From: Caldifarciminota bacterium
GTDB taxonomy: Bacteria > Hydrothermota > Tepidihabitantia > SM23-42
DNA: 64,000 nucleotides
Reading direction: 5' to 3'
NCBI GenBank assembly: GCA_027026255.1
Contig: JALVOT010000007.1
Coordinates: 1-64,000, forward strand
Within the stretch, counting starts at the first letter, position 1. Each line of letters starts with the position of its first letter. Positions 1 to 64,000 of the stretch are shown one piece after another. The notes under the pieces are model-generated. The model searched no databases. It was not told the origin of the DNA and saw only the letters and a program-made list of their open reading frames with translations. Position numbers and translations under genes: made by a program.

Positions 1-98
1 GCCTTCCCTGGTTTTAGAAAGTCTTATCAACTCTTTAATATATCCAGGAAGGCCTATTATTTCAAGCATTTTTCTTAAATCTTTTTTATATCTAAACT

Positions 99-123
99 GG
101 TAACGATGTCTGTTAACGTTTGC
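99..123 (+). promoter_or_regulatory. 25-bp upstream box, copy 1
   Basis: The 25 bases from GGTAACGATG to GTTTGC are repeated exactly, in the opposite orientation, at 30024-30048. In both places the box lies upstream of a TTGACA promoter and ends exactly 31 bases before the -10 hexamer. Inside it, GTAACG and GTTAACG form an imperfect direct repeat. By position (about -68 to -44) it looks like an activator site. The bound factor is unknown. Confidence 0.6.
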
Positions 124-132
124 AAAATCAGC

Positions 133-160
133 TTGACAACAACCATATTTTTATTATAAT
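133..160 (+). promoter_or_regulatory. Promoter of the 146-aa exported protein
   Basis: TTGACA at 133-138 and TATAAT at 155-160 are separated by 16 bases. The ATG at 167 begins after only 6 further bases, so the predicted start site is the start codon and the mRNA would be leaderless. Confidence 0.8.
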
Positions 161-166
161 TCATCA

Positions 167-607
167 ATGAAGATAAATACAGACAAAAAATATCTAATAG
201 TACAGTTTTTAATAATCATCCTGCTGTTCTTTATCACATCTTCCAATATCCGCTGTAAAAGTCCTGAGGAATATAAACCAAAATTTGATTCCTTAATGCC
301 GCCACCAGACCCACCTACCCTGATAGCCCCGCCAAATGACACCGGGATTGTTGCATTCGTGCCAATTGATTTAACCTTTGAATATTCATTAGTTGAGAAT
401 GCTGAATTCTATGAAATTGAAGTTTCTTCTGATTCAACCTTTAACAGTTATGATAAATTCCAATGCAATCATACCTCATATACCACTACCTGGGATTCAT
501 ATGGTAAATTCTACTGGCGGGTTCGCGCTGCTTCCCATATATGGACATGGTACACTGATTGGTCAAACATATGGCACTTTCAGGTATGGGAACCTATTAA
601 TGAATAA
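167..607 (+). CDS. Small exported protein with fibronectin-III-like domain
   Basis: A 146-residue protein. Residues about 9-28 are a hydrophobic signal segment ending in SSNIRCKS. Cys30 could be a lipidation site, although Arg at -1 is not a standard lipobox. A Pro-rich linker (residues about 45-58) leads into a single beta-sandwich-like domain ending in a YWRVRA...W motif, as seen in fibronectin III and Ig-like repeats of secreted proteins from this kind of bacterium. The function is unknown; an envelope-bound adhesion or scaffold role is possible. It has its own leaderless-type promoter and the 25-bp upstream box shared with the alcohol dehydrogenase at 28928-29962. A ribosome binding site is absent. 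Confidence 0.7.
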   Translation: MKINTDKKYLIVQFLIIILLFFITSSNIRCKSPEEYKPKFDSLMPPPDPPTLIAPPNDTGIVAFVPIDLTFEYSLVENAEFYEIEVSSDSTFNSYDKFQCNHTSYTTTWDSYGKFYWRVRAASHIWTWYTDWSNIWHFQVWEPINE

Positions 608-620
608 ATTCTAAGGACTT

Positions 621-3017
621 TTATTTAAAAATAACTTCTCCATCTTCAAAATCAACATTGATGGTAGAACCTTTACTAAATTTTCCGGCAATTATATGTC
701 TTGATAAAGGATTTTCAATAAATCTCTGAATCGCCCTTCTCAAAGGACGTGCCCCATAAACCGGGTCAAACCCCTCATGGGCAAGATAGTCTTTTACCTT
801 ATCGGAAAATGTAATTTCATATCCGAATTCCTTAACATTATTCGCTACTTTCTTTAATTCGCGCTCGACAATACCTTTAATCTCTTCAAAACCAAGTGGC
901 TTGAATACAATCACCTCGTCAATACGATTTAAAAATTCCGGCTTTACACTCTGCTGAAGAACCTGATATACCTTACTCTTCGTCTTTTCATAATCAAAAT
1001 TTCCATCTTTTAAACTTTCGGTTATTATTTGGCTCCCCAGATTTGAGGTCATAATCACAATCGTATTTCTAAAATCGACAGTCCTTCCTTGACCGTCAGT
1101 CAATCTGCCATCATCAAGCAACTGCAACAATATATTAAAAACATCAGGATGTGCCTTTTCAAATTCATCAAAGAGAATTACCCGATAAGGTCTTCGACGC
1201 ACCGCCTCAGTGAGTTGTCCCCCCTCTTCATATCCGACATAACCAGGAGGTGCACCAATAAGCCTTGAAACCGTATGTTTTTCCTGATATTCAGTCATAT
1301 CAATCCTGACCATTGCATCCTCGGTATCAAAGAGAAATTCTGCCAGTGATTTTGCAAGTTCGGTTTTTCCTACCCCGGTCGGGCCCAAAAATATGAATGA
1401 ACCGATCGGCCGTTTCGGATCCTTCAGCCCGGCCCTGGAACGTCTAATCGCATCACTCACAGCAACTACAGCATCGTCCTGATCCACCAATCTTTGATGA
1501 ATACGCTCCTCCATCTTTAACAATTTATCCATCTCAGATTCAAGCATTCGGGAAACCGGTATCCCGGTCCAGGATGAGATAATCTGGGCAATATCATCTT
1601 CAGTAACCTTATCATCAATGCCCCGCTGTTTCATCCATTCCTTTCTCTTCTTCCTGTACTCTTTTTGAAGCCGCTCTGCCTCATCCCTCAATTCTGCTGC
1701 CTTTTCATAATCACGCATATCAACCGCTGCCTTACCTTCTTCATTCAGGTGTTCCAGACGTTTCTCCATATTTTTCAACTCATCCGGCATTGAATATATC
1801 TCAATCCGCGCCCGTGCACAGGCCTCATCAATCAAATCAATCGCCTTGTCAGGCAAAAATCTTTCCGTAATATATCGGTTTGACAATTTTGCCGCCGCCT
1901 CAATTGCAGAATCGTCAATCACTACACCATGGTGAGACTCATACTTTTCCCTCAACCCCTTTAAAATCTTAATGGTATCCTCAACTGATGGTTCGCCGAC
2001 AAATACCGGAGCAAACCTCCTTTCTAAGGCAGCATCTTTTTCAATATATTTACGATATTCATTAAGGGTTGTCGCACCAATACACTGCAGTTCCCCCCTT
2101 GCCAGAGCTGGTTTGAGCATATTTGACGCATCAATTGCCCCTTCAGCTGCACCAGCACCGACAATGGTATGTATCTCATCAATAAATAGAATAATCTCGC
2201 CCTTTCCCTTCTTAATCTCATCCATTACCGCCTTCAGCCTCTCTTCAAATTCTCCCCGATATTTTGAACCCGCAACCAGTGCCCCCATATCCAGAGCAAG
2301 AATTTTCTTATCCTTCAAGATTTCTGGAACATTTTTATCAACAATGCGCTGGGCAAGTCCCTCAACAATTGCGGTCTTACCAACCCCGGCATCACCGATA
2401 AGCACCGGATTATTCTTGGTCCGTCTTGACAGCACCTGAATTACCCTTTTAATCTCATTATCCCGACCAATAACCGGATCAAGCTTTCCCTGCTTTGCCA
2501 GAGCGGTTATATCCCGGGCAAACCGTTCCAATGCCAGATACTTATTTTCTGGTTCCTGGTCAGTAACCCTCTGAGAACCCCGAATTGACTGCAGGGCTTG
2601 ATAAATCCTTTCTTTGTTAATGTCAAAGGAACGGAGAACCCGAGCCGTCTCCCCTTCCCTTTCTTCACTGATTGCAAGGAATAGATGCTCACAACCCACA
2701 TACTCATCCTTCATCCTCTCGGCCTCAGCCCGAGCCAGAGAAAACAGCCTCTTTGCCCTGGGTGTAATATAAATCTGTGCAGTTGCCCCGCCGTAAACCT
2801 TCGGCCTTTTATCAAGTAATGATTCCAATCTCCTCTGCACAATCTCGGGCATTATATCCATCCGCTTTAAAATCTTGGGAACAAGGCCGTCCTCCTGCCT
2901 GAGCAAGGCAAGAAATATATGCTCGGTATCGAACTCCTGATGGTTATATTCATCAAGAAGCTCTTGAGCAACATTTAACGCCTCCTGGGCTTTCTGGGTA
3001 AATTTATCAAATCTCAT
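621..3017 (-). CDS. clpC: ClpC/ClpB-type AAA+ chaperone (hybrid features)
   Basis: A 798-residue two-ring AAA+ unfoldase of the Hsp100 family. In order it has two Clp_N repeats (about 1-145), a first ATPase domain with GDAGVGKT, a short middle region with a UVR-like motif ([15 protein letters not shown]), a second ATPase domain with [12 protein letters not shown], and the C-terminal D2-small domain. The short UVR-bearing middle region is ClpC-like. However, the loop between SNLGS and PEFLNRIDE has no [LIV]GF tripeptide, the ClpP-docking element of ClpC, and its length and sequence resemble ClpB. It may therefore act as a disaggregase rather than as the motor of ClpCP. No standard promoter, CIRCE or CtsR site is visible in the 193 bases upstream. 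Confidence 0.9.
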
Positions 3018-3210
3018 ACTACCATTTAGACACCATCTTCAGTCTTTGGTTTATTTATTAACGGCAATTTTACGGTAAATTCCCTGAATATTTATCCGGT
3101 GGATTAACAAAAACATCTAAAAATATCAATCAATAAGACGCAGGAATAAACTCCTCTACCATAACTGATTATATTACTAAATTCTTAAAAACTAACTTAT
3201 CTTTCTATTT

Positions 3211-4236
3211 TCAGAAGCAGCCTCCGCCTCCACAACCACCACCGCAACCTCTGCGTCGCGTGCGATAGACCAATCCGAGCCTGAACATAAAACCGTGATG
3301 AGGTCCCTGAAATCCGGATAATTGTGCAATATTCATCATATATCGACCTTCAGTAAATACATGGAAATCATAGGTTCTCAGCATAACTATTCCACCGCCA
3401 CCAAAAAAGGTCATCCCAAAATTAGCCCTGGTCCTGTAATTTCCGGCTCGAAGCATCATAAAATGTGGTCCCAGACCTCCACCGACAAATGGTGAGAAAT
3501 CACCCTTAGAAAATGCATAATAAAAACCCATTTCAACGCCATAATCTAAAACCCCGGGCTCGGTATTGTTATAGAGATCAGCATTAAGCGACCAGTAATA
3601 GGGAAAATTGAATGTTATAAAAAAATCTGGTGTTTCATACCAGTTTATCCAGGTTCCACCTATAAGTTGTGATGCACCTCCATATCCTCCCATTGGAAAT
3701 CCATAGTCAAAACTTCCCCCGGTCGCGAAAAACGCCTTCCTGCGTTTACCCCCCTGTGTAACCTCCTGTTCAGTAATTTTGCCAACCTGGGCTCCAGCTT
3801 CCACCTTTTTACCCTTATGAATCGACCAGGCAAGTCTCTTGACCACCACATCAAGTTCCTCAGCAGATTTTGCAGCCATACTACCAGACCATAAAACTTC
3901 CCTGGTCGCAACATTCACCACTGATGCCTGAACAATATATTTCTCCCCCAACTTCGAAACCGAACCGTAGATAACCCTCTCAACTCCGGCCTTAAATCCA
4001 TATTCAGCCGCACACTCCTTTGCATAACATTTAATCGTCTCTTCCACTGCCGCATCCATACCATCAGGATTTACCACACTATAGCCATAGTTCGCCAGTT
4101 CACCTGCAAGCAGGGTGGTTACTGCATCAGCAGTGGATTGCTCCATAGGACTCGCCTTGAAGTGTATTATACCAATCCGGGCAGAAAATACCAGAAAGGG
4201 AATACACAGCATAATAAAGCATCTCTTTTTTATCAT
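3211..4236 (-). CDS. Exported barrel-like protein with Cys/Gly tail
   Basis: A 341-residue protein with an N-terminal signal peptide (about 1-18). Residues about 20-140 resemble the periplasmic nucleotide-independent domains of CsgG/TolB-like proteins (GELANYGYSVVNP, VIYGSVSKLGEKYIVQASVV). Residues about 165-325 are Gly- and aromatic-rich with alternating beta-strand character and look like an outer-membrane beta barrel. The last residues are RRRGCGGGCGGGGCF, an unusual Cys/Gly tail with three cysteines. The function is unknown. The start has a strong AGGAGG site and lies about 90 bases downstream of a TTGACA-N16-TATAAT promoter. Confidence 0.7.
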   Translation of the reverse strand: MIKKRCFIMLCIPFLVFSARIGIIHFKASPMEQSTADAVTTLLAGELANYGYSVVNPDGMDAAVEETIKCYAKECAAEYGFKAGVERVIYGSVSKLGEKYIVQASVVNVATREVLWSGSMAAKSAEELDVVVKRLAWSIHKGKKVEAGAQVGKITEQEVTQGGKRRKAFFATGGSFDYGFPMGGYGGASQLIGGTWINWYETPDFFITFNFPYYWSLNADLYNNTEPGVLDYGVEMGFYYAFSKGDFSPFVGGGLGPHFMMLRAGNYRTRANFGMTFFGGGGIVMLRTYDFHVFTEGRYMMNIAQLSGFQGPHHGFMFRLGLVYRTRRRGCGGGCGGGGCF

Positions 4237-4327
4237 TATTATCCTCCTTTCCTTATTCGCCTTGCAACATCAATCACAAACTTATTTCACTTATGATTCA
4301 ACATCTTTATTATATTCTCATAAGAAA

Positions 4328-4355
4328 ATTATATATATAATTCCTTATTTGTCAA
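4328..4355 (-). promoter_or_regulatory. Promoter of the Cys/Gly-tail barrel gene
   Basis: On the minus strand TTGACA (4355-4350), a 16-base spacer and TATAAT (4333-4328). The leader to the ATG at 4236 is about 85 bases and ends in a good AGGAGG, so this is a leadered transcript. Confidence 0.7.
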
Positions 4356-4396
4356 GAAAAAATTTGTCACCGGGGAATCTCAATAATATATCAACA

Positions 4397-4424
4397 TTGA
4401 CATATACATATTTTATAATATAAT
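4397..4424 (+). promoter_or_regulatory. Promoter of the 224-aa gene
   Basis: TTGACA (4397-4402), 16 bases, TATAAT (4419-4424). The ATG at 4430 follows after 5 bases, so the mRNA is predicted to be leaderless. Confidence 0.75.
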
Positions 4425-4429
4425 AAACT

Positions 4430-5104
4430 ATGTCTCCAAAATATAAACCACCACCCTATAATTATTGTGATTATCGGTGTGCGCAGTGTAATGAAAAAGA
4501 AAACTGCCTTGTCTATAAAGAAAATCAGGAAAGACTGTTAAATCATTATCTCAAGGGTGAAGACCCTAACGACCCTGATATCTTTTTAAAAGACCTCCAG
4601 AAAATTTTCAAAAAGACGACCGAGATGATCAAAAAATCGGCTGCAGAATATGACATTGATACAGCTAAGTTACCTGATAATGAAGAACCGAAAATTAACC
4701 CCCGTGATTATGTAGTATATCAACTTGCCTTTCAGTATGCCCGGGAATCACATAATTTTATAAAACAGTTGCAAAATGAAGCCATTCCAGAAAGTGTCTT
4801 AGAAGACTTTGATGACCTGCTCTGGTATCACAGTCTTATCGTTGCAAAAACCGGAAGGCTGGTTTCCGGATTTAATGATAGATTCTTTGACGACGAAATA
4901 AAAAAGATGGAAGAAGAAGGAACCCTGTCAGTAATTAAAAAAGGTATTAAACTTTCTAAAAATGCCCTGCACCATATGCTCAATGAACTTCCTGAACATT
5001 TTTATACAATCAGCGACCTGCTCGAACTGCTTAATCGCTTATCAGAGCAATTACAGAAAGATATGCATCAACAGGTTGAATCTACCTTATCCGATTCTAA
5101 TTAA
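4430..5104 (+). CDS. Hypothetical protein with N-terminal Cys cluster
   Basis: A 224-residue soluble, acidic and largely helical protein that I do not recognise. Near the N-terminus CDYRCAQCNEKENC supplies four cysteines in a spacing that suits a zinc or Fe-S site. The rest is predicted helical, with a possible coiled coil near the C-terminus (about 190-215). It has its own leaderless-type promoter and converges on the DUF4438 gene with 9 bases between stops. No signal peptide or membrane segment is visible. Confidence 0.65.
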   Translation: MSPKYKPPPYNYCDYRCAQCNEKENCLVYKENQERLLNHYLKGEDPNDPDIFLKDLQKIFKKTTEMIKKSAAEYDIDTAKLPDNEEPKINPRDYVVYQLAFQYARESHNFIKQLQNEAIPESVLEDFDDLLWYHSLIVAKTGRLVSGFNDRFFDDEIKKMEEEGTLSVIKKGIKLSKNALHHMLNELPEHFYTISDLLELLNRLSEQLQKDMHQQVESTLSDSN

Positions 5105-5113
5105 AAATATAAT

Positions 5114-6007
5114 TTATCGCTTCTTTTTTCTGAATCGACCAATCTTCAATATCCTGGCGATATTGGCATCGGCATTAATTACCGGTTCAATTATCGGCCG
5201 CCTTGATGAAAGCAATGTCGTAACACCTGGACCATGACCTGCATATCGGCAATCGCCATGAATAACAACACCGATGGTTATTGCCCCTTTACGAAAACTT
5301 CTTCCATAGAGATTGTCGTGGTCCAGAATGGCGACAAAATCACCGAACTTTAGTTTGTCAATTCCATACTTTTTTATAAATTTTTTGTCGGTAGTCATAA
5401 TATCATAGTCTCCAGCACCCATTGCGGTACTGCCTGTCCCTGACCCCATCAACTGAGCCGGTATCTTTGCACTCACCGGAACCTGAAGTTTTTTACCCTT
5501 CTTTTCCATCCCCATCTTCTGTAAAAGATTCGGGTCAAGATTATATACTGCAACCTCAGGAAAATCGAGCAATTTCAAACCCTGGCCATAACCCTTAATC
5601 AAAATTTTATCATCAAGATTCAACTTTTCTAAGGCGTTATCTGGAAAATCAATCATTACATGCTCTGCCCCACCATGATGACCAGTCACAATACCTCTTG
5701 CACCCTTTGCATCACCGGACCTTATCACCGCCTCATTCCCCACACAGGCATAGAATACATAACCGGCATTGGGTCGGTCAAAGCGATTCTTCTCATCCAG
5801 GATTGTCGAAACACCGGGCTCTAAGTGATCGGCTTCCCAGCCAAATGCCGGATCCCCGACCTTAACATTATAAACAATCCCACCGGTTCCAGGCAGAAGA
5901 AACGGTCTGCCATCGGCATCAATATTGTGGTCCCTTGGTCCCCCAGGATTGACAATCTTCCCCTGCACCGACATCATCACCAGACGCTCTTTATTTGTCC
6001 TCAGCAT
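5114..6007 (-). CDS. DUF4438 family protein
   Basis: A 297-residue protein matching the DUF4438 family, known from Thermotogae and other anaerobes but without an assigned reaction. Characteristic stretches are GPRDHNIDADGRPFLLPG near the N-terminus, VTGHHGGAEHVMIDF, AQLMGSGTGSTAMGAGDYDI in the middle and GHGPGVTTLLSS near the end. The fold in structural-genomics models is a beta-rich soluble domain; the role is unknown. The start is set by AAGGAGGTGCAAT directly before the ATG and lies 17 bases after the -10 box. It is transcribed alone, divergently from the tRNA at 6102. Confidence 0.8.
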   Translation of the reverse strand: MLRTNKERLVMMSVQGKIVNPGGPRDHNIDADGRPFLLPGTGGIVYNVKVGDPAFGWEADHLEPGVSTILDEKNRFDRPNAGYVFYACVGNEAVIRSGDAKGARGIVTGHHGGAEHVMIDFPDNALEKLNLDDKILIKGYGQGLKLLDFPEVAVYNLDPNLLQKMGMEKKGKKLQVPVSAKIPAQLMGSGTGSTAMGAGDYDIMTTDKKFIKKYGIDKLKFGDFVAILDHDNLYGRSFRKGAITIGVVIHGDCRYAGHGPGVTTLLSSRRPIIEPVINADANIARILKIGRFRKKKR

Positions 6008-6024
6008 ATTGCACCTCCTTAATG

Positions 6025-6052
6025 ATTATAATCGTCCTCCTTCATTAGTCAA
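6025..6052 (-). promoter_or_regulatory. Promoter of DUF4438 gene
   Basis: Minus strand TTGACT (6052-6047), 16 bases, TATAAT (6030-6025). It is back to back with the tRNA promoter; the two -35 boxes are 11 bases apart. Confidence 0.75.
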
Positions 6053-6063
6053 TAATTTCTGGA

Positions 6064-6091
6064 TTGACAGAAAAGATTTCTTGAATATAAT
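6064..6091 (+). promoter_or_regulatory. Promoter of the CAU tRNA
   Basis: TTGACA (6064-6069), 16 bases, TATAAT (6086-6091). Ten bases separate it from the mature tRNA 5' end at 6102. Confidence 0.75.
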
Positions 6092-6101
6092 TTAACATTG
6101 T

Positions 6102-6175
6102 GGGCCTGTAGCTCAGTTGGTTAGAGCAGCTGACTCATAATCAGCGGGTCGCGGGTTCGAATCCTGCCGGGCCCA
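6102..6175 (+). tRNA. tRNA with CAT anticodon (elongator Met or Ile2)
   Basis: A full cloverleaf of 74 bases. The acceptor stem is GGGCCTG/CGGGCCC with one G-T pair, the D arm contains GCTCAGTTGGTTAGAGC, the anticodon stem GCTGA/TCAGC encloses CTCATAA (anticodon CAT), and the T arm carries GTTCGAAT. The discriminator is A and CCA is not encoded. A fully paired acceptor end argues against the initiator tRNA. Elongator Met and lysidine-modified Ile2 cannot be separated by eye. Confidence 0.9.
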
Positions 6176-6267
6176 TATTTTACCAGAGGAACTGACAAAG
6201 ATGATGCAAAAATCCTATTCTGAAAATCACTTCAAGAATATTACGAATCATTAAATTATCCATCCTG

Positions 6268-6675
6268 ATGAAGTGGTCGGTTCATCCTGCGAAGAAAAAT
6301 CAAACCAAAACATTCTTGAGCCTTTTATTTATTATCATATTTTTAATCGCCGTATTAATATTCTATGGTATTTATTGGACAATTCTCGGCTTTGCGATTC
6401 TCTTTATTTCACTCTATTCATATTACTTTCCCACCCATTATGAATTAACCGATGATGAAATAATCATCAAAAACATATTTGTCACCCAGCATAGAAGGTT
6501 AGGGGAATTTACAAAAGTATACCTTGGGAAGAATGGAATACTTCTAAGTCCATTCAAACATCGAACAATACTTAACCGATTTCGCGGCGTCTTTCTCTTA
6601 TTACCGGAAAATCGAGAAAGCATTATTAAACAACTAAAAAAACAGATTGAAAAGAGTGAAGACAATAACCGATAA
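6268..6675 (+). CDS. Two-TM membrane protein, bacterial PH-like
   Basis: A 135-residue protein with two closely spaced hydrophobic segments (about 15-35 and 37-54). A soluble domain follows with YELTDDEIIIKN, RRLGEFTKVYLGKNGILLSP and LLLPENRESIIKQLKK. The layout matches YcxB/bacterial PH-domain membrane proteins, small proteins of unclear function. The gene lies 92 bases after the tRNA with no clear promoter of its own, so it may be cotranscribed with it. Its end overlaps the recJ start by 29 bases, which suggests translational coupling. Confidence 0.65.
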   Translation: MKWSVHPAKKNQTKTFLSLLFIIIFLIAVLIFYGIYWTILGFAILFISLYSYYFPTHYELTDDEIIIKNIFVTQHRRLGEFTKVYLGKNGILLSPFKHRTILNRFRGVFLLLPENRESIIKQLKKQIEKSEDNNR

Positions 6676-8140
6676 AAAAATACAAAAATATGCCCGTGAT
6701 TTTTCAATCCCTACCGGACTTGCCAAAATCCTTGCCAACAGGTTTCCCGAGTACATCACGGCGAGAAAATTTCTCTTCCCGGATCTTAAAGACCTTCACC
6801 CTCCGGAACTCCTTCCTGATATTGACTGGGCAACCGAGGTCATCCTTGATACGATAAAAGAACAATCCGGCATACTAATCTATTGCCATGATGATCTGGA
6901 CGGCTACACATCGGCAGCGATAATGTTCAAAACCCTGTTTGATTTAAAATGGCGGACATCAAAGCCAATATATGTCTATGCAATAAACAGAGAAAAGGAT
7001 GGTTATATTATAAATCCTGAGGTATTGAAAAAGTTTCAGGATAATGGTGTTGCATTGATATTGACGGTGGATTTTGGAATAAGCAACATCAAAAACTTTT
7101 CTATACCGGAAAAGATGGGATTGAAGATAGTAATCTGCGACCACCATGAGACCGATATCAATAAATTTTCTGCACCGGCAGTTGATCCGAAAAGACCGAA
7201 TTCTAATTATCCATTCCGTGAACTTGCTGGAGTAGGTGTAGCATTCAAACTTTCCCAGGCATTATATAAATATTCTTTGGGTATTGAAGCCGGTGAATTT
7301 TATGAACTGAAGAAAGAATTCCTATCCCTTGCAATGATCGGAACGATTGCTGACCGGGTAGCAAATAACGATGAAAACAGAATCATCTCATATTATGGAT
7401 TGAAATTCCTTGATCAACTCAATACCCCCTGGATAGAATATTTTAAACAAAAAGAAAAATTCAATCTAAGGACAATAACCCGCGAATTTATTCCCATCAT
7501 CTCATCATCAGCCTATGTCCAGGCAAATCTGGGCGTTGAAATTTTTATTGATAATGATAAAAGTAAAGTTAATAAGATAATATCTCAATTGGAAAAAGTA
7601 AATCAAAAAAGGAAAAAAGAAACTGAGCGTATCTTCAATGATGTCCTGAAAACTGCAAAGGTCTATGAAAAATTTGTGCTTGTGATTCTGACCATCAAAT
7701 TCGGATATCATTATATCGGGGTAGTTGCCTCTCGACTCCGGGACTATTTCAAAAAGACTTCAATCATCATCGGGGAAAAAGATAAATACTACATTGGTGA
7801 ATTAAGAAGTTATGATATCAATCTATTTGACCTGCTCTCACGGATGAAACATCTTTTCCTCGATTTCGGCGGCCATAAAAAGGCAGCCGGGTTTTCAATG
7901 CCAAGGAAGAATATCGATCAGTTCATTGAAGAATTACAGAAAGGTATTGATGAATTATCCAGGAATAACGCAATCCAGGATTCAAGGACACCCCGGCCTG
8001 AGGCGTTCATCAAAAAATCGGATATCCAAATCCTGGAGCCGCTGATGCCTTTTGGCGAAACAAACCCGGCTCCGATATTAACAGACGGGGTGAGTTTATA
8101 TACAATAGACAACAAATTTCGAATTATTGAAATGGGATGA
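6647..8140 (+). CDS. recJ: RecJ-type DHH exonuclease, possibly frameshifted at C-terminus
   Basis: A 497-residue single-strand-specific 5'-3' exonuclease of the DHH/DHHA1 superfamily, acting in recombination and mismatch repair. The motifs are in order: HDDLDGYTSA (motif I), LTVDFGIS (II), CDHHET (III), GVGVAFKL, and the DHHA1 signature DFGGHKKAAGFS, followed by the start of the OB domain (PFGETNPAP). It is shorter than typical RecJ (about 550-580). After the stop the next frame continues in coding style to 8189 (KWDEPWRTLILFDS), suggesting a one-base frameshift near 8123-8135 that removes the last OB strands. The catalytic core is intact. Confidence 0.85.
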   Translation: MKRVKTITDKKIQKYARDFSIPTGLAKILANRFPEYITARKFLFPDLKDLHPPELLPDIDWATEVILDTIKEQSGILIYCHDDLDGYTSAAIMFKTLFDLKWRTSKPIYVYAINREKDGYIINPEVLKKFQDNGVALILTVDFGISNIKNFSIPEKMGLKIVICDHHETDINKFSAPAVDPKRPNSNYPFRELAGVGVAFKLSQALYKYSLGIEAGEFYELKKEFLSLAMIGTIADRVANNDENRIISYYGLKFLDQLNTPWIEYFKQKEKFNLRTITREFIPIISSSAYVQANLGVEIFIDNDKSKVNKIISQLEKVNQKRKKETERIFNDVLKTAKVYEKFVLVILTIKFGYHYIGVVASRLRDYFKKTSIIIGEKDKYYIGELRSYDINLFDLLSRMKHLFLDFGGHKKAAGFSMPRKNIDQFIEELQKGIDELSRNNAIQDSRTPRPEAFIKKSDIQILEPLMPFGETNPAPILTDGVSLYTIDNKFRIIEMG

Positions 8141-8325
8141 ACCCTGGCGGACCTTGATTTTATTCGATTCTTATACAGAAAATAAATAGATGAAAACATT
8201 GAAAATTTTCACAACCTTATACACCGAATAAACTGAATAAACAAGACGGCTGGCGATATCGTATAACGATAAACCATTCTTGACACACTTCTGTATGTTA
8301 TCGGGTACTGCAGCCGGATCAAATT

Positions 8326-9714
8326 TTATTGATTAACTATATGTATTGACTGATGATAGAAATTGTCACTTGCCTCCGCAATCATCTCACCCAGCGTGGG
8401 ATGGGGGTGAATGACCCGTGCCAGGGCAGCAACCTTCATTCCCGCGGAGATTGCAAGACTTGCCTCACCGATAAGACTGGGTGATTCAACCCCGAGGATA
8501 TGAAGACCCAATAAATTACCTTTCTCATCACCGACAATCTTTATCAATCCTTCAATCTGGTCCATCACCACTGCCTTACCTGATGCACGATAAGGAAATC
8601 GACCAATACGAATCGAATAGCCTTTATCCCGTGCCTGTTCTTCACTCAGTCCTACTGAAGATAGAGCGGGATATGTAAAAACACAAGATGGAATCGGGTG
8701 GACCTTAAGACCTTCCATCTGCCCGGTAACAGCATCTGCCGCAATCATTCCCTGCCGTGTTGCCTTATGGGCAAGCAAAGGCGGTCCGGTAATATCACCA
8801 ATCGCAAAAATATTTTCGATATCGGTTCGCATATCGTTATCAACCAGAATAAAACCGTGCCCGGATAAATTCAGACCGAGTTCCTTGAATGGTAAATCAA
8901 CCGGCCTCCTTCCCACTGTTACCAGAATCGCATCAAAATATTTCCTTTCTATAATCTCACCAATCTTGATATCTGTTTCCACTTTATTATCCGTGATCTT
9001 CGCACTTGAAACCTGTGCATTCCGATAGATATCAATCCCCTGCTTTTTCAACAACCGATAGAGTATCTCACACAACTCCCTTTCCATGCCTGGCAGAATC
9101 TGTTCCATCATCTCGACAACCGTCACCTGACAGTCCAAACGGGAATAGATGGTTGCCATTTCAAGTCCTGAAGCTCCGGCCCCGATAATAAGTAAAGTCT
9201 TTGGAATCCTTTTTAAATTAAGAGCGTCATCAGTATTTAATATAAATTTATGATCAAAATCAAGATCGGGCAGTGGCATCGCTTCAGTTCCTGCAGCAAT
9301 AATAATATTTTTGGCTTCAAATATATTTTCCCTGTCTTCAATCAGCACCCTGACCTGATTCCTATTAATTATCCGGGCAGTACCTTCTATCCAATCAACT
9401 CCATTCTTTTTAAAAAGATACTCCACCCCTTTTCTCATTCTCTTTACTACACCATCTTTCCAGTTCTTAAGGGTCTCTATATTCAAGGAAAAATTACCAC
9501 AAAAACCAAATTTTTCAGCCCTTTTTACATCATCCTTAAAACCGACCGCATAGATCAGTGCCTTGGTTGGTATACATCCTGAATTCAGGCAGAGTCCACC
9601 GAGTTCATCACGTTCAATTACCAAAACTTTTTTTCCCCTCTGGGCAAGCCTGATTGCACAGGGATAACCTCCAGGTCCTGCCCCGACAATGATCACATCA
9701 TAATTTTTCATCAT
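8326..9714 (-). CDS. lpdA: Dihydrolipoyl dehydrogenase
   Basis: A 462-residue FAD/NAD disulfide oxidoreductase that reoxidises dihydrolipoamide in 2-oxoacid dehydrogenase or glycine-cleavage complexes. It has GAGPGG for FAD at residues 11-16, the redox pair C42/C47 in GGLCLNSGCIPT, an NAD-binding GAGASGLE, the second FAD motif FAIGDIT, and the C-terminal HPHPTLGE His/Glu pair of the dimer active site. No partner E1, E2 or gcv genes are nearby, so the complex it serves cannot be told. Its promoter puts the -10 box 3 bases from the first ATG and 6 from the second (9711). The second is the more likely start of a leaderless message. Confidence 0.92.
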   Translation of the reverse strand: MMKNYDVIIVGAGPGGYPCAIRLAQRGKKVLVIERDELGGLCLNSGCIPTKALIYAVGFKDDVKRAEKFGFCGNFSLNIETLKNWKDGVVKRMRKGVEYLFKKNGVDWIEGTARIINRNQVRVLIEDRENIFEAKNIIIAAGTEAMPLPDLDFDHKFILNTDDALNLKRIPKTLLIIGAGASGLEMATIYSRLDCQVTVVEMMEQILPGMERELCEILYRLLKKQGIDIYRNAQVSSAKITDNKVETDIKIGEIIERKYFDAILVTVGRRPVDLPFKELGLNLSGHGFILVDNDMRTDIENIFAIGDITGPPLLAHKATRQGMIAADAVTGQMEGLKVHPIPSCVFTYPALSSVGLSEEQARDKGYSIRIGRFPYRASGKAVVMDQIEGLIKIVGDEKGNLLGLHILGVESPSLIGEASLAISAGMKVAALARVIHPHPTLGEMIAEASDNFYHQSIHIVNQ

Positions 9715-9717
9715 CCC

Positions 9718-9745
9718 ATTATAACAAAGCTTGCGGTAAAGTCAA
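9718..9745 (-). promoter_or_regulatory. Promoter of lpdA
   Basis: Minus strand TTGACT (9745-9740), 16 bases, TATAAT (9723-9718). The second ATG of lpdA (9711) is 6 bases downstream, giving a leaderless arrangement. Confidence 0.8.
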
Positions 9746-9751
9746 TATAGA

Positions 9752-10873
9752 TTAGAAAAAAAGGGATTTAAAGGATTGTAGGCAGAAAAACAGAAAATTT
9801 GAATGAAAATCAAAATTTATACGGGGCAGAAGGAAATTCACCCAGATACGATTTTTTTTCACAAATGTGAAAAACCTCTCGATTGTATCGTCATTCAGAG
9901 TCCGGGCAATATCACGTATATATCTACCGATATCAAATTCAGACTTTAATGTAGTACGCCAGGTGAGTTCGTAGTCAGCCAAATTATAATGGGATTTCAA
10001 AGCCCTGGTAAGTTTATTTACGGCAATCTCCGAACAGAGCAGCCCATAAAAGATACCTCCACCAGTTGTTGTCTTTATTTGACCGGCCGCCTCCCCTACT
10101 GCAAGAACCATATTTTTTACACTTTTATCGATAGGACCGTAGGCGATGGGTTTTACCTTTATTCTATTTTTAATATTTTTATTATTTAAATTCAGCCTTT
10201 CAATCATGAATTTATTTAACCACTCCTTTTGTCTATTGTAGCCGAGCATACCGATGCGGGCGTTTTCAAAACCCGCAGGTACTACCCAGGCGAATGACCC
10301 CGGAGCAAAGTTCTGGCCAATATGTATTGTAATCTGCTCCTCAGGAATAAATAATTGGGCACTAACCTGAAAACCGTAAAGGAAGCTCTGCGGTTTTCCC
10401 AGACCAATCTTTTTATGTAATTCATAATTAATCCCGGTAGCAAGTACGACCGCCTTAGCCTGAAATTTTCTTTTTCTGGTCCTGACTATATAATTATCAT
10501 TCGAATCATCAATATCAATCACCCTTTCTCCGCAAAATGTTTCTACCCCCAACCTCTGTGCCATAGTCGAAATCCCCTTATCAAAAATTCTTCGATCTAA
10601 TACATAGGCAAAGTTATCATCTGCCTTATAGACAAGACGCTGACCCTTTGGTGAAACAAAAACAATTGAGTTGAATCTTCCCAAAATCGATTTTGATGGA
10701 AGATCAAACCTCCGGAATGCTTCTTTACTTACAACACCTGCACAGATCACTCCTGTGCCAATTTCTTTCTTCTTTTCCAGAAGACAGACCTTAAATCTCC
10801 GGTCAGCCAGTTGGTATGCAGTAAAAGACCCTATCGGCCCGGCTCCGATAACTACAATATCAAACTTTTTCAT
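9752..10873 (-). CDS. FAD-dependent geranylgeranyl-reductase family protein
   Basis: A flavoprotein of about 373 residues. It has an N-terminal Rossmann motif GAGPIGS with KVCLLEKKKEIGTG, a CAGVVS segment, a VVLATGI strand, and a second FAD motif VLAVGEAAGQIKTTTGGGI. This combination is typical of the geranylgeranyl reductase/digeranylgeranylglycerophospholipid reductase family, which hydrogenates isoprenoid chains or tRNA/lipid substrates. The exact substrate cannot be read. The ATG at 10873 follows the stop of the sugar transferase by one base and is preferred over an in-frame TTG at 10885. The C-terminus is rich in Phe and basic residues. Confidence 0.8.
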   Translation of the reverse strand: MKKFDIVVIGAGPIGSFTAYQLADRRFKVCLLEKKKEIGTGVICAGVVSKEAFRRFDLPSKSILGRFNSIVFVSPKGQRLVYKADDNFAYVLDRRIFDKGISTMAQRLGVETFCGERVIDIDDSNDNYIVRTRKRKFQAKAVVLATGINYELHKKIGLGKPQSFLYGFQVSAQLFIPEEQITIHIGQNFAPGSFAWVVPAGFENARIGMLGYNRQKEWLNKFMIERLNLNNKNIKNRIKVKPIAYGPIDKSVKNMVLAVGEAAGQIKTTTGGGIFYGLLCSEIAVNKLTRALKSHYNLADYELTWRTTLKSEFDIGRYIRDIARTLNDDTIERFFTFVKKNRIWVNFLLPRINFDFHSNFLFFCLQSFKSLFF

Positions 10874-10874
10874 C

Positions 10875-11516
10875 TCAGATCTCAATCATTTTTAATAATC
10901 TTATCTTCCGGCCTCGTTTTTCCCAGTTACAGGAAAATGTAATCAGTAATGAAAAAATTATAAGTTTTATATCAAAATTAATACTGTGCTTTTTTGCATA
11001 TTGAACATCATATTTGAATTTCTTACTTCTGGGCAGGTCACGGTCGGCAAAAATCTGACTGATACCGGTAAGTCCTGGTTTTATCAATACCCGTTCCTGG
11101 TATCCAGGAATCTCGGTCATATTAATTGAACCACAATTTGCATGAATCTCTATCTCACCCGGAAGGAGTGGTCTCGGCCCAACAAAACTCATATCACCAA
11201 TAAGAATGTTTATTAACTGAGGAAGCTCATCAAGTGCGGTTCTTCGCAAAATATAACCAACCCTGGTAACCCGGGGGTCGTCGGGCCGTGCCTGAATATT
11301 TACCTTCTCAGAAAGTGCGGATTTATACATCGAACGGAACTTATAAGATTTAAATAATTTCCCGTTTCTGCCAACTCGATTCTGTTTTATCAAAAACGGA
11401 AAACCATCTTCAATAATTATCAGCATAGCAATAATTGCCCATAACCAAACAGATATCAACAGACCTATAGCCGATAACATAATATCAAAAATTCTCTTCT
11501 TCAATTCTTTCGTCAT
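10875..11516 (-). CDS. Bacterial sugar transferase (undecaprenyl-P glycosyl-1-P transferase type)
   Basis: A 213-residue member of the monotopic phosphoglycosyl transferase family (WcaJ/PglC C-terminal domain). These enzymes move a sugar phosphate from UDP-sugar to a polyprenyl phosphate and start exopolysaccharide or O-antigen synthesis. Visible signatures are the N-terminal hydrophobic re-entrant helix, KFRSMY, RRTALDELPQL with the catalytic Asp-Glu, GDMSFVGPRPLLPGE, and KPGLTGISQI. It is a short form without the extra N-terminal membrane region. The gene is first in a two-gene unit with the flavoprotein downstream. No polysaccharide cluster surrounds it. Confidence 0.88.
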   Translation of the reverse strand: MTKELKKRIFDIMLSAIGLLISVWLWAIIAMLIIIEDGFPFLIKQNRVGRNGKLFKSYKFRSMYKSALSEKVNIQARPDDPRVTRVGYILRRTALDELPQLINILIGDMSFVGPRPLLPGEIEIHANCGSINMTEIPGYQERVLIKPGLTGISQIFADRDLPRSKKFKYDVQYAKKHSINFDIKLIIFSLLITFSCNWEKRGRKIRLLKMIEI

Positions 11517-11542
11517 CTAACTACTCCTTTTTGAAATAGAAT

Positions 11543-11570
11543 TCAGTATACTAATTTAACAGAATTTGTC
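11543..11570 (-). promoter_or_regulatory. Promoter of the sugar transferase
   Basis: Minus strand TTGACA (11570-11565), 16 bases, TATACT (11548-11543). The leader of about 25 bases carries AAGGAG. Confidence 0.7.
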
Positions 11571-11575
11571 AAGAC

Positions 11576-11984
11576 CTATAACTGCTGGATTTTTTCCGAT
11601 ATTGAACGAAAAACGATATCCCATCTCTGATTTTCATAGATGCCGGAAAAAATCATCTTTTCTTCCTGCAGTAATACTACATAGCACAAAACCATCCCGA
11701 ATAAATCGTTAAATATTACCAGCACTGTCACACCGATTATTTGACATTCATTACCAATCAAAAAACAGAAGTATACGATATTAGATACACCCAAACCTCA
11801 AAAATAACCAGACATTGAATCATCCCCTGAGAAATTTATTAAGCACATAAACTCCTTGAGTTTTTCGCTAAAAGCCCTGAATTTCAAGGACTTTTCGCCA
11901 ATCTTCAACAATTTACATTCACTGCCGTCCCATATCTATACCCTTACCGTTTCATATTCTTCTTCAGAGATTGTGCCCTCAAAA
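11576..11984 (-). pseudogene. Decayed gene of unknown function
   Basis: In the 600-base gap between the sugar transferase and the GH84 gene, one minus-strand frame reads like coding sequence but carries in-frame stops. FEGTISEEEYETVRV, stop, IWDGSECKLLKIGEK..., LKEFMCLINFSGDD..., stop, then an open stretch of about 70 residues ending in RSISEKIQQL. The charged, helical composition of the first half looks like a real protein. No family is recognised. The rest of the gap (11985-12113) shows nothing clear. Confidence 0.35.
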
Positions 11985-12113
11985 TTTATATTATAAGCTG
12001 TGTCTTTTCAGCTGAATAGTAAAACCGTATTTTAAGGATGGCGGATTGAACACCGCCCGGAATTTAATACCCCTTCCAATTCTGCTCAATGAAAATGTGC
12101 AGGCCGGTGTTTA

Positions 12114-12962
12114 TTAATGACAAACCGCACTCTTTTCTGCAATCTGCCAGGCTCTATTTGGTCTATACCCGTATGGGTTTTTAAAGAACTGAAATGCAGT
12201 AAAGAGTAAGGGCTTTGATTCCCGGTAATTATTCATCGGGTTAATTAAAATACCTCCGGTCATTTTAACAATATCCTTACTCCTGCCATTATAAGGAAAC
12301 CTTAATATCTTTCCCGGTATATAATCATTAGCAAAGATATTATCCCACAGAACAGGAGACCTTTTTAGAAGCCTGGTAATCTTTATAATATCAGCCTTAG
12401 TAATCCTTTTTGACACCACCCTATTTCCGGTCCAGAAGATACCAATCCTTTCATTCAATCTCTGACTGATTACCTTAATATATTCGGTCTCTTCAAAACC
12501 ACGATACTGGGTGGGACAGAAAAGAAGAACCGGATGCCGGAACCTTTTTGCCAGGAATTTATAGACCCCATTCAGAATTGAGGTCTGCATCATTGCTACT
12601 TCTTCAATTAATGGCACATTAATATCATCAAAGAAAATCGCGAACTCTTTTATACCTATATCCAGCATCAATCTTATCTTCTTAATTACTTTATTCAGAT
12701 CAGGATTTTTAGCTGGTGAAAGTGCATAGATAAACCTCACGCCATTTTTTTCTGCGTAATCATTTAATCTATCAAATTGTTCAAGTATCCTTTTTGGATA
12801 GGGAACCGCCCATCTCTGCCTGTGATAGGGGTCAGATTTCGGACCGTACAAATAGGTATTGGCACCACACTTTGAAAGGAACTTGATAAGATCACAGCGC
12901 TGTAAAAAGGTGTACGGTTTTCCATAAAAACCTTCAACAACACCAAATAATCTATCGGTCAT
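12114..12962 (-). CDS. GH84 O-GlcNAcase/hyaluronidase catalytic domain protein
   Basis: A 282-residue single-domain protein of glycoside hydrolase family 84 (beta-N-acetylglucosaminidase/protein O-GlcNAcase). It starts directly with FGVVEGFYGKPYT, then TYLYGPKSDPYHRQRW, and carries the tandem catalytic aspartates D112-D113 in AIFFDDIN, then FCPTQYRG and IFWTGNRVVS of the substrate site. GH84 uses substrate-assisted catalysis through the N-acetyl group. There is no signal peptide and no accessory domain, so it should be cytoplasmic, unlike the large secreted clostridial or Bacteroides forms. Its start overlaps the upstream coiled-coil gene by 11 bases; sppA lies before that. Confidence 0.85.
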   Translation of the reverse strand: MTDRLFGVVEGFYGKPYTFLQRCDLIKFLSKCGANTYLYGPKSDPYHRQRWAVPYPKRILEQFDRLNDYAEKNGVRFIYALSPAKNPDLNKVIKKIRLMLDIGIKEFAIFFDDINVPLIEEVAMMQTSILNGVYKFLAKRFRHPVLLFCPTQYRGFEETEYIKVISQRLNERIGIFWTGNRVVSKRITKADIIKITRLLKRSPVLWDNIFANDYIPGKILRFPYNGRSKDIVKMTGGILINPMNNYRESKPLLFTAFQFFKNPYGYRPNRAWQIAEKSAVCH

Positions 12963-13230
12963 GCTTCAATTCTTCCAACAACTTAAGCCAGAGTTTGGGC
13001 TGTTTTCTTAATCGCGCCAGTTCCCTTTCTTTATCAATATGATAACGCCTTTGTAATGAAGTTATTGAATCCTCCAATTCCCGGGTTTGTGTAATATGCT
13101 GACGCAGTCTCCTTTCTTCTTTTAAATATTGAATCAATCTATTGTCATAGCCTTTATTTGAACAAAAAAGAATAAATACAAAAAAGATGGAAACTATGAT
13201 TCTTTTGTGTTTCAAAAGATTCAAACTCAA
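12952..13230 (-). CDS. Small membrane-anchored coiled-coil protein
   Basis: A 92-residue protein with an N-terminal hydrophobic segment (about 10-24, FFVFILFCSNKG) that could be a signal anchor or an atypical lipoprotein signal. A charged coiled coil follows (about 30-75). I do not recognise the family; size and layout recall FtsB/DivIC-like or envelope tether proteins. It starts at a TTG overlapping the sppA stop by three bases and its end overlaps the GH84 start, so the three genes form one translationally coupled unit. Confidence 0.55.
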   Translation of the reverse strand: MSLNLLKHKRIIVSIFFVFILFCSNKGYDNRLIQYLKEERRLRQHITQTRELEDSITSLQRRYHIDKERELARLRKQPKLWLKLLEELKHDR

Positions 13231-14063
13231 TGCCAGATATATGATAACTTAGGTAAAAATAAGTATTCGGTCGGCTTTGTAAAAAGGTCAATAAGACTGA
13301 ACCTCCTTGGCGGATATACAATATTCGGCTTTTCAATACCAACTTTTTTTCCGGCAATCTTTACTGCATCTTCAAATGAACCAAGTGTATCTACAAAGCC
13401 CAATGTCTTCGCCTGCCTTCCACTGAAGATACGGCCGTCAGCAAATTTCAATACACTATCCCTCTCAATCCCACGATTTTCTACAGTAACCTCAACGAAC
13501 TGGTCATAGACATCAATCACGACCTCACGCATCAATTTCTTCTCTTTTCCCGTCATCGGTCTGAATGGCGAACCGATATCCTTGTGCTCCCTTGATTTAA
13601 TAATCTCAAAATTTATTCCTAATTTTTTGAGTAACTTCTCAAACACCGGAAATTCCATAATTACACCGATGGAACCGGTGATGGTTCCAGGATTGGCAAC
13701 AATCACATCCGCGGGAAGTGATATATAATATCCTCCTGATGCAGCTATTGCACCCATTGATACTACCACTGGTTTGCTCTTCTTCACCTTTTTCACTTCA
13801 TCATAAATCTCCTGGGCTGCTGCCACGCCACCGCCCGGTGAATCAACTCTGATAACAATCGCCTTTATTGATGGATCATCGCCAAAATTTTTCAGGTCCT
13901 GAACAATATATTTTGAAGAACTTATAACATTTACAACCTCAACAACACCAATATTACCGCCCCCAACGAACCCCCTGAACTGTCGTGCTGAAAGACCGAC
14001 CACGATCCCAATCACTATCGCCACCGCCAGCATAATTGTAATAATGATAGTAGACTTCTTCAT
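13227..14063 (-). CDS. sppA: Signal peptide peptidase SppA
   Basis: A 278-residue membrane-anchored serine protease that degrades cleaved signal peptides. It has one N-terminal membrane helix (about 5-25). The Clp-fold protease domain has nucleophile Ser109 in GAIAASGGYY and a general-base Lys (about 161) in HKDIGSPFR, which fits the Ser/Lys dyad of the short, octameric Gram-positive-type SppA. RVDSPGGG is the oxyanion region. The promoter is TTGACT-N16-TAGAAT with its -10 box 9 bases from the ATG, so the leader is at most a few bases. It heads the unit sppA, coiled-coil protein, GH84. Confidence 0.9.
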   Translation of the reverse strand: MKKSTIIITIMLAVAIVIGIVVGLSARQFRGFVGGGNIGVVEVVNVISSSKYIVQDLKNFGDDPSIKAIVIRVDSPGGGVAAAQEIYDEVKKVKKSKPVVVSMGAIAASGGYYISLPADVIVANPGTITGSIGVIMEFPVFEKLLKKLGINFEIIKSREHKDIGSPFRPMTGKEKKLMREVVIDVYDQFVEVTVENRGIERDSVLKFADGRIFSGRQAKTLGFVDTLGSFEDAVKIAGKKVGIEKPNIVYPPRRFSLIDLFTKPTEYLFLPKLSYIWH

Positions 14064-14072
14064 CTTGTCTTT

Positions 14073-14100
14073 ATTCTATCTAAATCTCAGACCAAGTCAA
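14073..14100 (-). promoter_or_regulatory. Promoter of sppA
   Basis: Minus strand TTGACT (14100-14095), 16 bases, TAGAAT (14078-14073); the ATG follows after 9 bases. Confidence 0.65.
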
Positions 14101-14168
14101 GGTTTCGTTTTTCCAAACCCAAAGGTCTTCTCAGGGTAGATACCATCTCCTGGCCTCCTACAATTCAG

Positions 14169-14520
14169 CTGACTCCTCTCCACTTTTTGTCCTGGTTTTT
14201 GTAAGCTATGTTACGATATAGCCGAGGGGCGTCTCGCCCCGAGGCGGGAACGCCTGGCGAGCTGCCGGAGATTCTGAAACGAGTTAAGAATGACAAACCT
14301 CCAGCGGGCGGCGGGGACGCCGCCCGCGCTGAGAAAAATGGAGGCGTCTCCAGCACTGGTGAAAATTGAACCGATGACCAATAAAATAATACAAAAAAGA
14401 AGAACGAAGTTATTGAGTATTCTTCGCCCTGGTTTAATAATCTCACAGGAGTTCATTCTAACCAAAATGCCATTGCAATTAATTTCGGGAGACACAACGA
14501 AAAAAGTGGAGAGGAGTCAG
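14169..14520 (+). mobile_element. MITE-like element, copy 1
   Basis: A 352-base non-coding element with terminal inverted repeats (CTGACTCCTCTCCACTTTTT at the left, its complement at the right). It is flanked on both sides by the 9-base duplication ACAATTCAG (14160-14168 and 14521-14529). Inside are two GC-rich hairpins (around 14220-14245 and 14305-14330) and the widespread ATTCTTAACTCGTTTCAGAAT-type repeat in reverse. It has no transposase. The CTGACTC ends and 9-base duplication resemble the IS50/IS4-family type, which could supply the transposase in trans (inference). A diverged second copy lies inverted at 17390-17739. Confidence 0.85.
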
Positions 14521-14532
14521 ACAATTCAGGTA

Positions 14533-14560
14533 TTGACAAAATTCTATAGATGACTATATT
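14533..14560 (+). promoter_or_regulatory. Promoter of the SBBP gene
   Basis: TTGACA (14533-14538), 16 bases, TATATT (14555-14560). It begins 3 bases after the target duplication of MITE copy 1. The leader is about 85 bases and ends in GGAAGGAGG. Confidence 0.65.
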
Positions 14561-14650
14561 TTTATATATATTTATGAATCGGAATTTGGAAAAAGTTAAG
14601 GAAGATACATTTTTTTCGGAAATCTTTTTAAAAGACGGAAGGAGGATAAA

Positions 14651-17164
14651 ATGAATAATTTTCAAAGAATCATCAAAAGATTTGTTTTAGGAACTCTGGT
14701 TTTGGTTCCTTTTATGGGATATCCAGATGTGCCTGAACAAATGGTCAAAGATTGGCTTCACCGGGCTAACGGGTTTGAAGCCAATCAAGGTCAGATTAGT
14801 GATTTTAAAGGGAACCCGGTTAGTGAAGTTCTCTTTAGAGCCAATCTTCCAGGTTATTCAATCTTCATCACAGAAAGGGGAATAAGTTATGTCATCTATT
14901 CACCCGAAAATGATGATGCCTTTCAGACATTTAATACGCAGTTTGAAAATTCCAGACCTTCTAATGAATTCATTCATTATGCCCGAATCGATCTGGAACT
15001 TTTGAACTCACATATAGATAGGGATAATATTGAATTTTCTGATGAACTCCCCGGCTATACCAACTATTACTTACCAAATTGTTCTGATGGGGTGCTTTTT
15101 GTAAAAAGTTACCGAAGAATAAGAATTAAAGACATTTACCCCGGGATTGATTGGGTTTTCCGATACCAAAATGGCAAGTTACATCACGAGTTTGAAGTAG
15201 AACCGACTGCCGATGTAAATAATATAAAATTCAATGTTAGGTGGGCTGAGATTAAGATAAAAGAAGACGGCAAAAAACTTGTTTTTTCAACCCCGCTCGG
15301 GATAATAGAGGATGGCAGGATTTATGCCTATGAAGAAGGAAACAATAATTATCCGGATATTTCTTATAAGATAGTACAAGATAATTTGATTAGTTTTGAT
15401 GTAAAAAACTATTCTGGCAAAGGTAAACTCATAATCGACCCGCCCCTGGCACTTTTATGGGCAACCTATTACGGCGGCAGCGGAAATGATGAACTTTATT
15501 CAATCATCACGGACAGTTCGGGTAATATTTTTATATCAGGATGGACTCAATCAACCAATTTACCGGTTATGGATCCGGGCGGCGGTGCCTATTTTCAGGG
15601 GACATACAGCAGCGCTGATGATGGATTTATTTTGAAGTTCAATAAGAACGGTGTGCGGCAGTGGGCCACTTATTACGGGGGAAGCCGTTCTGAATCCTGT
15701 CGTTCGCTCACCCTCGATGATTCGGGTAATATTTTTGTAACTGGATGGACCTGGTCGAGTAATCTTCCACTTTATAATCCGGGCGGCGGTGCCTATTTTC
15801 AGGCAACGAATGCCGGATATTGCGATGTATTCATTTTGAAATTCAATAATGCCGGTGTGCGGCAGTGGGCCACTTATTACGGGGGCAGCGGTTATGATTA
15901 CGGCTACTCGATTACTGCTGATCGTTCAGGTAATATTCTTATCGAAGGCCATACAGAATCAAATAATTTCCCTCTCTACAACCCCGGTGGGGGAATTTAT
16001 TTCCAGGATACATATGCCGGCGGTTATGATCTGTTAATTTTAAAGTTCAGCAATACGGGCGTTCGGCAGTGGGCAACCTATTACGGCGGCAGCGGTTACG
16101 ATTACAACCGTTCAATTAAGGCAGACAATCTGAATAATATCTTTGTAACCGGATACACCAATTCATCTGATTTCCCGGTTCTCAATCCGGGCGGCGGAGT
16201 TTATTTCCAGGGGACAAATGCTGGCGGTGATGATGCGTTCATTTTAAAATTTATCAACGGCGGCGTGCGGCAGTGGGCCACTTATTACGGCGGAGCCGGA
16301 GATGATTATGGATGTTCAGTTACAAACAATAAAACGGGCGATATTTTCGTAGTGGGCTACACTTCTTCAGCTTACTTTCCAATTTATAATCCGGGCGGCG
16401 GTGCCTATTTTCAGGGCACGAATGCCGGAAACAGAGATGCCTTCATCTTGAAATTCAATAATACCGGTATGCGGCAGTGGGCCACTTATTACGGCGGGGC
16501 GGGGAATGATTACGGCTATTCAGTTGCTACTGATAAAACAGGCACTATTTTTATGGTCGGGAATACTTCGTCCGGTTATTTCCCGCTTTATAATCCGGGC
16601 GGCGGTGCCTATTTTCAGGAAACATTCGCAGGTATTATGGATGCATTCATTTTAAAATTTAGCAGCACTGGAGCAAGAGAGTGGGCGACATATTATGGCG
16701 GTTCCAAACAAGATTATGGATACTCAGTCACCACTGATATTTCCGGTAATATTCTGGTAGCCGGTGAAACCGCTTCGGGTAATTTCCCGCTTTATAATCC
16801 AGGCGGCGGTGCCTATTTTCAGGGCACGAATGCCGGTTCTTCCGATGCATACATCTTGAAATTCGAAACTTCCGTGGGCGTAAATGAAATTGATAAATCA
16901 GAAATCAAAAATATTTTCTTCTGGACACCGACATTCTTTAAAAACGAATTACCGTTGAAAATCAGCGGCTGCACAAAAAAACCCGTTAAAATAGTCTTAT
17001 ACAACTTATCCGGTTCAAAAGTTTTAGAAACGGTTTTCCCCTCATCCACATCCCCTGTCATCAAAAATATAAAGACAAAGCAACTACCATCGGGTATCTA
17101 CTTTTTAGAAGTCCATTACGGAAAGAAAAATATAGGTTACACAAAAGTCATAAAGCTAATGTAA
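14651..17164 (+). CDS. SBBP repeat beta-propeller protein with sorting domain
   Basis: An 837-residue secreted protein. It has a signal peptide (about 1-25) and an N-terminal beta domain (about 35-260; FEANQGQ, GISYVIYSPE, YPGIDWVFRYQNG) of the kind found before SBBP repeats. Seven repeats of exactly 68 residues follow, each beginning WATYYGG and containing LYNPGGGAYFQGTNAG, at about residues 270, 338, 406, 474, 542, 610 and 678. These should form a seven-bladed beta-propeller. The C-terminus (about 755-837) resembles a type-A type-IX-secretion sorting domain (LYNLSGSKVLET, LPSGIYFLEV). It is likely cell-surface or secreted; ligand unknown. The ribosome site is GGAAGGAGG. Confidence 0.85.
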   Translation: MNNFQRIIKRFVLGTLVLVPFMGYPDVPEQMVKDWLHRANGFEANQGQISDFKGNPVSEVLFRANLPGYSIFITERGISYVIYSPENDDAFQTFNTQFENSRPSNEFIHYARIDLELLNSHIDRDNIEFSDELPGYTNYYLPNCSDGVLFVKSYRRIRIKDIYPGIDWVFRYQNGKLHHEFEVEPTADVNNIKFNVRWAEIKIKEDGKKLVFSTPLGIIEDGRIYAYEEGNNNYPDISYKIVQDNLISFDVKNYSGKGKLIIDPPLALLWATYYGGSGNDELYSIITDSSGNIFISGWTQSTNLPVMDPGGGAYFQGTYSSADDGFILKFNKNGVRQWATYYGGSRSESCRSLTLDDSGNIFVTGWTWSSNLPLYNPGGGAYFQATNAGYCDVFILKFNNAGVRQWATYYGGSGYDYGYSITADRSGNILIEGHTESNNFPLYNPGGGIYFQDTYAGGYDLLILKFSNTGVRQWATYYGGSGYDYNRSIKADNLNNIFVTGYTNSSDFPVLNPGGGVYFQGTNAGGDDAFILKFINGGVRQWATYYGGAGDDYGCSVTNNKTGDIFVVGYTSSAYFPIYNPGGGAYFQGTNAGNRDAFILKFNNTGMRQWATYYGGAGNDYGYSVATDKTGTIFMVGNTSSGYFPLYNPGGGAYFQETFAGIMDAFILKFSSTGAREWATYYGGSKQDYGYSVTTDISGNILVAGETASGNFPLYNPGGGAYFQGTNAGSSDAYILKFETSVGVNEIDKSEIKNIFFWTPTFFKNELPLKISGCTKKPVKIVLYNLSGSKVLETVFPSSTSPVIKNIKTKQLPSGIYFLEVHYGKKNIGYTKVIKLM
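15458..16864 (+). repeat. Seven 204-bp tandem coding repeats
   Basis: Repeat units start at 15458, 15662, 15866, 16070, 16274, 16478 and 16682, each 204 bases, with no indels between units. DNA identity is high in blocks such as GGGCGGCGGTGCCTATTTTCAG, which suggests recent amplification or gene conversion. The variable part of each unit is the loop after WATYYGG. Confidence 0.85.
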
Positions 17165-17389
17165 AAGATTTTAACGAAATACTCAGAAAACGATATCCTG
17201 ATATTGTATTTAAAGAATGCGGGTATCGGATATGCATTCTGAATAAATTAGTAAAATTGTAGCACAGCAGGTTTCGTGCAACGAAAATTTTCCATCTGCT
17301 GCTGCGATACCCCGTTTCTCTGATACAGTATCTCTGCACTTCCCGGATATCATTTTCCCCGGCCGTTTCTCAGCACTCACGGCACAGCT

Positions 17390-17739
17390 GATTCCTCTCC
17401 ACTTTTTTCATTATGCCTCCTTGATTAATTGCAACGGTATTCTGGACAGAATAAACTTCCCTGAGATTATTAAACTAAGACGAAAAATATTCAACAACTT
17501 CGTTTTACTTTTTTTATGTTATTTATTGGTCATTTGAAAAATTTCTCTACCATCTTCGCCCGGTTCCATTTTTCTCAGCGCGGGCGGCGTCCCCGCCGCC
17601 CGCTGGAGGTTTATCATTCTTAACTCGTTTCAGAATCTCCGGCAGCTCGCCGGGCGTTCCTGCCTCGGGGCGAGACGCCCCTCGGCTATATTGTAACATA
17701 GTTTACAAAAAACCGGGACAAAAAGTGGAGAGGAGTCAG
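17390..17739 (-). mobile_element. MITE-like element, copy 2 (inverted)
   Basis: A 350-base element in opposite orientation to copy 1. Its reverse complement aligns with copy 1 along the whole length, including the TIR, both GC-rich hairpins and the ATTCTTAACTCGTTTCAGAAT repeat. The target duplication is the 8-base CGGCACAG (17382-17389 and 17740-17747). One end holds AAGGAGGCATAATG, a ribosome site and ATG pointing outward; copy 1 has ACG there. No transposase is present. The stretch 17165-17381 before it holds only a short coding-like fragment and no clear gene. Confidence 0.85.
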
Positions 17740-17750
17740 CGGCACAGCCC

Positions 17751-17778
17751 TTGACTACCCATTAGATTTATATATAAT
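17751..17778 (+). promoter_or_regulatory. Promoter of DUF3467 gene
   Basis: TTGACT (17751-17756), 16 bases, TATAAT (17773-17778), then 15 bases with AAGGAG before the ATG at 17794. The -35 lies 3 bases after the target duplication of MITE copy 2. Confidence 0.75.
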
Positions 17779-17793
17779 TGCACAAGGAGAAAA

Positions 17794-18084
17794 ATGATGA
17801 ACGAAAAAAAAGCACCAATAAATATTGAGATAAGCCCGGAGCAATCCGAAGGGATTTATTCGAACTTTGTTCTTATAGCCCATTCACCCTCTGAATTTAT
17901 CCTGGATTTTGCCCGAATGCTTCCTGGTCTGCAAAAAGCCAAAGTCTTTACACGCATCATAATGACACCTCAAAATGCTGCTCTCCTTAAAAATGCCTTA
18001 GATGAAAATCTTAAAAAATATGAGGAGCGATTTGGAAAAATTAAAATCTTCGGTAAAGCAGAAAAAGAAATCGGTTTTAAATAA
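17794..18084 (+). CDS. DUF3467 family protein
   Basis: A 96-residue protein matching DUF3467. It contains IEISPEQSEGIYSNFVLIAHSPSEFILDF, here cited as the region at residues about 11-40, followed by ARMLPGLQKAKVFTRIIMTP and a helical tail. The family is small, soluble and of unknown function, often encoded near housekeeping genes. Its end overlaps the CCA-transferase start region, so it is probably translationally coupled to it. Confidence 0.8.
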   Translation: MMNEKKAPINIEISPEQSEGIYSNFVLIAHSPSEFILDFARMLPGLQKAKVFTRIIMTPQNAALLKNALDENLKKYEERFGKIKIFGKAEKEIGFK

Positions 18085-19183
18085 GATAATCGACTTCTTT
18101 GTGCACAGCAAGTTTCGGGCCTATCTTGTAGGTGGATATATCCGCGATTTGACCCTTGGTAAGAAACCGGTTGATATCGATATTGTTGTTGAAGGTGATG
18201 CTGTCAGGGCAGCCCGACAGCTGCATAAAAAATTGAAAGGAGAACTTACTGATTATCCTCAGTTCGGAACCGCATCTATCCTTGTGAACAATAAAAGGAT
18301 TGATCTGGCAAGCGCCCGATTGGAATCCTATCCCGGTCCCGGAAAACTACCCCATGTCTATCCCTCCAGTATTATAAGTGATTTAAATCGGAGGGATTTC
18401 ACAATTAATGCCATCGCAATGTCCATTTCCCGAGAAAATTTTGGAGAAATATTTGACCCATTCAACGGCCTCGAGGATATCAAAAAGGGATTGATAAGAA
18501 TACTGCACAAAAAAAGTTTCGTCGATGACCCGACCCGAATCTTCCGGGCATTGCGATATAAAAATCGTTTTGGATTCAGGATTGAACCTGAAACGGAAAA
18601 ATTGATGAAAAATGCAATCGCAAAAAATCTCATCAACCGACTAAGTGGAAAAAGAATTCTTAATGAAATCCGACTTATCTTTGCCGAGGAGTCATATCGG
18701 AAAATCCTGAACGACATTTCAGATTATGGAATTTTTAAGATAAAAAATCAACAACTTCAATTAATGAAATTTATGTACCGGGAAAAGATCTATTTTTATC
18801 TATCCCAGCTCAAGACCGACAAATTTCCCCTTACCAAAGAAGAAAAAAATAAAGTGGCTGATTTCCGCCGACTCTCCAAGACAATCGCAAGGTTATCAAA
18901 AACTTCAAAACCAAGTAAGATATATCAACTTCTCGCACCCATCCATATCGAAATCATCAAGATAATTCCCCTGATCCGACCCCAGCTGCGTCCCAAGATA
19001 AAAAAGTTTCTCAACCTTAAAAAGATAAAACCATTCATCACCGGCAAGGACCTCCTGAAATTGGGGTTCAAACCCGGAAAAAAATTCAAACATATTCTGG
19101 ATGACATCTTTATGCATCAACTGGATAAAAAATTTAAAACAAAAAAAGATGCCATCGCCTATCTTAAAGATTTAAAACGATAA
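18002..19183 (+). CDS. CCA tRNA nucleotidyltransferase / poly(A) polymerase family
   Basis: A class II nucleotidyltransferase of up to 393 residues, which adds CCA to tRNA 3' ends. This is essential here because the three tRNA genes in the window lack encoded CCA. Motifs: LVGGYIRDLTLG (GG-RD, nucleotide and flexible loop) and PVDIDIVVEGD (DxD metal site), then RRDFTINAIAM, FVDDPTRIFRALRYKNRF and GKRILNEI. The first part of the reading frame overlaps DUF3467. The true start could be the ATG at 18002, the ATG at 18020 or the TTG at 18032 with GAGGAG ahead of it. Its stop abuts the next ATG. Confidence 0.88.
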   Translation: MKILKNMRSDLEKLKSSVKQKKKSVLNKIIDFFVHSKFRAYLVGGYIRDLTLGKKPVDIDIVVEGDAVRAARQLHKKLKGELTDYPQFGTASILVNNKRIDLASARLESYPGPGKLPHVYPSSIISDLNRRDFTINAIAMSISRENFGEIFDPFNGLEDIKKGLIRILHKKSFVDDPTRIFRALRYKNRFGFRIEPETEKLMKNAIAKNLINRLSGKRILNEIRLIFAEESYRKILNDISDYGIFKIKNQQLQLMKFMYREKIYFYLSQLKTDKFPLTKEEKNKVADFRRLSKTIARLSKTSKPSKIYQLLAPIHIEIIKIIPLIRPQLRPKIKKFLNLKKIKPFITGKDLLKLGFKPGKKFKHILDDIFMHQLDKKFKTKKDAIAYLKDLKR

Positions 19184-19822
19184 ATGAACATCCTGATCGT
19201 TTATATCCTGTCTCTGCCACCAATCCTTTTTGCCCTGACGATTCACGAATATGCACATGGCTATGTTGCCTATCGAATGGGAGACCCCACGGCGAAATTT
19301 GCCGGCCGATTAACCCTCAATCCTATAAAACATATTGACCTCTTTGGATTTCTCGCCTTTTTAATCTTTCGTTTTGGCTGGGCGAAACCGGTTCCGATTC
19401 AACCCCATAATTTTACCGATATAAAAAAGGGTATTATATATACATCACTCGCTGGTCCTCTTTCAAATTTCCTCTTTGCAATTCCACTGGGTCTATTACT
19501 TCGTATCTTTCCGGTACTCTATCAGAACAATCTACTCCTGCCAATTGGTATGATGCTTCAACTGGGACTTATCTATAATCTCATATTCTGTGCCTTCAAC
19601 CTTATCCCTATTCCACCGCTTGACGGTTCAAAGGTGCTCTTCGTCCTGCTGCCGCCGGAATATAACCATATTAAACTCTGGCTGGAACATTATGGTTTTA
19701 TGGTGCTTATTGGACTCATATTCTTTGATCGTATCACCGGTCTCCCTATTCTCTGGGGATGGATTGGTCCATTCGTAAGTCTCTTTGCCAAATTATTTAC
19801 AGGTTCCTTACCCCTGCTTTAA
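19184..19822 (+). CDS. Site-2 protease family (M50) membrane metalloprotease
   Basis: A 212-residue integral membrane protein of the short M50 rhomboid-unrelated S2P group. The zinc motif is HEYAH (about 21-25) in the first membrane helix, and the third ligand is in NLIPIPPLDGSK. There are five to six hydrophobic helices and no PDZ domain, unlike RseP. Intramembrane substrates are unknown for this short group. The ATG directly follows the stop of the CCA transferase. Confidence 0.88.
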   Translation: MNILIVYILSLPPILFALTIHEYAHGYVAYRMGDPTAKFAGRLTLNPIKHIDLFGFLAFLIFRFGWAKPVPIQPHNFTDIKKGIIYTSLAGPLSNFLFAIPLGLLLRIFPVLYQNNLLLPIGMMLQLGLIYNLIFCAFNLIPIPPLDGSKVLFVLLPPEYNHIKLWLEHYGFMVLIGLIFFDRITGLPILWGWIGPFVSLFAKLFTGSLPLL

Positions 19823-19841
19823 AAATTTTTAAGGAGGTAGT

Positions 19842-22124
19842 GTGAATAAATTCCTGAAAATTTTATTAATCGTTATTTTTGTTATTCTGTTACTTATCAC
19901 CGGCGCATTTTTATTAATAAGCTCTTATCTAACACCACAAAATTTACGTAATATTGTAACACAAATCTCGTCAGAAACCCTGAAACATCCGGTGAAGATT
20001 GGCGCAGTCCACCTCCATTTCGGATTAAGAATCGGTATCCGTATTGATGATATTTCACTACCCAATGTAAAAGGATTCAGCCCGGGCCCGATGCTCGAAA
20101 TTAACCGAATCTTCCTCAATCTACGTCTCTTTCCCCTGCTGCAGCACAAAATCGATATCGACCAGATTGAATTGATAAATGCCAAAATAAAGTTAGAAAA
20201 AAATCAGGTGGGGAAATTAAATTTTTCTGCAATCATTCCCAAAAAGGCTTCCGGATCAAACTGGGCTCTTTCCCTTTCATCAATCGACCTCAAAAAAAGC
20301 GAGATTCACTATATAGACCCCAATGCAAAGCTGAATATCCATCTTAAAGATTTCACTCAACATATCTCATTCAATCGAAATAATATAAAGGTATCAGGAA
20401 ACCAGACGCTGTATCTATTGAAAACCAAATCCCTCCCGGAAATGGTTATCAAAATTAACAACCAGATTTCCTATGATACACTAAAAAAGAATATTCTTAT
20501 TAAGAAGATAACTGCGGAATATTCTCCGATATCATTCAAAATTTCAGGCACTGTTGAAAACGCTGAATTGCTGAACCTTGATGCCGAACTAAAAGTTGCG
20601 GAATTGGGTGAACTACTACCGCTTTTGCCTTCAAACAGTCGACCTCAGACCTTAAAAGGCCGACTCAAAGCTGACCTTTCTGTCCTGGGGACAATAAAAG
20701 AACCGAAACTTGATGGCAGGTGTGAATTAAAAAATATCTCACTATTATTAAAAGATGCCCAGCGTCCTATTGAAAAAATTCACGGCAGCCTCTCCTTCGA
20801 CCAGAACGGTCTTCGTAATATTATCATTCAAGGTATGATCAATCAAGCAAAATTTGATGTCGCGGGTTCTGTAACAAATTTCAAAAACCCTCTGCTCGAT
20901 ATTATTGTAAAACTTAACGGTAACCTTAAAGACCTTCAAGCGATGACTGCAGCACTAAAAGAAATTAAAATGGCTGGACCATTTATGATAAAACTGGCGA
21001 TTAAAGGCACAACAAAAAACCCCGCCTATTTTGGAGAATTTAATCTGAGGGGTGGCAAGATTGATGGTATCGGATTGACAAAATCCATTGACAATCTTTA
21101 TGTCAGAGGAAATATTCATAACAATTCGGCTCGCATAAAAGAATGTAGCGGTCACATCGGACGATCCGATTTTCTCTTCAGCGGCTATCTTACCAATTTC
21201 AAAAAACCGGTTATCCAGATAGACAATCGATCCAATACAATAGACCTTGATGAATTACTACCGCCGCCTTCAAAAAAATCAAAAAAGGTTACTGGCAAAC
21301 CAATACCATTAACCATCCAGGGAAAGGTTAGAATAAACAAATTAACCGGGATGGATATGGAATTTCAAAACATAAACACCGATTTCACCTTTGAAAACGG
21401 CGTTATTGATATTAGAAATTGTTCAGCCAATACCTTTGATGGAAATGTAAAACTCGATTTCTACTACGACTCCAAAAGTCCTGAGCCCTATCGTATAAAT
21501 ACCAGGATGACATCGTTGTCGGCCCGAAAAATTCTCAAGAGATTTTTAAAGTTTGATAAACTAACTGGGCGGCTGACCGGTATGGGGAATTTCCAGGGCA
21601 GAGGTTTCGCACGCAATCAAATCATCAGCGGACTATCTGCCTCGGGTAATCTTAAATTTACCAATGGTACATTTAAAAACTTCGAATTTTTGAACCAAAT
21701 GCTCGCCTGGTTGGGAATAAAGAACTATAAAAATTTAAGGTTTAAAGACCTTGTATGCTACTTCAAAATCGACCACGGCAAGGCCCAGGTCAAGGATTGG
21801 GCATTATCATCAGCAGTCGGCGATTTTCTGAGCAACGGAACCATAGGACTAAATGGTAATATCAATCTTAAAATCAGCGCCACACTTACGAAGAAATATT
21901 CAAGTATTGTAAAAAAATATCACGGTGATTGGCTCTTCTATTTTGATAAAAAAGGAAGGGCGATCATCGATATGGATGTCACCGGAAAACTCAATTCCCC
22001 GCGATTCCGTCTTGATCGTAATAGAATAAAGAAAAGGCTTAAGGGCAAGATCAAAGATGAATTTAATAAAAAGAAAAAAGAATGGGAGAATAAACTAAAA
22101 AAACAGTTGCGCGGCGGGAAATAA
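19842..22124 (+). CDS. AsmA-family envelope protein
   Basis: A 760-residue protein starting at GTG with AAGGAGGT 7 bases before. It has a single N-terminal membrane helix (about 5-27) and then a very long beta-rich region in the style of AsmA/YhdP/TamB proteins (ISLPNVKGF, IDIDQIELINAKIKLEK, and repeated GxVxNxxxPxLxI patterns such as VAGSVTNFKNPLLDIIVKL). Such proteins span the periplasm as lipid-transport bridges. The C-terminus is strongly basic (KKRLKGKIKDEFNKKKKEW). It implies a diderm envelope. Confidence 0.85.
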   Translation: MNKFLKILLIVIFVILLLITGAFLLISSYLTPQNLRNIVTQISSETLKHPVKIGAVHLHFGLRIGIRIDDISLPNVKGFSPGPMLEINRIFLNLRLFPLLQHKIDIDQIELINAKIKLEKNQVGKLNFSAIIPKKASGSNWALSLSSIDLKKSEIHYIDPNAKLNIHLKDFTQHISFNRNNIKVSGNQTLYLLKTKSLPEMVIKINNQISYDTLKKNILIKKITAEYSPISFKISGTVENAELLNLDAELKVAELGELLPLLPSNSRPQTLKGRLKADLSVLGTIKEPKLDGRCELKNISLLLKDAQRPIEKIHGSLSFDQNGLRNIIIQGMINQAKFDVAGSVTNFKNPLLDIIVKLNGNLKDLQAMTAALKEIKMAGPFMIKLAIKGTTKNPAYFGEFNLRGGKIDGIGLTKSIDNLYVRGNIHNNSARIKECSGHIGRSDFLFSGYLTNFKKPVIQIDNRSNTIDLDELLPPPSKKSKKVTGKPIPLTIQGKVRINKLTGMDMEFQNINTDFTFENGVIDIRNCSANTFDGNVKLDFYYDSKSPEPYRINTRMTSLSARKILKRFLKFDKLTGRLTGMGNFQGRGFARNQIISGLSASGNLKFTNGTFKNFEFLNQMLAWLGIKNYKNLRFKDLVCYFKIDHGKAQVKDWALSSAVGDFLSNGTIGLNGNINLKISATLTKKYSSIVKKYHGDWLFYFDKKGRAIIDMDVTGKLNSPRFRLDRNRIKKRLKGKIKDEFNKKKKEWENKLKKQLRGGK

Positions 22125-22303
22125 GCCGGTTCGCTATGAACTTTATCCGGTACTGCTGATAAAATGTTCCTCAAACCTTTCAGAGCTCCAGGCCATCTCG
22201 GCCTACATAATATATTAATATATTAAGATGCATCATATTCCCCCAAAACAGAAAACCCTTTTGGCCGTCAAGAGAAATCGAAGGGAATTCAGGGCTTTAT
22301 ATG

Positions 22304-22331
22304 TTGACAAAATAGAATTGATAAATATAAT
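22304..22331 (+). promoter_or_regulatory. Promoter of yjbQ-type gene
   Basis: TTGACA (22304-22309), 16 bases, TATAAT (22326-22331); the ATG at 22337 follows after 5 bases with no ribosome site, so it is predicted to be leaderless. Upstream, 22125-22303 holds an AGGCC...GGCCT hairpin (22190-22204) that may act as a terminator for the AsmA gene. Confidence 0.8.
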
Positions 22332-22336
22332 AACCT

Positions 22337-22741
22337 ATGTTAGAAAAGCTGATGGTGGACACGAACACAAGATGCCAGCTGATTGATGTTAGCAAAGAAA
22401 TTCAGGCGATAATAAATAAACATAAAATAGAACAGGGGACTGTTCACATCTTCTGTCCCCACACCACCGCTGCGGTAACGGTCAATGAAAATTACGACCC
22501 CTCAGTTCCGTCTGATATAACCAATGCCCTATCAAAACTTATTCCCCATCATGCCGACTATACCCATACCGAGGGCAATGCCGATGCCCACATAAAATCA
22601 GCGATAGTCGGTTCTTCACGCACCTTATTCATCAAAGACGGTAAAATCGCTCTCGGCACCTGGCAGGGAATCTATCTCTGTGAATTTGATGGACCTCGAA
22701 CCCGTGAGGTCTGGATAAAACTAATCAAAGACAAAGAGTAA
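22337..22741 (+). CDS. YjbQ family (UPF0047) protein
   Basis: A 134-residue protein of the YjbQ/UPF0047 family, described as a secondary thiamine-phosphate-synthase activity in E. coli; the native role is uncertain. It has VHIFCPHTTAAVTVNEN near residues 42-58 and the conserved HHADYTHTEGNADAHIK and LGTWQGIYLCEFDGPR segments with metal-binding histidines. The length is typical. It has a leaderless-type promoter, and 114 bases follow before the aminotransferase gene. Confidence 0.9.
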   Translation: MLEKLMVDTNTRCQLIDVSKEIQAIINKHKIEQGTVHIFCPHTTAAVTVNENYDPSVPSDITNALSKLIPHHADYTHTEGNADAHIKSAIVGSSRTLFIKDGKIALGTWQGIYLCEFDGPRTREVWIKLIKDKE

Positions 22742-22855
22742 GGAAATAATAACCTATGGGCGGAACTATAAAAATATTCAGGGATAATATTATGCCTGAA
22801 TATAAAATATTGCATTTTCGGCTATTATCTATTCTAATCAATACAAGGAGGAATA

Positions 22856-23923
22856 ATGCATAAAAAATTATTTATCCCCGGGCCAACCGAGGTCCGAAAA
22901 GAAGTGCTCGATGCCCAGACAAAACCATTAATCGGACACAGGATGAGTTCATTCACAGAACTTTATACCGGAATAATAAAAAAGTTAAAAGAACTTCTGG
23001 ATACCGAAAACTTTATTACAGTCCTCACCGCCTCAGGAACTGCATTGATGGAAGCAGCTATCCGCAATTGTGTAAAGGAAAATGTGCTCTGTTGTGTGAG
23101 CGGTGCATTTGGTGACCGCTGGTATAAGATTGCCCAAAAATGCGATAAAAATGCCGATGCCGTCACGGTTGAATGGGGAAAGTCAATAAAGCCTGAAATG
23201 ATTGAAGAAAAACTGAAAGCAAAAAACTATGAAGCGGTTACCGTGGTTCAGAATGAAACATCTACTGGTGTGCGTGCCCCGATTGAAGAAATCGGTGCTT
23301 TACTCAAGAAATATCCTGATACCCTGTTCCTTGTTGATACGGTAAGCTCATTAATGGGCGATAAGATTGATATAACCGGATGTAACATCGATGTCTGCCT
23401 TACATCATCACAAAAGGCATTCGCTCTTCCCCCGGGTCTTGCGGTTGGAATAATAAATGACAAAGCATTAGAAAAAGCAAAAGGTGTTTCAGGCCGCGGC
23501 CATTATGCAGACTTCGTTGGATTAAAAGACTACTTTGATAAGAAAGGACAAACACCAACCACCCCGGCGATAACCCTGATGTACGCACTAAACACCCAGC
23601 TGGATCGGATTAAACAGGAAGGTATGGAAAATCGCTATCAGAGACATCTGAAGATGGCACAATATGTCCGGGAATGGGCAAAAAACAACTTTACCCTTTT
23701 TGCTGAGCCTGGTTATGAATCGGTTACTGTAACCTGTATAAAGAATACAAAAAATATAAATGTCGCCGGATTAAACAAAGAACTGGGCAAAAGGGGATTT
23801 GCCATATCCAATGGTTACGGTAAGTTAAAAGAACAAACATTCAGAATCGCTCATATGGGTGACATTACCCTTGATGAAATTCAGGAACTGATTAATAACA
23901 TCAACGAAATTCTTGGATTATAA
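22856..23923 (+). CDS. Class V aminotransferase (alanine/serine-glyoxylate type)
   Basis: A 355-residue PLP enzyme of the alanine-glyoxylate / serine-glyoxylate / serine-pyruvate group. The N-terminal FIPGPTEVRKEV is typical, as are GTALMEAAIRN, VVQNETSTGVRAPIEEI and the PLP-binding K187 in TSSQKAFALPPG. It precedes serA-like and DUF1015 genes with strong AAGGAGG sites and short gaps. Two roles are possible: phosphoserine aminotransferase in serine synthesis, or serine:glyoxylate aminotransferase feeding hydroxypyruvate to the glycerate dehydrogenase and kinase encoded convergently at 26106-28213. Confidence 0.88.
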   Translation: MHKKLFIPGPTEVRKEVLDAQTKPLIGHRMSSFTELYTGIIKKLKELLDTENFITVLTASGTALMEAAIRNCVKENVLCCVSGAFGDRWYKIAQKCDKNADAVTVEWGKSIKPEMIEEKLKAKNYEAVTVVQNETSTGVRAPIEEIGALLKKYPDTLFLVDTVSSLMGDKIDITGCNIDVCLTSSQKAFALPPGLAVGIINDKALEKAKGVSGRGHYADFVGLKDYFDKKGQTPTTPAITLMYALNTQLDRIKQEGMENRYQRHLKMAQYVREWAKNNFTLFAEPGYESVTVTCIKNTKNINVAGLNKELGKRGFAISNGYGKLKEQTFRIAHMGDITLDEIQELINNINEILGL

Positions 23924-23940
23924 TTTTTAAAGGAGGTAAG

Positions 23941-24840
23941 ATGAAAATTCTTATTTCTGATCCCATTACAGAACAGGGTATCCAGATATTAAAAGACGCA
24001 GGATTTGATGTGGTAGTGAAAACCGGACTTTCACCCGATGAACTTGTATCGATAATCCCTGAATACAGCGGCATTATTGTGCGCAGTGCAACCAAGGTTA
24101 CCAGAAAAGTTATTGAGGCAGCCAAGAACCTCAAGGTTATCGGACGGGCTGGAATCGGCCTTGATAATATTGACCTTCAAGCCGCCCAGGAAAAAGGGAT
24201 TAAGGTCGTCAATACACCAACTGCAACATCAATTTCGGTTGCTGAACTTGCTCTGGCAATGATGTTTGCAGCAGCAAGAAGTATCCCGCAAGCATCAAAC
24301 TCAACCAAGGCAGGAAAATGGGAAAAAAAGAAATTCAAAGGTTTTGAATTATACAACAAGAAACTTGGTATTATCGGCCTGGGAAGAATCGGAACCGAAC
24401 TGGCAAAACGCACCCGCACCCTGGGTATGGAAATTATCGCCTACGACCCTTATGTAAAAACAAGTGAATTCGCCAGACTTGTTGACCTTGATATACTCCT
24501 CAAGGAATCTGATTACATTTCACTTCATATCCCTAAGACCGAAGAGACGACCCACCTCATCAACAAATCTGCCTTTGAAAAGATGAAACAGGGCGTCGTA
24601 ATAATAAACTGTGCCCGAGGTGGAGTGGTGGATGAGGATGCCCTTTATGATGCAATCAAAAGTCAGAAGGTAAGAATCGCCTGTATCGATGTCTACGAAA
24701 ATGAACCAGCGCGGGAAAATAAACTATTCGAATTGGATGCGGTGATTGCTACACCCCATATCGGTGCCCAGACCAAGGAAGGACAAACACGGGCGGGAAT
24801 TCAGATTGCCGAAAAGGTTAAAGAAGCATTAAAATCTTAA
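23941..24840 (+). CDS. serA: D-3-phosphoglycerate dehydrogenase-type 2-hydroxyacid dehydrogenase
   Basis: A 299-residue NAD-dependent D-2-hydroxyacid dehydrogenase of the short SerA form with no ACT or regulatory domain. It has VRSATKVTRKVIE, GRAGIGLDNID, NAD motif GIIGLGRIGTE, the catalytic Arg in INCARGGVVDEDAL, and the His in TPHIGAQTKEGQ. It likely makes 3-phosphohydroxypyruvate from 3-phosphoglycerate, the first step of serine synthesis. AAGGAGGTAAG precedes the ATG, 17 bases after the aminotransferase stop; DUF1015 follows. Confidence 0.88.
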   Translation: MKILISDPITEQGIQILKDAGFDVVVKTGLSPDELVSIIPEYSGIIVRSATKVTRKVIEAAKNLKVIGRAGIGLDNIDLQAAQEKGIKVVNTPTATSISVAELALAMMFAAARSIPQASNSTKAGKWEKKKFKGFELYNKKLGIIGLGRIGTELAKRTRTLGMEIIAYDPYVKTSEFARLVDLDILLKESDYISLHIPKTEETTHLINKSAFEKMKQGVVIINCARGGVVDEDALYDAIKSQKVRIACIDVYENEPARENKLFELDAVIATPHIGAQTKEGQTRAGIQIAEKVKEALKS

Positions 24841-24855
24841 ATAAGAAAGGATGAT

Positions 24856-26151
24856 ATGCCAGTCATAAAACCATTTAGAGGAATTAGATACAATCCAGAA
24901 AAAATAGAAGAAATTGCCGATGTTGTCTGTCTTCCCTACGATCAGATAACTGATGAAATGGATATCTTCTATAAGACAAAAAGCCCTTACAACTTTGTTC
25001 GGCTTGTTCTCACGAAATATGCCAATGGACACAATCGGCGGAAAGAATATAACGAGGCGAGAAAGTATATTGAACAGTGGCAAAGGAATAAGATATTTAT
25101 CCAGGAAGAACAGCCTGCAATCTATCCTTACATTCAGAAATTCAGTGTATCAAAAAACGAATACACGCGTAAGGCGTTCATCTGTCTTATACGACTTGAA
25201 GAACTGGGCAAGAATATACTACCGCACGAACGCACCTTGAGCAAACCCAAGGAGGATAGACTCAATCTACTGCGAATCACAAAAAAAGACTTAGAACCTG
25301 TATTCCTCCTCTATATCGATGAGAAAAATTATATCAATAAACTCCTGGAAGAATACTACCAGCAGGAACCGTTGATTGATCTTAAGGATGATGACCAGGT
25401 TGAACATAAGATGTGGTGCTCAACCGACCCCAAACTTCAGGAAAAGATTACCAAACATTTAGAAAAATCCATTTTTGTCATTGCTGACGGACATCACCGC
25501 TATGAAACCGCACTCAACTATCTAAGGGAACTCAGGGTTAAGGATCCTGAACATCCCGCCTACTATAAACTTGTTGCCTTAGTCAATATAGAAGATAAAG
25601 GGCTTGTCATTCTTCCAACCCATCGTCTGATAAAAAAACTTGAGGATTTTAATCTTGGAACTTTCTTAAAGAAAACTTCAGAATACTTTGAAATTAAAAA
25701 GACCGACCGACAAAATATTGGCAAGGAACTTCATGAAGCCAGACTCCATACATTCGGTTTTTACAGCCGCGAAACCGCCTATATCCTGACATTAAAATCA
25801 CCCAATGTAATGAAAGAGCTGCTTCCCCAGCGGAGTGAAAGTTATCAAAACCTTGATGTCGCAATTCTGCATACGATTATGATTGAAAATGTGCTCGGTA
25901 TAAAACCCGAACAGACCGAAGAATATATCCGGTATGAAAGGGGCATTGAGGATACAATGAGACAGGTTGACTCAGGAAAATTTCAGTTCTGTTTTCTGAT
26001 GAATCCAACTCTACCCACACAGGTCAGGGATGTTGCCCAGAATAAAGAAAGGATGCCTCAGAAATCCACTGACTTCTATCCAAAATTAATCTCGGGACTG
26101 GTCTTCTACGATTTAGAAAAACCCCGGCCTAATTCTAATCCCATCTCATAG
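24856..26151 (+). CDS. DUF1015 family protein
   Basis: A 431-residue protein of the DUF1015 family. Typical segments are PFRGIRYNPEKI at the N-terminus, VVCLPYDQI, NFVRLVL, PYIQKFS, HERTLSKPKEDR, FVIADGHHRYETALNY, and TRLI/LPTHRLI-like and MNPT sequences. The family often sits next to serA and serC homologues, but its reaction is not firmly established. A place in serine metabolism is inferred from context, since no phosphoserine phosphatase is seen here. The 3' end overlaps the convergent glycerate kinase gene by 46 bases. Confidence 0.85.
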   Translation: MPVIKPFRGIRYNPEKIEEIADVVCLPYDQITDEMDIFYKTKSPYNFVRLVLTKYANGHNRRKEYNEARKYIEQWQRNKIFIQEEQPAIYPYIQKFSVSKNEYTRKAFICLIRLEELGKNILPHERTLSKPKEDRLNLLRITKKDLEPVFLLYIDEKNYINKLLEEYYQQEPLIDLKDDDQVEHKMWCSTDPKLQEKITKHLEKSIFVIADGHHRYETALNYLRELRVKDPEHPAYYKLVALVNIEDKGLVILPTHRLIKKLEDFNLGTFLKKTSEYFEIKKTDRQNIGKELHEARLHTFGFYSRETAYILTLKSPNVMKELLPQRSESYQNLDVAILHTIMIENVLGIKPEQTEEYIRYERGIEDTMRQVDSGKFQFCFLMNPTLPTQVRDVAQNKERMPQKSTDFYPKLISGLVFYDLEKPRPNSNPIS

Positions 26152-27239
26152 CCTAAGCGGATCAGCGACATTTTTGTATCCTGGGGCTTCGGAAGATAAC
26201 CTTTTCTCGGGCTTATACTATAAATTCCTTTTATATTAGTATCAGGAAGATTTCCTATACTATCAAAACTTCCTGCAATCAAAAAAATCGGTCGATTATA
26301 TCTCTTTGCAATCTCTATTATTCTGCCGGTCGCCTTTCCGTAAAAACTCTGTCTATCCACCCTGCCCTCTCCGGTTATTACTAAATCACTCGCTATAATC
26401 TTTGATTTCAGTCTGAGATACTTATCAACCAGTTCGAATCCTGAAATCAGTTTAGCGCCAAGCATTACCCGCATCGCCCCACCAATACCACCGGCTGCGC
26501 CGGACCCCGGAATTCTGTTCAGTTCAACACCATACCGTTCCAGAACAACTTTATGAAAATTATTTAATGCCCTTCTGATAATCGGTATCATATCTTGTTC
26601 TGCACCCTTTTGTCGGGCATAGACAATTGCACCGTTCTTTCCGGTTAAAATGTTATCAACATCTGCACCAATGGTCAGTTTGACTTTTTTTATCTTTTTA
26701 GAAACTTGTGAATCATCAATATTCTTTAAATTTAACAAGCCATTACAGTTTGGTTCAACTTCATTACCATTTCTATCCAGAAATCTTATTCCTAAAAAGG
26801 ATAATGCTCCGATACCACAGTCGATTGTTGCACTATCACCAATACCGAGAATTATCTTTTTATATCCTCGATTAGCTGCATCATACAACATCTCACCCAC
26901 TCCTCTTGTAGTCGTAATCATCGGATTTCTGAACTCAGCCGAAATAAGGTCCAACCCTGCTGCCCCGGCAAGTTCCATCACTGCGGTCTTTTTTTCGGGC
27001 ACAACACCATAATCAGCAGATATTTTTTTACCAAGTGGTCCACAAACCGGTATCCGTAAAAATCTTCCCTTTAAAGCTCCGGTTATTATACGAGATGTCC
27101 CCTTTCCACCATCTGCAATAGGAGCCTGGACGATCTTAAATGCCCGGTTCGCCTGCTTCAGGCCCTTTATAATATACCGGGCAACATCCTGAGCAGATAA
27201 AGTTTCTTTAAAACTATTCGGGGCGACAAGGATCTTCAA
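26106..27239 (-). CDS. Glycerate kinase, GarK type
   Basis: A 377-residue glycerate kinase of the GarK/GlxK family (glycerate to 2-phosphoglycerate with ATP). Signatures: MKILVAPNSFKETLSA at the N-terminus, PIADGGKGT, GGSATID-like LGIGDSATIDCGIG, IPGSGAAGGIG and VITGEGRVDRQS. The length is normal. It begins inside the stop of the glycerate dehydrogenase gene (ATGA overlap), so the two act together. Confidence 0.92.
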   Translation of the reverse strand: MKILVAPNSFKETLSAQDVARYIIKGLKQANRAFKIVQAPIADGGKGTSRIITGALKGRFLRIPVCGPLGKKISADYGVVPEKKTAVMELAGAAGLDLISAEFRNPMITTTRGVGEMLYDAANRGYKKIILGIGDSATIDCGIGALSFLGIRFLDRNGNEVEPNCNGLLNLKNIDDSQVSKKIKKVKLTIGADVDNILTGKNGAIVYARQKGAEQDMIPIIRRALNNFHKVVLERYGVELNRIPGSGAAGGIGGAMRVMLGAKLISGFELVDKYLRLKSKIIASDLVITGEGRVDRQSFYGKATGRIIEIAKRYNRPIFLIAGSFDSIGNLPDTNIKGIYSISPRKGYLPKPQDTKMSLIRLGYEMGLELGRGFSKS

Positions 27240-28213
27240 TCATAAATTTCCGGATTAACAATATTTGGTGGTGGTCTATTCTTCATCAAAACAGATATTA
27301 CATTATCCACAACCATCATCGCCATCTTTTCCCTTGTCTCCTTTGATGCCGAACCGATATGGGGAACTAAGACTGTATTGGACATCGCAGTCAACTCCTC
27401 ACTCACCTGAGGCTCATACTCATAGACATCCAGGGCACAACCAGCGATCAACTTCTTTTTTAATGCCCGAATCAATGCCTTCTCTTCAATAACCGCACCC
27501 CTGGCAACATTAATAAGATATCCACCCGGTTTCATCAAAGACAACTCCCGTTCACCGATTAAATGATAGGTAGAGGCATTAAGTGGTGTGTGGATGGAAA
27601 CAAAATCGGATTTTTTTAGTAATAAATCAAGAGGACAATATTCAACCCCCAGCTCCTTCTCGATTTCTAAACTAAGCCGGTGCGGTCCATAATAGATAAC
27701 CTTCATATCAAACCCCCGGGCGCGCCGTGCTACTGCCCGACCAATTCTGCCCGGTCCGATAATACCTAAAACCTTTTTATAAACATCACTTCCCAGAAAC
27801 AGAGACGGTTCCCAGCCCTGGAATCTGTGTTCTCTGATGAATCGGTCCGCTTCAACAATCCTTCTTGCTACACAGAGAATAAGGCCGAAGGTTAAATCCG
27901 CTGTGGTTTCAGTAAGGACCCCGGGTGTATTGGTTACGGCAATCTTCTTTTTCGTCGCAAGTTCGAGATCAATATTATTATAGCCAACTGCATAATTTGC
28001 AATAATCTTCAATCGGTTACCGGCATTTATAACCTTTTCATCAATCTGATCGGTAAGCAGACAAATAAGACCATCTTTATCCTTAATTCTGTGAACAATT
28101 TCTGAATGCGGCATCGCCTTTTTGGTTTTATTAGTAGTAAGAACGAATTTATCTTCAAGAATTGCCATTGCCCGGCCTGGCAATCTTCTTGTAAGCAGCA
28201 GATTCAGACTCAT
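27236..28213 (-). CDS. Glyoxylate/hydroxypyruvate reductase (D-glycerate dehydrogenase)
   Basis: A 325-residue D-2-hydroxyacid dehydrogenase of the GyaR/HprA type, reducing glyoxylate or hydroxypyruvate to glycolate or D-glycerate. It has ANYAVGYNNIDLE, NTPGVLTETTADLT (the family-specific motif), NAD loop GIIGPGRIGRAV (Pro in the usually Leu position), INVARGAVIEEKAL with the catalytic Arg, and VPHIGSASKETR with the His. It is coupled to the kinase by a 4-base overlap. Upstream are peroxiredoxin and alcohol dehydrogenase genes on the same strand with short gaps. Confidence 0.9.
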   Translation of the reverse strand: MSLNLLLTRRLPGRAMAILEDKFVLTTNKTKKAMPHSEIVHRIKDKDGLICLLTDQIDEKVINAGNRLKIIANYAVGYNNIDLELATKKKIAVTNTPGVLTETTADLTFGLILCVARRIVEADRFIREHRFQGWEPSLFLGSDVYKKVLGIIGPGRIGRAVARRARGFDMKVIYYGPHRLSLEIEKELGVEYCPLDLLLKKSDFVSIHTPLNASTYHLIGERELSLMKPGGYLINVARGAVIEEKALIRALKKKLIAGCALDVYEYEPQVSEELTAMSNTVLVPHIGSASKETREKMAMMVVDNVISVLMKNRPPPNIVNPEIYD

Positions 28214-28241
28214 TAAATATACAGGGTTACCGCGTTATCCT

Positions 28242-28889
28242 CTACTCCTTTAATTCTTTATGACAGAGCCACCAGTCATAGCACTCAATTTCACCACTCT
28301 CCTGGCTCTTTTTCCTGTCTTCAATCTGCTCGGTGGTGCCTGCAGGGGGCACAATCACCCGGTCTTTAACCAATTCATTGTTGGGCCACTTATGCGGAAG
28401 CGCAACCTTATATTTTGTGTTAATCTGCAATGCCTTGAGCGCCCGAAGAATTTCATCCCAATCCCTTCCCACCTCAGCCGGATAATAGACAATCGCCCTT
28501 ATTATACCGTTCGGGTCAACTATAAATACAGCCCGCGCCGTATTTGAACCACCTTCCGGTATCATTCCCAGGGTCTGTGCAAGCATACCACGGTCATCTG
28601 CAATTATGGGAAATTCAATTTCAACCTTAAGATTATCCTTAATCCATTCTGCCCACTTCAGATGGGCGAATACCTGGTCAATACTCAGACCCAGCACCTC
28701 GGCACCGAGTTCCTTGAACTTGCCAAGGCGAATCTGCATCGCATAGAATTCCGTCGTGCATACTGGAGTAAAATCTCCAGGATGGCTGAATAATACAAAC
28801 CACTTCCCGGCATAATCATCAGGAAGTTTTATCATTCCCCTGGTTGTCTTCACCTCAACCGAGGGAAATTTTTCTCCAATCACTACCAT
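28242..28889 (-). CDS. Peroxiredoxin (Prx6/archaeal AhpC type)
   Basis: A 215-residue thiol peroxidase reducing hydrogen peroxide and organic peroxides. The peroxidatic Cys44 is in [12 protein letters not shown], the catalytic Arg in [14 protein letters not shown]. The long C-terminal arm carries C203 and C209 in [11 protein letters not shown], as in archaeal-type Prx6 proteins. It is the main oxidative-stress gene visible in this anaerobe-like window. It lies 38 bases after the alcohol dehydrogenase and before the glycerate dehydrogenase, and is probably in one operon with them. Confidence 0.92.
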
Positions 28890-28927
28890 AATAACTCCTT
28901 TCTTTTTTAGACTGGTATATAACCAAT

Positions 28928-29962
28928 CTAAATCTTTAATACACCAGCGCCCTGTATCTTACCCTGTTTCAAGAGCACAAGTGCCCTATTTGCATCCTTT
29001 AAATCAAAGACCTGTATTTCTGGCTTTATTGGAATTTCACCTGCCAGGGACAGAAATTCTGCGGCATCAACCCTTGTCACATTTGCAGTGCTCTTTAACT
29101 CCTTTTCATACCAGAGGTCAGTGCTGTAATCAAGGTTTATCACCGTCTCCTTATCCCTTGATTCCTTTCTAATCGCATTTATTACTAATCTTCCACCCGG
29201 TCGTAAGTTTCGCAGTGCCTGAACCACAGGATTCCATGCCGGCGTGAAATCTATTGCCCGATGAAGTTTTTCCGGCGGTAAATCGCCCGTTGCCCCGACC
29301 CAATCTGCACCAAGTTTTTTTGCTAAATTCTGATGTTTGAGTTGATTCGGCCTTGTAAATACATAGACCCTGGAATGGGGAAATTTATACTTTACAACCT
29401 GAATAATTATATGGGCGGATGCCCCAAAACCGAAAAGTCCTATGACCTCATCATCTTTCAAACCGGTCAACTTTAATGCCCGATAACCAACCACTCCGGC
29501 ACATAAAAGTGGTGCAGCCTCAAGGTCAGAAAAGACCCCGGGAATTGGATATGTTGAATCTGCTGGGACATTCATAAACTCGGCATAGCCACCATCTGCA
29601 TCTCGACCCGTTGCCTGAAATTCAGGACAGAGATTTTCATTTCCCCGCTGGCAGAATTCACATTTTCCACAACCGGAATAGAACCAGGCGACTCCAACCC
29701 GATCACCAATCTGTAAATTTCCTACCCGAGAACCGAGTTTCTCAACCCTTCCGACAATCTCATGGCCCAAAACCCTGGGGAATGTAGAAGGTGGGGTTCG
29801 ACCTTCAATCTCATCCAGTTCCGTATGACATACCCCGCATGCCAGGACCTTAAGCAATATCTCACCCTGACCGGGTTCTGGTCTGGGGATTTCCACCAAT
29901 TTTAAGGGTTCAGGATTCTTTTCTAACTGTGTAATCTCCTCAAGAATCATTGCCTTCATCAT
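28928..29962 (-). CDS. Zinc-dependent alcohol dehydrogenase, AdhA-like
   Basis: A 344-residue medium-chain dehydrogenase. Catalytic zinc ligands are in ACGVCHTEL and GHE, and the structural zinc is held by [15 protein letters not shown]. The NAD domain has [10 protein letters not shown], one Ala away from the usual GxGxxG pattern. The C-terminal ...[12 protein letters not shown]-type end is normal. The likely reaction is NAD(P)-linked oxidation of primary alcohols or aldehyde reduction. Its promoter carries the 25-bp box found also at 99-123. It heads the unit adh, prx, glycerate dehydrogenase, kinase. Confidence 0.9.
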
Positions 29963-29986
29963 CTGCCCCTTTCATTAAAACATTTT

Positions 29987-30015
29987 ATTATAACCAAACT
30001 TTTAATCTTTGTCAA
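29987..30015 (-). promoter_or_regulatory. Promoter of the alcohol dehydrogenase operon
   Basis: Minus strand TTGACA (30015-30010), 17 bases, TATAAT (29992-29987). One of two promoters here with a 17-base spacer. The leader is about 20 bases with AAAGGGG. Confidence 0.75.
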
Positions 30016-30023
30016 GAAAACCG

Positions 30024-30048
30024 GCAAACGTTAACAGACATCGTTACC
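30024..30048 (-). promoter_or_regulatory. 25-bp upstream box, copy 2
   Basis: An exact copy of the box at 99-123, read on the minus strand. It ends 8 bases before the -35 and 31 bases before the -10 of the alcohol dehydrogenase promoter. Because this promoter has a 17-base spacer and copy 1 a 16-base one, the distance to the -10 is the conserved value. Confidence 0.6.
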
Positions 30049-30217
30049 GATTTGAGTATAAACAGAGGGGTATTCTGCTTAACTTAAAATATTACAAGAT
30101 TTTAAGCTCAGGTATGATTACGGCTTTTTTGCTTATGGCCAGCAGAAGAGTTTTAGTAATGGCTGGCTGTTTTTAAGGTTAAAGAGTGAATTATTGTTCA
30201 GACCGAAAGTGCCTCCC

Positions 30218-30370
30218 TTATTTCTTTTTCTTCCTTCTCTCAACCCATTTTCTGCGATCATCTTCTGTAACCTTACCGGTCTCAATCAATTTGCGGAATT
30301 CCTCTTCGGTCAAAAACCTTCTGCGCTCACCATTTCTGCGCTTATGCCTTTTTTTTCTTTCCTTCATCAT
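30218..30370 (-). CDS. Small basic protein (50 aa)
   Basis: A short gene reading MMKERKKRHKRRNG, then RRRFLTEEEFRKLIE, TGKVTEDDRRKWVE and a Lys-rich end, followed by TAA at 30218. It has AAGGAGGT directly before two tandem ATGs (30370, 30367) and a promoter TTGACA-N16-TAAAAT upstream, so it is very likely expressed. It is highly basic and helical and might bind RNA or the ribosome. No family is recognised. The 255 bases from its stop to the alcohol dehydrogenase gene hold only the 25-bp box and that gene's promoter. Confidence 0.7.
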   Translation of the reverse strand: MMKERKKRHKRRNGERRRFLTEEEFRKLIETGKVTEDDRRKWVERRKKKK

Positions 30371-30385
30371 ACCTCCTTCGATTAA

Positions 30386-30413
30386 ATTTTAACCAGGAAA
30401 ATCAAAATGTCAA
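30386..30413 (-). promoter_or_regulatory. Promoter of the small basic protein gene
   Basis: Minus strand TTGACA (30413-30408), 16 bases, TAAAAT (30391-30386). Confidence 0.65.
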
Positions 30414-30508
30414 TCCAAAATGCATCCCGAATGACCATAAGCTATAACTAAACAGAATGCAACATTTAATAAACAAATAATAAATCTTTATAAACCAGAA
30501 TTTTTTCC

Positions 30509-30536
30509 TTGAATAAAACCAAGAACAGGATATAAT
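30509..30536 (+). promoter_or_regulatory. Promoter of glcD-type gene
   Basis: TTGAAT (30509-30514), 16 bases, TATAAT (30531-30536); the ATG at 30545 follows after 8 bases and lacks a ribosome site. Confidence 0.7.
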
Positions 30537-30544
30537 TAAGCGCT

Positions 30545-31951
30545 ATGACCTACAAAAAAATCGATAAAGAAATACTCAAAAAACTGAATGAAATTCTCGA
30601 CCCGGACAGAATAATCCAGGACCCGGCAACCTTAGAAAACTATTCCCATGATGAGACACCATTTTACTCTTCTATGCCTGAAATCGTACTTAAACCAGAA
30701 ACAACAAAAGAGATCTCGGAAATTGTAAAACTTGCCTATAACTATAATATCCCGATAACTCCAAGGGGCGGCGGCACAAGTCTATCGGCTGGAGCAGTCC
30801 CCTTATCCGGCGGAATCGTGCTCTCTTTTGAAAGGATGAACAAGATTAAAGAAATTGACCAGAAAAATCTTATGGTTGTAACCGAACCGGGGATAATTAC
30901 GGGAAAACTGGACCAGGAACTGAAAAAGTATAATCTCTGCTTTCCTCCTGACCCGGTGAGTCGTGATTCATGCACAATCGGTGGGAATATTGCAGAATGT
31001 GCAGGTGGGCCACGGGCGATGAAATATGGAGTAACCAGAAATTATGTTATCGGCCTTGAAATCGTCACGGCAAATGGAGAAATAATCAATTTGGGCGGTA
31101 AACTTCTCAAGAATGTAACCGGATATGATCTGCTCAATCTTATTGTTGGCTCTGAAGGAACCCTGGCGATTGTCAGTCGGGCGATACTAAAACTTCTCCC
31201 CCGGCCCAGAGTAGTAGTTGATTTACTCATCCCATTTCCCTCGGTCAATTCCGCAGTAGAATTTGCAATCTCAACCATAAGCCAATCACCCGCGGTCGCT
31301 GCTATCGAATTTATCGAAGGTGATGTCTTAAAACTGCTCAACAAATATCTTAAAAAAGACTTGCCATATCCTCAGGCAGATGCCCATTTAATCGTGGAAA
31401 TTGATGGAGACTGCCAGGCAGAAGTCCGCCGAATTTATGAAAATGTTGGCGATATCGCCTTAAAAAATGGTGCCTTAGATGTCCTGGTTGCTGAAGGCGA
31501 AAAGGATAAAGAGAGAATCTGGGAACCAAGAAAAAATATTGGTGATGCCTTAAAGGAAATGACAAAAAATATTGCACGCGAAGATTTGGTGGTGCCAAAA
31601 AATATGGTTCCCCAATTAATAAAAGACTTAAAAACCATACTCAAACCCTATGATGCCCGGCTCTATGCCTTTGGCCATCTGGGGGATGGTAATATCCATA
31701 CCGATATCGGAATTGAAAAGAATAAAAATATTACCCGGAAAGAGGTGGGCGAAATAAGAAAAATTGTCTATAAAACAGCAATAAAACTTGGTGGCACCAT
31801 TACTGCCGAACATGGAATCGGCCTCTCAAAGATTGCATACCTGCCAATGGCGTTAACAACATCCCAGATAAGATTAATGAAACAGATAAAAAAACTTTTT
31901 GACCCTAAGAATATATTAAATCCAGGAAAGATTTTCCGGGAAGACCATTGA
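30545..31951 (+). CDS. glcD: FAD-linked glycolate/lactate oxidase subunit GlcD type
   Basis: A 468-residue FAD-binding PCMH-family dehydrogenase. N-terminal FAD motifs are PRGGGTSLSAGA, VTEPGI, GGNIAECAGGPRAMKYG, and VTGYDLLNLIVGSEGTLAIV. The C-terminal FAD-oxidase domain ends with HLGDGNIHTDIG, ITAEHGIGLSK and FDPKNILNPGKIF. It oxidises glycolate or D-lactate type 2-hydroxyacids. No GlcE/GlcF partners are present, so it is a stand-alone GlcD as in many anaerobes. Glyoxylate produced could feed the aminotransferase and glycerate genes at 22856-28213. Translation appears leaderless. Confidence 0.9.
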   Translation: MTYKKIDKEILKKLNEILDPDRIIQDPATLENYSHDETPFYSSMPEIVLKPETTKEISEIVKLAYNYNIPITPRGGGTSLSAGAVPLSGGIVLSFERMNKIKEIDQKNLMVVTEPGIITGKLDQELKKYNLCFPPDPVSRDSCTIGGNIAECAGGPRAMKYGVTRNYVIGLEIVTANGEIINLGGKLLKNVTGYDLLNLIVGSEGTLAIVSRAILKLLPRPRVVVDLLIPFPSVNSAVEFAISTISQSPAVAAIEFIEGDVLKLLNKYLKKDLPYPQADAHLIVEIDGDCQAEVRRIYENVGDIALKNGALDVLVAEGEKDKERIWEPRKNIGDALKEMTKNIAREDLVVPKNMVPQLIKDLKTILKPYDARLYAFGHLGDGNIHTDIGIEKNKNITRKEVGEIRKIVYKTAIKLGGTITAEHGIGLSKIAYLPMALTTSQIRLMKQIKKLFDPKNILNPGKIFREDH

Positions 31952-31975
31952 CTTTTTCCGATTTTTATATATAAT
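31948..31975 (+). promoter_or_regulatory. Promoter of the hydrogenase operon
   Basis: TTGACT (31948-31953), 16 bases, TATAAT (31970-31975). The -35 overlaps the glcD stop codon. About 120 bases lie before the hydrogenase ATG and contain a small reading frame. Confidence 0.7.
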
Positions 31976-31994
31976 TATTATAGAGAGAGAAGAA

Positions 31995-32096
31995 TTGAAA
32001 GGGATAACTAAAGTCCTGATTTATTATTTCTGTTTAATTATTTTTTTCAGTATTGAGTCGATAATCATTAAAAGGGTCTTAGAAAGGAGGAATTAA
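31995..32096 (+). CDS. Possible 33-aa membrane peptide ahead of the hydrogenase genes
   Basis: A TTG start at 31995 follows the purine-rich AGAGAGAGAAGAA and opens 33 codons: a hydrophobic segment YYFCLIIFFSIESIII between basic ends, stop TAA overlapping the next ATG (TAATG). It sits about 13 bases after the predicted transcription start. It could be a leader peptide coupling translation to the hydrogenase, or chance. There is no comparative support. Confidence 0.3.
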   Translation: MKGITKVLIYYFCLIIFFSIESIIIKRVLERRN

Positions 32097-33061
32097 TGGC
32101 CAAGCCACTGGTCGCATTTTATTGGTGTGCCTCTTGTGGTGGATGTGAAGAGGCAGTTGTCGATTTAGCCGAAGATATACTAAAAGTTGCTGATGCAGTC
32201 GAATTCCGCCTCTGGCCTGTTGCAATGGACTTCAAATATAAAGATATTGAAGCAATGCCTGACAAATCAATTGCCGTAAGTTGTATCAATGGCGCAATAA
32301 GAACTGCCGAACAGGAGTATCTTGCCAAACTTTTACGCCAAAAATCGCAACTGGTTGTTGCCTTCGGTTCCTGCGCACATATGGGGGGAATTCCCGGACT
32401 CGCCAATGTCTCCAATCGTGCTGAAATATTTGAAACCGCCTATAAATCAACTCCGACCACAGTAAATCCTGAAGGTATCTACCCTAAAACTGAAACCGAT
32501 ACCCCTTATGGAAAACTTGAACTACCGGAATTCTTTGATACAGTAAAATCCCTGGACCAGACCGTTGATGTTGATTATTATATACCGGGCTGTGCACCAC
32601 CACCAGATTTAATATTAAAAGCGATAACTGCAATTCTTGAAAATAATCTACCGCCTAAGGGCTCTGTAATCGCATCAGAAAAGGCCTTATGTGAAACCTG
32701 TCCGCGCAACGAGACCAAACCAGATAAATTACTTATCAAAAATATAAAAAGAATTTCTGAAGTTCAGGCAGACCCGGAAAAATGTTTTCTTGCTGAAGGT
32801 ATCCTCTGTATGGGTGCGGCAACCCGGGGTGGATGTGGTGAAAGATGTATCAATGCGAATATGCCCTGCCGGGGATGTTTTGGACCAACAAAACAGGTAA
32901 AGGATATGGGTGCCCGATTCTTATCTGCACTCGCATCAATCATTGATACCGACAATGAAGAAGAGATTAAAAAGGTTGCCGATTCATTACTCGATCCCAT
33001 CGGACTTTTCTATATGTATTCCCTGCCCACTTCTATCCTGAGAAGGAAAAAGGAGGTTTAG
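32096..33061 (+). CDS. [NiFe]-hydrogenase small subunit, group 3 (MvhG-like)
   Basis: A 321-residue Fe-S subunit that carries electrons from the [NiFe] site. The N-terminal WCASCGGCEEA begins the proximal cluster motif, continued by FGSCAHMGG and IPGCAPPP. A Cys-rich C-terminal part (CETCPRNET, CFLAEGILCMG, GGCGERC, MPCRGCFG) holds the other clusters. No Tat signal is present, so it is cytoplasmic as in F420-non-reducing (Mvh) hydrogenases. AGAAAGGAGGAATT precedes the ATG. No mvhD, hdr or frhB gene is nearby; the electron acceptor is not shown here. Confidence 0.9.
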   Translation: MAKPLVAFYWCASCGGCEEAVVDLAEDILKVADAVEFRLWPVAMDFKYKDIEAMPDKSIAVSCINGAIRTAEQEYLAKLLRQKSQLVVAFGSCAHMGGIPGLANVSNRAEIFETAYKSTPTTVNPEGIYPKTETDTPYGKLELPEFFDTVKSLDQTVDVDYYIPGCAPPPDLILKAITAILENNLPPKGSVIASEKALCETCPRNETKPDKLLIKNIKRISEVQADPEKCFLAEGILCMGAATRGGCGERCINANMPCRGCFGPTKQVKDMGARFLSALASIIDTDNEEEIKKVADSLLDPIGLFYMYSLPTSILRRKKEV

Positions 33062-33062
33062 A

Positions 33063-34526
33063 ATGTATAAAGAAATAAAAATTGACCCAATAACAAGATT
33101 AGAAGGCCATGGCAAAATTGAGATATTCCTTAATGACCAGGGTAATGTTGCGCATGCCTGCCTTCAGGTTCCAGAATTAAGAGGCTATGAACGATTTGCT
33201 ATCGGCAGACTTGCTGAAGAGATGCCCCGCATCACCGAAACAATCTGCGGTGTCTGCCCCACCGCCCATCACACCTGTTCAGGGAAAACCCTTGATGACC
33301 TTTATGGAGTCGAACCACCACCCGCCGCCAGAAAAATCAGAGATTTTGTCTACAATGCATTTATGTTTGAAGACCATAACCTCCACTTCTACTTTCTGGG
33401 CGGACCTGACTTTATTGTCGGACCTGACGCCCCAAAGGAAAAAAGGAATGTGCTGGGCGTGATCGAAAAGGTCGGTTTGGAAATCGGGAAGAAGGTAATT
33501 GATATCCGAAAGCGCACCAGAAATATCATTCAAACAATGGGTGGTAGGGTTGTTCATCCGGTCCATTGCCTGCCTGGTGGTGTATCAAAACCGATGACCA
33601 AAGAGAACCAGGAGCTATTCAAAAAAACCGCTGAAGATACAGTAGAATTTGCCAAATTCAGTCTCCAGGCGTTTGATGATATCGTATTAAAAAATAAGGC
33701 CTATGTGGACCTTATCCTATCTGATATCTATACACACAAGACATACTATATGGGTCTGGTTGATGATAACAATAAAGTTAACTTCTATGACGGCTGGATA
33801 CGGGTGGTAGACCCTGAAGGCAAGGAGTTTGCCCGTTTCAAGGTCCAGGACTATTTAGAGCATATTGCTGAACATGTTGAAACCTGGTCCTATATAAAAT
33901 TTCCCTATCTCAAAAATGTCGGCTGGAAAGACTTTATTGATGGTAAGGATAGCGGAGTCTATCGGGTTGCTCCCTTAGCAAGACTCAACGCCTCAGACGG
34001 AATGGCAACACCTTTAGCCCAACAATATTACGAAAAATTTTATGAAACGCTTGGTGGTAAACCGGTTCACTACACCTTAGCCACACACTGGGCACGATTG
34101 ATTGAGGCAATGCAGGCGGCAGAAAAAATGGTTGAACTGATAAACGATCCGGAGATCCTTGACCCGAATGTCAGGAATATGGATTTTCATACCCCGAAAA
34201 GAGGCATCGGTGTTGTTGAAGCACCAAGAGGAACACTTATCCACCATTATGAAACCGATGAAAACGGCAAACTCACACAGGCAAATCTGATTGTCGCCAC
34301 AGTTAACAATTCTGCGGCGATAAATATGTCGATTGCCAAGGCAGCTAAGGGGCTGATAAAAAATAACAATGTCAATGATGGACTCCTCAATATGGTTGAG
34401 ATGGCATTCCGTGCATACGACCCCTGCCTGGCCTGCGCCACCCATACCATAAATGGTCACGCCCCGCTTGAAATCGACATATTTGACCATCATAAAAGCC
34501 TTATAAAAAGACTGAGGACCTATTAA
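33063..34526 (+). CDS. [NiFe]-hydrogenase large subunit, group 3 (MvhA-like)
   Basis: A 487-residue catalytic subunit. The nickel ligands are Cys62/Cys65 in ICGVCPTAHH and Cys455/Cys458 in DPCLACATH near the C-terminus. A 26-residue tail after His461 should be cut off by the maturation protease encoded next. RLEGHGKIEI at the N-terminus is the usual group 3 start. It is translated from AAGGAGG inside the end of the small-subunit gene region, one base after its stop. Reaction: H2 to 2H+ + 2e-, direction unknown. Confidence 0.93.
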   Translation: MYKEIKIDPITRLEGHGKIEIFLNDQGNVAHACLQVPELRGYERFAIGRLAEEMPRITETICGVCPTAHHTCSGKTLDDLYGVEPPPAARKIRDFVYNAFMFEDHNLHFYFLGGPDFIVGPDAPKEKRNVLGVIEKVGLEIGKKVIDIRKRTRNIIQTMGGRVVHPVHCLPGGVSKPMTKENQELFKKTAEDTVEFAKFSLQAFDDIVLKNKAYVDLILSDIYTHKTYYMGLVDDNNKVNFYDGWIRVVDPEGKEFARFKVQDYLEHIAEHVETWSYIKFPYLKNVGWKDFIDGKDSGVYRVAPLARLNASDGMATPLAQQYYEKFYETLGGKPVHYTLATHWARLIEAMQAAEKMVELINDPEILDPNVRNMDFHTPKRGIGVVEAPRGTLIHHYETDENGKLTQANLIVATVNNSAAINMSIAKAAKGLIKNNNVNDGLLNMVEMAFRAYDPCLACATHTINGHAPLEIDIFDHHKSLIKRLRTY

Positions 34527-34974
34527 CTTACACCAGGTCCTGATCTATGGAATTGGTAATCCATACCGATGTGATGATGCCGTAGGGATCAAAATAGCCG
34601 AAAGGTTAGAAGAAAAGCTGAAAGGACCAACAATCCGTTCCGGACCGATTGATGGGTTTGCAATACTTGATGAAATTGCCGGATTCGATTATGTGATACT
34701 GATTGATTCGATAAAGACCAAAGATGGAATTCCTGGTAATATTTATACATTCAGCCCGGACTTAGAAACCTATAATCTCAGTTCTTCACACACTACAAAT
34801 TTTCTTGATGTGTTGAAACTCGGTAAAAAAATGGGTTATAAGATACCTGAAAAGATAAAAATTTATGCCGTCGAGATAAAAAATAACACGGATTTTACAG
34901 AAAAATGCACCCCGGAAATTGAAAGATGTATCCCTGAGGTCGTGCAGAAAATCATTGACGAGTTAAAAAGTTAA
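34522..34974 (+). CDS. Hydrogenase maturation protease without a standard start codon
   Basis: A HycI/HyaD-type endopeptidase that trims the large subunit after nickel insertion. The frame encodes VLIYGIGNPYRCDDAVG (nickel-binding Asp, like E. coli HycI), DGFAILDEIAGFDYVILIDS, SSSHTTNFLDVLKLG and a normal C-terminus. Between the in-frame stop at 34513 and the GIGNP motif there is no ATG, GTG or TTG; the candidates are ATT at 34522 (overlapping the upstream stop, with GAGG 4 bases before) and CTG at 34540. Starting at the first ATG (34693) would lose the whole active site. Confidence 0.8.
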   Translation: MNLHQVLIYGIGNPYRCDDAVGIKIAERLEEKLKGPTIRSGPIDGFAILDEIAGFDYVILIDSIKTKDGIPGNIYTFSPDLETYNLSSSHTTNFLDVLKLGKKMGYKIPEKIKIYAVEIKNNTDFTEKCTPEIERCIPEVVQKIIDELKS

Positions 34975-34978
34975 CCCG

Positions 34979-35686
34979 ATGATCCGCGCCCTTATCGAAA
35001 CCTCACTTGTTGATTGGGATGGCAAACTGACTACTGTTCTCTTCTTTGATAAATGCAACTTCCTCTGCCCCTTCTGTCAGAACTGGGAATTGATTCTCCA
35101 TTCAGATAAATTTCCGGTAATCGACTGGCCAACAATCGAAAAAAAACTAAAGCAGAAAAAGGGATGGATTGATGGTGTCGTTCTGACCGGCGGTGAACCT
35201 CTGATGTTCAAAAAAGATGTTTTTGAAATTACAAAAAAAATAAAGGAACTCGGTCTTCTTGTCAAACTTGATACCAACGGTTCATTTCCGGAAATATTAA
35301 AATCTCTGTTTAAAGAAAAATTGATTGACTATGTTGCAATGGACATAAAAGCACCCCTTAATAATGAAGAATATGCTGTAGCTGCAGGAAAAAAGATTGA
35401 CATTGAAAAGATAAAAGAGTCAATAAAATTCCTGTTGAGCGGCGAAGTAAACTATGAATTTCGCACAACCTGTGTTCCCGGTATCATCAATAAAGAAAGT
35501 ATCTCCAAAATAGGCAAATCCATAAAAAATGCAAAAGCCTGGATACTACAACAATATGTTTCGGATAATGCCTATAAAGAAGCATATCGCAAATTGAATC
35601 CTCCCTCAAAAAAAGAGGTTGAACAACTACTCAGGATTGCTCAAGATTTTGTTCCCAATACCCGGGTGCGCGGAAAATTTTATTGA
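34979..35686 (+). CDS. Radical SAM activating-enzyme family protein (NrdG2/PflA-like)
   Basis: A 235-residue radical SAM protein with the cluster motif CNFLCPFCQN (residues about 24-33) and the SAM-binding GGEP in VVLTGGEPLMF. DTNGSFPE and the later KAWILQQY are typical of the anaerobic ribonucleotide reductase activase-like TIGR02495 subgroup. No nrdD or pfl partner lies nearby, so the target protein is unknown. It is the last gene of the hydrogenase unit, 4 bases after the protease, and may be cotranscribed with it. Confidence 0.85.
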   Translation: MIRALIETSLVDWDGKLTTVLFFDKCNFLCPFCQNWELILHSDKFPVIDWPTIEKKLKQKKGWIDGVVLTGGEPLMFKKDVFEITKKIKELGLLVKLDTNGSFPEILKSLFKEKLIDYVAMDIKAPLNNEEYAVAAGKKIDIEKIKESIKFLLSGEVNYEFRTTCVPGIINKESISKIGKSIKNAKAWILQQYVSDNAYKEAYRKLNPPSKKEVEQLLRIAQDFVPNTRVRGKFY

Positions 35687-35743
35687 ATAGCGAAATTCAA
35701 TCCAGATAAGACTTAAGACTAAATCCCAAGTACCAAAATCACA

Positions 35744-35771
35744 TTGACATTTTAATTGAATTGACTATAAT
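35744..35771 (+). promoter_or_regulatory. Promoter of radical SAM/SPASM-tyrS unit
   Basis: TTGACA (35744-35749), 16 bases, TATAAT (35766-35771), with the ATG at 35779 after 7 bases. The in-frame TTG at 35761 lies inside the promoter and cannot be the start. Confidence 0.8.
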
Positions 35772-35778
35772 AAATTAT

Positions 35779-37224
35779 ATGGATGTTGAGACCAAGGTCA
35801 AAATCAACAACTTAATTGTCAGTAATCTTTTAAAAATTACCTTTTCAACCTCAAAGAGCCTCTTATTACAAAAACTGCTCTTCCCCTTTGTGGAAATTGG
35901 AATAAAAAGTGCCGTCAATCGGGTGCCTGGTCCGGTTGCCCTGCCCGGAGTAATTGAAGATAAATATTATATGCTCAGGGCGATGGTATGGTCTGGTCTG
36001 AGGGTCGGTTCATCGTCACGATTTGCCGATACCATCGTAAACAAGGCGATCTTAAGTGACCTCAGGGCGCGCAAAGAGGCGGAATTTCACGCAAAATTTG
36101 GTTTTGACCCCCCCGGATTTATGACGATATCTCCGGCGAAAAGATGCAACCTTCGCTGCCGGGGCTGCTATGCAAATTCTGCATCAGAAAAAGACCAGCT
36201 CGATTATAATGTCTTTACCAGGGTTATAAAAGAGATGCGTGATTACTGGGGTGCACGATTTGCGGTTATCTCAGGCGGTGAACCACTTATGTACCGCTGG
36301 CACGGCAAAGGAATTCTTGATATATATCGTGAACATCCAGATTCACTCTTTTTAATGTATACAAATGGCACACTAATTAACGACAAAGTTGCCCGGACAA
36401 TGGCAGAACTCGGAAACATAACTCCGGCAATCTCGGTTGAAGGAATGAAAAAGTTGACCGAACAGAGAAGGGGTAAGGGTGTTTTTGAAAGAATCACCCG
36501 GGCAATGCAGATATTAAAGAAGCATCGTGTGACATTTGGTGTTTCAATCACTGCCACTCGATTCAATGCCGAAGAGATTGTCTCGGACCGATTCATTGAC
36601 TACTACTTTGACAAACTTGGTGCTGCCTATGGCTGGATATTCCATTATATGCCCATCGGTCGGGATGTCGACCCGGAACTAATCCCTACTCCAGACCAGC
36701 GTGTCTATCTCTGGGAAAAGTCCTGGGAGATCATAAAGAAACGAAAGATAATGCTTGCCGATTTCTGGAATCATGGTCCGGTATCCGACGGTTGTATCTC
36801 TGCAGGAAGACCGGGCGGCTATTTCTATCTTGATTGGCAGGCGAATGTCTATCCCTGTGTCTTCTTCCCCTATGCCGGAACCAACATAAAAGAGCTCTTT
36901 GCTAAAGGTGGAAATCTCAACGACCTCATAAATCTTCCGTTATTTAAAAAAATTCGTGAATGGCAATTTAAATACTGGAAAGAAGGAGACCTGCTTCGGC
37001 CCTGTCCAATTCGTGACCACTATAAAAAGGCAAAGAAATTTGTTCTTGAAACGAAGGCAAGACCTGGTGATGAAGGTGCTGCTGAACTTATCAAAAACCC
37101 TGAATATGAAAAACAGATGAACCACTATGACCGGGAATTAGAAAAGAGAACATCAAAAATATGGGAGGAGTATTATAAACGCAGCAATGGAAGTCGAAAA
37201 GCAATTACAAATAATAAAAAGTAA
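35779..37224 (+). CDS. Radical SAM protein with SPASM-like C-terminus
   Basis: A 481-residue radical SAM protein with an unusual N-terminal helical region (about 1-105). The cluster motif CNLRCRGCYAN lies at about 125-135, ISGGEPLMYRW binds SAM, and TNGTLIND and GVSITATR follow. A C-terminal Cys set (DGCISAGRPGGYFYL, YPCVFFPYAG, LRPCPIRDHY) suits an auxiliary cluster of SPASM type. The large N-terminal extension separates it from ordinary peptide-modifying enzymes. The substrate is unknown. The end overlaps tyrS by 38 bases. Confidence 0.8.
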   Translation: MDVETKVKINNLIVSNLLKITFSTSKSLLLQKLLFPFVEIGIKSAVNRVPGPVALPGVIEDKYYMLRAMVWSGLRVGSSSRFADTIVNKAILSDLRARKEAEFHAKFGFDPPGFMTISPAKRCNLRCRGCYANSASEKDQLDYNVFTRVIKEMRDYWGARFAVISGGEPLMYRWHGKGILDIYREHPDSLFLMYTNGTLINDKVARTMAELGNITPAISVEGMKKLTEQRRGKGVFERITRAMQILKKHRVTFGVSITATRFNAEEIVSDRFIDYYFDKLGAAYGWIFHYMPIGRDVDPELIPTPDQRVYLWEKSWEIIKKRKIMLADFWNHGPVSDGCISAGRPGGYFYLDWQANVYPCVFFPYAGTNIKELFAKGGNLNDLINLPLFKKIREWQFKYWKEGDLLRPCPIRDHYKKAKKFVLETKARPGDEGAAELIKNPEYEKQMNHYDRELEKRTSKIWEEYYKRSNGSRKAITNNKK

Positions 37225-38380
37225 TGTTGCCGAAATAATATCTGAAGAGGAATTAGTAAAAAAACTGAAAAAGAAAAGGCATCTGCGCATAAAACTCGGA
37301 ATTGATCCATCCGGATCTGAAATCCATCTTGGCTTCAGTGTTGTTTTGAGAAAATTGAGACAATTGCAGGACCTGGGTCATACCGCAGTAATCATTGTTG
37401 GGGATTTCACCGGGATGATTGGTGATCCAACCGGCCTTTCCAAAACCCGACCCAAACTCTCCCGCGAACAGATAAAAAAGAATATGGCAAAATATAAAGA
37501 ACAGATTTTGCGCATCCTCAACCCTGAACATACTGAATTCACCTATAACAGTGAATGGCTTGGTTCTTTGACAATGTTCGATTTTATTGAACTGGCATCA
37601 AAATACACCGTCGCCCGCATCCTGGAAAGGGATGATTTTTCCCAGCGCCTTAAACAGGGTATTCCGGTCTATATGCACGAAATCATCTATCCCTTATGTC
37701 AGGGCTATGATTCAGTTGCCATAAAGGCAGATATTGAACTGGGCGGCACCGACCAGAAATTCAACCTCCTTGTCGGCAGGGAATTAATGAGAGAATTCAA
37801 TTTAGAACCCCAGGTTGTGATGACGCTTCCGATATTGGAAGGCACCGATGGCGTGCGCAAGATGAGTAAGAGTTTCGGTAACTACATTGGAATTACCGAA
37901 CCACCCGCCGAGATGTTTGGCAAAATTATGTCAATTCCGGATGAACTAATCATAAAATATTTTGAACTCACCACTGATGCCTTTCCCCATCGTATAGAAG
38001 AATATCGAACCGCCCTGCGTGAGGGGTCAATAAATCCCCGTGATGTCAAGTTTGAACTGGCAAAGACTATTGTGCGTATGTATCATTCGGCGCGTGCTGC
38101 ACAAAAGGCAGCCGATGATTTTGAACGGACGTTTAAGAAAAAGGGCGTTCCCAAACATATCAAAGAATATATATCAAAGAAAAAAGAGATGGGAATTGTA
38201 GACCTCCTGGTTGAATCCGGGCTGATGCATTCAAGAAGCGAAGCAAAAAGAAAGATAAGGGAAGGGGCAATTGATATTGATGGCAAATCAGTAAAGGATA
38301 TCGGTTTAAAGATTAAACTCCAAAAACCGATTATTATAAAGGCAGGCAAACACCGTTTTTTGAAGGTCAAATCCAGATAA
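37187..38380 (+). CDS. tyrS: Tyrosine--tRNA ligase
   Basis: A 397-residue class I aminoacyl-tRNA synthetase. HIGH-type IHLGF around His47, LRQLQDLGH, GDFTGMIGDPTG, PLCQGYDSVAIKADIELGGTDQKFN (cited as the region about 165-190) and KMSKSFGN are all present. The C-terminal S4 RNA-binding domain ends with GLMHSRSEAKRKIREGAIDI. It is the TyrZ-like type II form. It starts inside the radical SAM gene and is probably translationally coupled to it. Confidence 0.95.
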   Translation: MEVEKQLQIIKSNVAEIISEEELVKKLKKKRHLRIKLGIDPSGSEIHLGFSVVLRKLRQLQDLGHTAVIIVGDFTGMIGDPTGLSKTRPKLSREQIKKNMAKYKEQILRILNPEHTEFTYNSEWLGSLTMFDFIELASKYTVARILERDDFSQRLKQGIPVYMHEIIYPLCQGYDSVAIKADIELGGTDQKFNLLVGRELMREFNLEPQVVMTLPILEGTDGVRKMSKSFGNYIGITEPPAEMFGKIMSIPDELIIKYFELTTDAFPHRIEEYRTALREGSINPRDVKFELAKTIVRMYHSARAAQKAADDFERTFKKKGVPKHIKEYISKKKEMGIVDLLVESGLMHSRSEAKRKIREGAIDIDGKSVKDIGLKIKLQKPIIIKAGKHRFLKVKSR

Positions 38381-38414
38381 AAAAATCTTAATTATTCCTA
38401 ACACCGCATTAATC

Positions 38415-39275
38415 TCAGTTCAAAAATTGTCTTAAATTGGTTATAAACGCCTTCAGCTGCTGGGCGACCTTATTATCGCCCAATTCAACAATGGGTATAC
38501 GTCTGACAATCGATTCACTTACCACCGGGTCGAATACTATCTTACCTAAGAGTGGTATGTTGTTACTCCGACACCAGTGCTCGATCGATTTTGTATTTTC
38601 TAAGTTGATATCAAACTTATTAATGATACAGACAACCTTTATACCAAAATGATTGGCAACATCAATCACCCGCTTTGCATCCTGAATTCCGGAAAGACTC
38701 GGTTCAATAACCACAACCGCCAGGTCAACCCCGGAAAGAGAGGCGATAACCGGACAGCCAATCCCGGGTGGCCCATCAATAACAACATAATCAACCCCAA
38801 GCCTTTCTCCATACTCCCTTGCCTTTTTTCTCACCAAAGAAACAAGGCGGCCTGAGTTTTCTTCAGCGATACCCAGTCGGGCATGCACCATCATACCATA
38901 TTCAGTTTCTGAAATGTAGTATTCACCAGCAACATTATTTTCCATTGATATCGCATCCACCGGGCAGATGAGCCTGCAGACCTGACATCCCTCACAGGAG
39001 ATAGGGTCAACGACAAAATTTGAATCAATCGCATCAAATCTACATACTTTTATACATTCACCACACCCTGTACATTTTTGCAGCTCAATCCTTGCCTTTG
39101 CCAATCCGCTAAATTGATTTCTCTCTTTTATCCGGGGATGAAGTAAAAGATGTAAATCAGCCGCATCAACATCGCAATCAGCAATTACTTTACTCTTAAA
39201 AACTGCCGCAAGTGAGGCGGTAATAACCGTCTTTCCCGCCCCACCCTTACCGCTGATTATAAGAATCTGCTTCAT
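38415..39275 (-). CDS. MinD-type P-loop ATPase with inserted ferredoxin domain (1)
   Basis: A 286-residue protein. The deviant Walker A is GKGGAGKT at the N-terminus. Two [4Fe-4S] motifs (CTGCGECIKVC and CEGCQVCRLICP) are inserted at about 65-105. The MinD switch DGPPGIGCPV follows. Such proteins (COG1149) occur as a pair in the ORP clusters of Desulfovibrio and are thought to take part in building or moving metal clusters. It is the last gene of the 15-gene operon and starts by a 4-base overlap with the truncated methyltransferase. Its partner is at 40563-41456. Confidence 0.9.
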   Translation of the reverse strand: MKQILIISGKGGAGKTVITASLAAVFKSKVIADCDVDAADLHLLLHPRIKERNQFSGLAKARIELQKCTGCGECIKVCRFDAIDSNFVVDPISCEGCQVCRLICPVDAISMENNVAGEYYISETEYGMMVHARLGIAEENSGRLVSLVRKKAREYGERLGVDYVVIDGPPGIGCPVIASLSGVDLAVVVIEPSLSGIQDAKRVIDVANHFGIKVVCIINKFDINLENTKSIEHWCRSNNIPLLGKIVFDPVVSESIVRRIPIVELGDNKVAQQLKAFITNLRQFLN

Positions 39276-39535
39276 CGCTCTGCACTAAGATAGACCAGCT
39301 GCCCACGGGCAAGCAAACCCTCGGGAAAATCAATAAAGATAATCCGCCCGGATTTTTTCAGAATCCTTATTATCTCTTTCAACACACGCACTGGATTTTT
39401 CAGCCCACGCAGGACATAATTGCAAATCATGCAATCACCGCCTCCGCTCTCAACAATATTTTTCTTATCCCCGGCATCCTTCCCGATAATCTTAAATAAT
39501 CGTGGCCTGTAATTTTCATAAAAATTTTTCGCCAT
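39272..39535 (-). CDS. Truncated class I methyltransferase-like protein
   Basis: An 87-residue protein equal to the C-terminal half of a class I SAM methyltransferase: CNYVLRGLKNPVRVLKE, IIRILKKSGRIIFIDF and a short end. The SAM-binding motif I region is missing. It overlaps the upstream gene by one base (TAATG) and the downstream gene by four, so translation coupling is kept. It may be a remnant or a partner protein. A full-length relative lies three genes upstream (41453-42070). Confidence 0.55.
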   Translation of the reverse strand: MAKNFYENYRPRLFKIIGKDAGDKKNIVESGGGDCMICNYVLRGLKNPVRVLKEIIRILKKSGRIIFIDFPEGLLARGQLVYLSAER

Positions 39536-40563
39536 TAAAACCCCAATCCGAACAAAACCAGACCAACCAACAATCCAAATACAATATTAAATAACTTTAT
39601 CAGAATTGAATCCCGCACTGAAAAAGATAACAGTGGAAGCAGACCATGACCATCTTGAACAAAAGAACTTGTCAGAAGAATTGAAAATGGAATCAGTCCC
39701 TTTGCGAACATCGTTACAAAAATGAGATGGGGACCAGATTCCGGGATTATACCGACCAGGGCGCTGATGAAGAGAATCGTCAAGGGATTCGTCTTTACAT
39801 ATCCAGAGAGGTTCCAGTATTTAAGCCCAATTTGAACCATAAAGAGCGCAAACAGTGTCCACAGAAACACCCTCCAGATGTGTTTTTTAAATATATGATG
39901 CCATATATGTTCTTTTAAATAATGGTCCGGTGTTATACTGAAAATTACCACAGCAATAAGAAGAAGAACAATAAGCGAAAACTTCTCCCAGCCCCAATCT
40001 GGTGGACCGATAATATTAAAACTGAGTAAAAAGATAAAGATAATGGTAATACCGAGAATAATCATCCGGGAAACAAGAATATCCGGAAATCTCTTCCAGA
40101 ATGAAATTTCAAATGATAGACATTCCTCATCCTCAAGATGGAGTGGGGCGAGTTTGCACTCCTCACAGGGAATAATCTTAAATAGCGGGACAAGCCGATC
40201 CGTGACCCAGGCGAAGAAGATGCCCAAAAAAAACAATATTAAAAACAGCAAAAGTGCTGTCTTTGGAAACATCGCCAGCATTACATACGCCTCATCACCA
40301 CTTGTGGCAATCATTGCGCCGACAATCGCCCCGAACGATAAAAGTCCCCGGACATAAAAAGACACATTTAAGAAAGAACCCAAACAGCCCGGGGTTGAAC
40401 CAAATAATGAAGCCACCGTATATTGACGCCACCTCTTCCCCCTCATCATTACTGATAATCTTCCCCTGGTTAAAACATTCAGATAATCTACAATAACCAT
40501 CATTATAAAAACGAATACCGTTATCATCAATGAATGGGTAAATGTCGAAAGATATGCGTTCAT
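39535..40563 (-). CDS. 10TM putative heavy-metal exporter (ArsP_2 / manganese transporter-like)
   Basis: A polytopic membrane protein of about 342 residues with some ten hydrophobic segments. The first helix pair is followed by LFGSTPGCLGSFLNVSFYVRG, and the repeat-like second half has LVGIIPESGPHLIF. A soluble loop (about 140-155) contains PCEECKLAPLHLEDEEC with cysteines and acidic residues that could bind metal. It matches the 'putative 10TM heavy-metal exporter' family. Here it sits inside the Fe-S/Mo ATPase operon, starting one base inside the stop of the upstream MinD gene (TGATG). Possible substrates are metal or metalloid ions or oxyanions. Confidence 0.75.
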   Translation of the reverse strand: MNAYLSTFTHSLMITVFVFIMMVIVDYLNVLTRGRLSVMMRGKRWRQYTVASLFGSTPGCLGSFLNVSFYVRGLLSFGAIVGAMIATSGDEAYVMLAMFPKTALLLFLILFFLGIFFAWVTDRLVPLFKIIPCEECKLAPLHLEDEECLSFEISFWKRFPDILVSRMIILGITIIFIFLLSFNIIGPPDWGWEKFSLIVLLLIAVVIFSITPDHYLKEHIWHHIFKKHIWRVFLWTLFALFMVQIGLKYWNLSGYVKTNPLTILFISALVGIIPESGPHLIFVTMFAKGLIPFSILLTSSFVQDGHGLLPLLSFSVRDSILIKLFNIVFGLLVGLVLFGLGF

Positions 40564-41456
40564 CAATCCACCTTATTTATTATAGTCCTGGGGGCAATAT
40601 TTTCAAGTATCTTTTCATCTAATTGTTCAAAGACCTTAAGATATTGATTACTTTGATTTACAATCGGCATACCCTGAGAATAGAGACGGGCAACATTCCG
40701 GTCAAGCCGAATTCGGGCAAGGATTGGAATTTTTTCCGTATTACAATAATCTTCAATAATGCTGTCACTGTTGCTACTACGATTTATTACGATACCCATA
40801 GGTATTTTCAATTTCCTCACGGTTGCAACCGCAAGTTTCAGGTCATTCAAACCAAACGGTGTCGGCTCCGTCACAAGCACCGTAAAATCACTCCCTCTTA
40901 TCGCCTCAATCACCGGACAGGAAGTTCCGGGTGGAACATCAACAATGATAATATCATCCTCTGACTTTTCACCAAGGCTCTTCTTCAGCTGTCTGATCAG
41001 CGGAGTTGCCATCGGTTCACCGATGTTCAATCGTCCCTGCACAAATTTAATCCTTCCGGATTGACCTCGTTCAACAACCCCGATTTTTCTGGGCACCTCA
41101 GAAATTGCCTTAACCGGACAAAAAAGACTGCATCCACCGCATCCATGACACAACTCATCAAAGATAAGCACATTATTCTTTAACACGGCAATCGCATTAT
41201 ATACACAGACTTCACCACATCGACCACAGAAATTACACCGCTTGTGGTCAACCCTGGGTACCGGTATACTGACAAATTCTCTATCTGTAATGTCGGGTTT
41301 AATAAATATACCGGCATTCGGTTCCTCAACATCACAATCCAACAGGAAGATTCTTTTTGAATGATTTTTATTAAATTGTGAAAGGTAGATTGCAAAATTC
41401 ACAGCAAGTGTTGTCTTACCGGTCCCCCCCTTTCCACTGGCGAATGAGATTATCAT
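40563..41456 (-). CDS. MinD-type P-loop ATPase with inserted ferredoxin domain (2)
   Basis: A 297-residue protein with Walker A GKGGTGKT, a [4Fe-4S] pair (CNFCGRCGEVC and CHGCGGCSLFCP) at about 75-115, and switch DVPPGTSCPV. It is the partner of the ATPase at 38415. The pair matches the two MinD-like ATPases of the Desulfovibrio ORP complex (established by co-purification there). Its start overlaps the methyltransferase stop by four bases. Confidence 0.9.
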   Translation of the reverse strand: MIISFASGKGGTGKTTLAVNFAIYLSQFNKNHSKRIFLLDCDVEEPNAGIFIKPDITDREFVSIPVPRVDHKRCNFCGRCGEVCVYNAIAVLKNNVLIFDELCHGCGGCSLFCPVKAISEVPRKIGVVERGQSGRIKFVQGRLNIGEPMATPLIRQLKKSLGEKSEDDIIIVDVPPGTSCPVIEAIRGSDFTVLVTEPTPFGLNDLKLAVATVRKLKIPMGIVINRSSNSDSIIEDYCNTEKIPILARIRLDRNVARLYSQGMPIVNQSNQYLKVFEQLDEKILENIAPRTIINKVD

Positions 41457-42070
41457 TTCACCCCGCTTACTACCACAAAACCGCCTTCACCAAATCCCTT
41501 TTTAATCCTATCAATCCTTTTCAGTTCCTTGATGTCATCAAACAACGTTTGAATAACTGAAATCTTTTTAAATCCATTGCTTTTTAAAAAATTAATCACC
41601 TGTTCACTGGAAAAAAAATTTGCCTCCTTATAGAATTCACTCTTCTTTTTTTGATAAATTCCGCCCAGCCTGCTTTTTTTATCAATGATACCAACAATCA
41701 ATTTACCGCCCTTTTTAATAATTCGGTATGCCTCTTTAATTGCCTTTTTGGGATCATCAACAAAACAGAGTGTATTCATCAAAAGGGCGTAACCAAAATT
41801 GTCCGGGGAAAAAGGCAGCCTTTCAGCCGATGCAAGGAAAACATTACATCCCCGGTCCCGGGCAAATTTCAACACATTGAAAGAAAGATCAACACCATAC
41901 TGAATACCGAGCATTGATGAAAACCTGCCGGTTCCCACCCCAATCTCTATGCCAGGTTCAGCATCTTCAATTGCCTCTTTTAAGGCAACAAGTTCACTCA
42001 GATATGCATAGTGATTTTCTATAAACCAGTTATCATACTCTTTGGTATATCTATCAAAGATGTTTACCAT
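41453..42070 (-). CDS. Class I SAM-dependent methyltransferase
   Basis: A protein of about 205 residues. Motif I is PGIEIGVGTGRFSSML, then YGVDLSFNVL, ASAERLPFSPDNFGYALL and RIIKKGGKLIVGI, all of UbiE/Methyltransf_11 type. The substrate is unknown; in this operon it might act on a metallocofactor precursor, a thiol or a metalloid such as arsenite (inference). The preferred ATG at 42070 overlaps the MBL gene stop by one base (TGATG). Confidence 0.85.
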   Translation of the reverse strand: MVNIFDRYTKEYDNWFIENHYAYLSELVALKEAIEDAEPGIEIGVGTGRFSSMLGIQYGVDLSFNVLKFARDRGCNVFLASAERLPFSPDNFGYALLMNTLCFVDDPKKAIKEAYRIIKKGGKLIVGIIDKKSRLGGIYQKKKSEFYKEANFFSSEQVINFLKSNGFKKISVIQTLFDDIKELKRIDRIKKGFGEGGFVVVSGVK

Positions 42071-42774
42071 CAATCCTCAATCACCGCCCCCACCCCAATT
42101 CCAATAAATTCTTTTTTATAAACCTCTTTAAAAATCTCCCGCGTCTGTTCACCACTACAGTGGCAAGGACCAACCTTTTTAACACCAAGTTTCCGAAAAT
42201 CCGTCACAATATTTTTCACCGAATCCCGGTTCAAACCTCCGAGATGAAAACCTCCAAAGACAAGGAAGAATTTCTCATTAAATTTATGCTGAACCGTCTC
42301 CAAGATTTTTACAATCCCTGGATGGGCGCATCCGGTAACAACGACCAACCCTTTTTCCATTTTAAAAACCAATGACTGCTCCTTTATATCTTTCCCCATC
42401 TCTCCGGTAGTATAGACATCAGGCAGAATCATACCGGACCTATCATTTTCAACTAAGTCAGCCCCCAGTTCAATAACCTCCCGCTTGAGCTCCCTTGAAA
42501 ATGCACCTGTTATATAAACATCAATATCAGCATTCCTTTTCAAAAATTCAAATAGTCCGCCGGTATGGTCCCAGTGGTCATGGGATAGGAATATTTTATC
42601 AATAATGCGCGGTTCGATCCCGAGTTTCTTCATATTGGACAATAAAACCCGGGCATCCCCTCCAGTATCAAAGAGTAATGTCTTCTCAAATCCCTGAATC
42701 AGACAGGAAAAACCCCATCCCGTTTCAAGACCTGAGACATAATCATAATTATCATAGATTATCGTTATCTTCAT
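42070..42774 (-). CDS. MBL-fold metallohydrolase
   Basis: A 234-residue metallo-beta-lactamase-fold protein with FDTGGD, the metal motif SHDHWDHTGG (residues about 64-73), VVTGCAHPGI, GGFHLGG and GPCHCSGEQ. The pattern is that of the DHPPP/methanopterin-synthase-like subgroup (COG1237), often found near MinD/NifX genes in anaerobes. The reaction is unknown. The start overlaps the ferredoxin gene by 23 bases. Confidence 0.88.
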   Translation of the reverse strand: MKITIIYDNYDYVSGLETGWGFSCLIQGFEKTLLFDTGGDARVLLSNMKKLGIEPRIIDKIFLSHDHWDHTGGLFEFLKRNADIDVYITGAFSRELKREVIELGADLVENDRSGMILPDVYTTGEMGKDIKEQSLVFKMEKGLVVVTGCAHPGIVKILETVQHKFNEKFFLVFGGFHLGGLNRDSVKNIVTDFRKLGVKKVGPCHCSGEQTREIFKEVYKKEFIGIGVGAVIED

Positions 42775-43045
42775 CTTTTCCTATCTGCTCCAATGCATCC
42801 AATCGACTGGCAAGAGAATTCACCCTCTGCCTGAGATACAACAGACGCATTCTTATCTCTTGTCTTTCATCTTTTTCCCGCCTTTCCACTGCACCCCGTG
42901 GACATACCCGAAGACAATTTTCACAACCAATACATTGATGTTCATCAATCCAGGCTTTACCGTTATGTAATGTAATCGCATCTACCGGACAATTCTCCAT
43001 ACAGATACCACAACCCACGCATTTTTGTGCATTAACCTTCAGCAT
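42752..43045 (-). CDS. 2[4Fe-4S] ferredoxin with C-terminal coiled coil
   Basis: A protein of about 97 residues. Two cluster motifs, CVGCGICMENCP and CIGCENCLRVCP, are followed by a charged coiled coil (about 58-90) ending in ALEQIGKDED. The ATG at 43045 with GAGGAG ahead, overlapping the TGA of the zinc-ribbon gene, is preferred over the in-frame ATG at 43060. It probably supplies electrons or structure to the ATPase complex. Confidence 0.88.
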   Translation of the reverse strand: MLKVNAQKCVGCGICMENCPVDAITLHNGKAWIDEHQCIGCENCLRVCPRGAVERREKDERQEIRMRLLYLRQRVNSLASRLDALEQIGKDEDNDNL

Positions 43046-43279
43046 CAACTCCTCGGGCATCTGCCATCTTCTAAACAGAAAGAAGTATCACAACACTCAC
43101 TCCGGCCGCAACATATTCCCCCTTTATTACTGGAATTAGCGACGAAAACTGCGTCCGGTGCCGAAACCATTTTTTTCAAACGGTCTGAACCACAATGACT
43201 GCAGATGATTGGTCACTGCCTTAAAGAATATCTCGGTTATTTCACCACAGTCCGCGCATCGATATTCATAGCTCGGCAT
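43045..43279 (-). pseudogene. FmdB-type zinc-ribbon protein, frameshifted
   Basis: The ATG at 43279 opens MPSYEYRCADCGEITEIFFKAV, the classic FmdB/DUF1899-like zinc-ribbon start given here as residues 1-22, but the frame then loses sense. One base away, a second frame continues CSHCGSDRLKKMVSAPDAV and a Cys-rich tail (CCGRSECCDTSFC), ending at a TGA that overlaps the ferredoxin ATG. Together they make a normal zinc ribbon of about 75 residues. The break is near 43215-43225. It may be a real mutation, a sequence error or programmed slippage. Confidence 0.7.
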
Positions 43280-43290
43280 AATTTAGTCTA

Positions 43291-43500
43291 TCATCCTGAA
43301 ATCGGACAGGTGCCGGTTGGACAACTTGAATTAGAACCGCCTGTGGTATTGGTATTATCCATTCTTACGGCAAATGTGGTAAGTTGTTTTTCCAGATTAT
43401 AACTACCACACCCTTTGCATTTAGGCTTTTCCGTCTTTTTAATCATCAAAAAATCAAAGACCAAGCCACAATCCTTGCATTTATAAGTATAAACAGGCAT
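43291..43500 (-). CDS. FmdB family zinc-ribbon protein
   Basis: A 69-residue protein: MPVYTYKCKDCGLVFDF, CKGCGSYNLEKQL (four-Cys zinc ribbon), then a Thr/Ser-rich tail with SSCPTGTCPISG. It is named after FmdB of methylotrophs, thought to be a regulatory or assembly protein. It has AAAGGAGAT before its ATG. The intact paralogue of the frameshifted gene directly downstream. Confidence 0.85.
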   Translation of the reverse strand: MPVYTYKCKDCGLVFDFLMIKKTEKPKCKGCGSYNLEKQLTTFAVRMDNTNTTGGSNSSCPTGTCPISG

Positions 43501-43519
43501 CTTATCTCCTTTCTTATTT

Positions 43520-43738
43520 TTATCTTGTCATCTTTGCCCCGCATTTGGGACAGGTCATCTCAAAACAGGGAACTCCCCTTTGATGGGGCAGGGTGGCACC
43601 ACAGACCGGACATACACAATTACCACCCGGACCTAATAAACCCGGGCCGCCCATCCTTCCCCGGCCTCGGCCCCTTTCCTGTCCTCGACCTGTGCCTGGT
43701 CCCATTCCCCGGGGTCCTGTTCCATCACCTCTTGGCAT
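43520..43738 (-). CDS. Gly/Arg-rich zinc-ribbon protein (DUF5320-like N-terminus)
   Basis: A 72-residue protein. The N-terminus is MPRGDGTGPRGMGPGTGRG, the usual start of small proteins found beside NifX-domain genes in anaerobes. A Gly/Arg linker leads to a C-terminal zinc ribbon CVCPVCGATLPH and CPKCGAKM. Function unknown; a scaffold or metal carrier in the cluster-building complex is plausible. TTAAGGAGG precedes the ATG. Confidence 0.8.
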   Translation of the reverse strand: MPRGDGTGPRGMGPGTGRGQERGRGRGRMGGPGLLGPGGNCVCPVCGATLPHQRGVPCFEMTCPKCGAKMTR

Positions 43739-43757
43739 CTTGCCTCCTTAATAAATT

Positions 43758-52457: not shown

Positions 52458-52907
52458 TTATCTCTTTGTTAATATATTATAGATTCCATCTATATTACTG
52501 CACTTAAAAAGATTTTGACGCAGCTCATCATCCTTGAGCAGTGATACAATCCGGGCAAGAAGTTTAATATACTCCTTATGTTGTTCTGCCCCGGCAATAA
52601 TCATAATGATAACCCGTACCGGCTGGTTATCGATCGACTCATAGTCCGGGATACCTTCTGGACTGAGTCCGATGACAAGCACCGGTCTGTTCACACCCTC
52701 AACCCTGATATGCGGTATTGCAATGCCCAGACCAATCCCGGTGCTCATCAACTCTTCCCGATGGAATATCAACCTCCTCAGCTCTTCAATATTTTCAACC
52801 TCTGCCTTATCCCTGATCAATTCAATCAACTCTTTTAATGCCTCTCTTTTGGTTTCAGCCTTCAGAATCTTAATAAGGTCTTTATTTATAAATTCAGCCA
52901 GTTCCAT
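52458..52907 (-). CDS. PTS EIIA (fructose/nitrogen type) domain protein
   Basis: A 149-residue single EIIA type-2 domain with the phosphorylatable His66 in GIAIPHIRVEG. No PTS enzyme I, HPr or sugar permease gene is seen nearby. The gene is directly followed by the antiporter, so the protein probably regulates ion exchange (as PtsN does K+ transport in enterobacteria), not sugar uptake. It has tandem promoters at 52950-53004. Confidence 0.88.
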   Translation of the reverse strand: MELAEFINKDLIKILKAETKREALKELIELIRDKAEVENIEELRRLIFHREELMSTGIGLGIAIPHIRVEGVNRPVLVIGLSPEGIPDYESIDNQPVRVIIMIIAGAEQHKEYIKLLARIVSLLKDDELRQNLFKCSNIDGIYNILTKR

Positions 52908-52949
52908 AAATTGCCTTCATTCTGAGAAATGGCCTATCGTATTTATGAA

Positions 52950-52977
52950 ATTGTATCCTTTAATTTGCATGGGTCAA
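52950..52977 (-). promoter_or_regulatory. Proximal promoter of EIIA-antiporter unit
   Basis: Minus strand TTGACC (52977-52972), 16 bases, TACAAT (52955-52950). Its -35 shares a base with the -10 of the distal promoter. Confidence 0.55.
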
Positions 52978-53004
52978 TTCTAATCAGATTTCATCCAATG
53001 TCAA
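52977..53004 (-). promoter_or_regulatory. Distal promoter of EIIA-antiporter unit
   Basis: Minus strand TTGACA (53004-52999), 16 bases, TAGAAT (52982-52977). The two promoters are offset by 27 bases, abutting end to end. Confidence 0.6.
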
Positions 53005-53054
53005 GGTATGTAAGCCCTTGCGGATAGAGCCTTGGTTGACTCCAATAAACCGCT

Positions 53055-53849
53055 TCAATAATTAAATACAACTGAAATCTGATGAGCGGTTGAAAAACAG
53101 GTATATAAAAATGAATACCCCACCCGATAATCTTTTATGTTAATAAAAAAACCGCCGCTAAAATGGAAATCTGCAGCATTAATTCCGGCAATATTCTTCG
53201 GGCGAAGATATCGAGCTCCCAGAAGGATATTGAGCAGTTGATATCTGTATAATAGACCGATATTAAATTCTGGACCATAGGACTTTGATTCCAGAAAAAG
53301 GTCAAGGTCTGAACCCATACCAACCTTGATACCCAATGCAACCAATAAGGGAATCTCTCTATTGTAGTAAAATTCCCTACCCCAATTATCTATCTTCACA
53401 CCAAGACCGAGATTACGCCATTGAAGATGAAACCCCATACCCAAACATAGTCCCCGATATGTATATTCTCTAATCCTTTGTTCAAAACCCTTGACCGAAA
53501 ATCCTATCCTGCCAATCCTCCTTGCCATGATTAATATCATATTATATGGAGTAAAATTACCGGTCAAATTCCCCGACTCATCATATCCCCAGACCCTGCC
53601 ATAATTATGATAACCAATTCCGATTGCATTGCCGCTACCACTCCAGCCCAATGCACAGATCCCGGTGCCGTAAAGATATCGTGATAAAGTAATATTAAAA
53701 TTTCTTCCCTGAATAAGCCCGGGATTTTCAAAAGCATAAAGACCTTCATTGACTGTTGTTACACAACCGCCCAGTCCCTGAACCATCACCCCGGGGTTAA
53801 GATTTAAAAAATAGCAGGAATTGAAAAGTAAAAAGAATATCAGATTCAT
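53055..53849 (-). CDS. PorV/PorQ-like outer-membrane barrel protein
   Basis: A 264-residue protein with a short signal-like N-terminus, then LNPGVMVQGLGGCVTTVNEGLYAFENPGL (region 19-47), typical of the PorV/UPF0164 'conserved envelope barrel' family start, and repeated Gly/aromatic beta strands to the end. PorV takes part in delivering type IX-secreted proteins. Here it directly follows a nuclease carrying such a C-terminal domain (4-base overlap), so the two probably work as secretor and cargo, or both sit on the outer membrane. Confidence 0.65.
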   Translation of the reverse strand: MNLIFFLLFNSCYFLNLNPGVMVQGLGGCVTTVNEGLYAFENPGLIQGRNFNITLSRYLYGTGICALGWSGSGNAIGIGYHNYGRVWGYDESGNLTGNFTPYNMILIMARRIGRIGFSVKGFEQRIREYTYRGLCLGMGFHLQWRNLGLGVKIDNWGREFYYNREIPLLVALGIKVGMGSDLDLFLESKSYGPEFNIGLLYRYQLLNILLGARYLRPKNIAGINAADFHFSGGFFINIKDYRVGYSFLYTCFSTAHQISVVFNY

Positions 53850-55060
53850 TCAACCACTGCCAATCTCGTCTGATAACGGTAGTTAAGAAACTTTGTGTAA
53901 ATCTCCACCTGGACAAAATAGACACCCGGGAATATTTGATTCCTTGTAATCTTAAAACCTTGGGGGTTTTTTGTAGTATTATGATATACCCGCTGGCCAA
54001 GGATGTTTGTTACAGTAATCCGTGCCGATATAAAATCCTCAAACCAGGGAAGTAATACCCAGGATTCGCTTCTTAAAGGATTCGGGATAATCTTTATTAC
54101 CGGCTGTTCCTTTTCTAAACTCGGTTCATCAGTAATTTCTACATAACAGGGCAGATGGTCTGAACCATAAAAGAGTGCATCTGCAACCTCAGCGGGAACT
54201 GCACTGTTATGCCCATCATTAACAGAAAGGTTGAAATGTCCGCCATCATTACCCAAAATGGTATAGGAATCAGTATCAAGAAAAATTCCATCCCACATAA
54301 GAAAATTCTTTGAACATAAAATCATATCAAACCGGTCATCAAGGCCGCCATCAGCACCGCCATCCGGCAGTTGAACAAACCTTGCAGACTGGGTATGAAG
54401 AAAGGCGACTGATGCATTTTCATGCCACACACCGCTTCTGCCATAAAAGTCCTTAATAGACCGGGTATATGCGGAGCTGTCAACCAAAACCTGATACGCC
54501 GGTTCATCAGAATAATAGATATTAAAATCACCAAGAATCAAAAAATAAGTTCCGGTCGGTAGAGAATCAATATGCCGCCTCAACTTTATTACTTCAGCCC
54601 TGCGTTCTGCTTCATTTTCTGGTCCCGGGGATGACTTAAGATGAACCGAAAAGATATAGAATTCACAACCTGAATCACAAAACCTCAGCCGATATTCAGC
54701 AATATCCCTCACCCCGGCTGGTATATATCGGGTTGAGATAAGATTAACCTTATCGCGGCGGAAGAAGATTCCATTGTCAGTATCCGGACCATCATAGAAC
54801 GGACCAGCAGAAAAATTATTATTCAACTTTGCGACTACTGAATCACCAAACATATCAAAACCCTGTTGATTTTTGAGCTCCTGTAAAACCAGGATATCAG
54901 GTTTAACATAATCAAGCACCGTAAAAAGAGATGCTGAACGTTCAGACCCCATTGCATCAGGGAAATTGAGGATGTTATATGTTGCAATCCGCAATGTCTC
55001 AGCCGAACAGATATTTAAAAAAATAAAAATACAATAGCAACTAAATCGCAAAAGGTTCAT
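53846..55060 (-). CDS. Secreted endonuclease/exonuclease/phosphatase-family protein
   Basis: A 404-residue protein with a signal peptide (about 1-20). The EEP fold follows: RIATYNILNFPD, LQELKN with the metal Glu, FSVHLKSSPGP, LILGDFNIYY with the catalytic Asp/Asn, and the terminal GSDHLPCYVEI His. The C-terminal 85 residues (IKIIPNPLRSESWVLLPW, NILGQRVYHNTTK, IFPGVYFVQV) resemble a type IX sorting domain. It is probably a secreted or surface DNase or phosphodiesterase used for nutrient scavenging. Confidence 0.88.
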   Translation of the reverse strand: MNLLRFSCYCIFIFLNICSAETLRIATYNILNFPDAMGSERSASLFTVLDYVKPDILVLQELKNQQGFDMFGDSVVAKLNNNFSAGPFYDGPDTDNGIFFRRDKVNLISTRYIPAGVRDIAEYRLRFCDSGCEFYIFSVHLKSSPGPENEAERRAEVIKLRRHIDSLPTGTYFLILGDFNIYYSDEPAYQVLVDSSAYTRSIKDFYGRSGVWHENASVAFLHTQSARFVQLPDGGADGGLDDRFDMILCSKNFLMWDGIFLDTDSYTILGNDGGHFNLSVNDGHNSAVPAEVADALFYGSDHLPCYVEITDEPSLEKEQPVIKIIPNPLRSESWVLLPWFEDFISARITVTNILGQRVYHNTTKNPQGFKITRNQIFPGVYFVQVEIYTKFLNYRYQTRLAVVE

Positions 55061-55091
55061 TCAAAAAATATCTTTTGCCCTATCCTGATAT

Positions 55092-55637
55092 TTAAGGAAT
55101 CATTACTGCGGCAGCAACCACCGTAGTCCAGAGTCCGAGCTTGTCACCAATTGCAGTCTGGGTAATGTTTGTCGTCTTCACAATCTTGCTGGAAATTTTC
55201 CAGAGTTCTTTACGCTCATCATAACTTGTATCCGGGTCAAAAGGCACACCCAGAGTCGTTGCCAGCATCTGGGCAGCAAGGTCTTCAGCCTTATCACCGG
55301 CCTTTACTTCAGTCTCTCCGAAGGAATGATACTCAGAGAGATAACCATATTGATTCTTTTCACGCGGAATTGCCAGACCTACTGAGGCCGCAATAAGTCG
55401 ATGTGGTTCATTTGTGCCACATTCAGACATCACCGCATAGACAATTTCCCCGGGAATAAGTTCCCTCAGACACCTTCTCTTGGGATAAATCTTCGCCCCG
55501 GCAGGAAGAATACTTGAAACCTTAACTATATTATAAGGTGCAATGCCCGCATTCCTCAATGCCGCCTCAAAGCTTGCCAGCTTTTCTTTATGTTTACCAA
55601 CCCCCTTGGTTAAAAAAATTTTCTTCGGTAAAATCAT
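55092..55637 (-). CDS. pdaD: Pyruvoyl-dependent arginine decarboxylase
   Basis: A 181-residue proenzyme that makes agmatine from arginine for polyamine synthesis. It self-cleaves between S41 and S42 in IVKVSSILPAG, giving a pyruvoyl group on the alpha chain. FGETEVKAGDKAEDLAAQML and the C-terminal WTTVVAAAVM match the archaeal/chlamydial family. Its ATG lies 11 bases after the tRNA-Ala 3' end, so it must be cotranscribed with that tRNA. The nuclease gene follows after 31 bases. Confidence 0.92.
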   Translation of the reverse strand: MILPKKIFLTKGVGKHKEKLASFEAALRNAGIAPYNIVKVSSILPAGAKIYPKRRCLRELIPGEIVYAVMSECGTNEPHRLIAASVGLAIPREKNQYGYLSEYHSFGETEVKAGDKAEDLAAQMLATTLGVPFDPDTSYDERKELWKISSKIVKTTNITQTAIGDKLGLWTTVVAAAVMIP

Positions 55638-55647
55638 TCTCGCTCTA

Positions 55648-55720
55648 TGGAGCAGACCAGAGTCGAACTGGCGACCTTCTCGCTGCGAACGAGACGCTCT
55701 CCCAACTGAGCTACTGCCCC
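55648..55720 (-). tRNA. tRNA-Ala (CGC anticodon)
   Basis: A 73-base cloverleaf. The acceptor GGGGCAG/CTGCTCC contains the G3-U70 pair that marks alanine tRNAs, the D arm is GCTCAGTTGGGAGAGC, the anticodon stem TCTCG/CGAGA encloses TTCGCAG (anticodon CGC), and the T loop is TTCGACT. Discriminator A, no encoded CCA. The 5' end is exactly 6 bases after the -10 box. Confidence 0.92.
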
Positions 55721-55726
55721 TGAATA

Positions 55727-55755
55727 ATTATAACAAAAAAATTGGTTAAAGTCAA
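55727..55755 (-). promoter_or_regulatory. Promoter of tRNA-Ala
   Basis: Minus strand TTGACT (55755-55750), 17 bases, TATAAT (55732-55727); it overlaps the end of gmk. The tRNA 5' end follows after 6 bases, where transcription should begin. Confidence 0.75.
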
Positions 55756-56369
55756 TCATCTCTTCGGTCAGTTTGAACCGGACCCAGCTCTTTTTCAATA
55801 ATCTCGATAAGCTCTTTTTTTGTCTTATCAAGGTCCCTGTTTTCAACAACATACTGAAAATCCTTTTTATATTCAAGTTCCTTCAGAGCATTTGCCAGAC
55901 GATTCTTGATCACCTCATCCTGTTCGGTCTTTCTTTTTAATAATCTTCGTTGAAGTTCTGAAATATCCGGAGGTATGATAAAAATATATATTCCATCCGG
56001 ATATAAAGACATCATCTTTTTCGCACCCTGAACATCAATATCCATCAAAACATTCACCCCCTTCTCAAGTCTACCCTCCAATTCACTACGCGGTGTTCCA
56101 TAGAGATTACCATGAACCGATGCATATTCTACAAATCTATCTTCTTCAATCCAGCGTTTGAACTCTTCTTCAGTAAGAAAGATATATTCCCTTCCATCAA
56201 TCTCATCCTTGCGTCTTTTCCTTGATGTCGCCGATATCGAATATCTAATATCTGGCCTTTTATTGATAATACTCTTACACAGTGTTGTCTTACCAACCCC
56301 GGACGGTCCGGATAGAACAATAATACGGCCTCTATTCAATATTCTGAACCTGTTCCCTGATCTTTTCAA
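55752..56369 (-). CDS. gmk: Guanylate kinase
   Basis: A kinase of up to 205 residues that converts GMP to GDP. P-loop GPSGVGKT at 21-28, SISATSRKRRKDEIDGREY (guanine-binding region), and EYASVHGNLYGTPRSELE and DIDVQGAKKM are present. The ATG at 56369 overlaps yicC by 38 bases; a TTG at 56339 would shorten the overlap and remove a non-conserved leader. The pair yicC-gmk is a conserved neighbourhood. Confidence 0.93.
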   Translation of the reverse strand: MKRSGNRFRILNRGRIIVLSGPSGVGKTTLCKSIINKRPDIRYSISATSRKRRKDEIDGREYIFLTEEEFKRWIEEDRFVEYASVHGNLYGTPRSELEGRLEKGVNVLMDIDVQGAKKMMSLYPDGIYIFIIPPDISELQRRLLKRKTEQDEVIKNRLANALKELEYKKDFQYVVENRDLDKTKKELIEIIEKELGPVQTDRRDD

Positions 56370-57207
56370 CCTCTTCTTTAATCCTGATTACCATCTTACT
56401 GATATCTAAATAATTTGCTTTAACACTCAGTGTATTGGCTTCCCGCTGCATCTCCTGAAGAAGAAAGTTTAGTTTTCGCCCGGGATGGTCCTCTCCAATT
56501 AAACTTTCCTTAAACAGCTCAATATGACTGCTCAAACGCTTGCACTCCTCAGTAACATCGCTGCGGTCCACATTATAAAGAATTTCCTGATACAGTCTTG
56601 CCTCATCCATCTTAATCTTATTCTTTCTTATCAATTCCTCAAGATGCTTCTTATAATACTTATTTCGGGTAGGAATAAATTCCTCAATATCCTTAACACA
56701 GTTTTCAATAATCTTTATAGATTCCCCTATCGACTTAACAATATTCTCCCCCTCTTTCTTTTTCATCGAAAGAAAATTCTTTATCGCCTCAGCCAGAATG
56801 GGTTTAAATTTTTCGTAGAGTTTAGAATCATATTTACAGCTCTGACTAAATTTTACAAGACCAGGAATTGAGAGCAGAGTATTAATATCAATCTCCCCGG
56901 ATATCCTGTATCTTGACTTCAGTTCCTCAACAATCTTCATATAGGCATCGAGCAAGACCTTATCAACTTCAAAATGGCCGGGTAATATCTCCCGGTCCTG
57001 TTGAATCGTAACCACGATATGTCCACGCTGCACAACCTTTTGAATTTCATTCCGAATTTGATCCTCAAATACCTGAAGTGCACCGGGCGCCTTAACCGAA
57101 ATTTCTAAAAAACGATGATTATATGATTTTATCTCAACATCAAACTTCACCGCCGGCGATTTAATCGCACTGTTTGCCCGGCCAATCCCTGTCATACTAT
57201 ACGCCAT
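56332..57207 (-). CDS. YicC/YloC-family endoribonuclease
   Basis: A 291-residue protein of the YicC family, reported to be an RNase acting on sRNA/mRNA in E. coli. N-terminal SMTGIGRANSAIKSPA and KSYNHRFLEISVKAPG, central LSIPGLVKFSQ, and the C-terminal GRKLNFLLQEMQREANTLSVK are the family signature. It is one base from dtd, with gmk downstream. Confidence 0.92.
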   Translation of the reverse strand: MAYSMTGIGRANSAIKSPAVKFDVEIKSYNHRFLEISVKAPGALQVFEDQIRNEIQKVVQRGHIVVTIQQDREILPGHFEVDKVLLDAYMKIVEELKSRYRISGEIDINTLLSIPGLVKFSQSCKYDSKLYEKFKPILAEAIKNFLSMKKKEGENIVKSIGESIKIIENCVKDIEEFIPTRNKYYKKHLEELIRKNKIKMDEARLYQEILYNVDRSDVTEECKRLSSHIELFKESLIGEDHPGRKLNFLLQEMQREANTLSVKANYLDISKMVIRIKEEVEKIREQVQNIE

Positions 57208-57645
57208 TCACTCCTCCAGGATTATCGTTACCGGTCCATTATTATTCAAAATCACATTCATCCGGGCGCCAAAAACACCTCCCCCGGTCTTAATCCCAAG
57301 ATTTTTAAGCGCACTGATAAACTTCTCATAGAGTTCTTTTGCCCGACCTGGTTCTTCAGCATCAGTAAATGATGGTCGACGTCCCCGGCTGGTGTCGGCC
57401 AGAAGTGTAAACTGGGAAACGACCAGTGCCTCACCTTTAATATCGAGCAGGGAAAGGTTAAATTTACCTGCGTCGTCCTCAAAGATACGAAGCCGGGCAG
57501 CCCGTTCGGCAAGTTGCTGGCAGCATTCTTCAGTATCACCTTTTTTTACACCGAGAAGAATCAAAAGACCTTTTTGAATTGAACCGACAACCTCTTTTTC
57601 AACCTGAACCTGTGCTTCAGAAACCCTTTGTAAAACCGCCTTCAT
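57208..57645 (-). CDS. dtd: D-aminoacyl-tRNA deacylase
   Basis: A 145-residue enzyme that removes D-amino acids from tRNA. MKAVLQRVSEAQVQV at the start, LLILLGVKKGD, SQFTLLADTSRGRRPSFTDA with the catalytic-site SQFTL, and KTGGGVFGARM near the end with the cis-GP-type loop. The ATG at 57645, 4 bases after the DJ-1 stop, is preferred over an in-frame GTG at 57657. Confidence 0.93.
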   Translation of the reverse strand: MKAVLQRVSEAQVQVEKEVVGSIQKGLLILLGVKKGDTEECCQQLAERAARLRIFEDDAGKFNLSLLDIKGEALVVSQFTLLADTSRGRRPSFTDAEEPGRAKELYEKFISALKNLGIKTGGGVFGARMNVILNNNGPVTIILEE

Positions 57646-57649
57646 TAAC

Positions 57650-58252
57650 CTATTCACTCAATCGAGCAAGAATCTTAAGACCAAAATTATGGGCAAATTC
57701 AGGTCCGGCACCGGTGATAATATTACCATCCTGTTCCACCTCAGAACCCGTATATTGACCTCCATACCTTTCGAGCTCATTCTGTACTGAAGGAAATGCC
57801 GTAACCTTTCTACCTTTAATAATCCCGGCCCTTGCTAAAACCACCGGGCCAATACAAATTGCACCAATCGTCTTTCCTTTTTTTGAAAAATCCCTGACGA
57901 TATTATGAAGGATGGGATTATCCCACAAAACCTTACACCCGCTTCCTCCGACAATCACCACGGCATCAAAACTATCCGGGATAATCTGTTCTAAAAGTTT
58001 TTCAGGTTTTACCACGGCACCCAGCATTCCCTTCGCCGGTGTAGTATCAGTTGAAGCAGTGGTAACCTTAACATTATGTTCTTTGAAAATGTTATACGGC
58101 TCTCTAAATTCTTCATCCCGGAAATTTTTGGGGGCAATAACCATCAAGACCGATTTCGCGCGGGATTTCGGCATAACCTCCACCTGCGCAGGTTTCTGAC
58201 CGCCCCCGCACCGGATAAAAATAATTGCAAAAATTGTAAATAGATATTTCAT
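57650..58252 (-). CDS. DJ-1/PfpI-family lipoprotein-like protein
   Basis: A 200-residue DJ-1/PfpI domain with an N-terminal hydrophobic signal ending IRCGGGQ. The nucleophile Cys is in GAICIGPVVLA with the Glu in FRDEEFREP, as in the family of glyoxalase/deglycase/protease-like proteins. Export to the envelope is uncommon for DJ-1. The -1 Arg before the putative lipid Cys matches the 146-residue protein at 167. It follows tRNA-Gly by 13 bases with AGAGGAG, so the tRNA and protein share a transcript. Confidence 0.8.
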   Translation of the reverse strand: MKYLFTIFAIIFIRCGGGQKPAQVEVMPKSRAKSVLMVIAPKNFRDEEFREPYNIFKEHNVKVTTASTDTTPAKGMLGAVVKPEKLLEQIIPDSFDAVVIVGGSGCKVLWDNPILHNIVRDFSKKGKTIGAICIGPVVLARAGIIKGRKVTAFPSVQNELERYGGQYTGSEVEQDGNIITGAGPEFAHNFGLKILARLSE

Positions 58253-58265
58253 AACTCCTCTGACC

Positions 58266-58337
58266 AGCGGGAGACGGGACTCGAACCCGCAACCAACGGC
58301 TTGGAAGGCCGTGACTCTACCATTGAGCTACTCCCGC
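58266..58337 (-). tRNA. tRNA-Gly (TCC anticodon)
   Basis: A 72-base cloverleaf: acceptor GCGGGAG/CTCCCGC, D arm GCTCAATGGTAGAGT, anticodon stem ACGGC/GCCGT with loop CTTCCAA (anticodon TCC), T loop TTCGAGT. Discriminator T, no encoded CCA. Its 5' end is 7 bases after the -10 box, so it is made with little or no 5' leader. Confidence 0.93.
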
Positions 58338-58344
58338 ACAGATA

Positions 58345-58372
58345 ATTATATCGGTTGTTGTGTAAAAGTCAA
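58345..58372 (-). promoter_or_regulatory. Promoter of tRNA-Gly operon
   Basis: Minus strand TTGACT (58372-58367), 16 bases, TATAAT (58350-58345). It drives tRNA-Gly and presumably DJ-1, dtd, yicC and gmk. Confidence 0.8.
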
Positions 58373-58380
58373 CCACAAAT

Positions 58381-59739
58381 CTACTTCCCAATACAAAATT
58401 CCTCAAATATTCGGTCAAGAATCTCCTTGCGCATTACCTGACCGGTCAATTCACCGAGTCGGTTAAGTGCCGTGTATAGCTCAAAGGCAACCGTCTCTAA
58501 GGTCTGGGCATTCAAAGCATTCTTTAAAAAACCACGCACCGATTTAAGAATCTCGATATGGCGCATTCTGGTTATCAGAACCTGTTGCTCAACATTCTTT
58601 GGTAGAAGCATCCTCTTGATATTAGCAATCAGTAAGTCAATATTCTCCCCGCTCTTTGCAGAAATCTTTATCGAATCAGAAAGGAGACCATTCTGCCCAA
58701 TCCGAAAATTGAGATCAATCTTATTCACAACTTGAAGTTTTCTCCGATTCTTTGTAAGATTATATAGATTAATATCTTCCTCATTGAGTGGTTCAGAACC
58801 ATCGAACATCAAAAGGATTAAGTCTGCCTGTTCTATTAGACTATGAGTCTTCTGTACTGCCTTAAAGTCTACACCCTTTGCCTTGGAAAAAAATCCTGCA
58901 GTATCATATAACCTGACAAAAATTCCGGCAAACTCAATATCCTCTTCTATATAATCCCGGGTAGTCCCCGGTTCAGGATGGACAATCGCCCTTTCAAAAC
59001 CGACCAATCGATTAAAGAGTGTGGATTTTCCCACATTGGTGCGTCCCATTATCAAAATCTGATATCCCTCTTTTATCTTTATCCCGGTCTCTGCCCCCTT
59101 TAAGATTTCCTCCAGGTCATCAACCAATTCCTGCAGTATCTTTTGGGTCTTCAATTCATCAAGTGAAGTATCCTCCTCCTCGGAAAAATCAAGGCTGGCT
59201 TCAATCAAAAAAAGAAGATCAACAATCCTTGCCCGCAGGTTGTAGACCCATTCAGAAAGTTTGCCCTCATACTGGGCAAGTGCTATACGCCTTGCCTGTT
59301 CACAGGGTGCATAGACCGTATCAAGAACCGCTTCAGCCTGGATCAAATCAATCTTGCCGTTCAATAAAGCCCGCTTTGTAAACTCCCCACGCCGGGCAAT
59401 CCTTGCCCCCTGACTCACCAGAACACCGAGGATTCTTTCCACAATCAAGGGGTTTCCATGACAGGAAAACTCAACCACATCCTCGCCGGTATAGGAATGG
59501 GGCGCAAAGAATGTGGTCAAGAGAATCTTATCAATGATACACTTTTTCTCAGGGTCGTAAAAATCTCCAAAATAGACACGATTAGCCTTAAAATCCACCA
59601 CCCCGGGTTGAGGCCGAAAAATCTTTTTAACAATCTCAAAGACTCCGCCTCCACTCAACCTGACAACGGCAATGCTCGAATAGCCAACCGGAGTAGCACA
59701 GGCGGCTATTGTATCATTTGGACTCATCACTTGGTGCAA
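58381..59739 (-). CDS. mnmE: tRNA modification GTPase MnmE
   Basis: A 452-residue GTPase that works with MnmG on U34 of tRNAs. N-terminal folate-binding DTIAACATPVGYSSIAV, FSCHGNPLIVERIL, G domain with GRTNVGKSTLF, DTAGFF and NKIDL, and the C-terminal CxGK motif FCIGK. The initial ATG overlaps jag by 26 bases; the ATG at 59727 (MSPNDTIAA) fits the family start better. Confidence 0.93.
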   Translation of the reverse strand: MHQVMSPNDTIAACATPVGYSSIAVVRLSGGGVFEIVKKIFRPQPGVVDFKANRVYFGDFYDPEKKCIIDKILLTTFFAPHSYTGEDVVEFSCHGNPLIVERILGVLVSQGARIARRGEFTKRALLNGKIDLIQAEAVLDTVYAPCEQARRIALAQYEGKLSEWVYNLRARIVDLLFLIEASLDFSEEEDTSLDELKTQKILQELVDDLEEILKGAETGIKIKEGYQILIMGRTNVGKSTLFNRLVGFERAIVHPEPGTTRDYIEEDIEFAGIFVRLYDTAGFFSKAKGVDFKAVQKTHSLIEQADLILLMFDGSEPLNEEDINLYNLTKNRRKLQVVNKIDLNFRIGQNGLLSDSIKISAKSGENIDLLIANIKRMLLPKNVEQQVLITRMRHIEILKSVRGFLKNALNAQTLETVAFELYTALNRLGELTGQVMRKEILDRIFEEFCIGK

Positions 59740-60313
59740 TAATTACATTCTTACTAACCCCTTTGCCAATTGTATAGAGTTTAACTCCCTTGATTTCGTT
59801 CAACTTCTTTTCCACAATCAACTGTTCTTTCCGGGTCAAAGGATCCAATGCCATCTCCCGACCAGTCTTGAGAACAATGCGTGCAATCGCCTCGGCTTTC
59901 TTTCTCAAAAAATTCGTGCGTCGCATTCGATACCCGCTCACATCAACAAGTATCTTGAGGTTCGGATGAAACCGCTTCATCAATCTTGTGATTATGTACT
60001 GCAGCGCCCAGAGTGTTTCGCCCTTCTTACCAATAAGGATTGCATCGGTATGCCTGGTCTTAATATTAAGATAATATCCCTTCTCATCCTTGTTGATTAC
60101 AATGTTAGGTTTGAAGCCGCAACTTGTCAGAATGTATTTGGTCAATTCGTATAGATGCTGGCGAGGCTCTTTAATCGAGAGTTTGACCCTAACCTCATCC
60201 TCGGTCTGGGAAAGAATTTCGTAATTCACCTCCTCTTGCCTCACCCTTAATATCTTTAGACCATTTTCAATTGCCTCGTTTAGATTGCTTCCTGTTGCTT
60301 CAACCACCTTCAT
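59714..60313 (-). CDS. jag: Jag/KhpB RNA-binding protein (KH-R3H)
   Basis: A 199-residue protein with an N-terminal Jag domain (about 1-50), a KH domain with GKKGETLWALQYI, and a C-terminal R3H domain (about 135-195). It is an RNA-binding regulator linked to cell-wall control in Firmicutes and is commonly next to yidC. It overlaps yidC by 4 bases. Confidence 0.9.
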   Translation of the reverse strand: MKVVEATGSNLNEAIENGLKILRVRQEEVNYEILSQTEDEVRVKLSIKEPRQHLYELTKYILTSCGFKPNIVINKDEKGYYLNIKTRHTDAILIGKKGETLWALQYIITRLMKRFHPNLKILVDVSGYRMRRTNFLRKKAEAIARIVLKTGREMALDPLTRKEQLIVEKKLNEIKGVKLYTIGKGVSKNVIIAPSDESK

Positions 60314-61794
60314 TTAATGCCTCCTCTTTTGGTTATATAATGTTCAATCAATGTTAAAATGTTATATGTAAACCAGTATAATTGTAAACCCGAAGGTAAA
60401 TTTAAAAATATAAACACCATAAAAATGGGCATAAACATAACCATATATTTCTGTCTGGGGTCAATATTGGTAGTCAGTGATTGAATCAACATCATAATCC
60501 CCATACCGATAGGCAGAACATAATATGGATCCTTCATTGAAAGGTCCGTTATCCAGAGCATAAAATTTGCCTGACGGAATTCAATCGATATCGTCAGGGT
60601 GCGGAAAAGCGCAAAGAAAATCGGCATCTGTATTAATAAAGGCAGACAGCCAGAGAATGGATTGACCTTATACGCCTTATAAAGATGCATCATCTCCTGA
60701 TTCAATCTCTGGGGGTCGTTCTTATAATTTTTTTGAATCTTTTTTAATTCCGGCTGAAGAAGTTGCATCTTATGCTGAGAAATAATCATCTGTCTGGAAA
60801 GCGGAAAGAATATAAACTTAATCAGAGTTGCAAAGATGATAATCGCCAATCCATAATTTTTAAATATACTGTAAAAGAAATTCATAATGAGCAGAATTAT
60901 ACGGGCAATCGGTCCCCAGATACCTCCTGATGCAACCGCTTCGTAGCCCTTATTCAATTTTTTCAAATCATTATATCTTATGGGCAGGCTGAGCACAGAA
61001 ATTCGAATGGCTCCCTGATTAATAATCTCTGAACCGTAGCGATTGCCTCCACCCCGCATATAATAACAACCAAAAGCTGCACTCTTTACTGATTTTTCAT
61101 TACTTAATTTATAAAAATTCACGGCATCGACAACACCCAGATTATTGACAACCAAAAGAAAATATTTACTCCTCAATGCAAACCAATCAAATTCACCCTT
61201 ATACTGATACTTATCCTTAATCTTTTTTGTAATATTATCTACTTTTTTATTCTTAATATAGACTGCAAAGTTCCTTAAATCCTCACTCCTGTTTTTTTTC
61301 TCAGTGATACTCAATCCAGAACGCAGGCTCAAAATCTGTTCACAGGAATCCGGTATACTGCTGACTACGCGGAATCCATTTTTATGATCAAAATAATAGA
61401 CCTTTTTCAATCCGCCGGATGTAAAGACAACTGAATCATAATCCTGAAAATAGTCAAAATTCCGAACTGCAGTATCACCGTGCATCTTACTGATAAAAAG
61501 ATATCTACCGGCTGGCACGAGGTCGACATCATATGCCTTAAGATAGAGGGACTTAACCGCCCCGCCGATACTGGAAAGCACCACCCTGATATCCCTTTTA
61601 TCGATCACAATAGTATCTTCTTTTTCAGGAAACTTAATTTCGGGAACCTCAACAGTCTCTTTTATTACTGTATCAGGCAGCGGTTGTTCAGTCTTTGTAA
61701 TCGGTTTTTTCTTGGGACTGAAATAGACCGTCCAGATAAAAAGTATTACAAGGATAATCAAAAAAGCCAGCGCCATCCGTGCCCGATCATTCAT
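60310..61794 (-). CDS. yidC: Membrane protein insertase YidC
   Basis: A protein of about 494 residues with an N-terminal membrane helix (about 5-25), a large periplasmic beta domain (about 60-280) found in Gram-negative-type YidC, and the conserved five-helix insertase core ([21 protein letters not shown] region at about 315-335, [20 protein letters not shown]). The periplasmic domain supports a diderm cell. The ATG at 61794, overlapping yidD by 8 bases, is preferred over an in-frame GTG at 61800. Confidence 0.93.
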
Positions 61795-62026
61795 TCGCAC
61801 ACCCCTTTTTTATTCTTTCTGGCACCGGGTCAATCCCGCCCGGAGAAAAAGGACTACAACGAAGAATGCGCCAGATACTCAGCAACCCGCCACGCCACAA
61901 ACCATGCCTTTTCAATGCCTCGATCGTATAGTTAGAACAGGTGGGTTCAAATCTGCATACCCGGGGAAATAGAAAACCAGATATCAGTTGATAGACCTTA
62001 ATTAGAAAAATTAATACTATGCTCAT
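61787..62026 (-). CDS. yidD: Membrane protein insertion efficiency factor YidD
   Basis: A 79-residue protein: [26 protein letters not shown] gives the CRFxPTCSxY signature (region about 8-33), then [11 protein letters not shown] and [14 protein letters not shown]. It assists YidC/Sec insertion. It begins in the rnpA stop (ATGA). Confidence 0.93.
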
Positions 62027-62376
62027 CTCCCCGCCTCAAAAGACTTTATGGCCTCAACCGCCTCTTTAAACTCAATTTTTCTCCGGGCAAGAAAAATAAT
62101 TCTTAGCCCCTCAAAGATCGTCCTATTCATCCGATATGCCTCCCTTAAAATTCTCTTGACCCTATTTCGCTTCGCCGCGCCACCAACCTTCCTGGAGGCA
62201 ATAAAACCCGCTCGCGTATCTGATGCCGGAAGATAGATAAAAACAAGGCAGCCGCTTCGAAACCGTTTTCCGTGGGTGAATAAATAATTTATTTCCCGCT
62301 TACTCTTCAGGCGTTCACACTTTGGTAATCGATGTTCCTTCTTATCCTCTTTTAAATTTAAAACCCGGTTAACCAA
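62023..62376 (-). CDS. rnpA: Ribonuclease P protein component
   Basis: A protein of up to 117 residues with [17 protein letters not shown] and the RNR motif region [16 protein letters not shown]. RNase P trims tRNA 5' ends. This one is of interest because two tRNA genes here seem to have no 5' leader. The start is unclear: the frame opens with TTG at 62376, 15 bases after rpmH, and no ATG precedes the conserved part. Confidence 0.88.
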
Positions 62377-62391
62377 GAAATAATCTTGTGC

Positions 62392-62526
62392 TTAAACCGC
62401 AAGCCGCTTTCTTCCTTTTCGCCGGCGTCTCTTCAAAACCATTCTGCCTGCCTTAGTCTTTATCCGCTTCCGAAAACCATGCGTCTTTTTCCGTTTTCGT
62501 CGGCTCGGCTGATAAGTTCGCTTCAT
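62392..62526 (-). CDS. rpmH: 50S ribosomal protein L34
   Basis: A 44-residue basic protein [20 protein letters not shown] at the start and RKGRKRLAV at the end, exactly the L34 family length and pattern. It heads the block rpmH-rnpA-yidD-yidC-jag-mnmE. Its ATG is 6 bases after the -10 box, so even this ribosomal protein appears to be translated from a leaderless message. Confidence 0.95.
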
Positions 62527-62532
62527 GATTTG

Positions 62533-62560
62533 ATTATATATAAAAACTGATAATTGTCAA
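62533..62560 (-). promoter_or_regulatory. Promoter of the rpmH operon
   Basis: Minus strand TTGACA (62560-62555), 16 bases, TATAAT (62538-62533), then 6 bases to the rpmH ATG. Confidence 0.85.
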
Positions 62561-62641
62561 CAACCATATTATTCCCAATTCGCCATTAATACAAATCCAC
62601 CGACCCTTCAAAAATGAAAACGATACCTATTATTGTTTAAG

Positions 62642-62669
62642 TTGACTTTATATACGAAATTTATATAAT
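62642..62669 (+). promoter_or_regulatory. Promoter of the K+ channel gene
   Basis: TTGACT (62642-62647), 16 bases, TATAAT (62664-62669), then 6 bases to the ATG at 62676. The ATG at 62671 opens a different, short frame. Confidence 0.8.
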
Positions 62670-62675
62670 AATGAA

Positions 62676-63686
62676 ATGGTCATACGAAGACTGATAATAA
62701 TATTGGGACTCATCGCCATAATCATTTTCACCGGCGCCCTGGGTTATCGGTTGATTGAAGGCTGGTCATTCAGCGAAGCCCTTTATATGACCATAATTAC
62801 AATTTCGACTGTCGGTTTCCAGGAGATAAAACCCTTATCCCAGAGCGGCAGAGTATTTACCATATTTCTAATTCTCGGCGGTATCGCTATAATCACTACG
62901 GGCGGCTCTTTTATATTTTCAACCATAATTGAAGGAACATTTGGAGAAATTCTCAGGAGGCAAAGAATGGAAAAAAAACTATCCCGGATAAAAGACCATT
63001 TTGTTATCTGCGGATTGGGCGCGGTTGGCGAGGATGTTATCCTTGAATTTATTCAAGCCAGATGCCCTTTTGTTCTTATTGACAAAAGAGAAAAGATAAT
63101 AGAACAGTTTATCCGGAAATTCCCTGATTTAATATATATCATAGGCGATGCAACAAGCGATGAGATACTTAAAAAAGCAAGAATTGAACACGCCTGTGGT
63201 CTAATTGCGGTTCTGGGCAGTGATGTGGAAAATTTATATATTTGCCTCTCGGCACGGACATTAAATCCCAAACTCCGTATTATCGCCCGGGCGATTGAGA
63301 GTGAATCAATTGATAAACTTAAAAAAGCCGGGGCAGATTATGTCTTTTCACCCGAGAAGATTGGTGCACTGCGTCTGGCTGCAGCGGCATTGAGACCAGC
63401 CGTTACATCCTTCCTGGATGCAATATTAAAGGGCGAATATTTCAATCTTCAACTTGATGAAATCAGGGTAGAAGCGGGTTCGGAAATAGCCAACAAAACA
63501 CTGGAACAGGCAAAAATATCAAAAAATATCGGGATTATCATTCCGGCAATCAAGGCATCAAAGGATGGTGTACTCCATTTTAATCCCAGTTCCCGAACCA
63601 CAATCCATCCCGAAGATATCTTTATCGTTTTCGGAACTTCCCGGCAGATTAAAAAGTTAAAACAGCTCTGTGCAAAAAAGAAATAA
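62676..63686 (+). CDS. Potassium channel with RCK (TrkA-N/TrkA-C) domains
   Basis: A 336-residue protein with two membrane helices (about 6-25 and 60-85) around a pore loop with selectivity filter TVGF (45-48) in TISTVGFQE. A cytoplasmic RCK domain follows with the NAD-type motif VICGLGAVGEDV, and a TrkA-C domain at the end. The architecture is like MthK/YugO. It probably controls K+ efflux. Confidence 0.9.
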   Translation: MVIRRLIIILGLIAIIIFTGALGYRLIEGWSFSEALYMTIITISTVGFQEIKPLSQSGRVFTIFLILGGIAIITTGGSFIFSTIIEGTFGEILRRQRMEKKLSRIKDHFVICGLGAVGEDVILEFIQARCPFVLIDKREKIIEQFIRKFPDLIYIIGDATSDEILKKARIEHACGLIAVLGSDVENLYICLSARTLNPKLRIIARAIESESIDKLKKAGADYVFSPEKIGALRLAAAALRPAVTSFLDAILKGEYFNLQLDEIRVEAGSEIANKTLEQAKISKNIGIIIPAIKASKDGVLHFNPSSRTTIHPEDIFIVFGTSRQIKKLKQLCAKKK

Positions 63687-64000
63687 AAAACTGAAAAAGG
63701 GACTGGGATTTCTGGCAACCTTTGCCGTTGCCGCGGGAGCGATGATCTCGTCAGGGTTATTTATTCTACCCGGCATTGCCTTTGCCCGAGCCGGGCCGGC
63801 AATAATATTTTCATATATTATCGCCGGGATCCTCGCCCTACCGGCAATTCTGAGTAAGGCAGAATTGATAACTGCAATGCCCCGCTCAGGCGGCGACTAT
63901 TTTTATATTACAAGAAGTATGGGGTTTTCCATCGGCACAATTGCCGGCTTCTCAAGCTGGCTCTCCTTGAGTCTGAAAAGTGCCTTCGCCCTTGTCGGGA
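63670..64000 (+). CDS. APC-family amino-acid permease, 5' part
   Basis: The GTG at 63670, inside the end of the channel gene, opens 110 codons running off the window: KKGLGFLATFAVAAGAMISSGLFILPG, given as residues about 8-34, is the classic APC first helix with the GxG-type substrate loop, followed by a second helix and AMPRSGGDYFY. It is an amino-acid/polyamine antiporter or permease; the substrate cannot be told. Coupled to the channel by a 17-base overlap. Confidence 0.8.
   Translation, partial: MQKRNKKLKKGLGFLATFAVAAGAMISSGLFILPGIAFARAGPAIIFSYIIAGILALPAILSKAELITAMPRSGGDYFYITRSMGFSIGTIAGFSSWLSLSLKSAFALVG

Follow-up and report, generated by a model that had tools for sequence, protein, structure and literature searches.

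The window analysed here is a stretch of 64,000 nucleotides from a candidate-division WOR-3 bacterium (G000; 2.1 Mb, 18 contigs), in which two copies of a MITE each lie just upstream of a promoter. The locus raises the question of whether the element chose these positions, brought the promoters with it, or was kept by selection only where it did no harm. According to the original prediction, the target duplications of both MITEs end 3 bp before a -35 hexamer, and different ends of the element face the two promoters. Both statements turned out to be correct: the coordinates were confirmed for both copies, which lie in opposite orientation and are 85% identical.

Two MITEs and Their Promoters

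The features of the locus are the following.

14160..14168 (left) and 14521..14529 (right): target duplication of MITE copy 1, ACAATTCAG, 9 bp
14169..14520, + strand: MITE copy 1, 352 bp, with perfect 20-bp TIRs CTGACTCCTCTCCACTTTTT
14533..14538, + strand: -35 hexamer of promoter 1, TTGACA, separated by GTA (3 bp) from the right duplication of copy 1
14555..14560, + strand: -10 hexamer of promoter 1, TATATT, at N16 spacing
14651..17164, + strand: 837-aa gene downstream of promoter 1, with seven 204-nt repeats, propeller-like
17380..17387 (left) and 17740..17747 (right): target duplication of MITE copy 2, CGGCACAG, 8 bp
17388..17739, - strand: MITE copy 2, 352 bp, inverted relative to copy 1
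17751..17756, + strand: -35 hexamer of promoter 2, TTGACT, separated by CCC (3 bp) from the right duplication of copy 2
17773..17778, + strand: -10 hexamer of promoter 2, TATAAT, at N16 spacing; this promoter is kept in element-free orthologous WOR-3 loci
17794..18084, + strand: gene for 96 aa that follows promoter 2 and is conserved across WOR-3 genomes

The 837-aa gene sits between the two MITEs; the repeats of its protein are direct and its start is signal-like. On the reverse strand, the ORF at 12114-12962 looks by eye like a glycoside hydrolase of the N-acetylglucosaminidase type.

Origin of the Elements

The elements have the features of MITEs, as they are about 350 bp long, lack a transposase, share the TIRs of a full element, are flanked by duplications and occur in many copies. 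The window MITEs arose by deletion from an insertion sequence of the IS4 family whose transposase has the Tn5 fold. The right 134 bp of the MITE is 78% identical to the 3' end and TIR of a truncated IS4-family transposase gene of the same genome. This 5'-truncated copy (C1:46.6-47.5 kb) is the only one left there, and intact or near-intact copies were found in relatives. A long ORF on the reverse strand (L060:2505-4850), at whose end the truncated copy lies, resembles by eye a lanthionine synthetase of the LanM type.

The transposase has 365 aa and matched PF01609 (DDE_Tnp_1) with 51-54 bits (cut-off 23). With the IS4 transposase model NF033591, one protein (L123) scored 159.8 bits against a cut-off of 152, and another (L227) was just under it at 146.2. 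The Y-(2)-R-(3)-E-(6)-K signature (Y264, R267, E271, K278) was invariant in 20 aligned transposases. The AlphaFold model (pLDDT 86) gave the Tn5 transposase as its best PDB matches (1muh, 3ecp, 1mus; E 5e-12), and no obvious extra domain was seen beyond the Tn5-like core. The 20-bp TIRs and the mainly 9-bp duplication are also those of the IS4 family. The symmetrical 9-bp target consensus of the IS10 group, NGCTNAGCN, was absent from the base frequencies of the duplications. In the transposase tree, which did not include IS10 itself, the deep forks were weakly supported and the branches long.

Distribution of Copies in the Host Genome

In the host genome, for which the analysis was based on sequence stretches around the elements, the MITE had 48 BLAST matches, and 91 ends were obtained by searching for the TIR. 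When the ends were oriented outward, TTGAC was located exactly 12 nt outward at 41 of the 85 well-matched ends, and at 0 or 1 end at every other offset from 0 to 68; about 0.1 would be expected by chance at one given offset. An offset of 12 corresponds to the 9-bp duplication plus 3 bp. TATAAT peaked at offset 34 (24 ends), which is the N16 spacing. As normally one end per element faces a promoter, the ceiling for targeted ends is about half. A whole-genome count of the distances from copies to promoters had been proposed earlier, with random distances speaking against the prediction; no such scatter appeared.

Under a lenient rule, 31 of the 34 paired elements had a promoter in register, facing the left end in 17 cases and the right end in 14, so that the element is indifferent to which of its ends faces the promoter. 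Two of the remaining three are without a duplication and look recombined, and the third (C18:198551) is a true exception. Where a duplication was present, it measured 9 bp in 23 of 24 elements, the exception being copy 2 of the window (8 bp).

These counts bear on the reading by which insertion is random and selection keeps only gene-sparing copies upstream of promoters. Purifying selection does predict an intergenic location, and many of the downstream genes start close behind their promoter. However, it does not account for a distance fixed to one base while equally harmless sites 20-60 bp further upstream are unoccupied, nor for a promoter hit three times independently at 11-12 nt (see below). 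This highly improbable reading is refuted by the offset profile.

Some copies deserve separate mention. Three elements (C4:11853-12091, C9:117618-117997 and C17:123977-124359) have no target duplication and a promoter in register on both sides; such copies, like the promoterless ones, look like products of recombination between elements with one promoter side each, or of chimeric assembly. Three copies on C4 (332, 24559 and 27693) share an identical outer flank, a sign of duplication or of inter-copy recombination. Lone decayed TIR ends, with the rest of the element lost or unrecognisable, still lie 12 nt from a -35 at C2:36727, C4:17471, C7:70512, C14:38341, C15:42547, C17:3725 and C18:48520.

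Nature of the Target

In the own-genome sequence examined, with intergenic and coding classes assigned by a simple ORF mask, a -10 hexamer matching at least 5/6 positions accompanied 41 of 43 element-adjacent TTGACs (95%), 56 of 108 other intergenic TTGACs (52%) and 20 of 427 coding ones. The difference between targeted and other intergenic TTGACs was clear (Fisher p = 6e-8), and targeting to TTGAC alone was rejected as insufficient against both controls. Thus, a promoter is required. Since promoters with N17 spacing keep the 12-nt distance to the -35, it is the -35 that acts as the anchor. Degenerate -35s (TTGATT, TTGAAA, TTTACA, TTGTCA, TTGCAA) are used, with the register kept, if the -10 is good. 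TTGACA is enriched at targets (31/44 vs 30/95 control promoters), and C is weakly preferred at position -1, directly ahead of the -35. The base frequencies of the duplicated 9 bp show no strong consensus. Taken together, it is close to certain that the elements are targeted to sigma-70-type promoters and anchored on the -35. The usual -35/-10 spacing in this genome is 16 bp and not 17 bp (49/56 intergenic cases in the sequence examined).

The promoter of the 96-aa gene allowed us to ascertain which came first. In many WOR-3 genomes it stands, free of any element, at about 100 nt before the same codon, and it was hit independently in three genera. In the host genome, the element lies at offset 11 before it. 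In G015, the element is at offset 12, and the same-genus species G002 and G012 have empty sites. In G023, the element is also at offset 12 (-35 = TTGATT), and the same-genus G024 and G026 are empty; their sites carry, as seen by eye, a TTGATT-type -35 too. These empty orthologous sites, together with the duplications, identify the copies as true insertions.

The original prediction held that the element did not bring the promoter in, and this was confirmed, because the promoter is also present at orthologous loci that lack the element. That the element carries a promoter, or that element and promoter move as one cassette, would explain why nearly every copy adjoins a promoter. Yet the target duplication does not include the promoter, the sequences past the duplication vary from copy to copy, and either end can face the promoter. 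The offset profile and the empty orthologous sites refute this reading, which is hardly conceivable.

Other WOR-3 Genomes

The rule was followed in seven other WOR-3 genomes (fragmented assemblies for the most part, including at least one metagenome-assembled genome) from the same family and from other families of the order and class. There, TTGAC was at offset 12 in 71 of 146 fetched TIR ends, and other offsets were at or near background. Across the eight genomes, including that of the host, 87 paired elements had distinct flanks, and 78 of them showed TTGA at offset 9-15 on at least one side. Among the elements with a target duplication, the proportion was 50 of 53, nearly all at the length of the duplication plus 3; one of the three non-followers has TTTACA with an in-register -10. 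The offset tracks the length of the duplication (8 bp gives 11, 9 gives 12, 10 gives 13), and the spacing is exact. A second TIR family (G024, G026), whose transposase is 43% identical, obeys the same rule. In a phylum-wide scan, TIR-N12-TTGAC-N17-TATAAT was present in 16 of 147 genomes, and the reversed control gave zero.

An element of G002 (contig C108), with no promoter in register, is at offset 4. In another genome (G011:C109; L144, 408-642), a 10-bp duplication is followed by TTGACA 3 bp beyond on both sides, which fits an insertion between two divergent promoters that satisfies the rule in both directions.

Distant Relatives

Outside WOR-3, the ends of elements were located by TIR and duplication, by sequence reading or by TIR match. 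At each of the 8 independent sites with intact flanks on Thermus and Meiothermus plasmids, the ISTth2-like element had TTGAC 12-13 nt beyond one of its ends. Where the duplication was known (9 or 10 bp), the distance was again the duplication plus 3 (10 gives 13 in Thermus). The -10s of these Thermaceae sites are weaker matches, mostly 4/6. The ISTth2 copy of strain HB27 (L330), whose right flank is occupied by another transposase gene, was considered as an exception and rejected, since the same insertion in strain HC11 (L342) has TTGACG at 12.

Among the few cases from the Chloroflexi, three elements (L234, L240, L245) had a distance of 10, and for L234 and L240 the duplication seems to be 7 bp long. 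TTGTCA at 11 in L231 is similar, and a Bipolaricaulota element (L235) has TTGACT at 10-11. The Chloroflexi and Bipolaricaulota relatives are 25-28% identical. The rule is thus conserved across several phyla. No in-register TTGAC was found in the proteobacterial relatives (Legionella, Gallionella, Azotobacter, Oceanisphaera, Vibrio and others) and the Hydrogenedentota element for which ends and duplications had been identified, nor in the cyanobacterial relatives sampled. Viral contigs and phage records gave no confirmed relative.

The claim that the target was chosen, first made from the two window copies, now stands on the 87 distinct paired WOR-3 elements, on the second TIR family and on the geometry shared by Thermaceae, Chloroflexi and Bipolaricaulota.

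How the Target May Be Found

Selection cannot set a one-base distance and the promoter was not carried in; what remains is recognition of the target by the transpososome. The original prediction had named promoter DNA or bound RNA polymerase/sigma factor as the target. Its first part, targeting to promoters, is supported; as to the second, we infer that the polymerase is a likelier guide than the promoter DNA, because an in-register -10 is required and the duplicated bases have no strong consensus.

The transpososome probably docks on the promoter-bound RNA polymerase holoenzyme. The promoter-proximal strand-transfer site is fixed 3 bp upstream of the -35 on sigma-70-type promoters, and the stagger of 7-10 bp, usually 9, extends upstream from this cut. 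The region upstream of the -35 corresponds to the proximal UP subsite, where the alpha C-terminal domain makes contact beside sigma region 4, and it overlaps the class II activator site. The transpososome would dock close to these two parts of the polymerase and would occupy the space otherwise taken by the proximal UP subsite or by a class II activator. Insertion would take place on the outer face of the holoenzyme complex and leave the -35, the -10 and the gene intact. Such docking would explain why both hexamers are needed and weak -35s are tolerated, why neither the duplicated sequence nor the orientation of the element matters, and why the rule has persisted in distant hosts, which have sigma-70-type promoters in common. 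As the transposase is without an obvious extra domain, the contact would need an ordinary surface patch. The physical contact, its surface and the benefit of harmless landing sites are what we infer here. We also lean, a little less firmly, towards a multi-phylum IS4-family group that would be guided by the promoter-bound holoenzyme through docking similar to that of a class II activator, with the rule kept from WOR-3 to Thermus and Chloroflexi.

Some observations stand against docking on the holoenzyme. A transposase that reads the -35 plus -10 DNA itself would leave the same footprint, the weak preferences for C at -1 and for TTGACA over weaker -35s could mean some direct reading, and a few elements (C18:198551 and that of G002:C108) lie without an in-register promoter. 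The main rival is direct reading, in which the transposase itself, independently of any polymerase, would recognise TTGAC at about 12 bp from the cut and perhaps the AT-rich -10 as well. The -35 is the anchor whether the spacing is N16 or N17, and this speaks for direct reading, as do the enrichment of TTGACA, the weak preference for C at -1 and the resemblance of the TIR tip CTGAC to TTGAC. However, TTGAC is insufficient without the in-register -10, TTGATT, TTTACA, TTGTCA and TTGCAA sites are used given a good -10, and it is the sigma factor that reads a motif of two parts set 16-17 bp apart. We hold this rival to be doubtful.

Improbable, too, is a targeting through the DNA state of active promoters (supercoiling, bending by nucleoid proteins, melted DNA) and not through contact with a protein. 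Target choice by supercoiling or DNA structure has been discussed for Tn5-like elements. Nevertheless, a diffuse state would hardly give a distance to the -35 that is exact to one base in promoters of either spacing (N16 or N17), and this precision spans hosts from AT-rich WOR-3 to GC-rich Thermus.

Docking on the holoenzyme would also account for the harmlessness of the insertions. The near-invariable landing 3 bp upstream suggests that the target is found via the transcription machinery of the cell, and for this reason the element would land where damage is small.

Comparison with Known Systems

Bacterial DDE transposons are usually thought to pick targets by short sequence or DNA shape. IS10/Tn10 is of the IS4 family and shares with the WOR-3 element the 9-bp duplication and a TIR beginning CTGA. 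IS10 prefers a symmetrical target (NGCTNAGCN), whereas the determinant of the WOR-3 element is located outside the duplicated 9 bp. IS50/Tn5 (TIR CTGACTC) has the same transposase fold, the Y-R-E-K signature and a 9-bp duplication, but the identity is about 13% in the structural alignment and the WOR-3 transposase is shorter. To our knowledge, no promoter-anchored target rule is known for Tn5.

The RNA polymerase of Thermus thermophilus is a standard structural model, and because ISTth2 lives in this bacterium, a tethering of the transposase to RNA polymerase would be directly testable. ISTth2 encodes a DDE transposase of the same size (365 aa), makes a 9-10 bp duplication, has a TIR starting with CTGAG and, as found here, TTGAC 12-13 nt outside one end. 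It differs by an amino-acid identity of 29%, and no MITE burst was seen for it. A survey places it in the IS4 family, IS10 sub-group, with DR 9, and makes no mention of promoter targeting (PMC6352166).

Correia elements are bacterial MITEs which, like those described here, are short, non-coding, bounded by TIRs, intergenic and near genes (PMC10969869). Unlike the WOR-3 MITE, which leaves a pre-existing promoter just outside, they bring along promoters or regulator sites of their own.

In the open-access literature searched, we found no earlier report of promoter-anchored integration by such transposons. As far as this literature shows, its occurrence in a group of bacterial DDE transposons is new. 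Each insertion marks a likely working promoter, also in uncultured bacteria without transcript data. Landing at promoters with base-pair accuracy, on the side where the gene is spared, would illustrate how selfish DNA persists when the genome is compact.

The closest parallel is found in yeast, where the Pol III machinery determines the positions upstream of genes into which the retrotransposons Ty1 and Ty3 integrate (PMC10050235, PMC8632968). A fixed position relative to promoters, with the gene left intact, is common to both systems. Ty1 and Ty3 use a retrotransposon integrase and eukaryotic Pol III, and their contact has been solved structurally, whereas a contact of the WOR-3 transposase is proposed here. 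By analogy, the WOR-3 element would work like Ty1 and Ty3, landing beside transcription complexes with the gene unharmed, but it is no member of their group. If true, it would be a bacterial counterpart of Ty1/Ty3 targeting.
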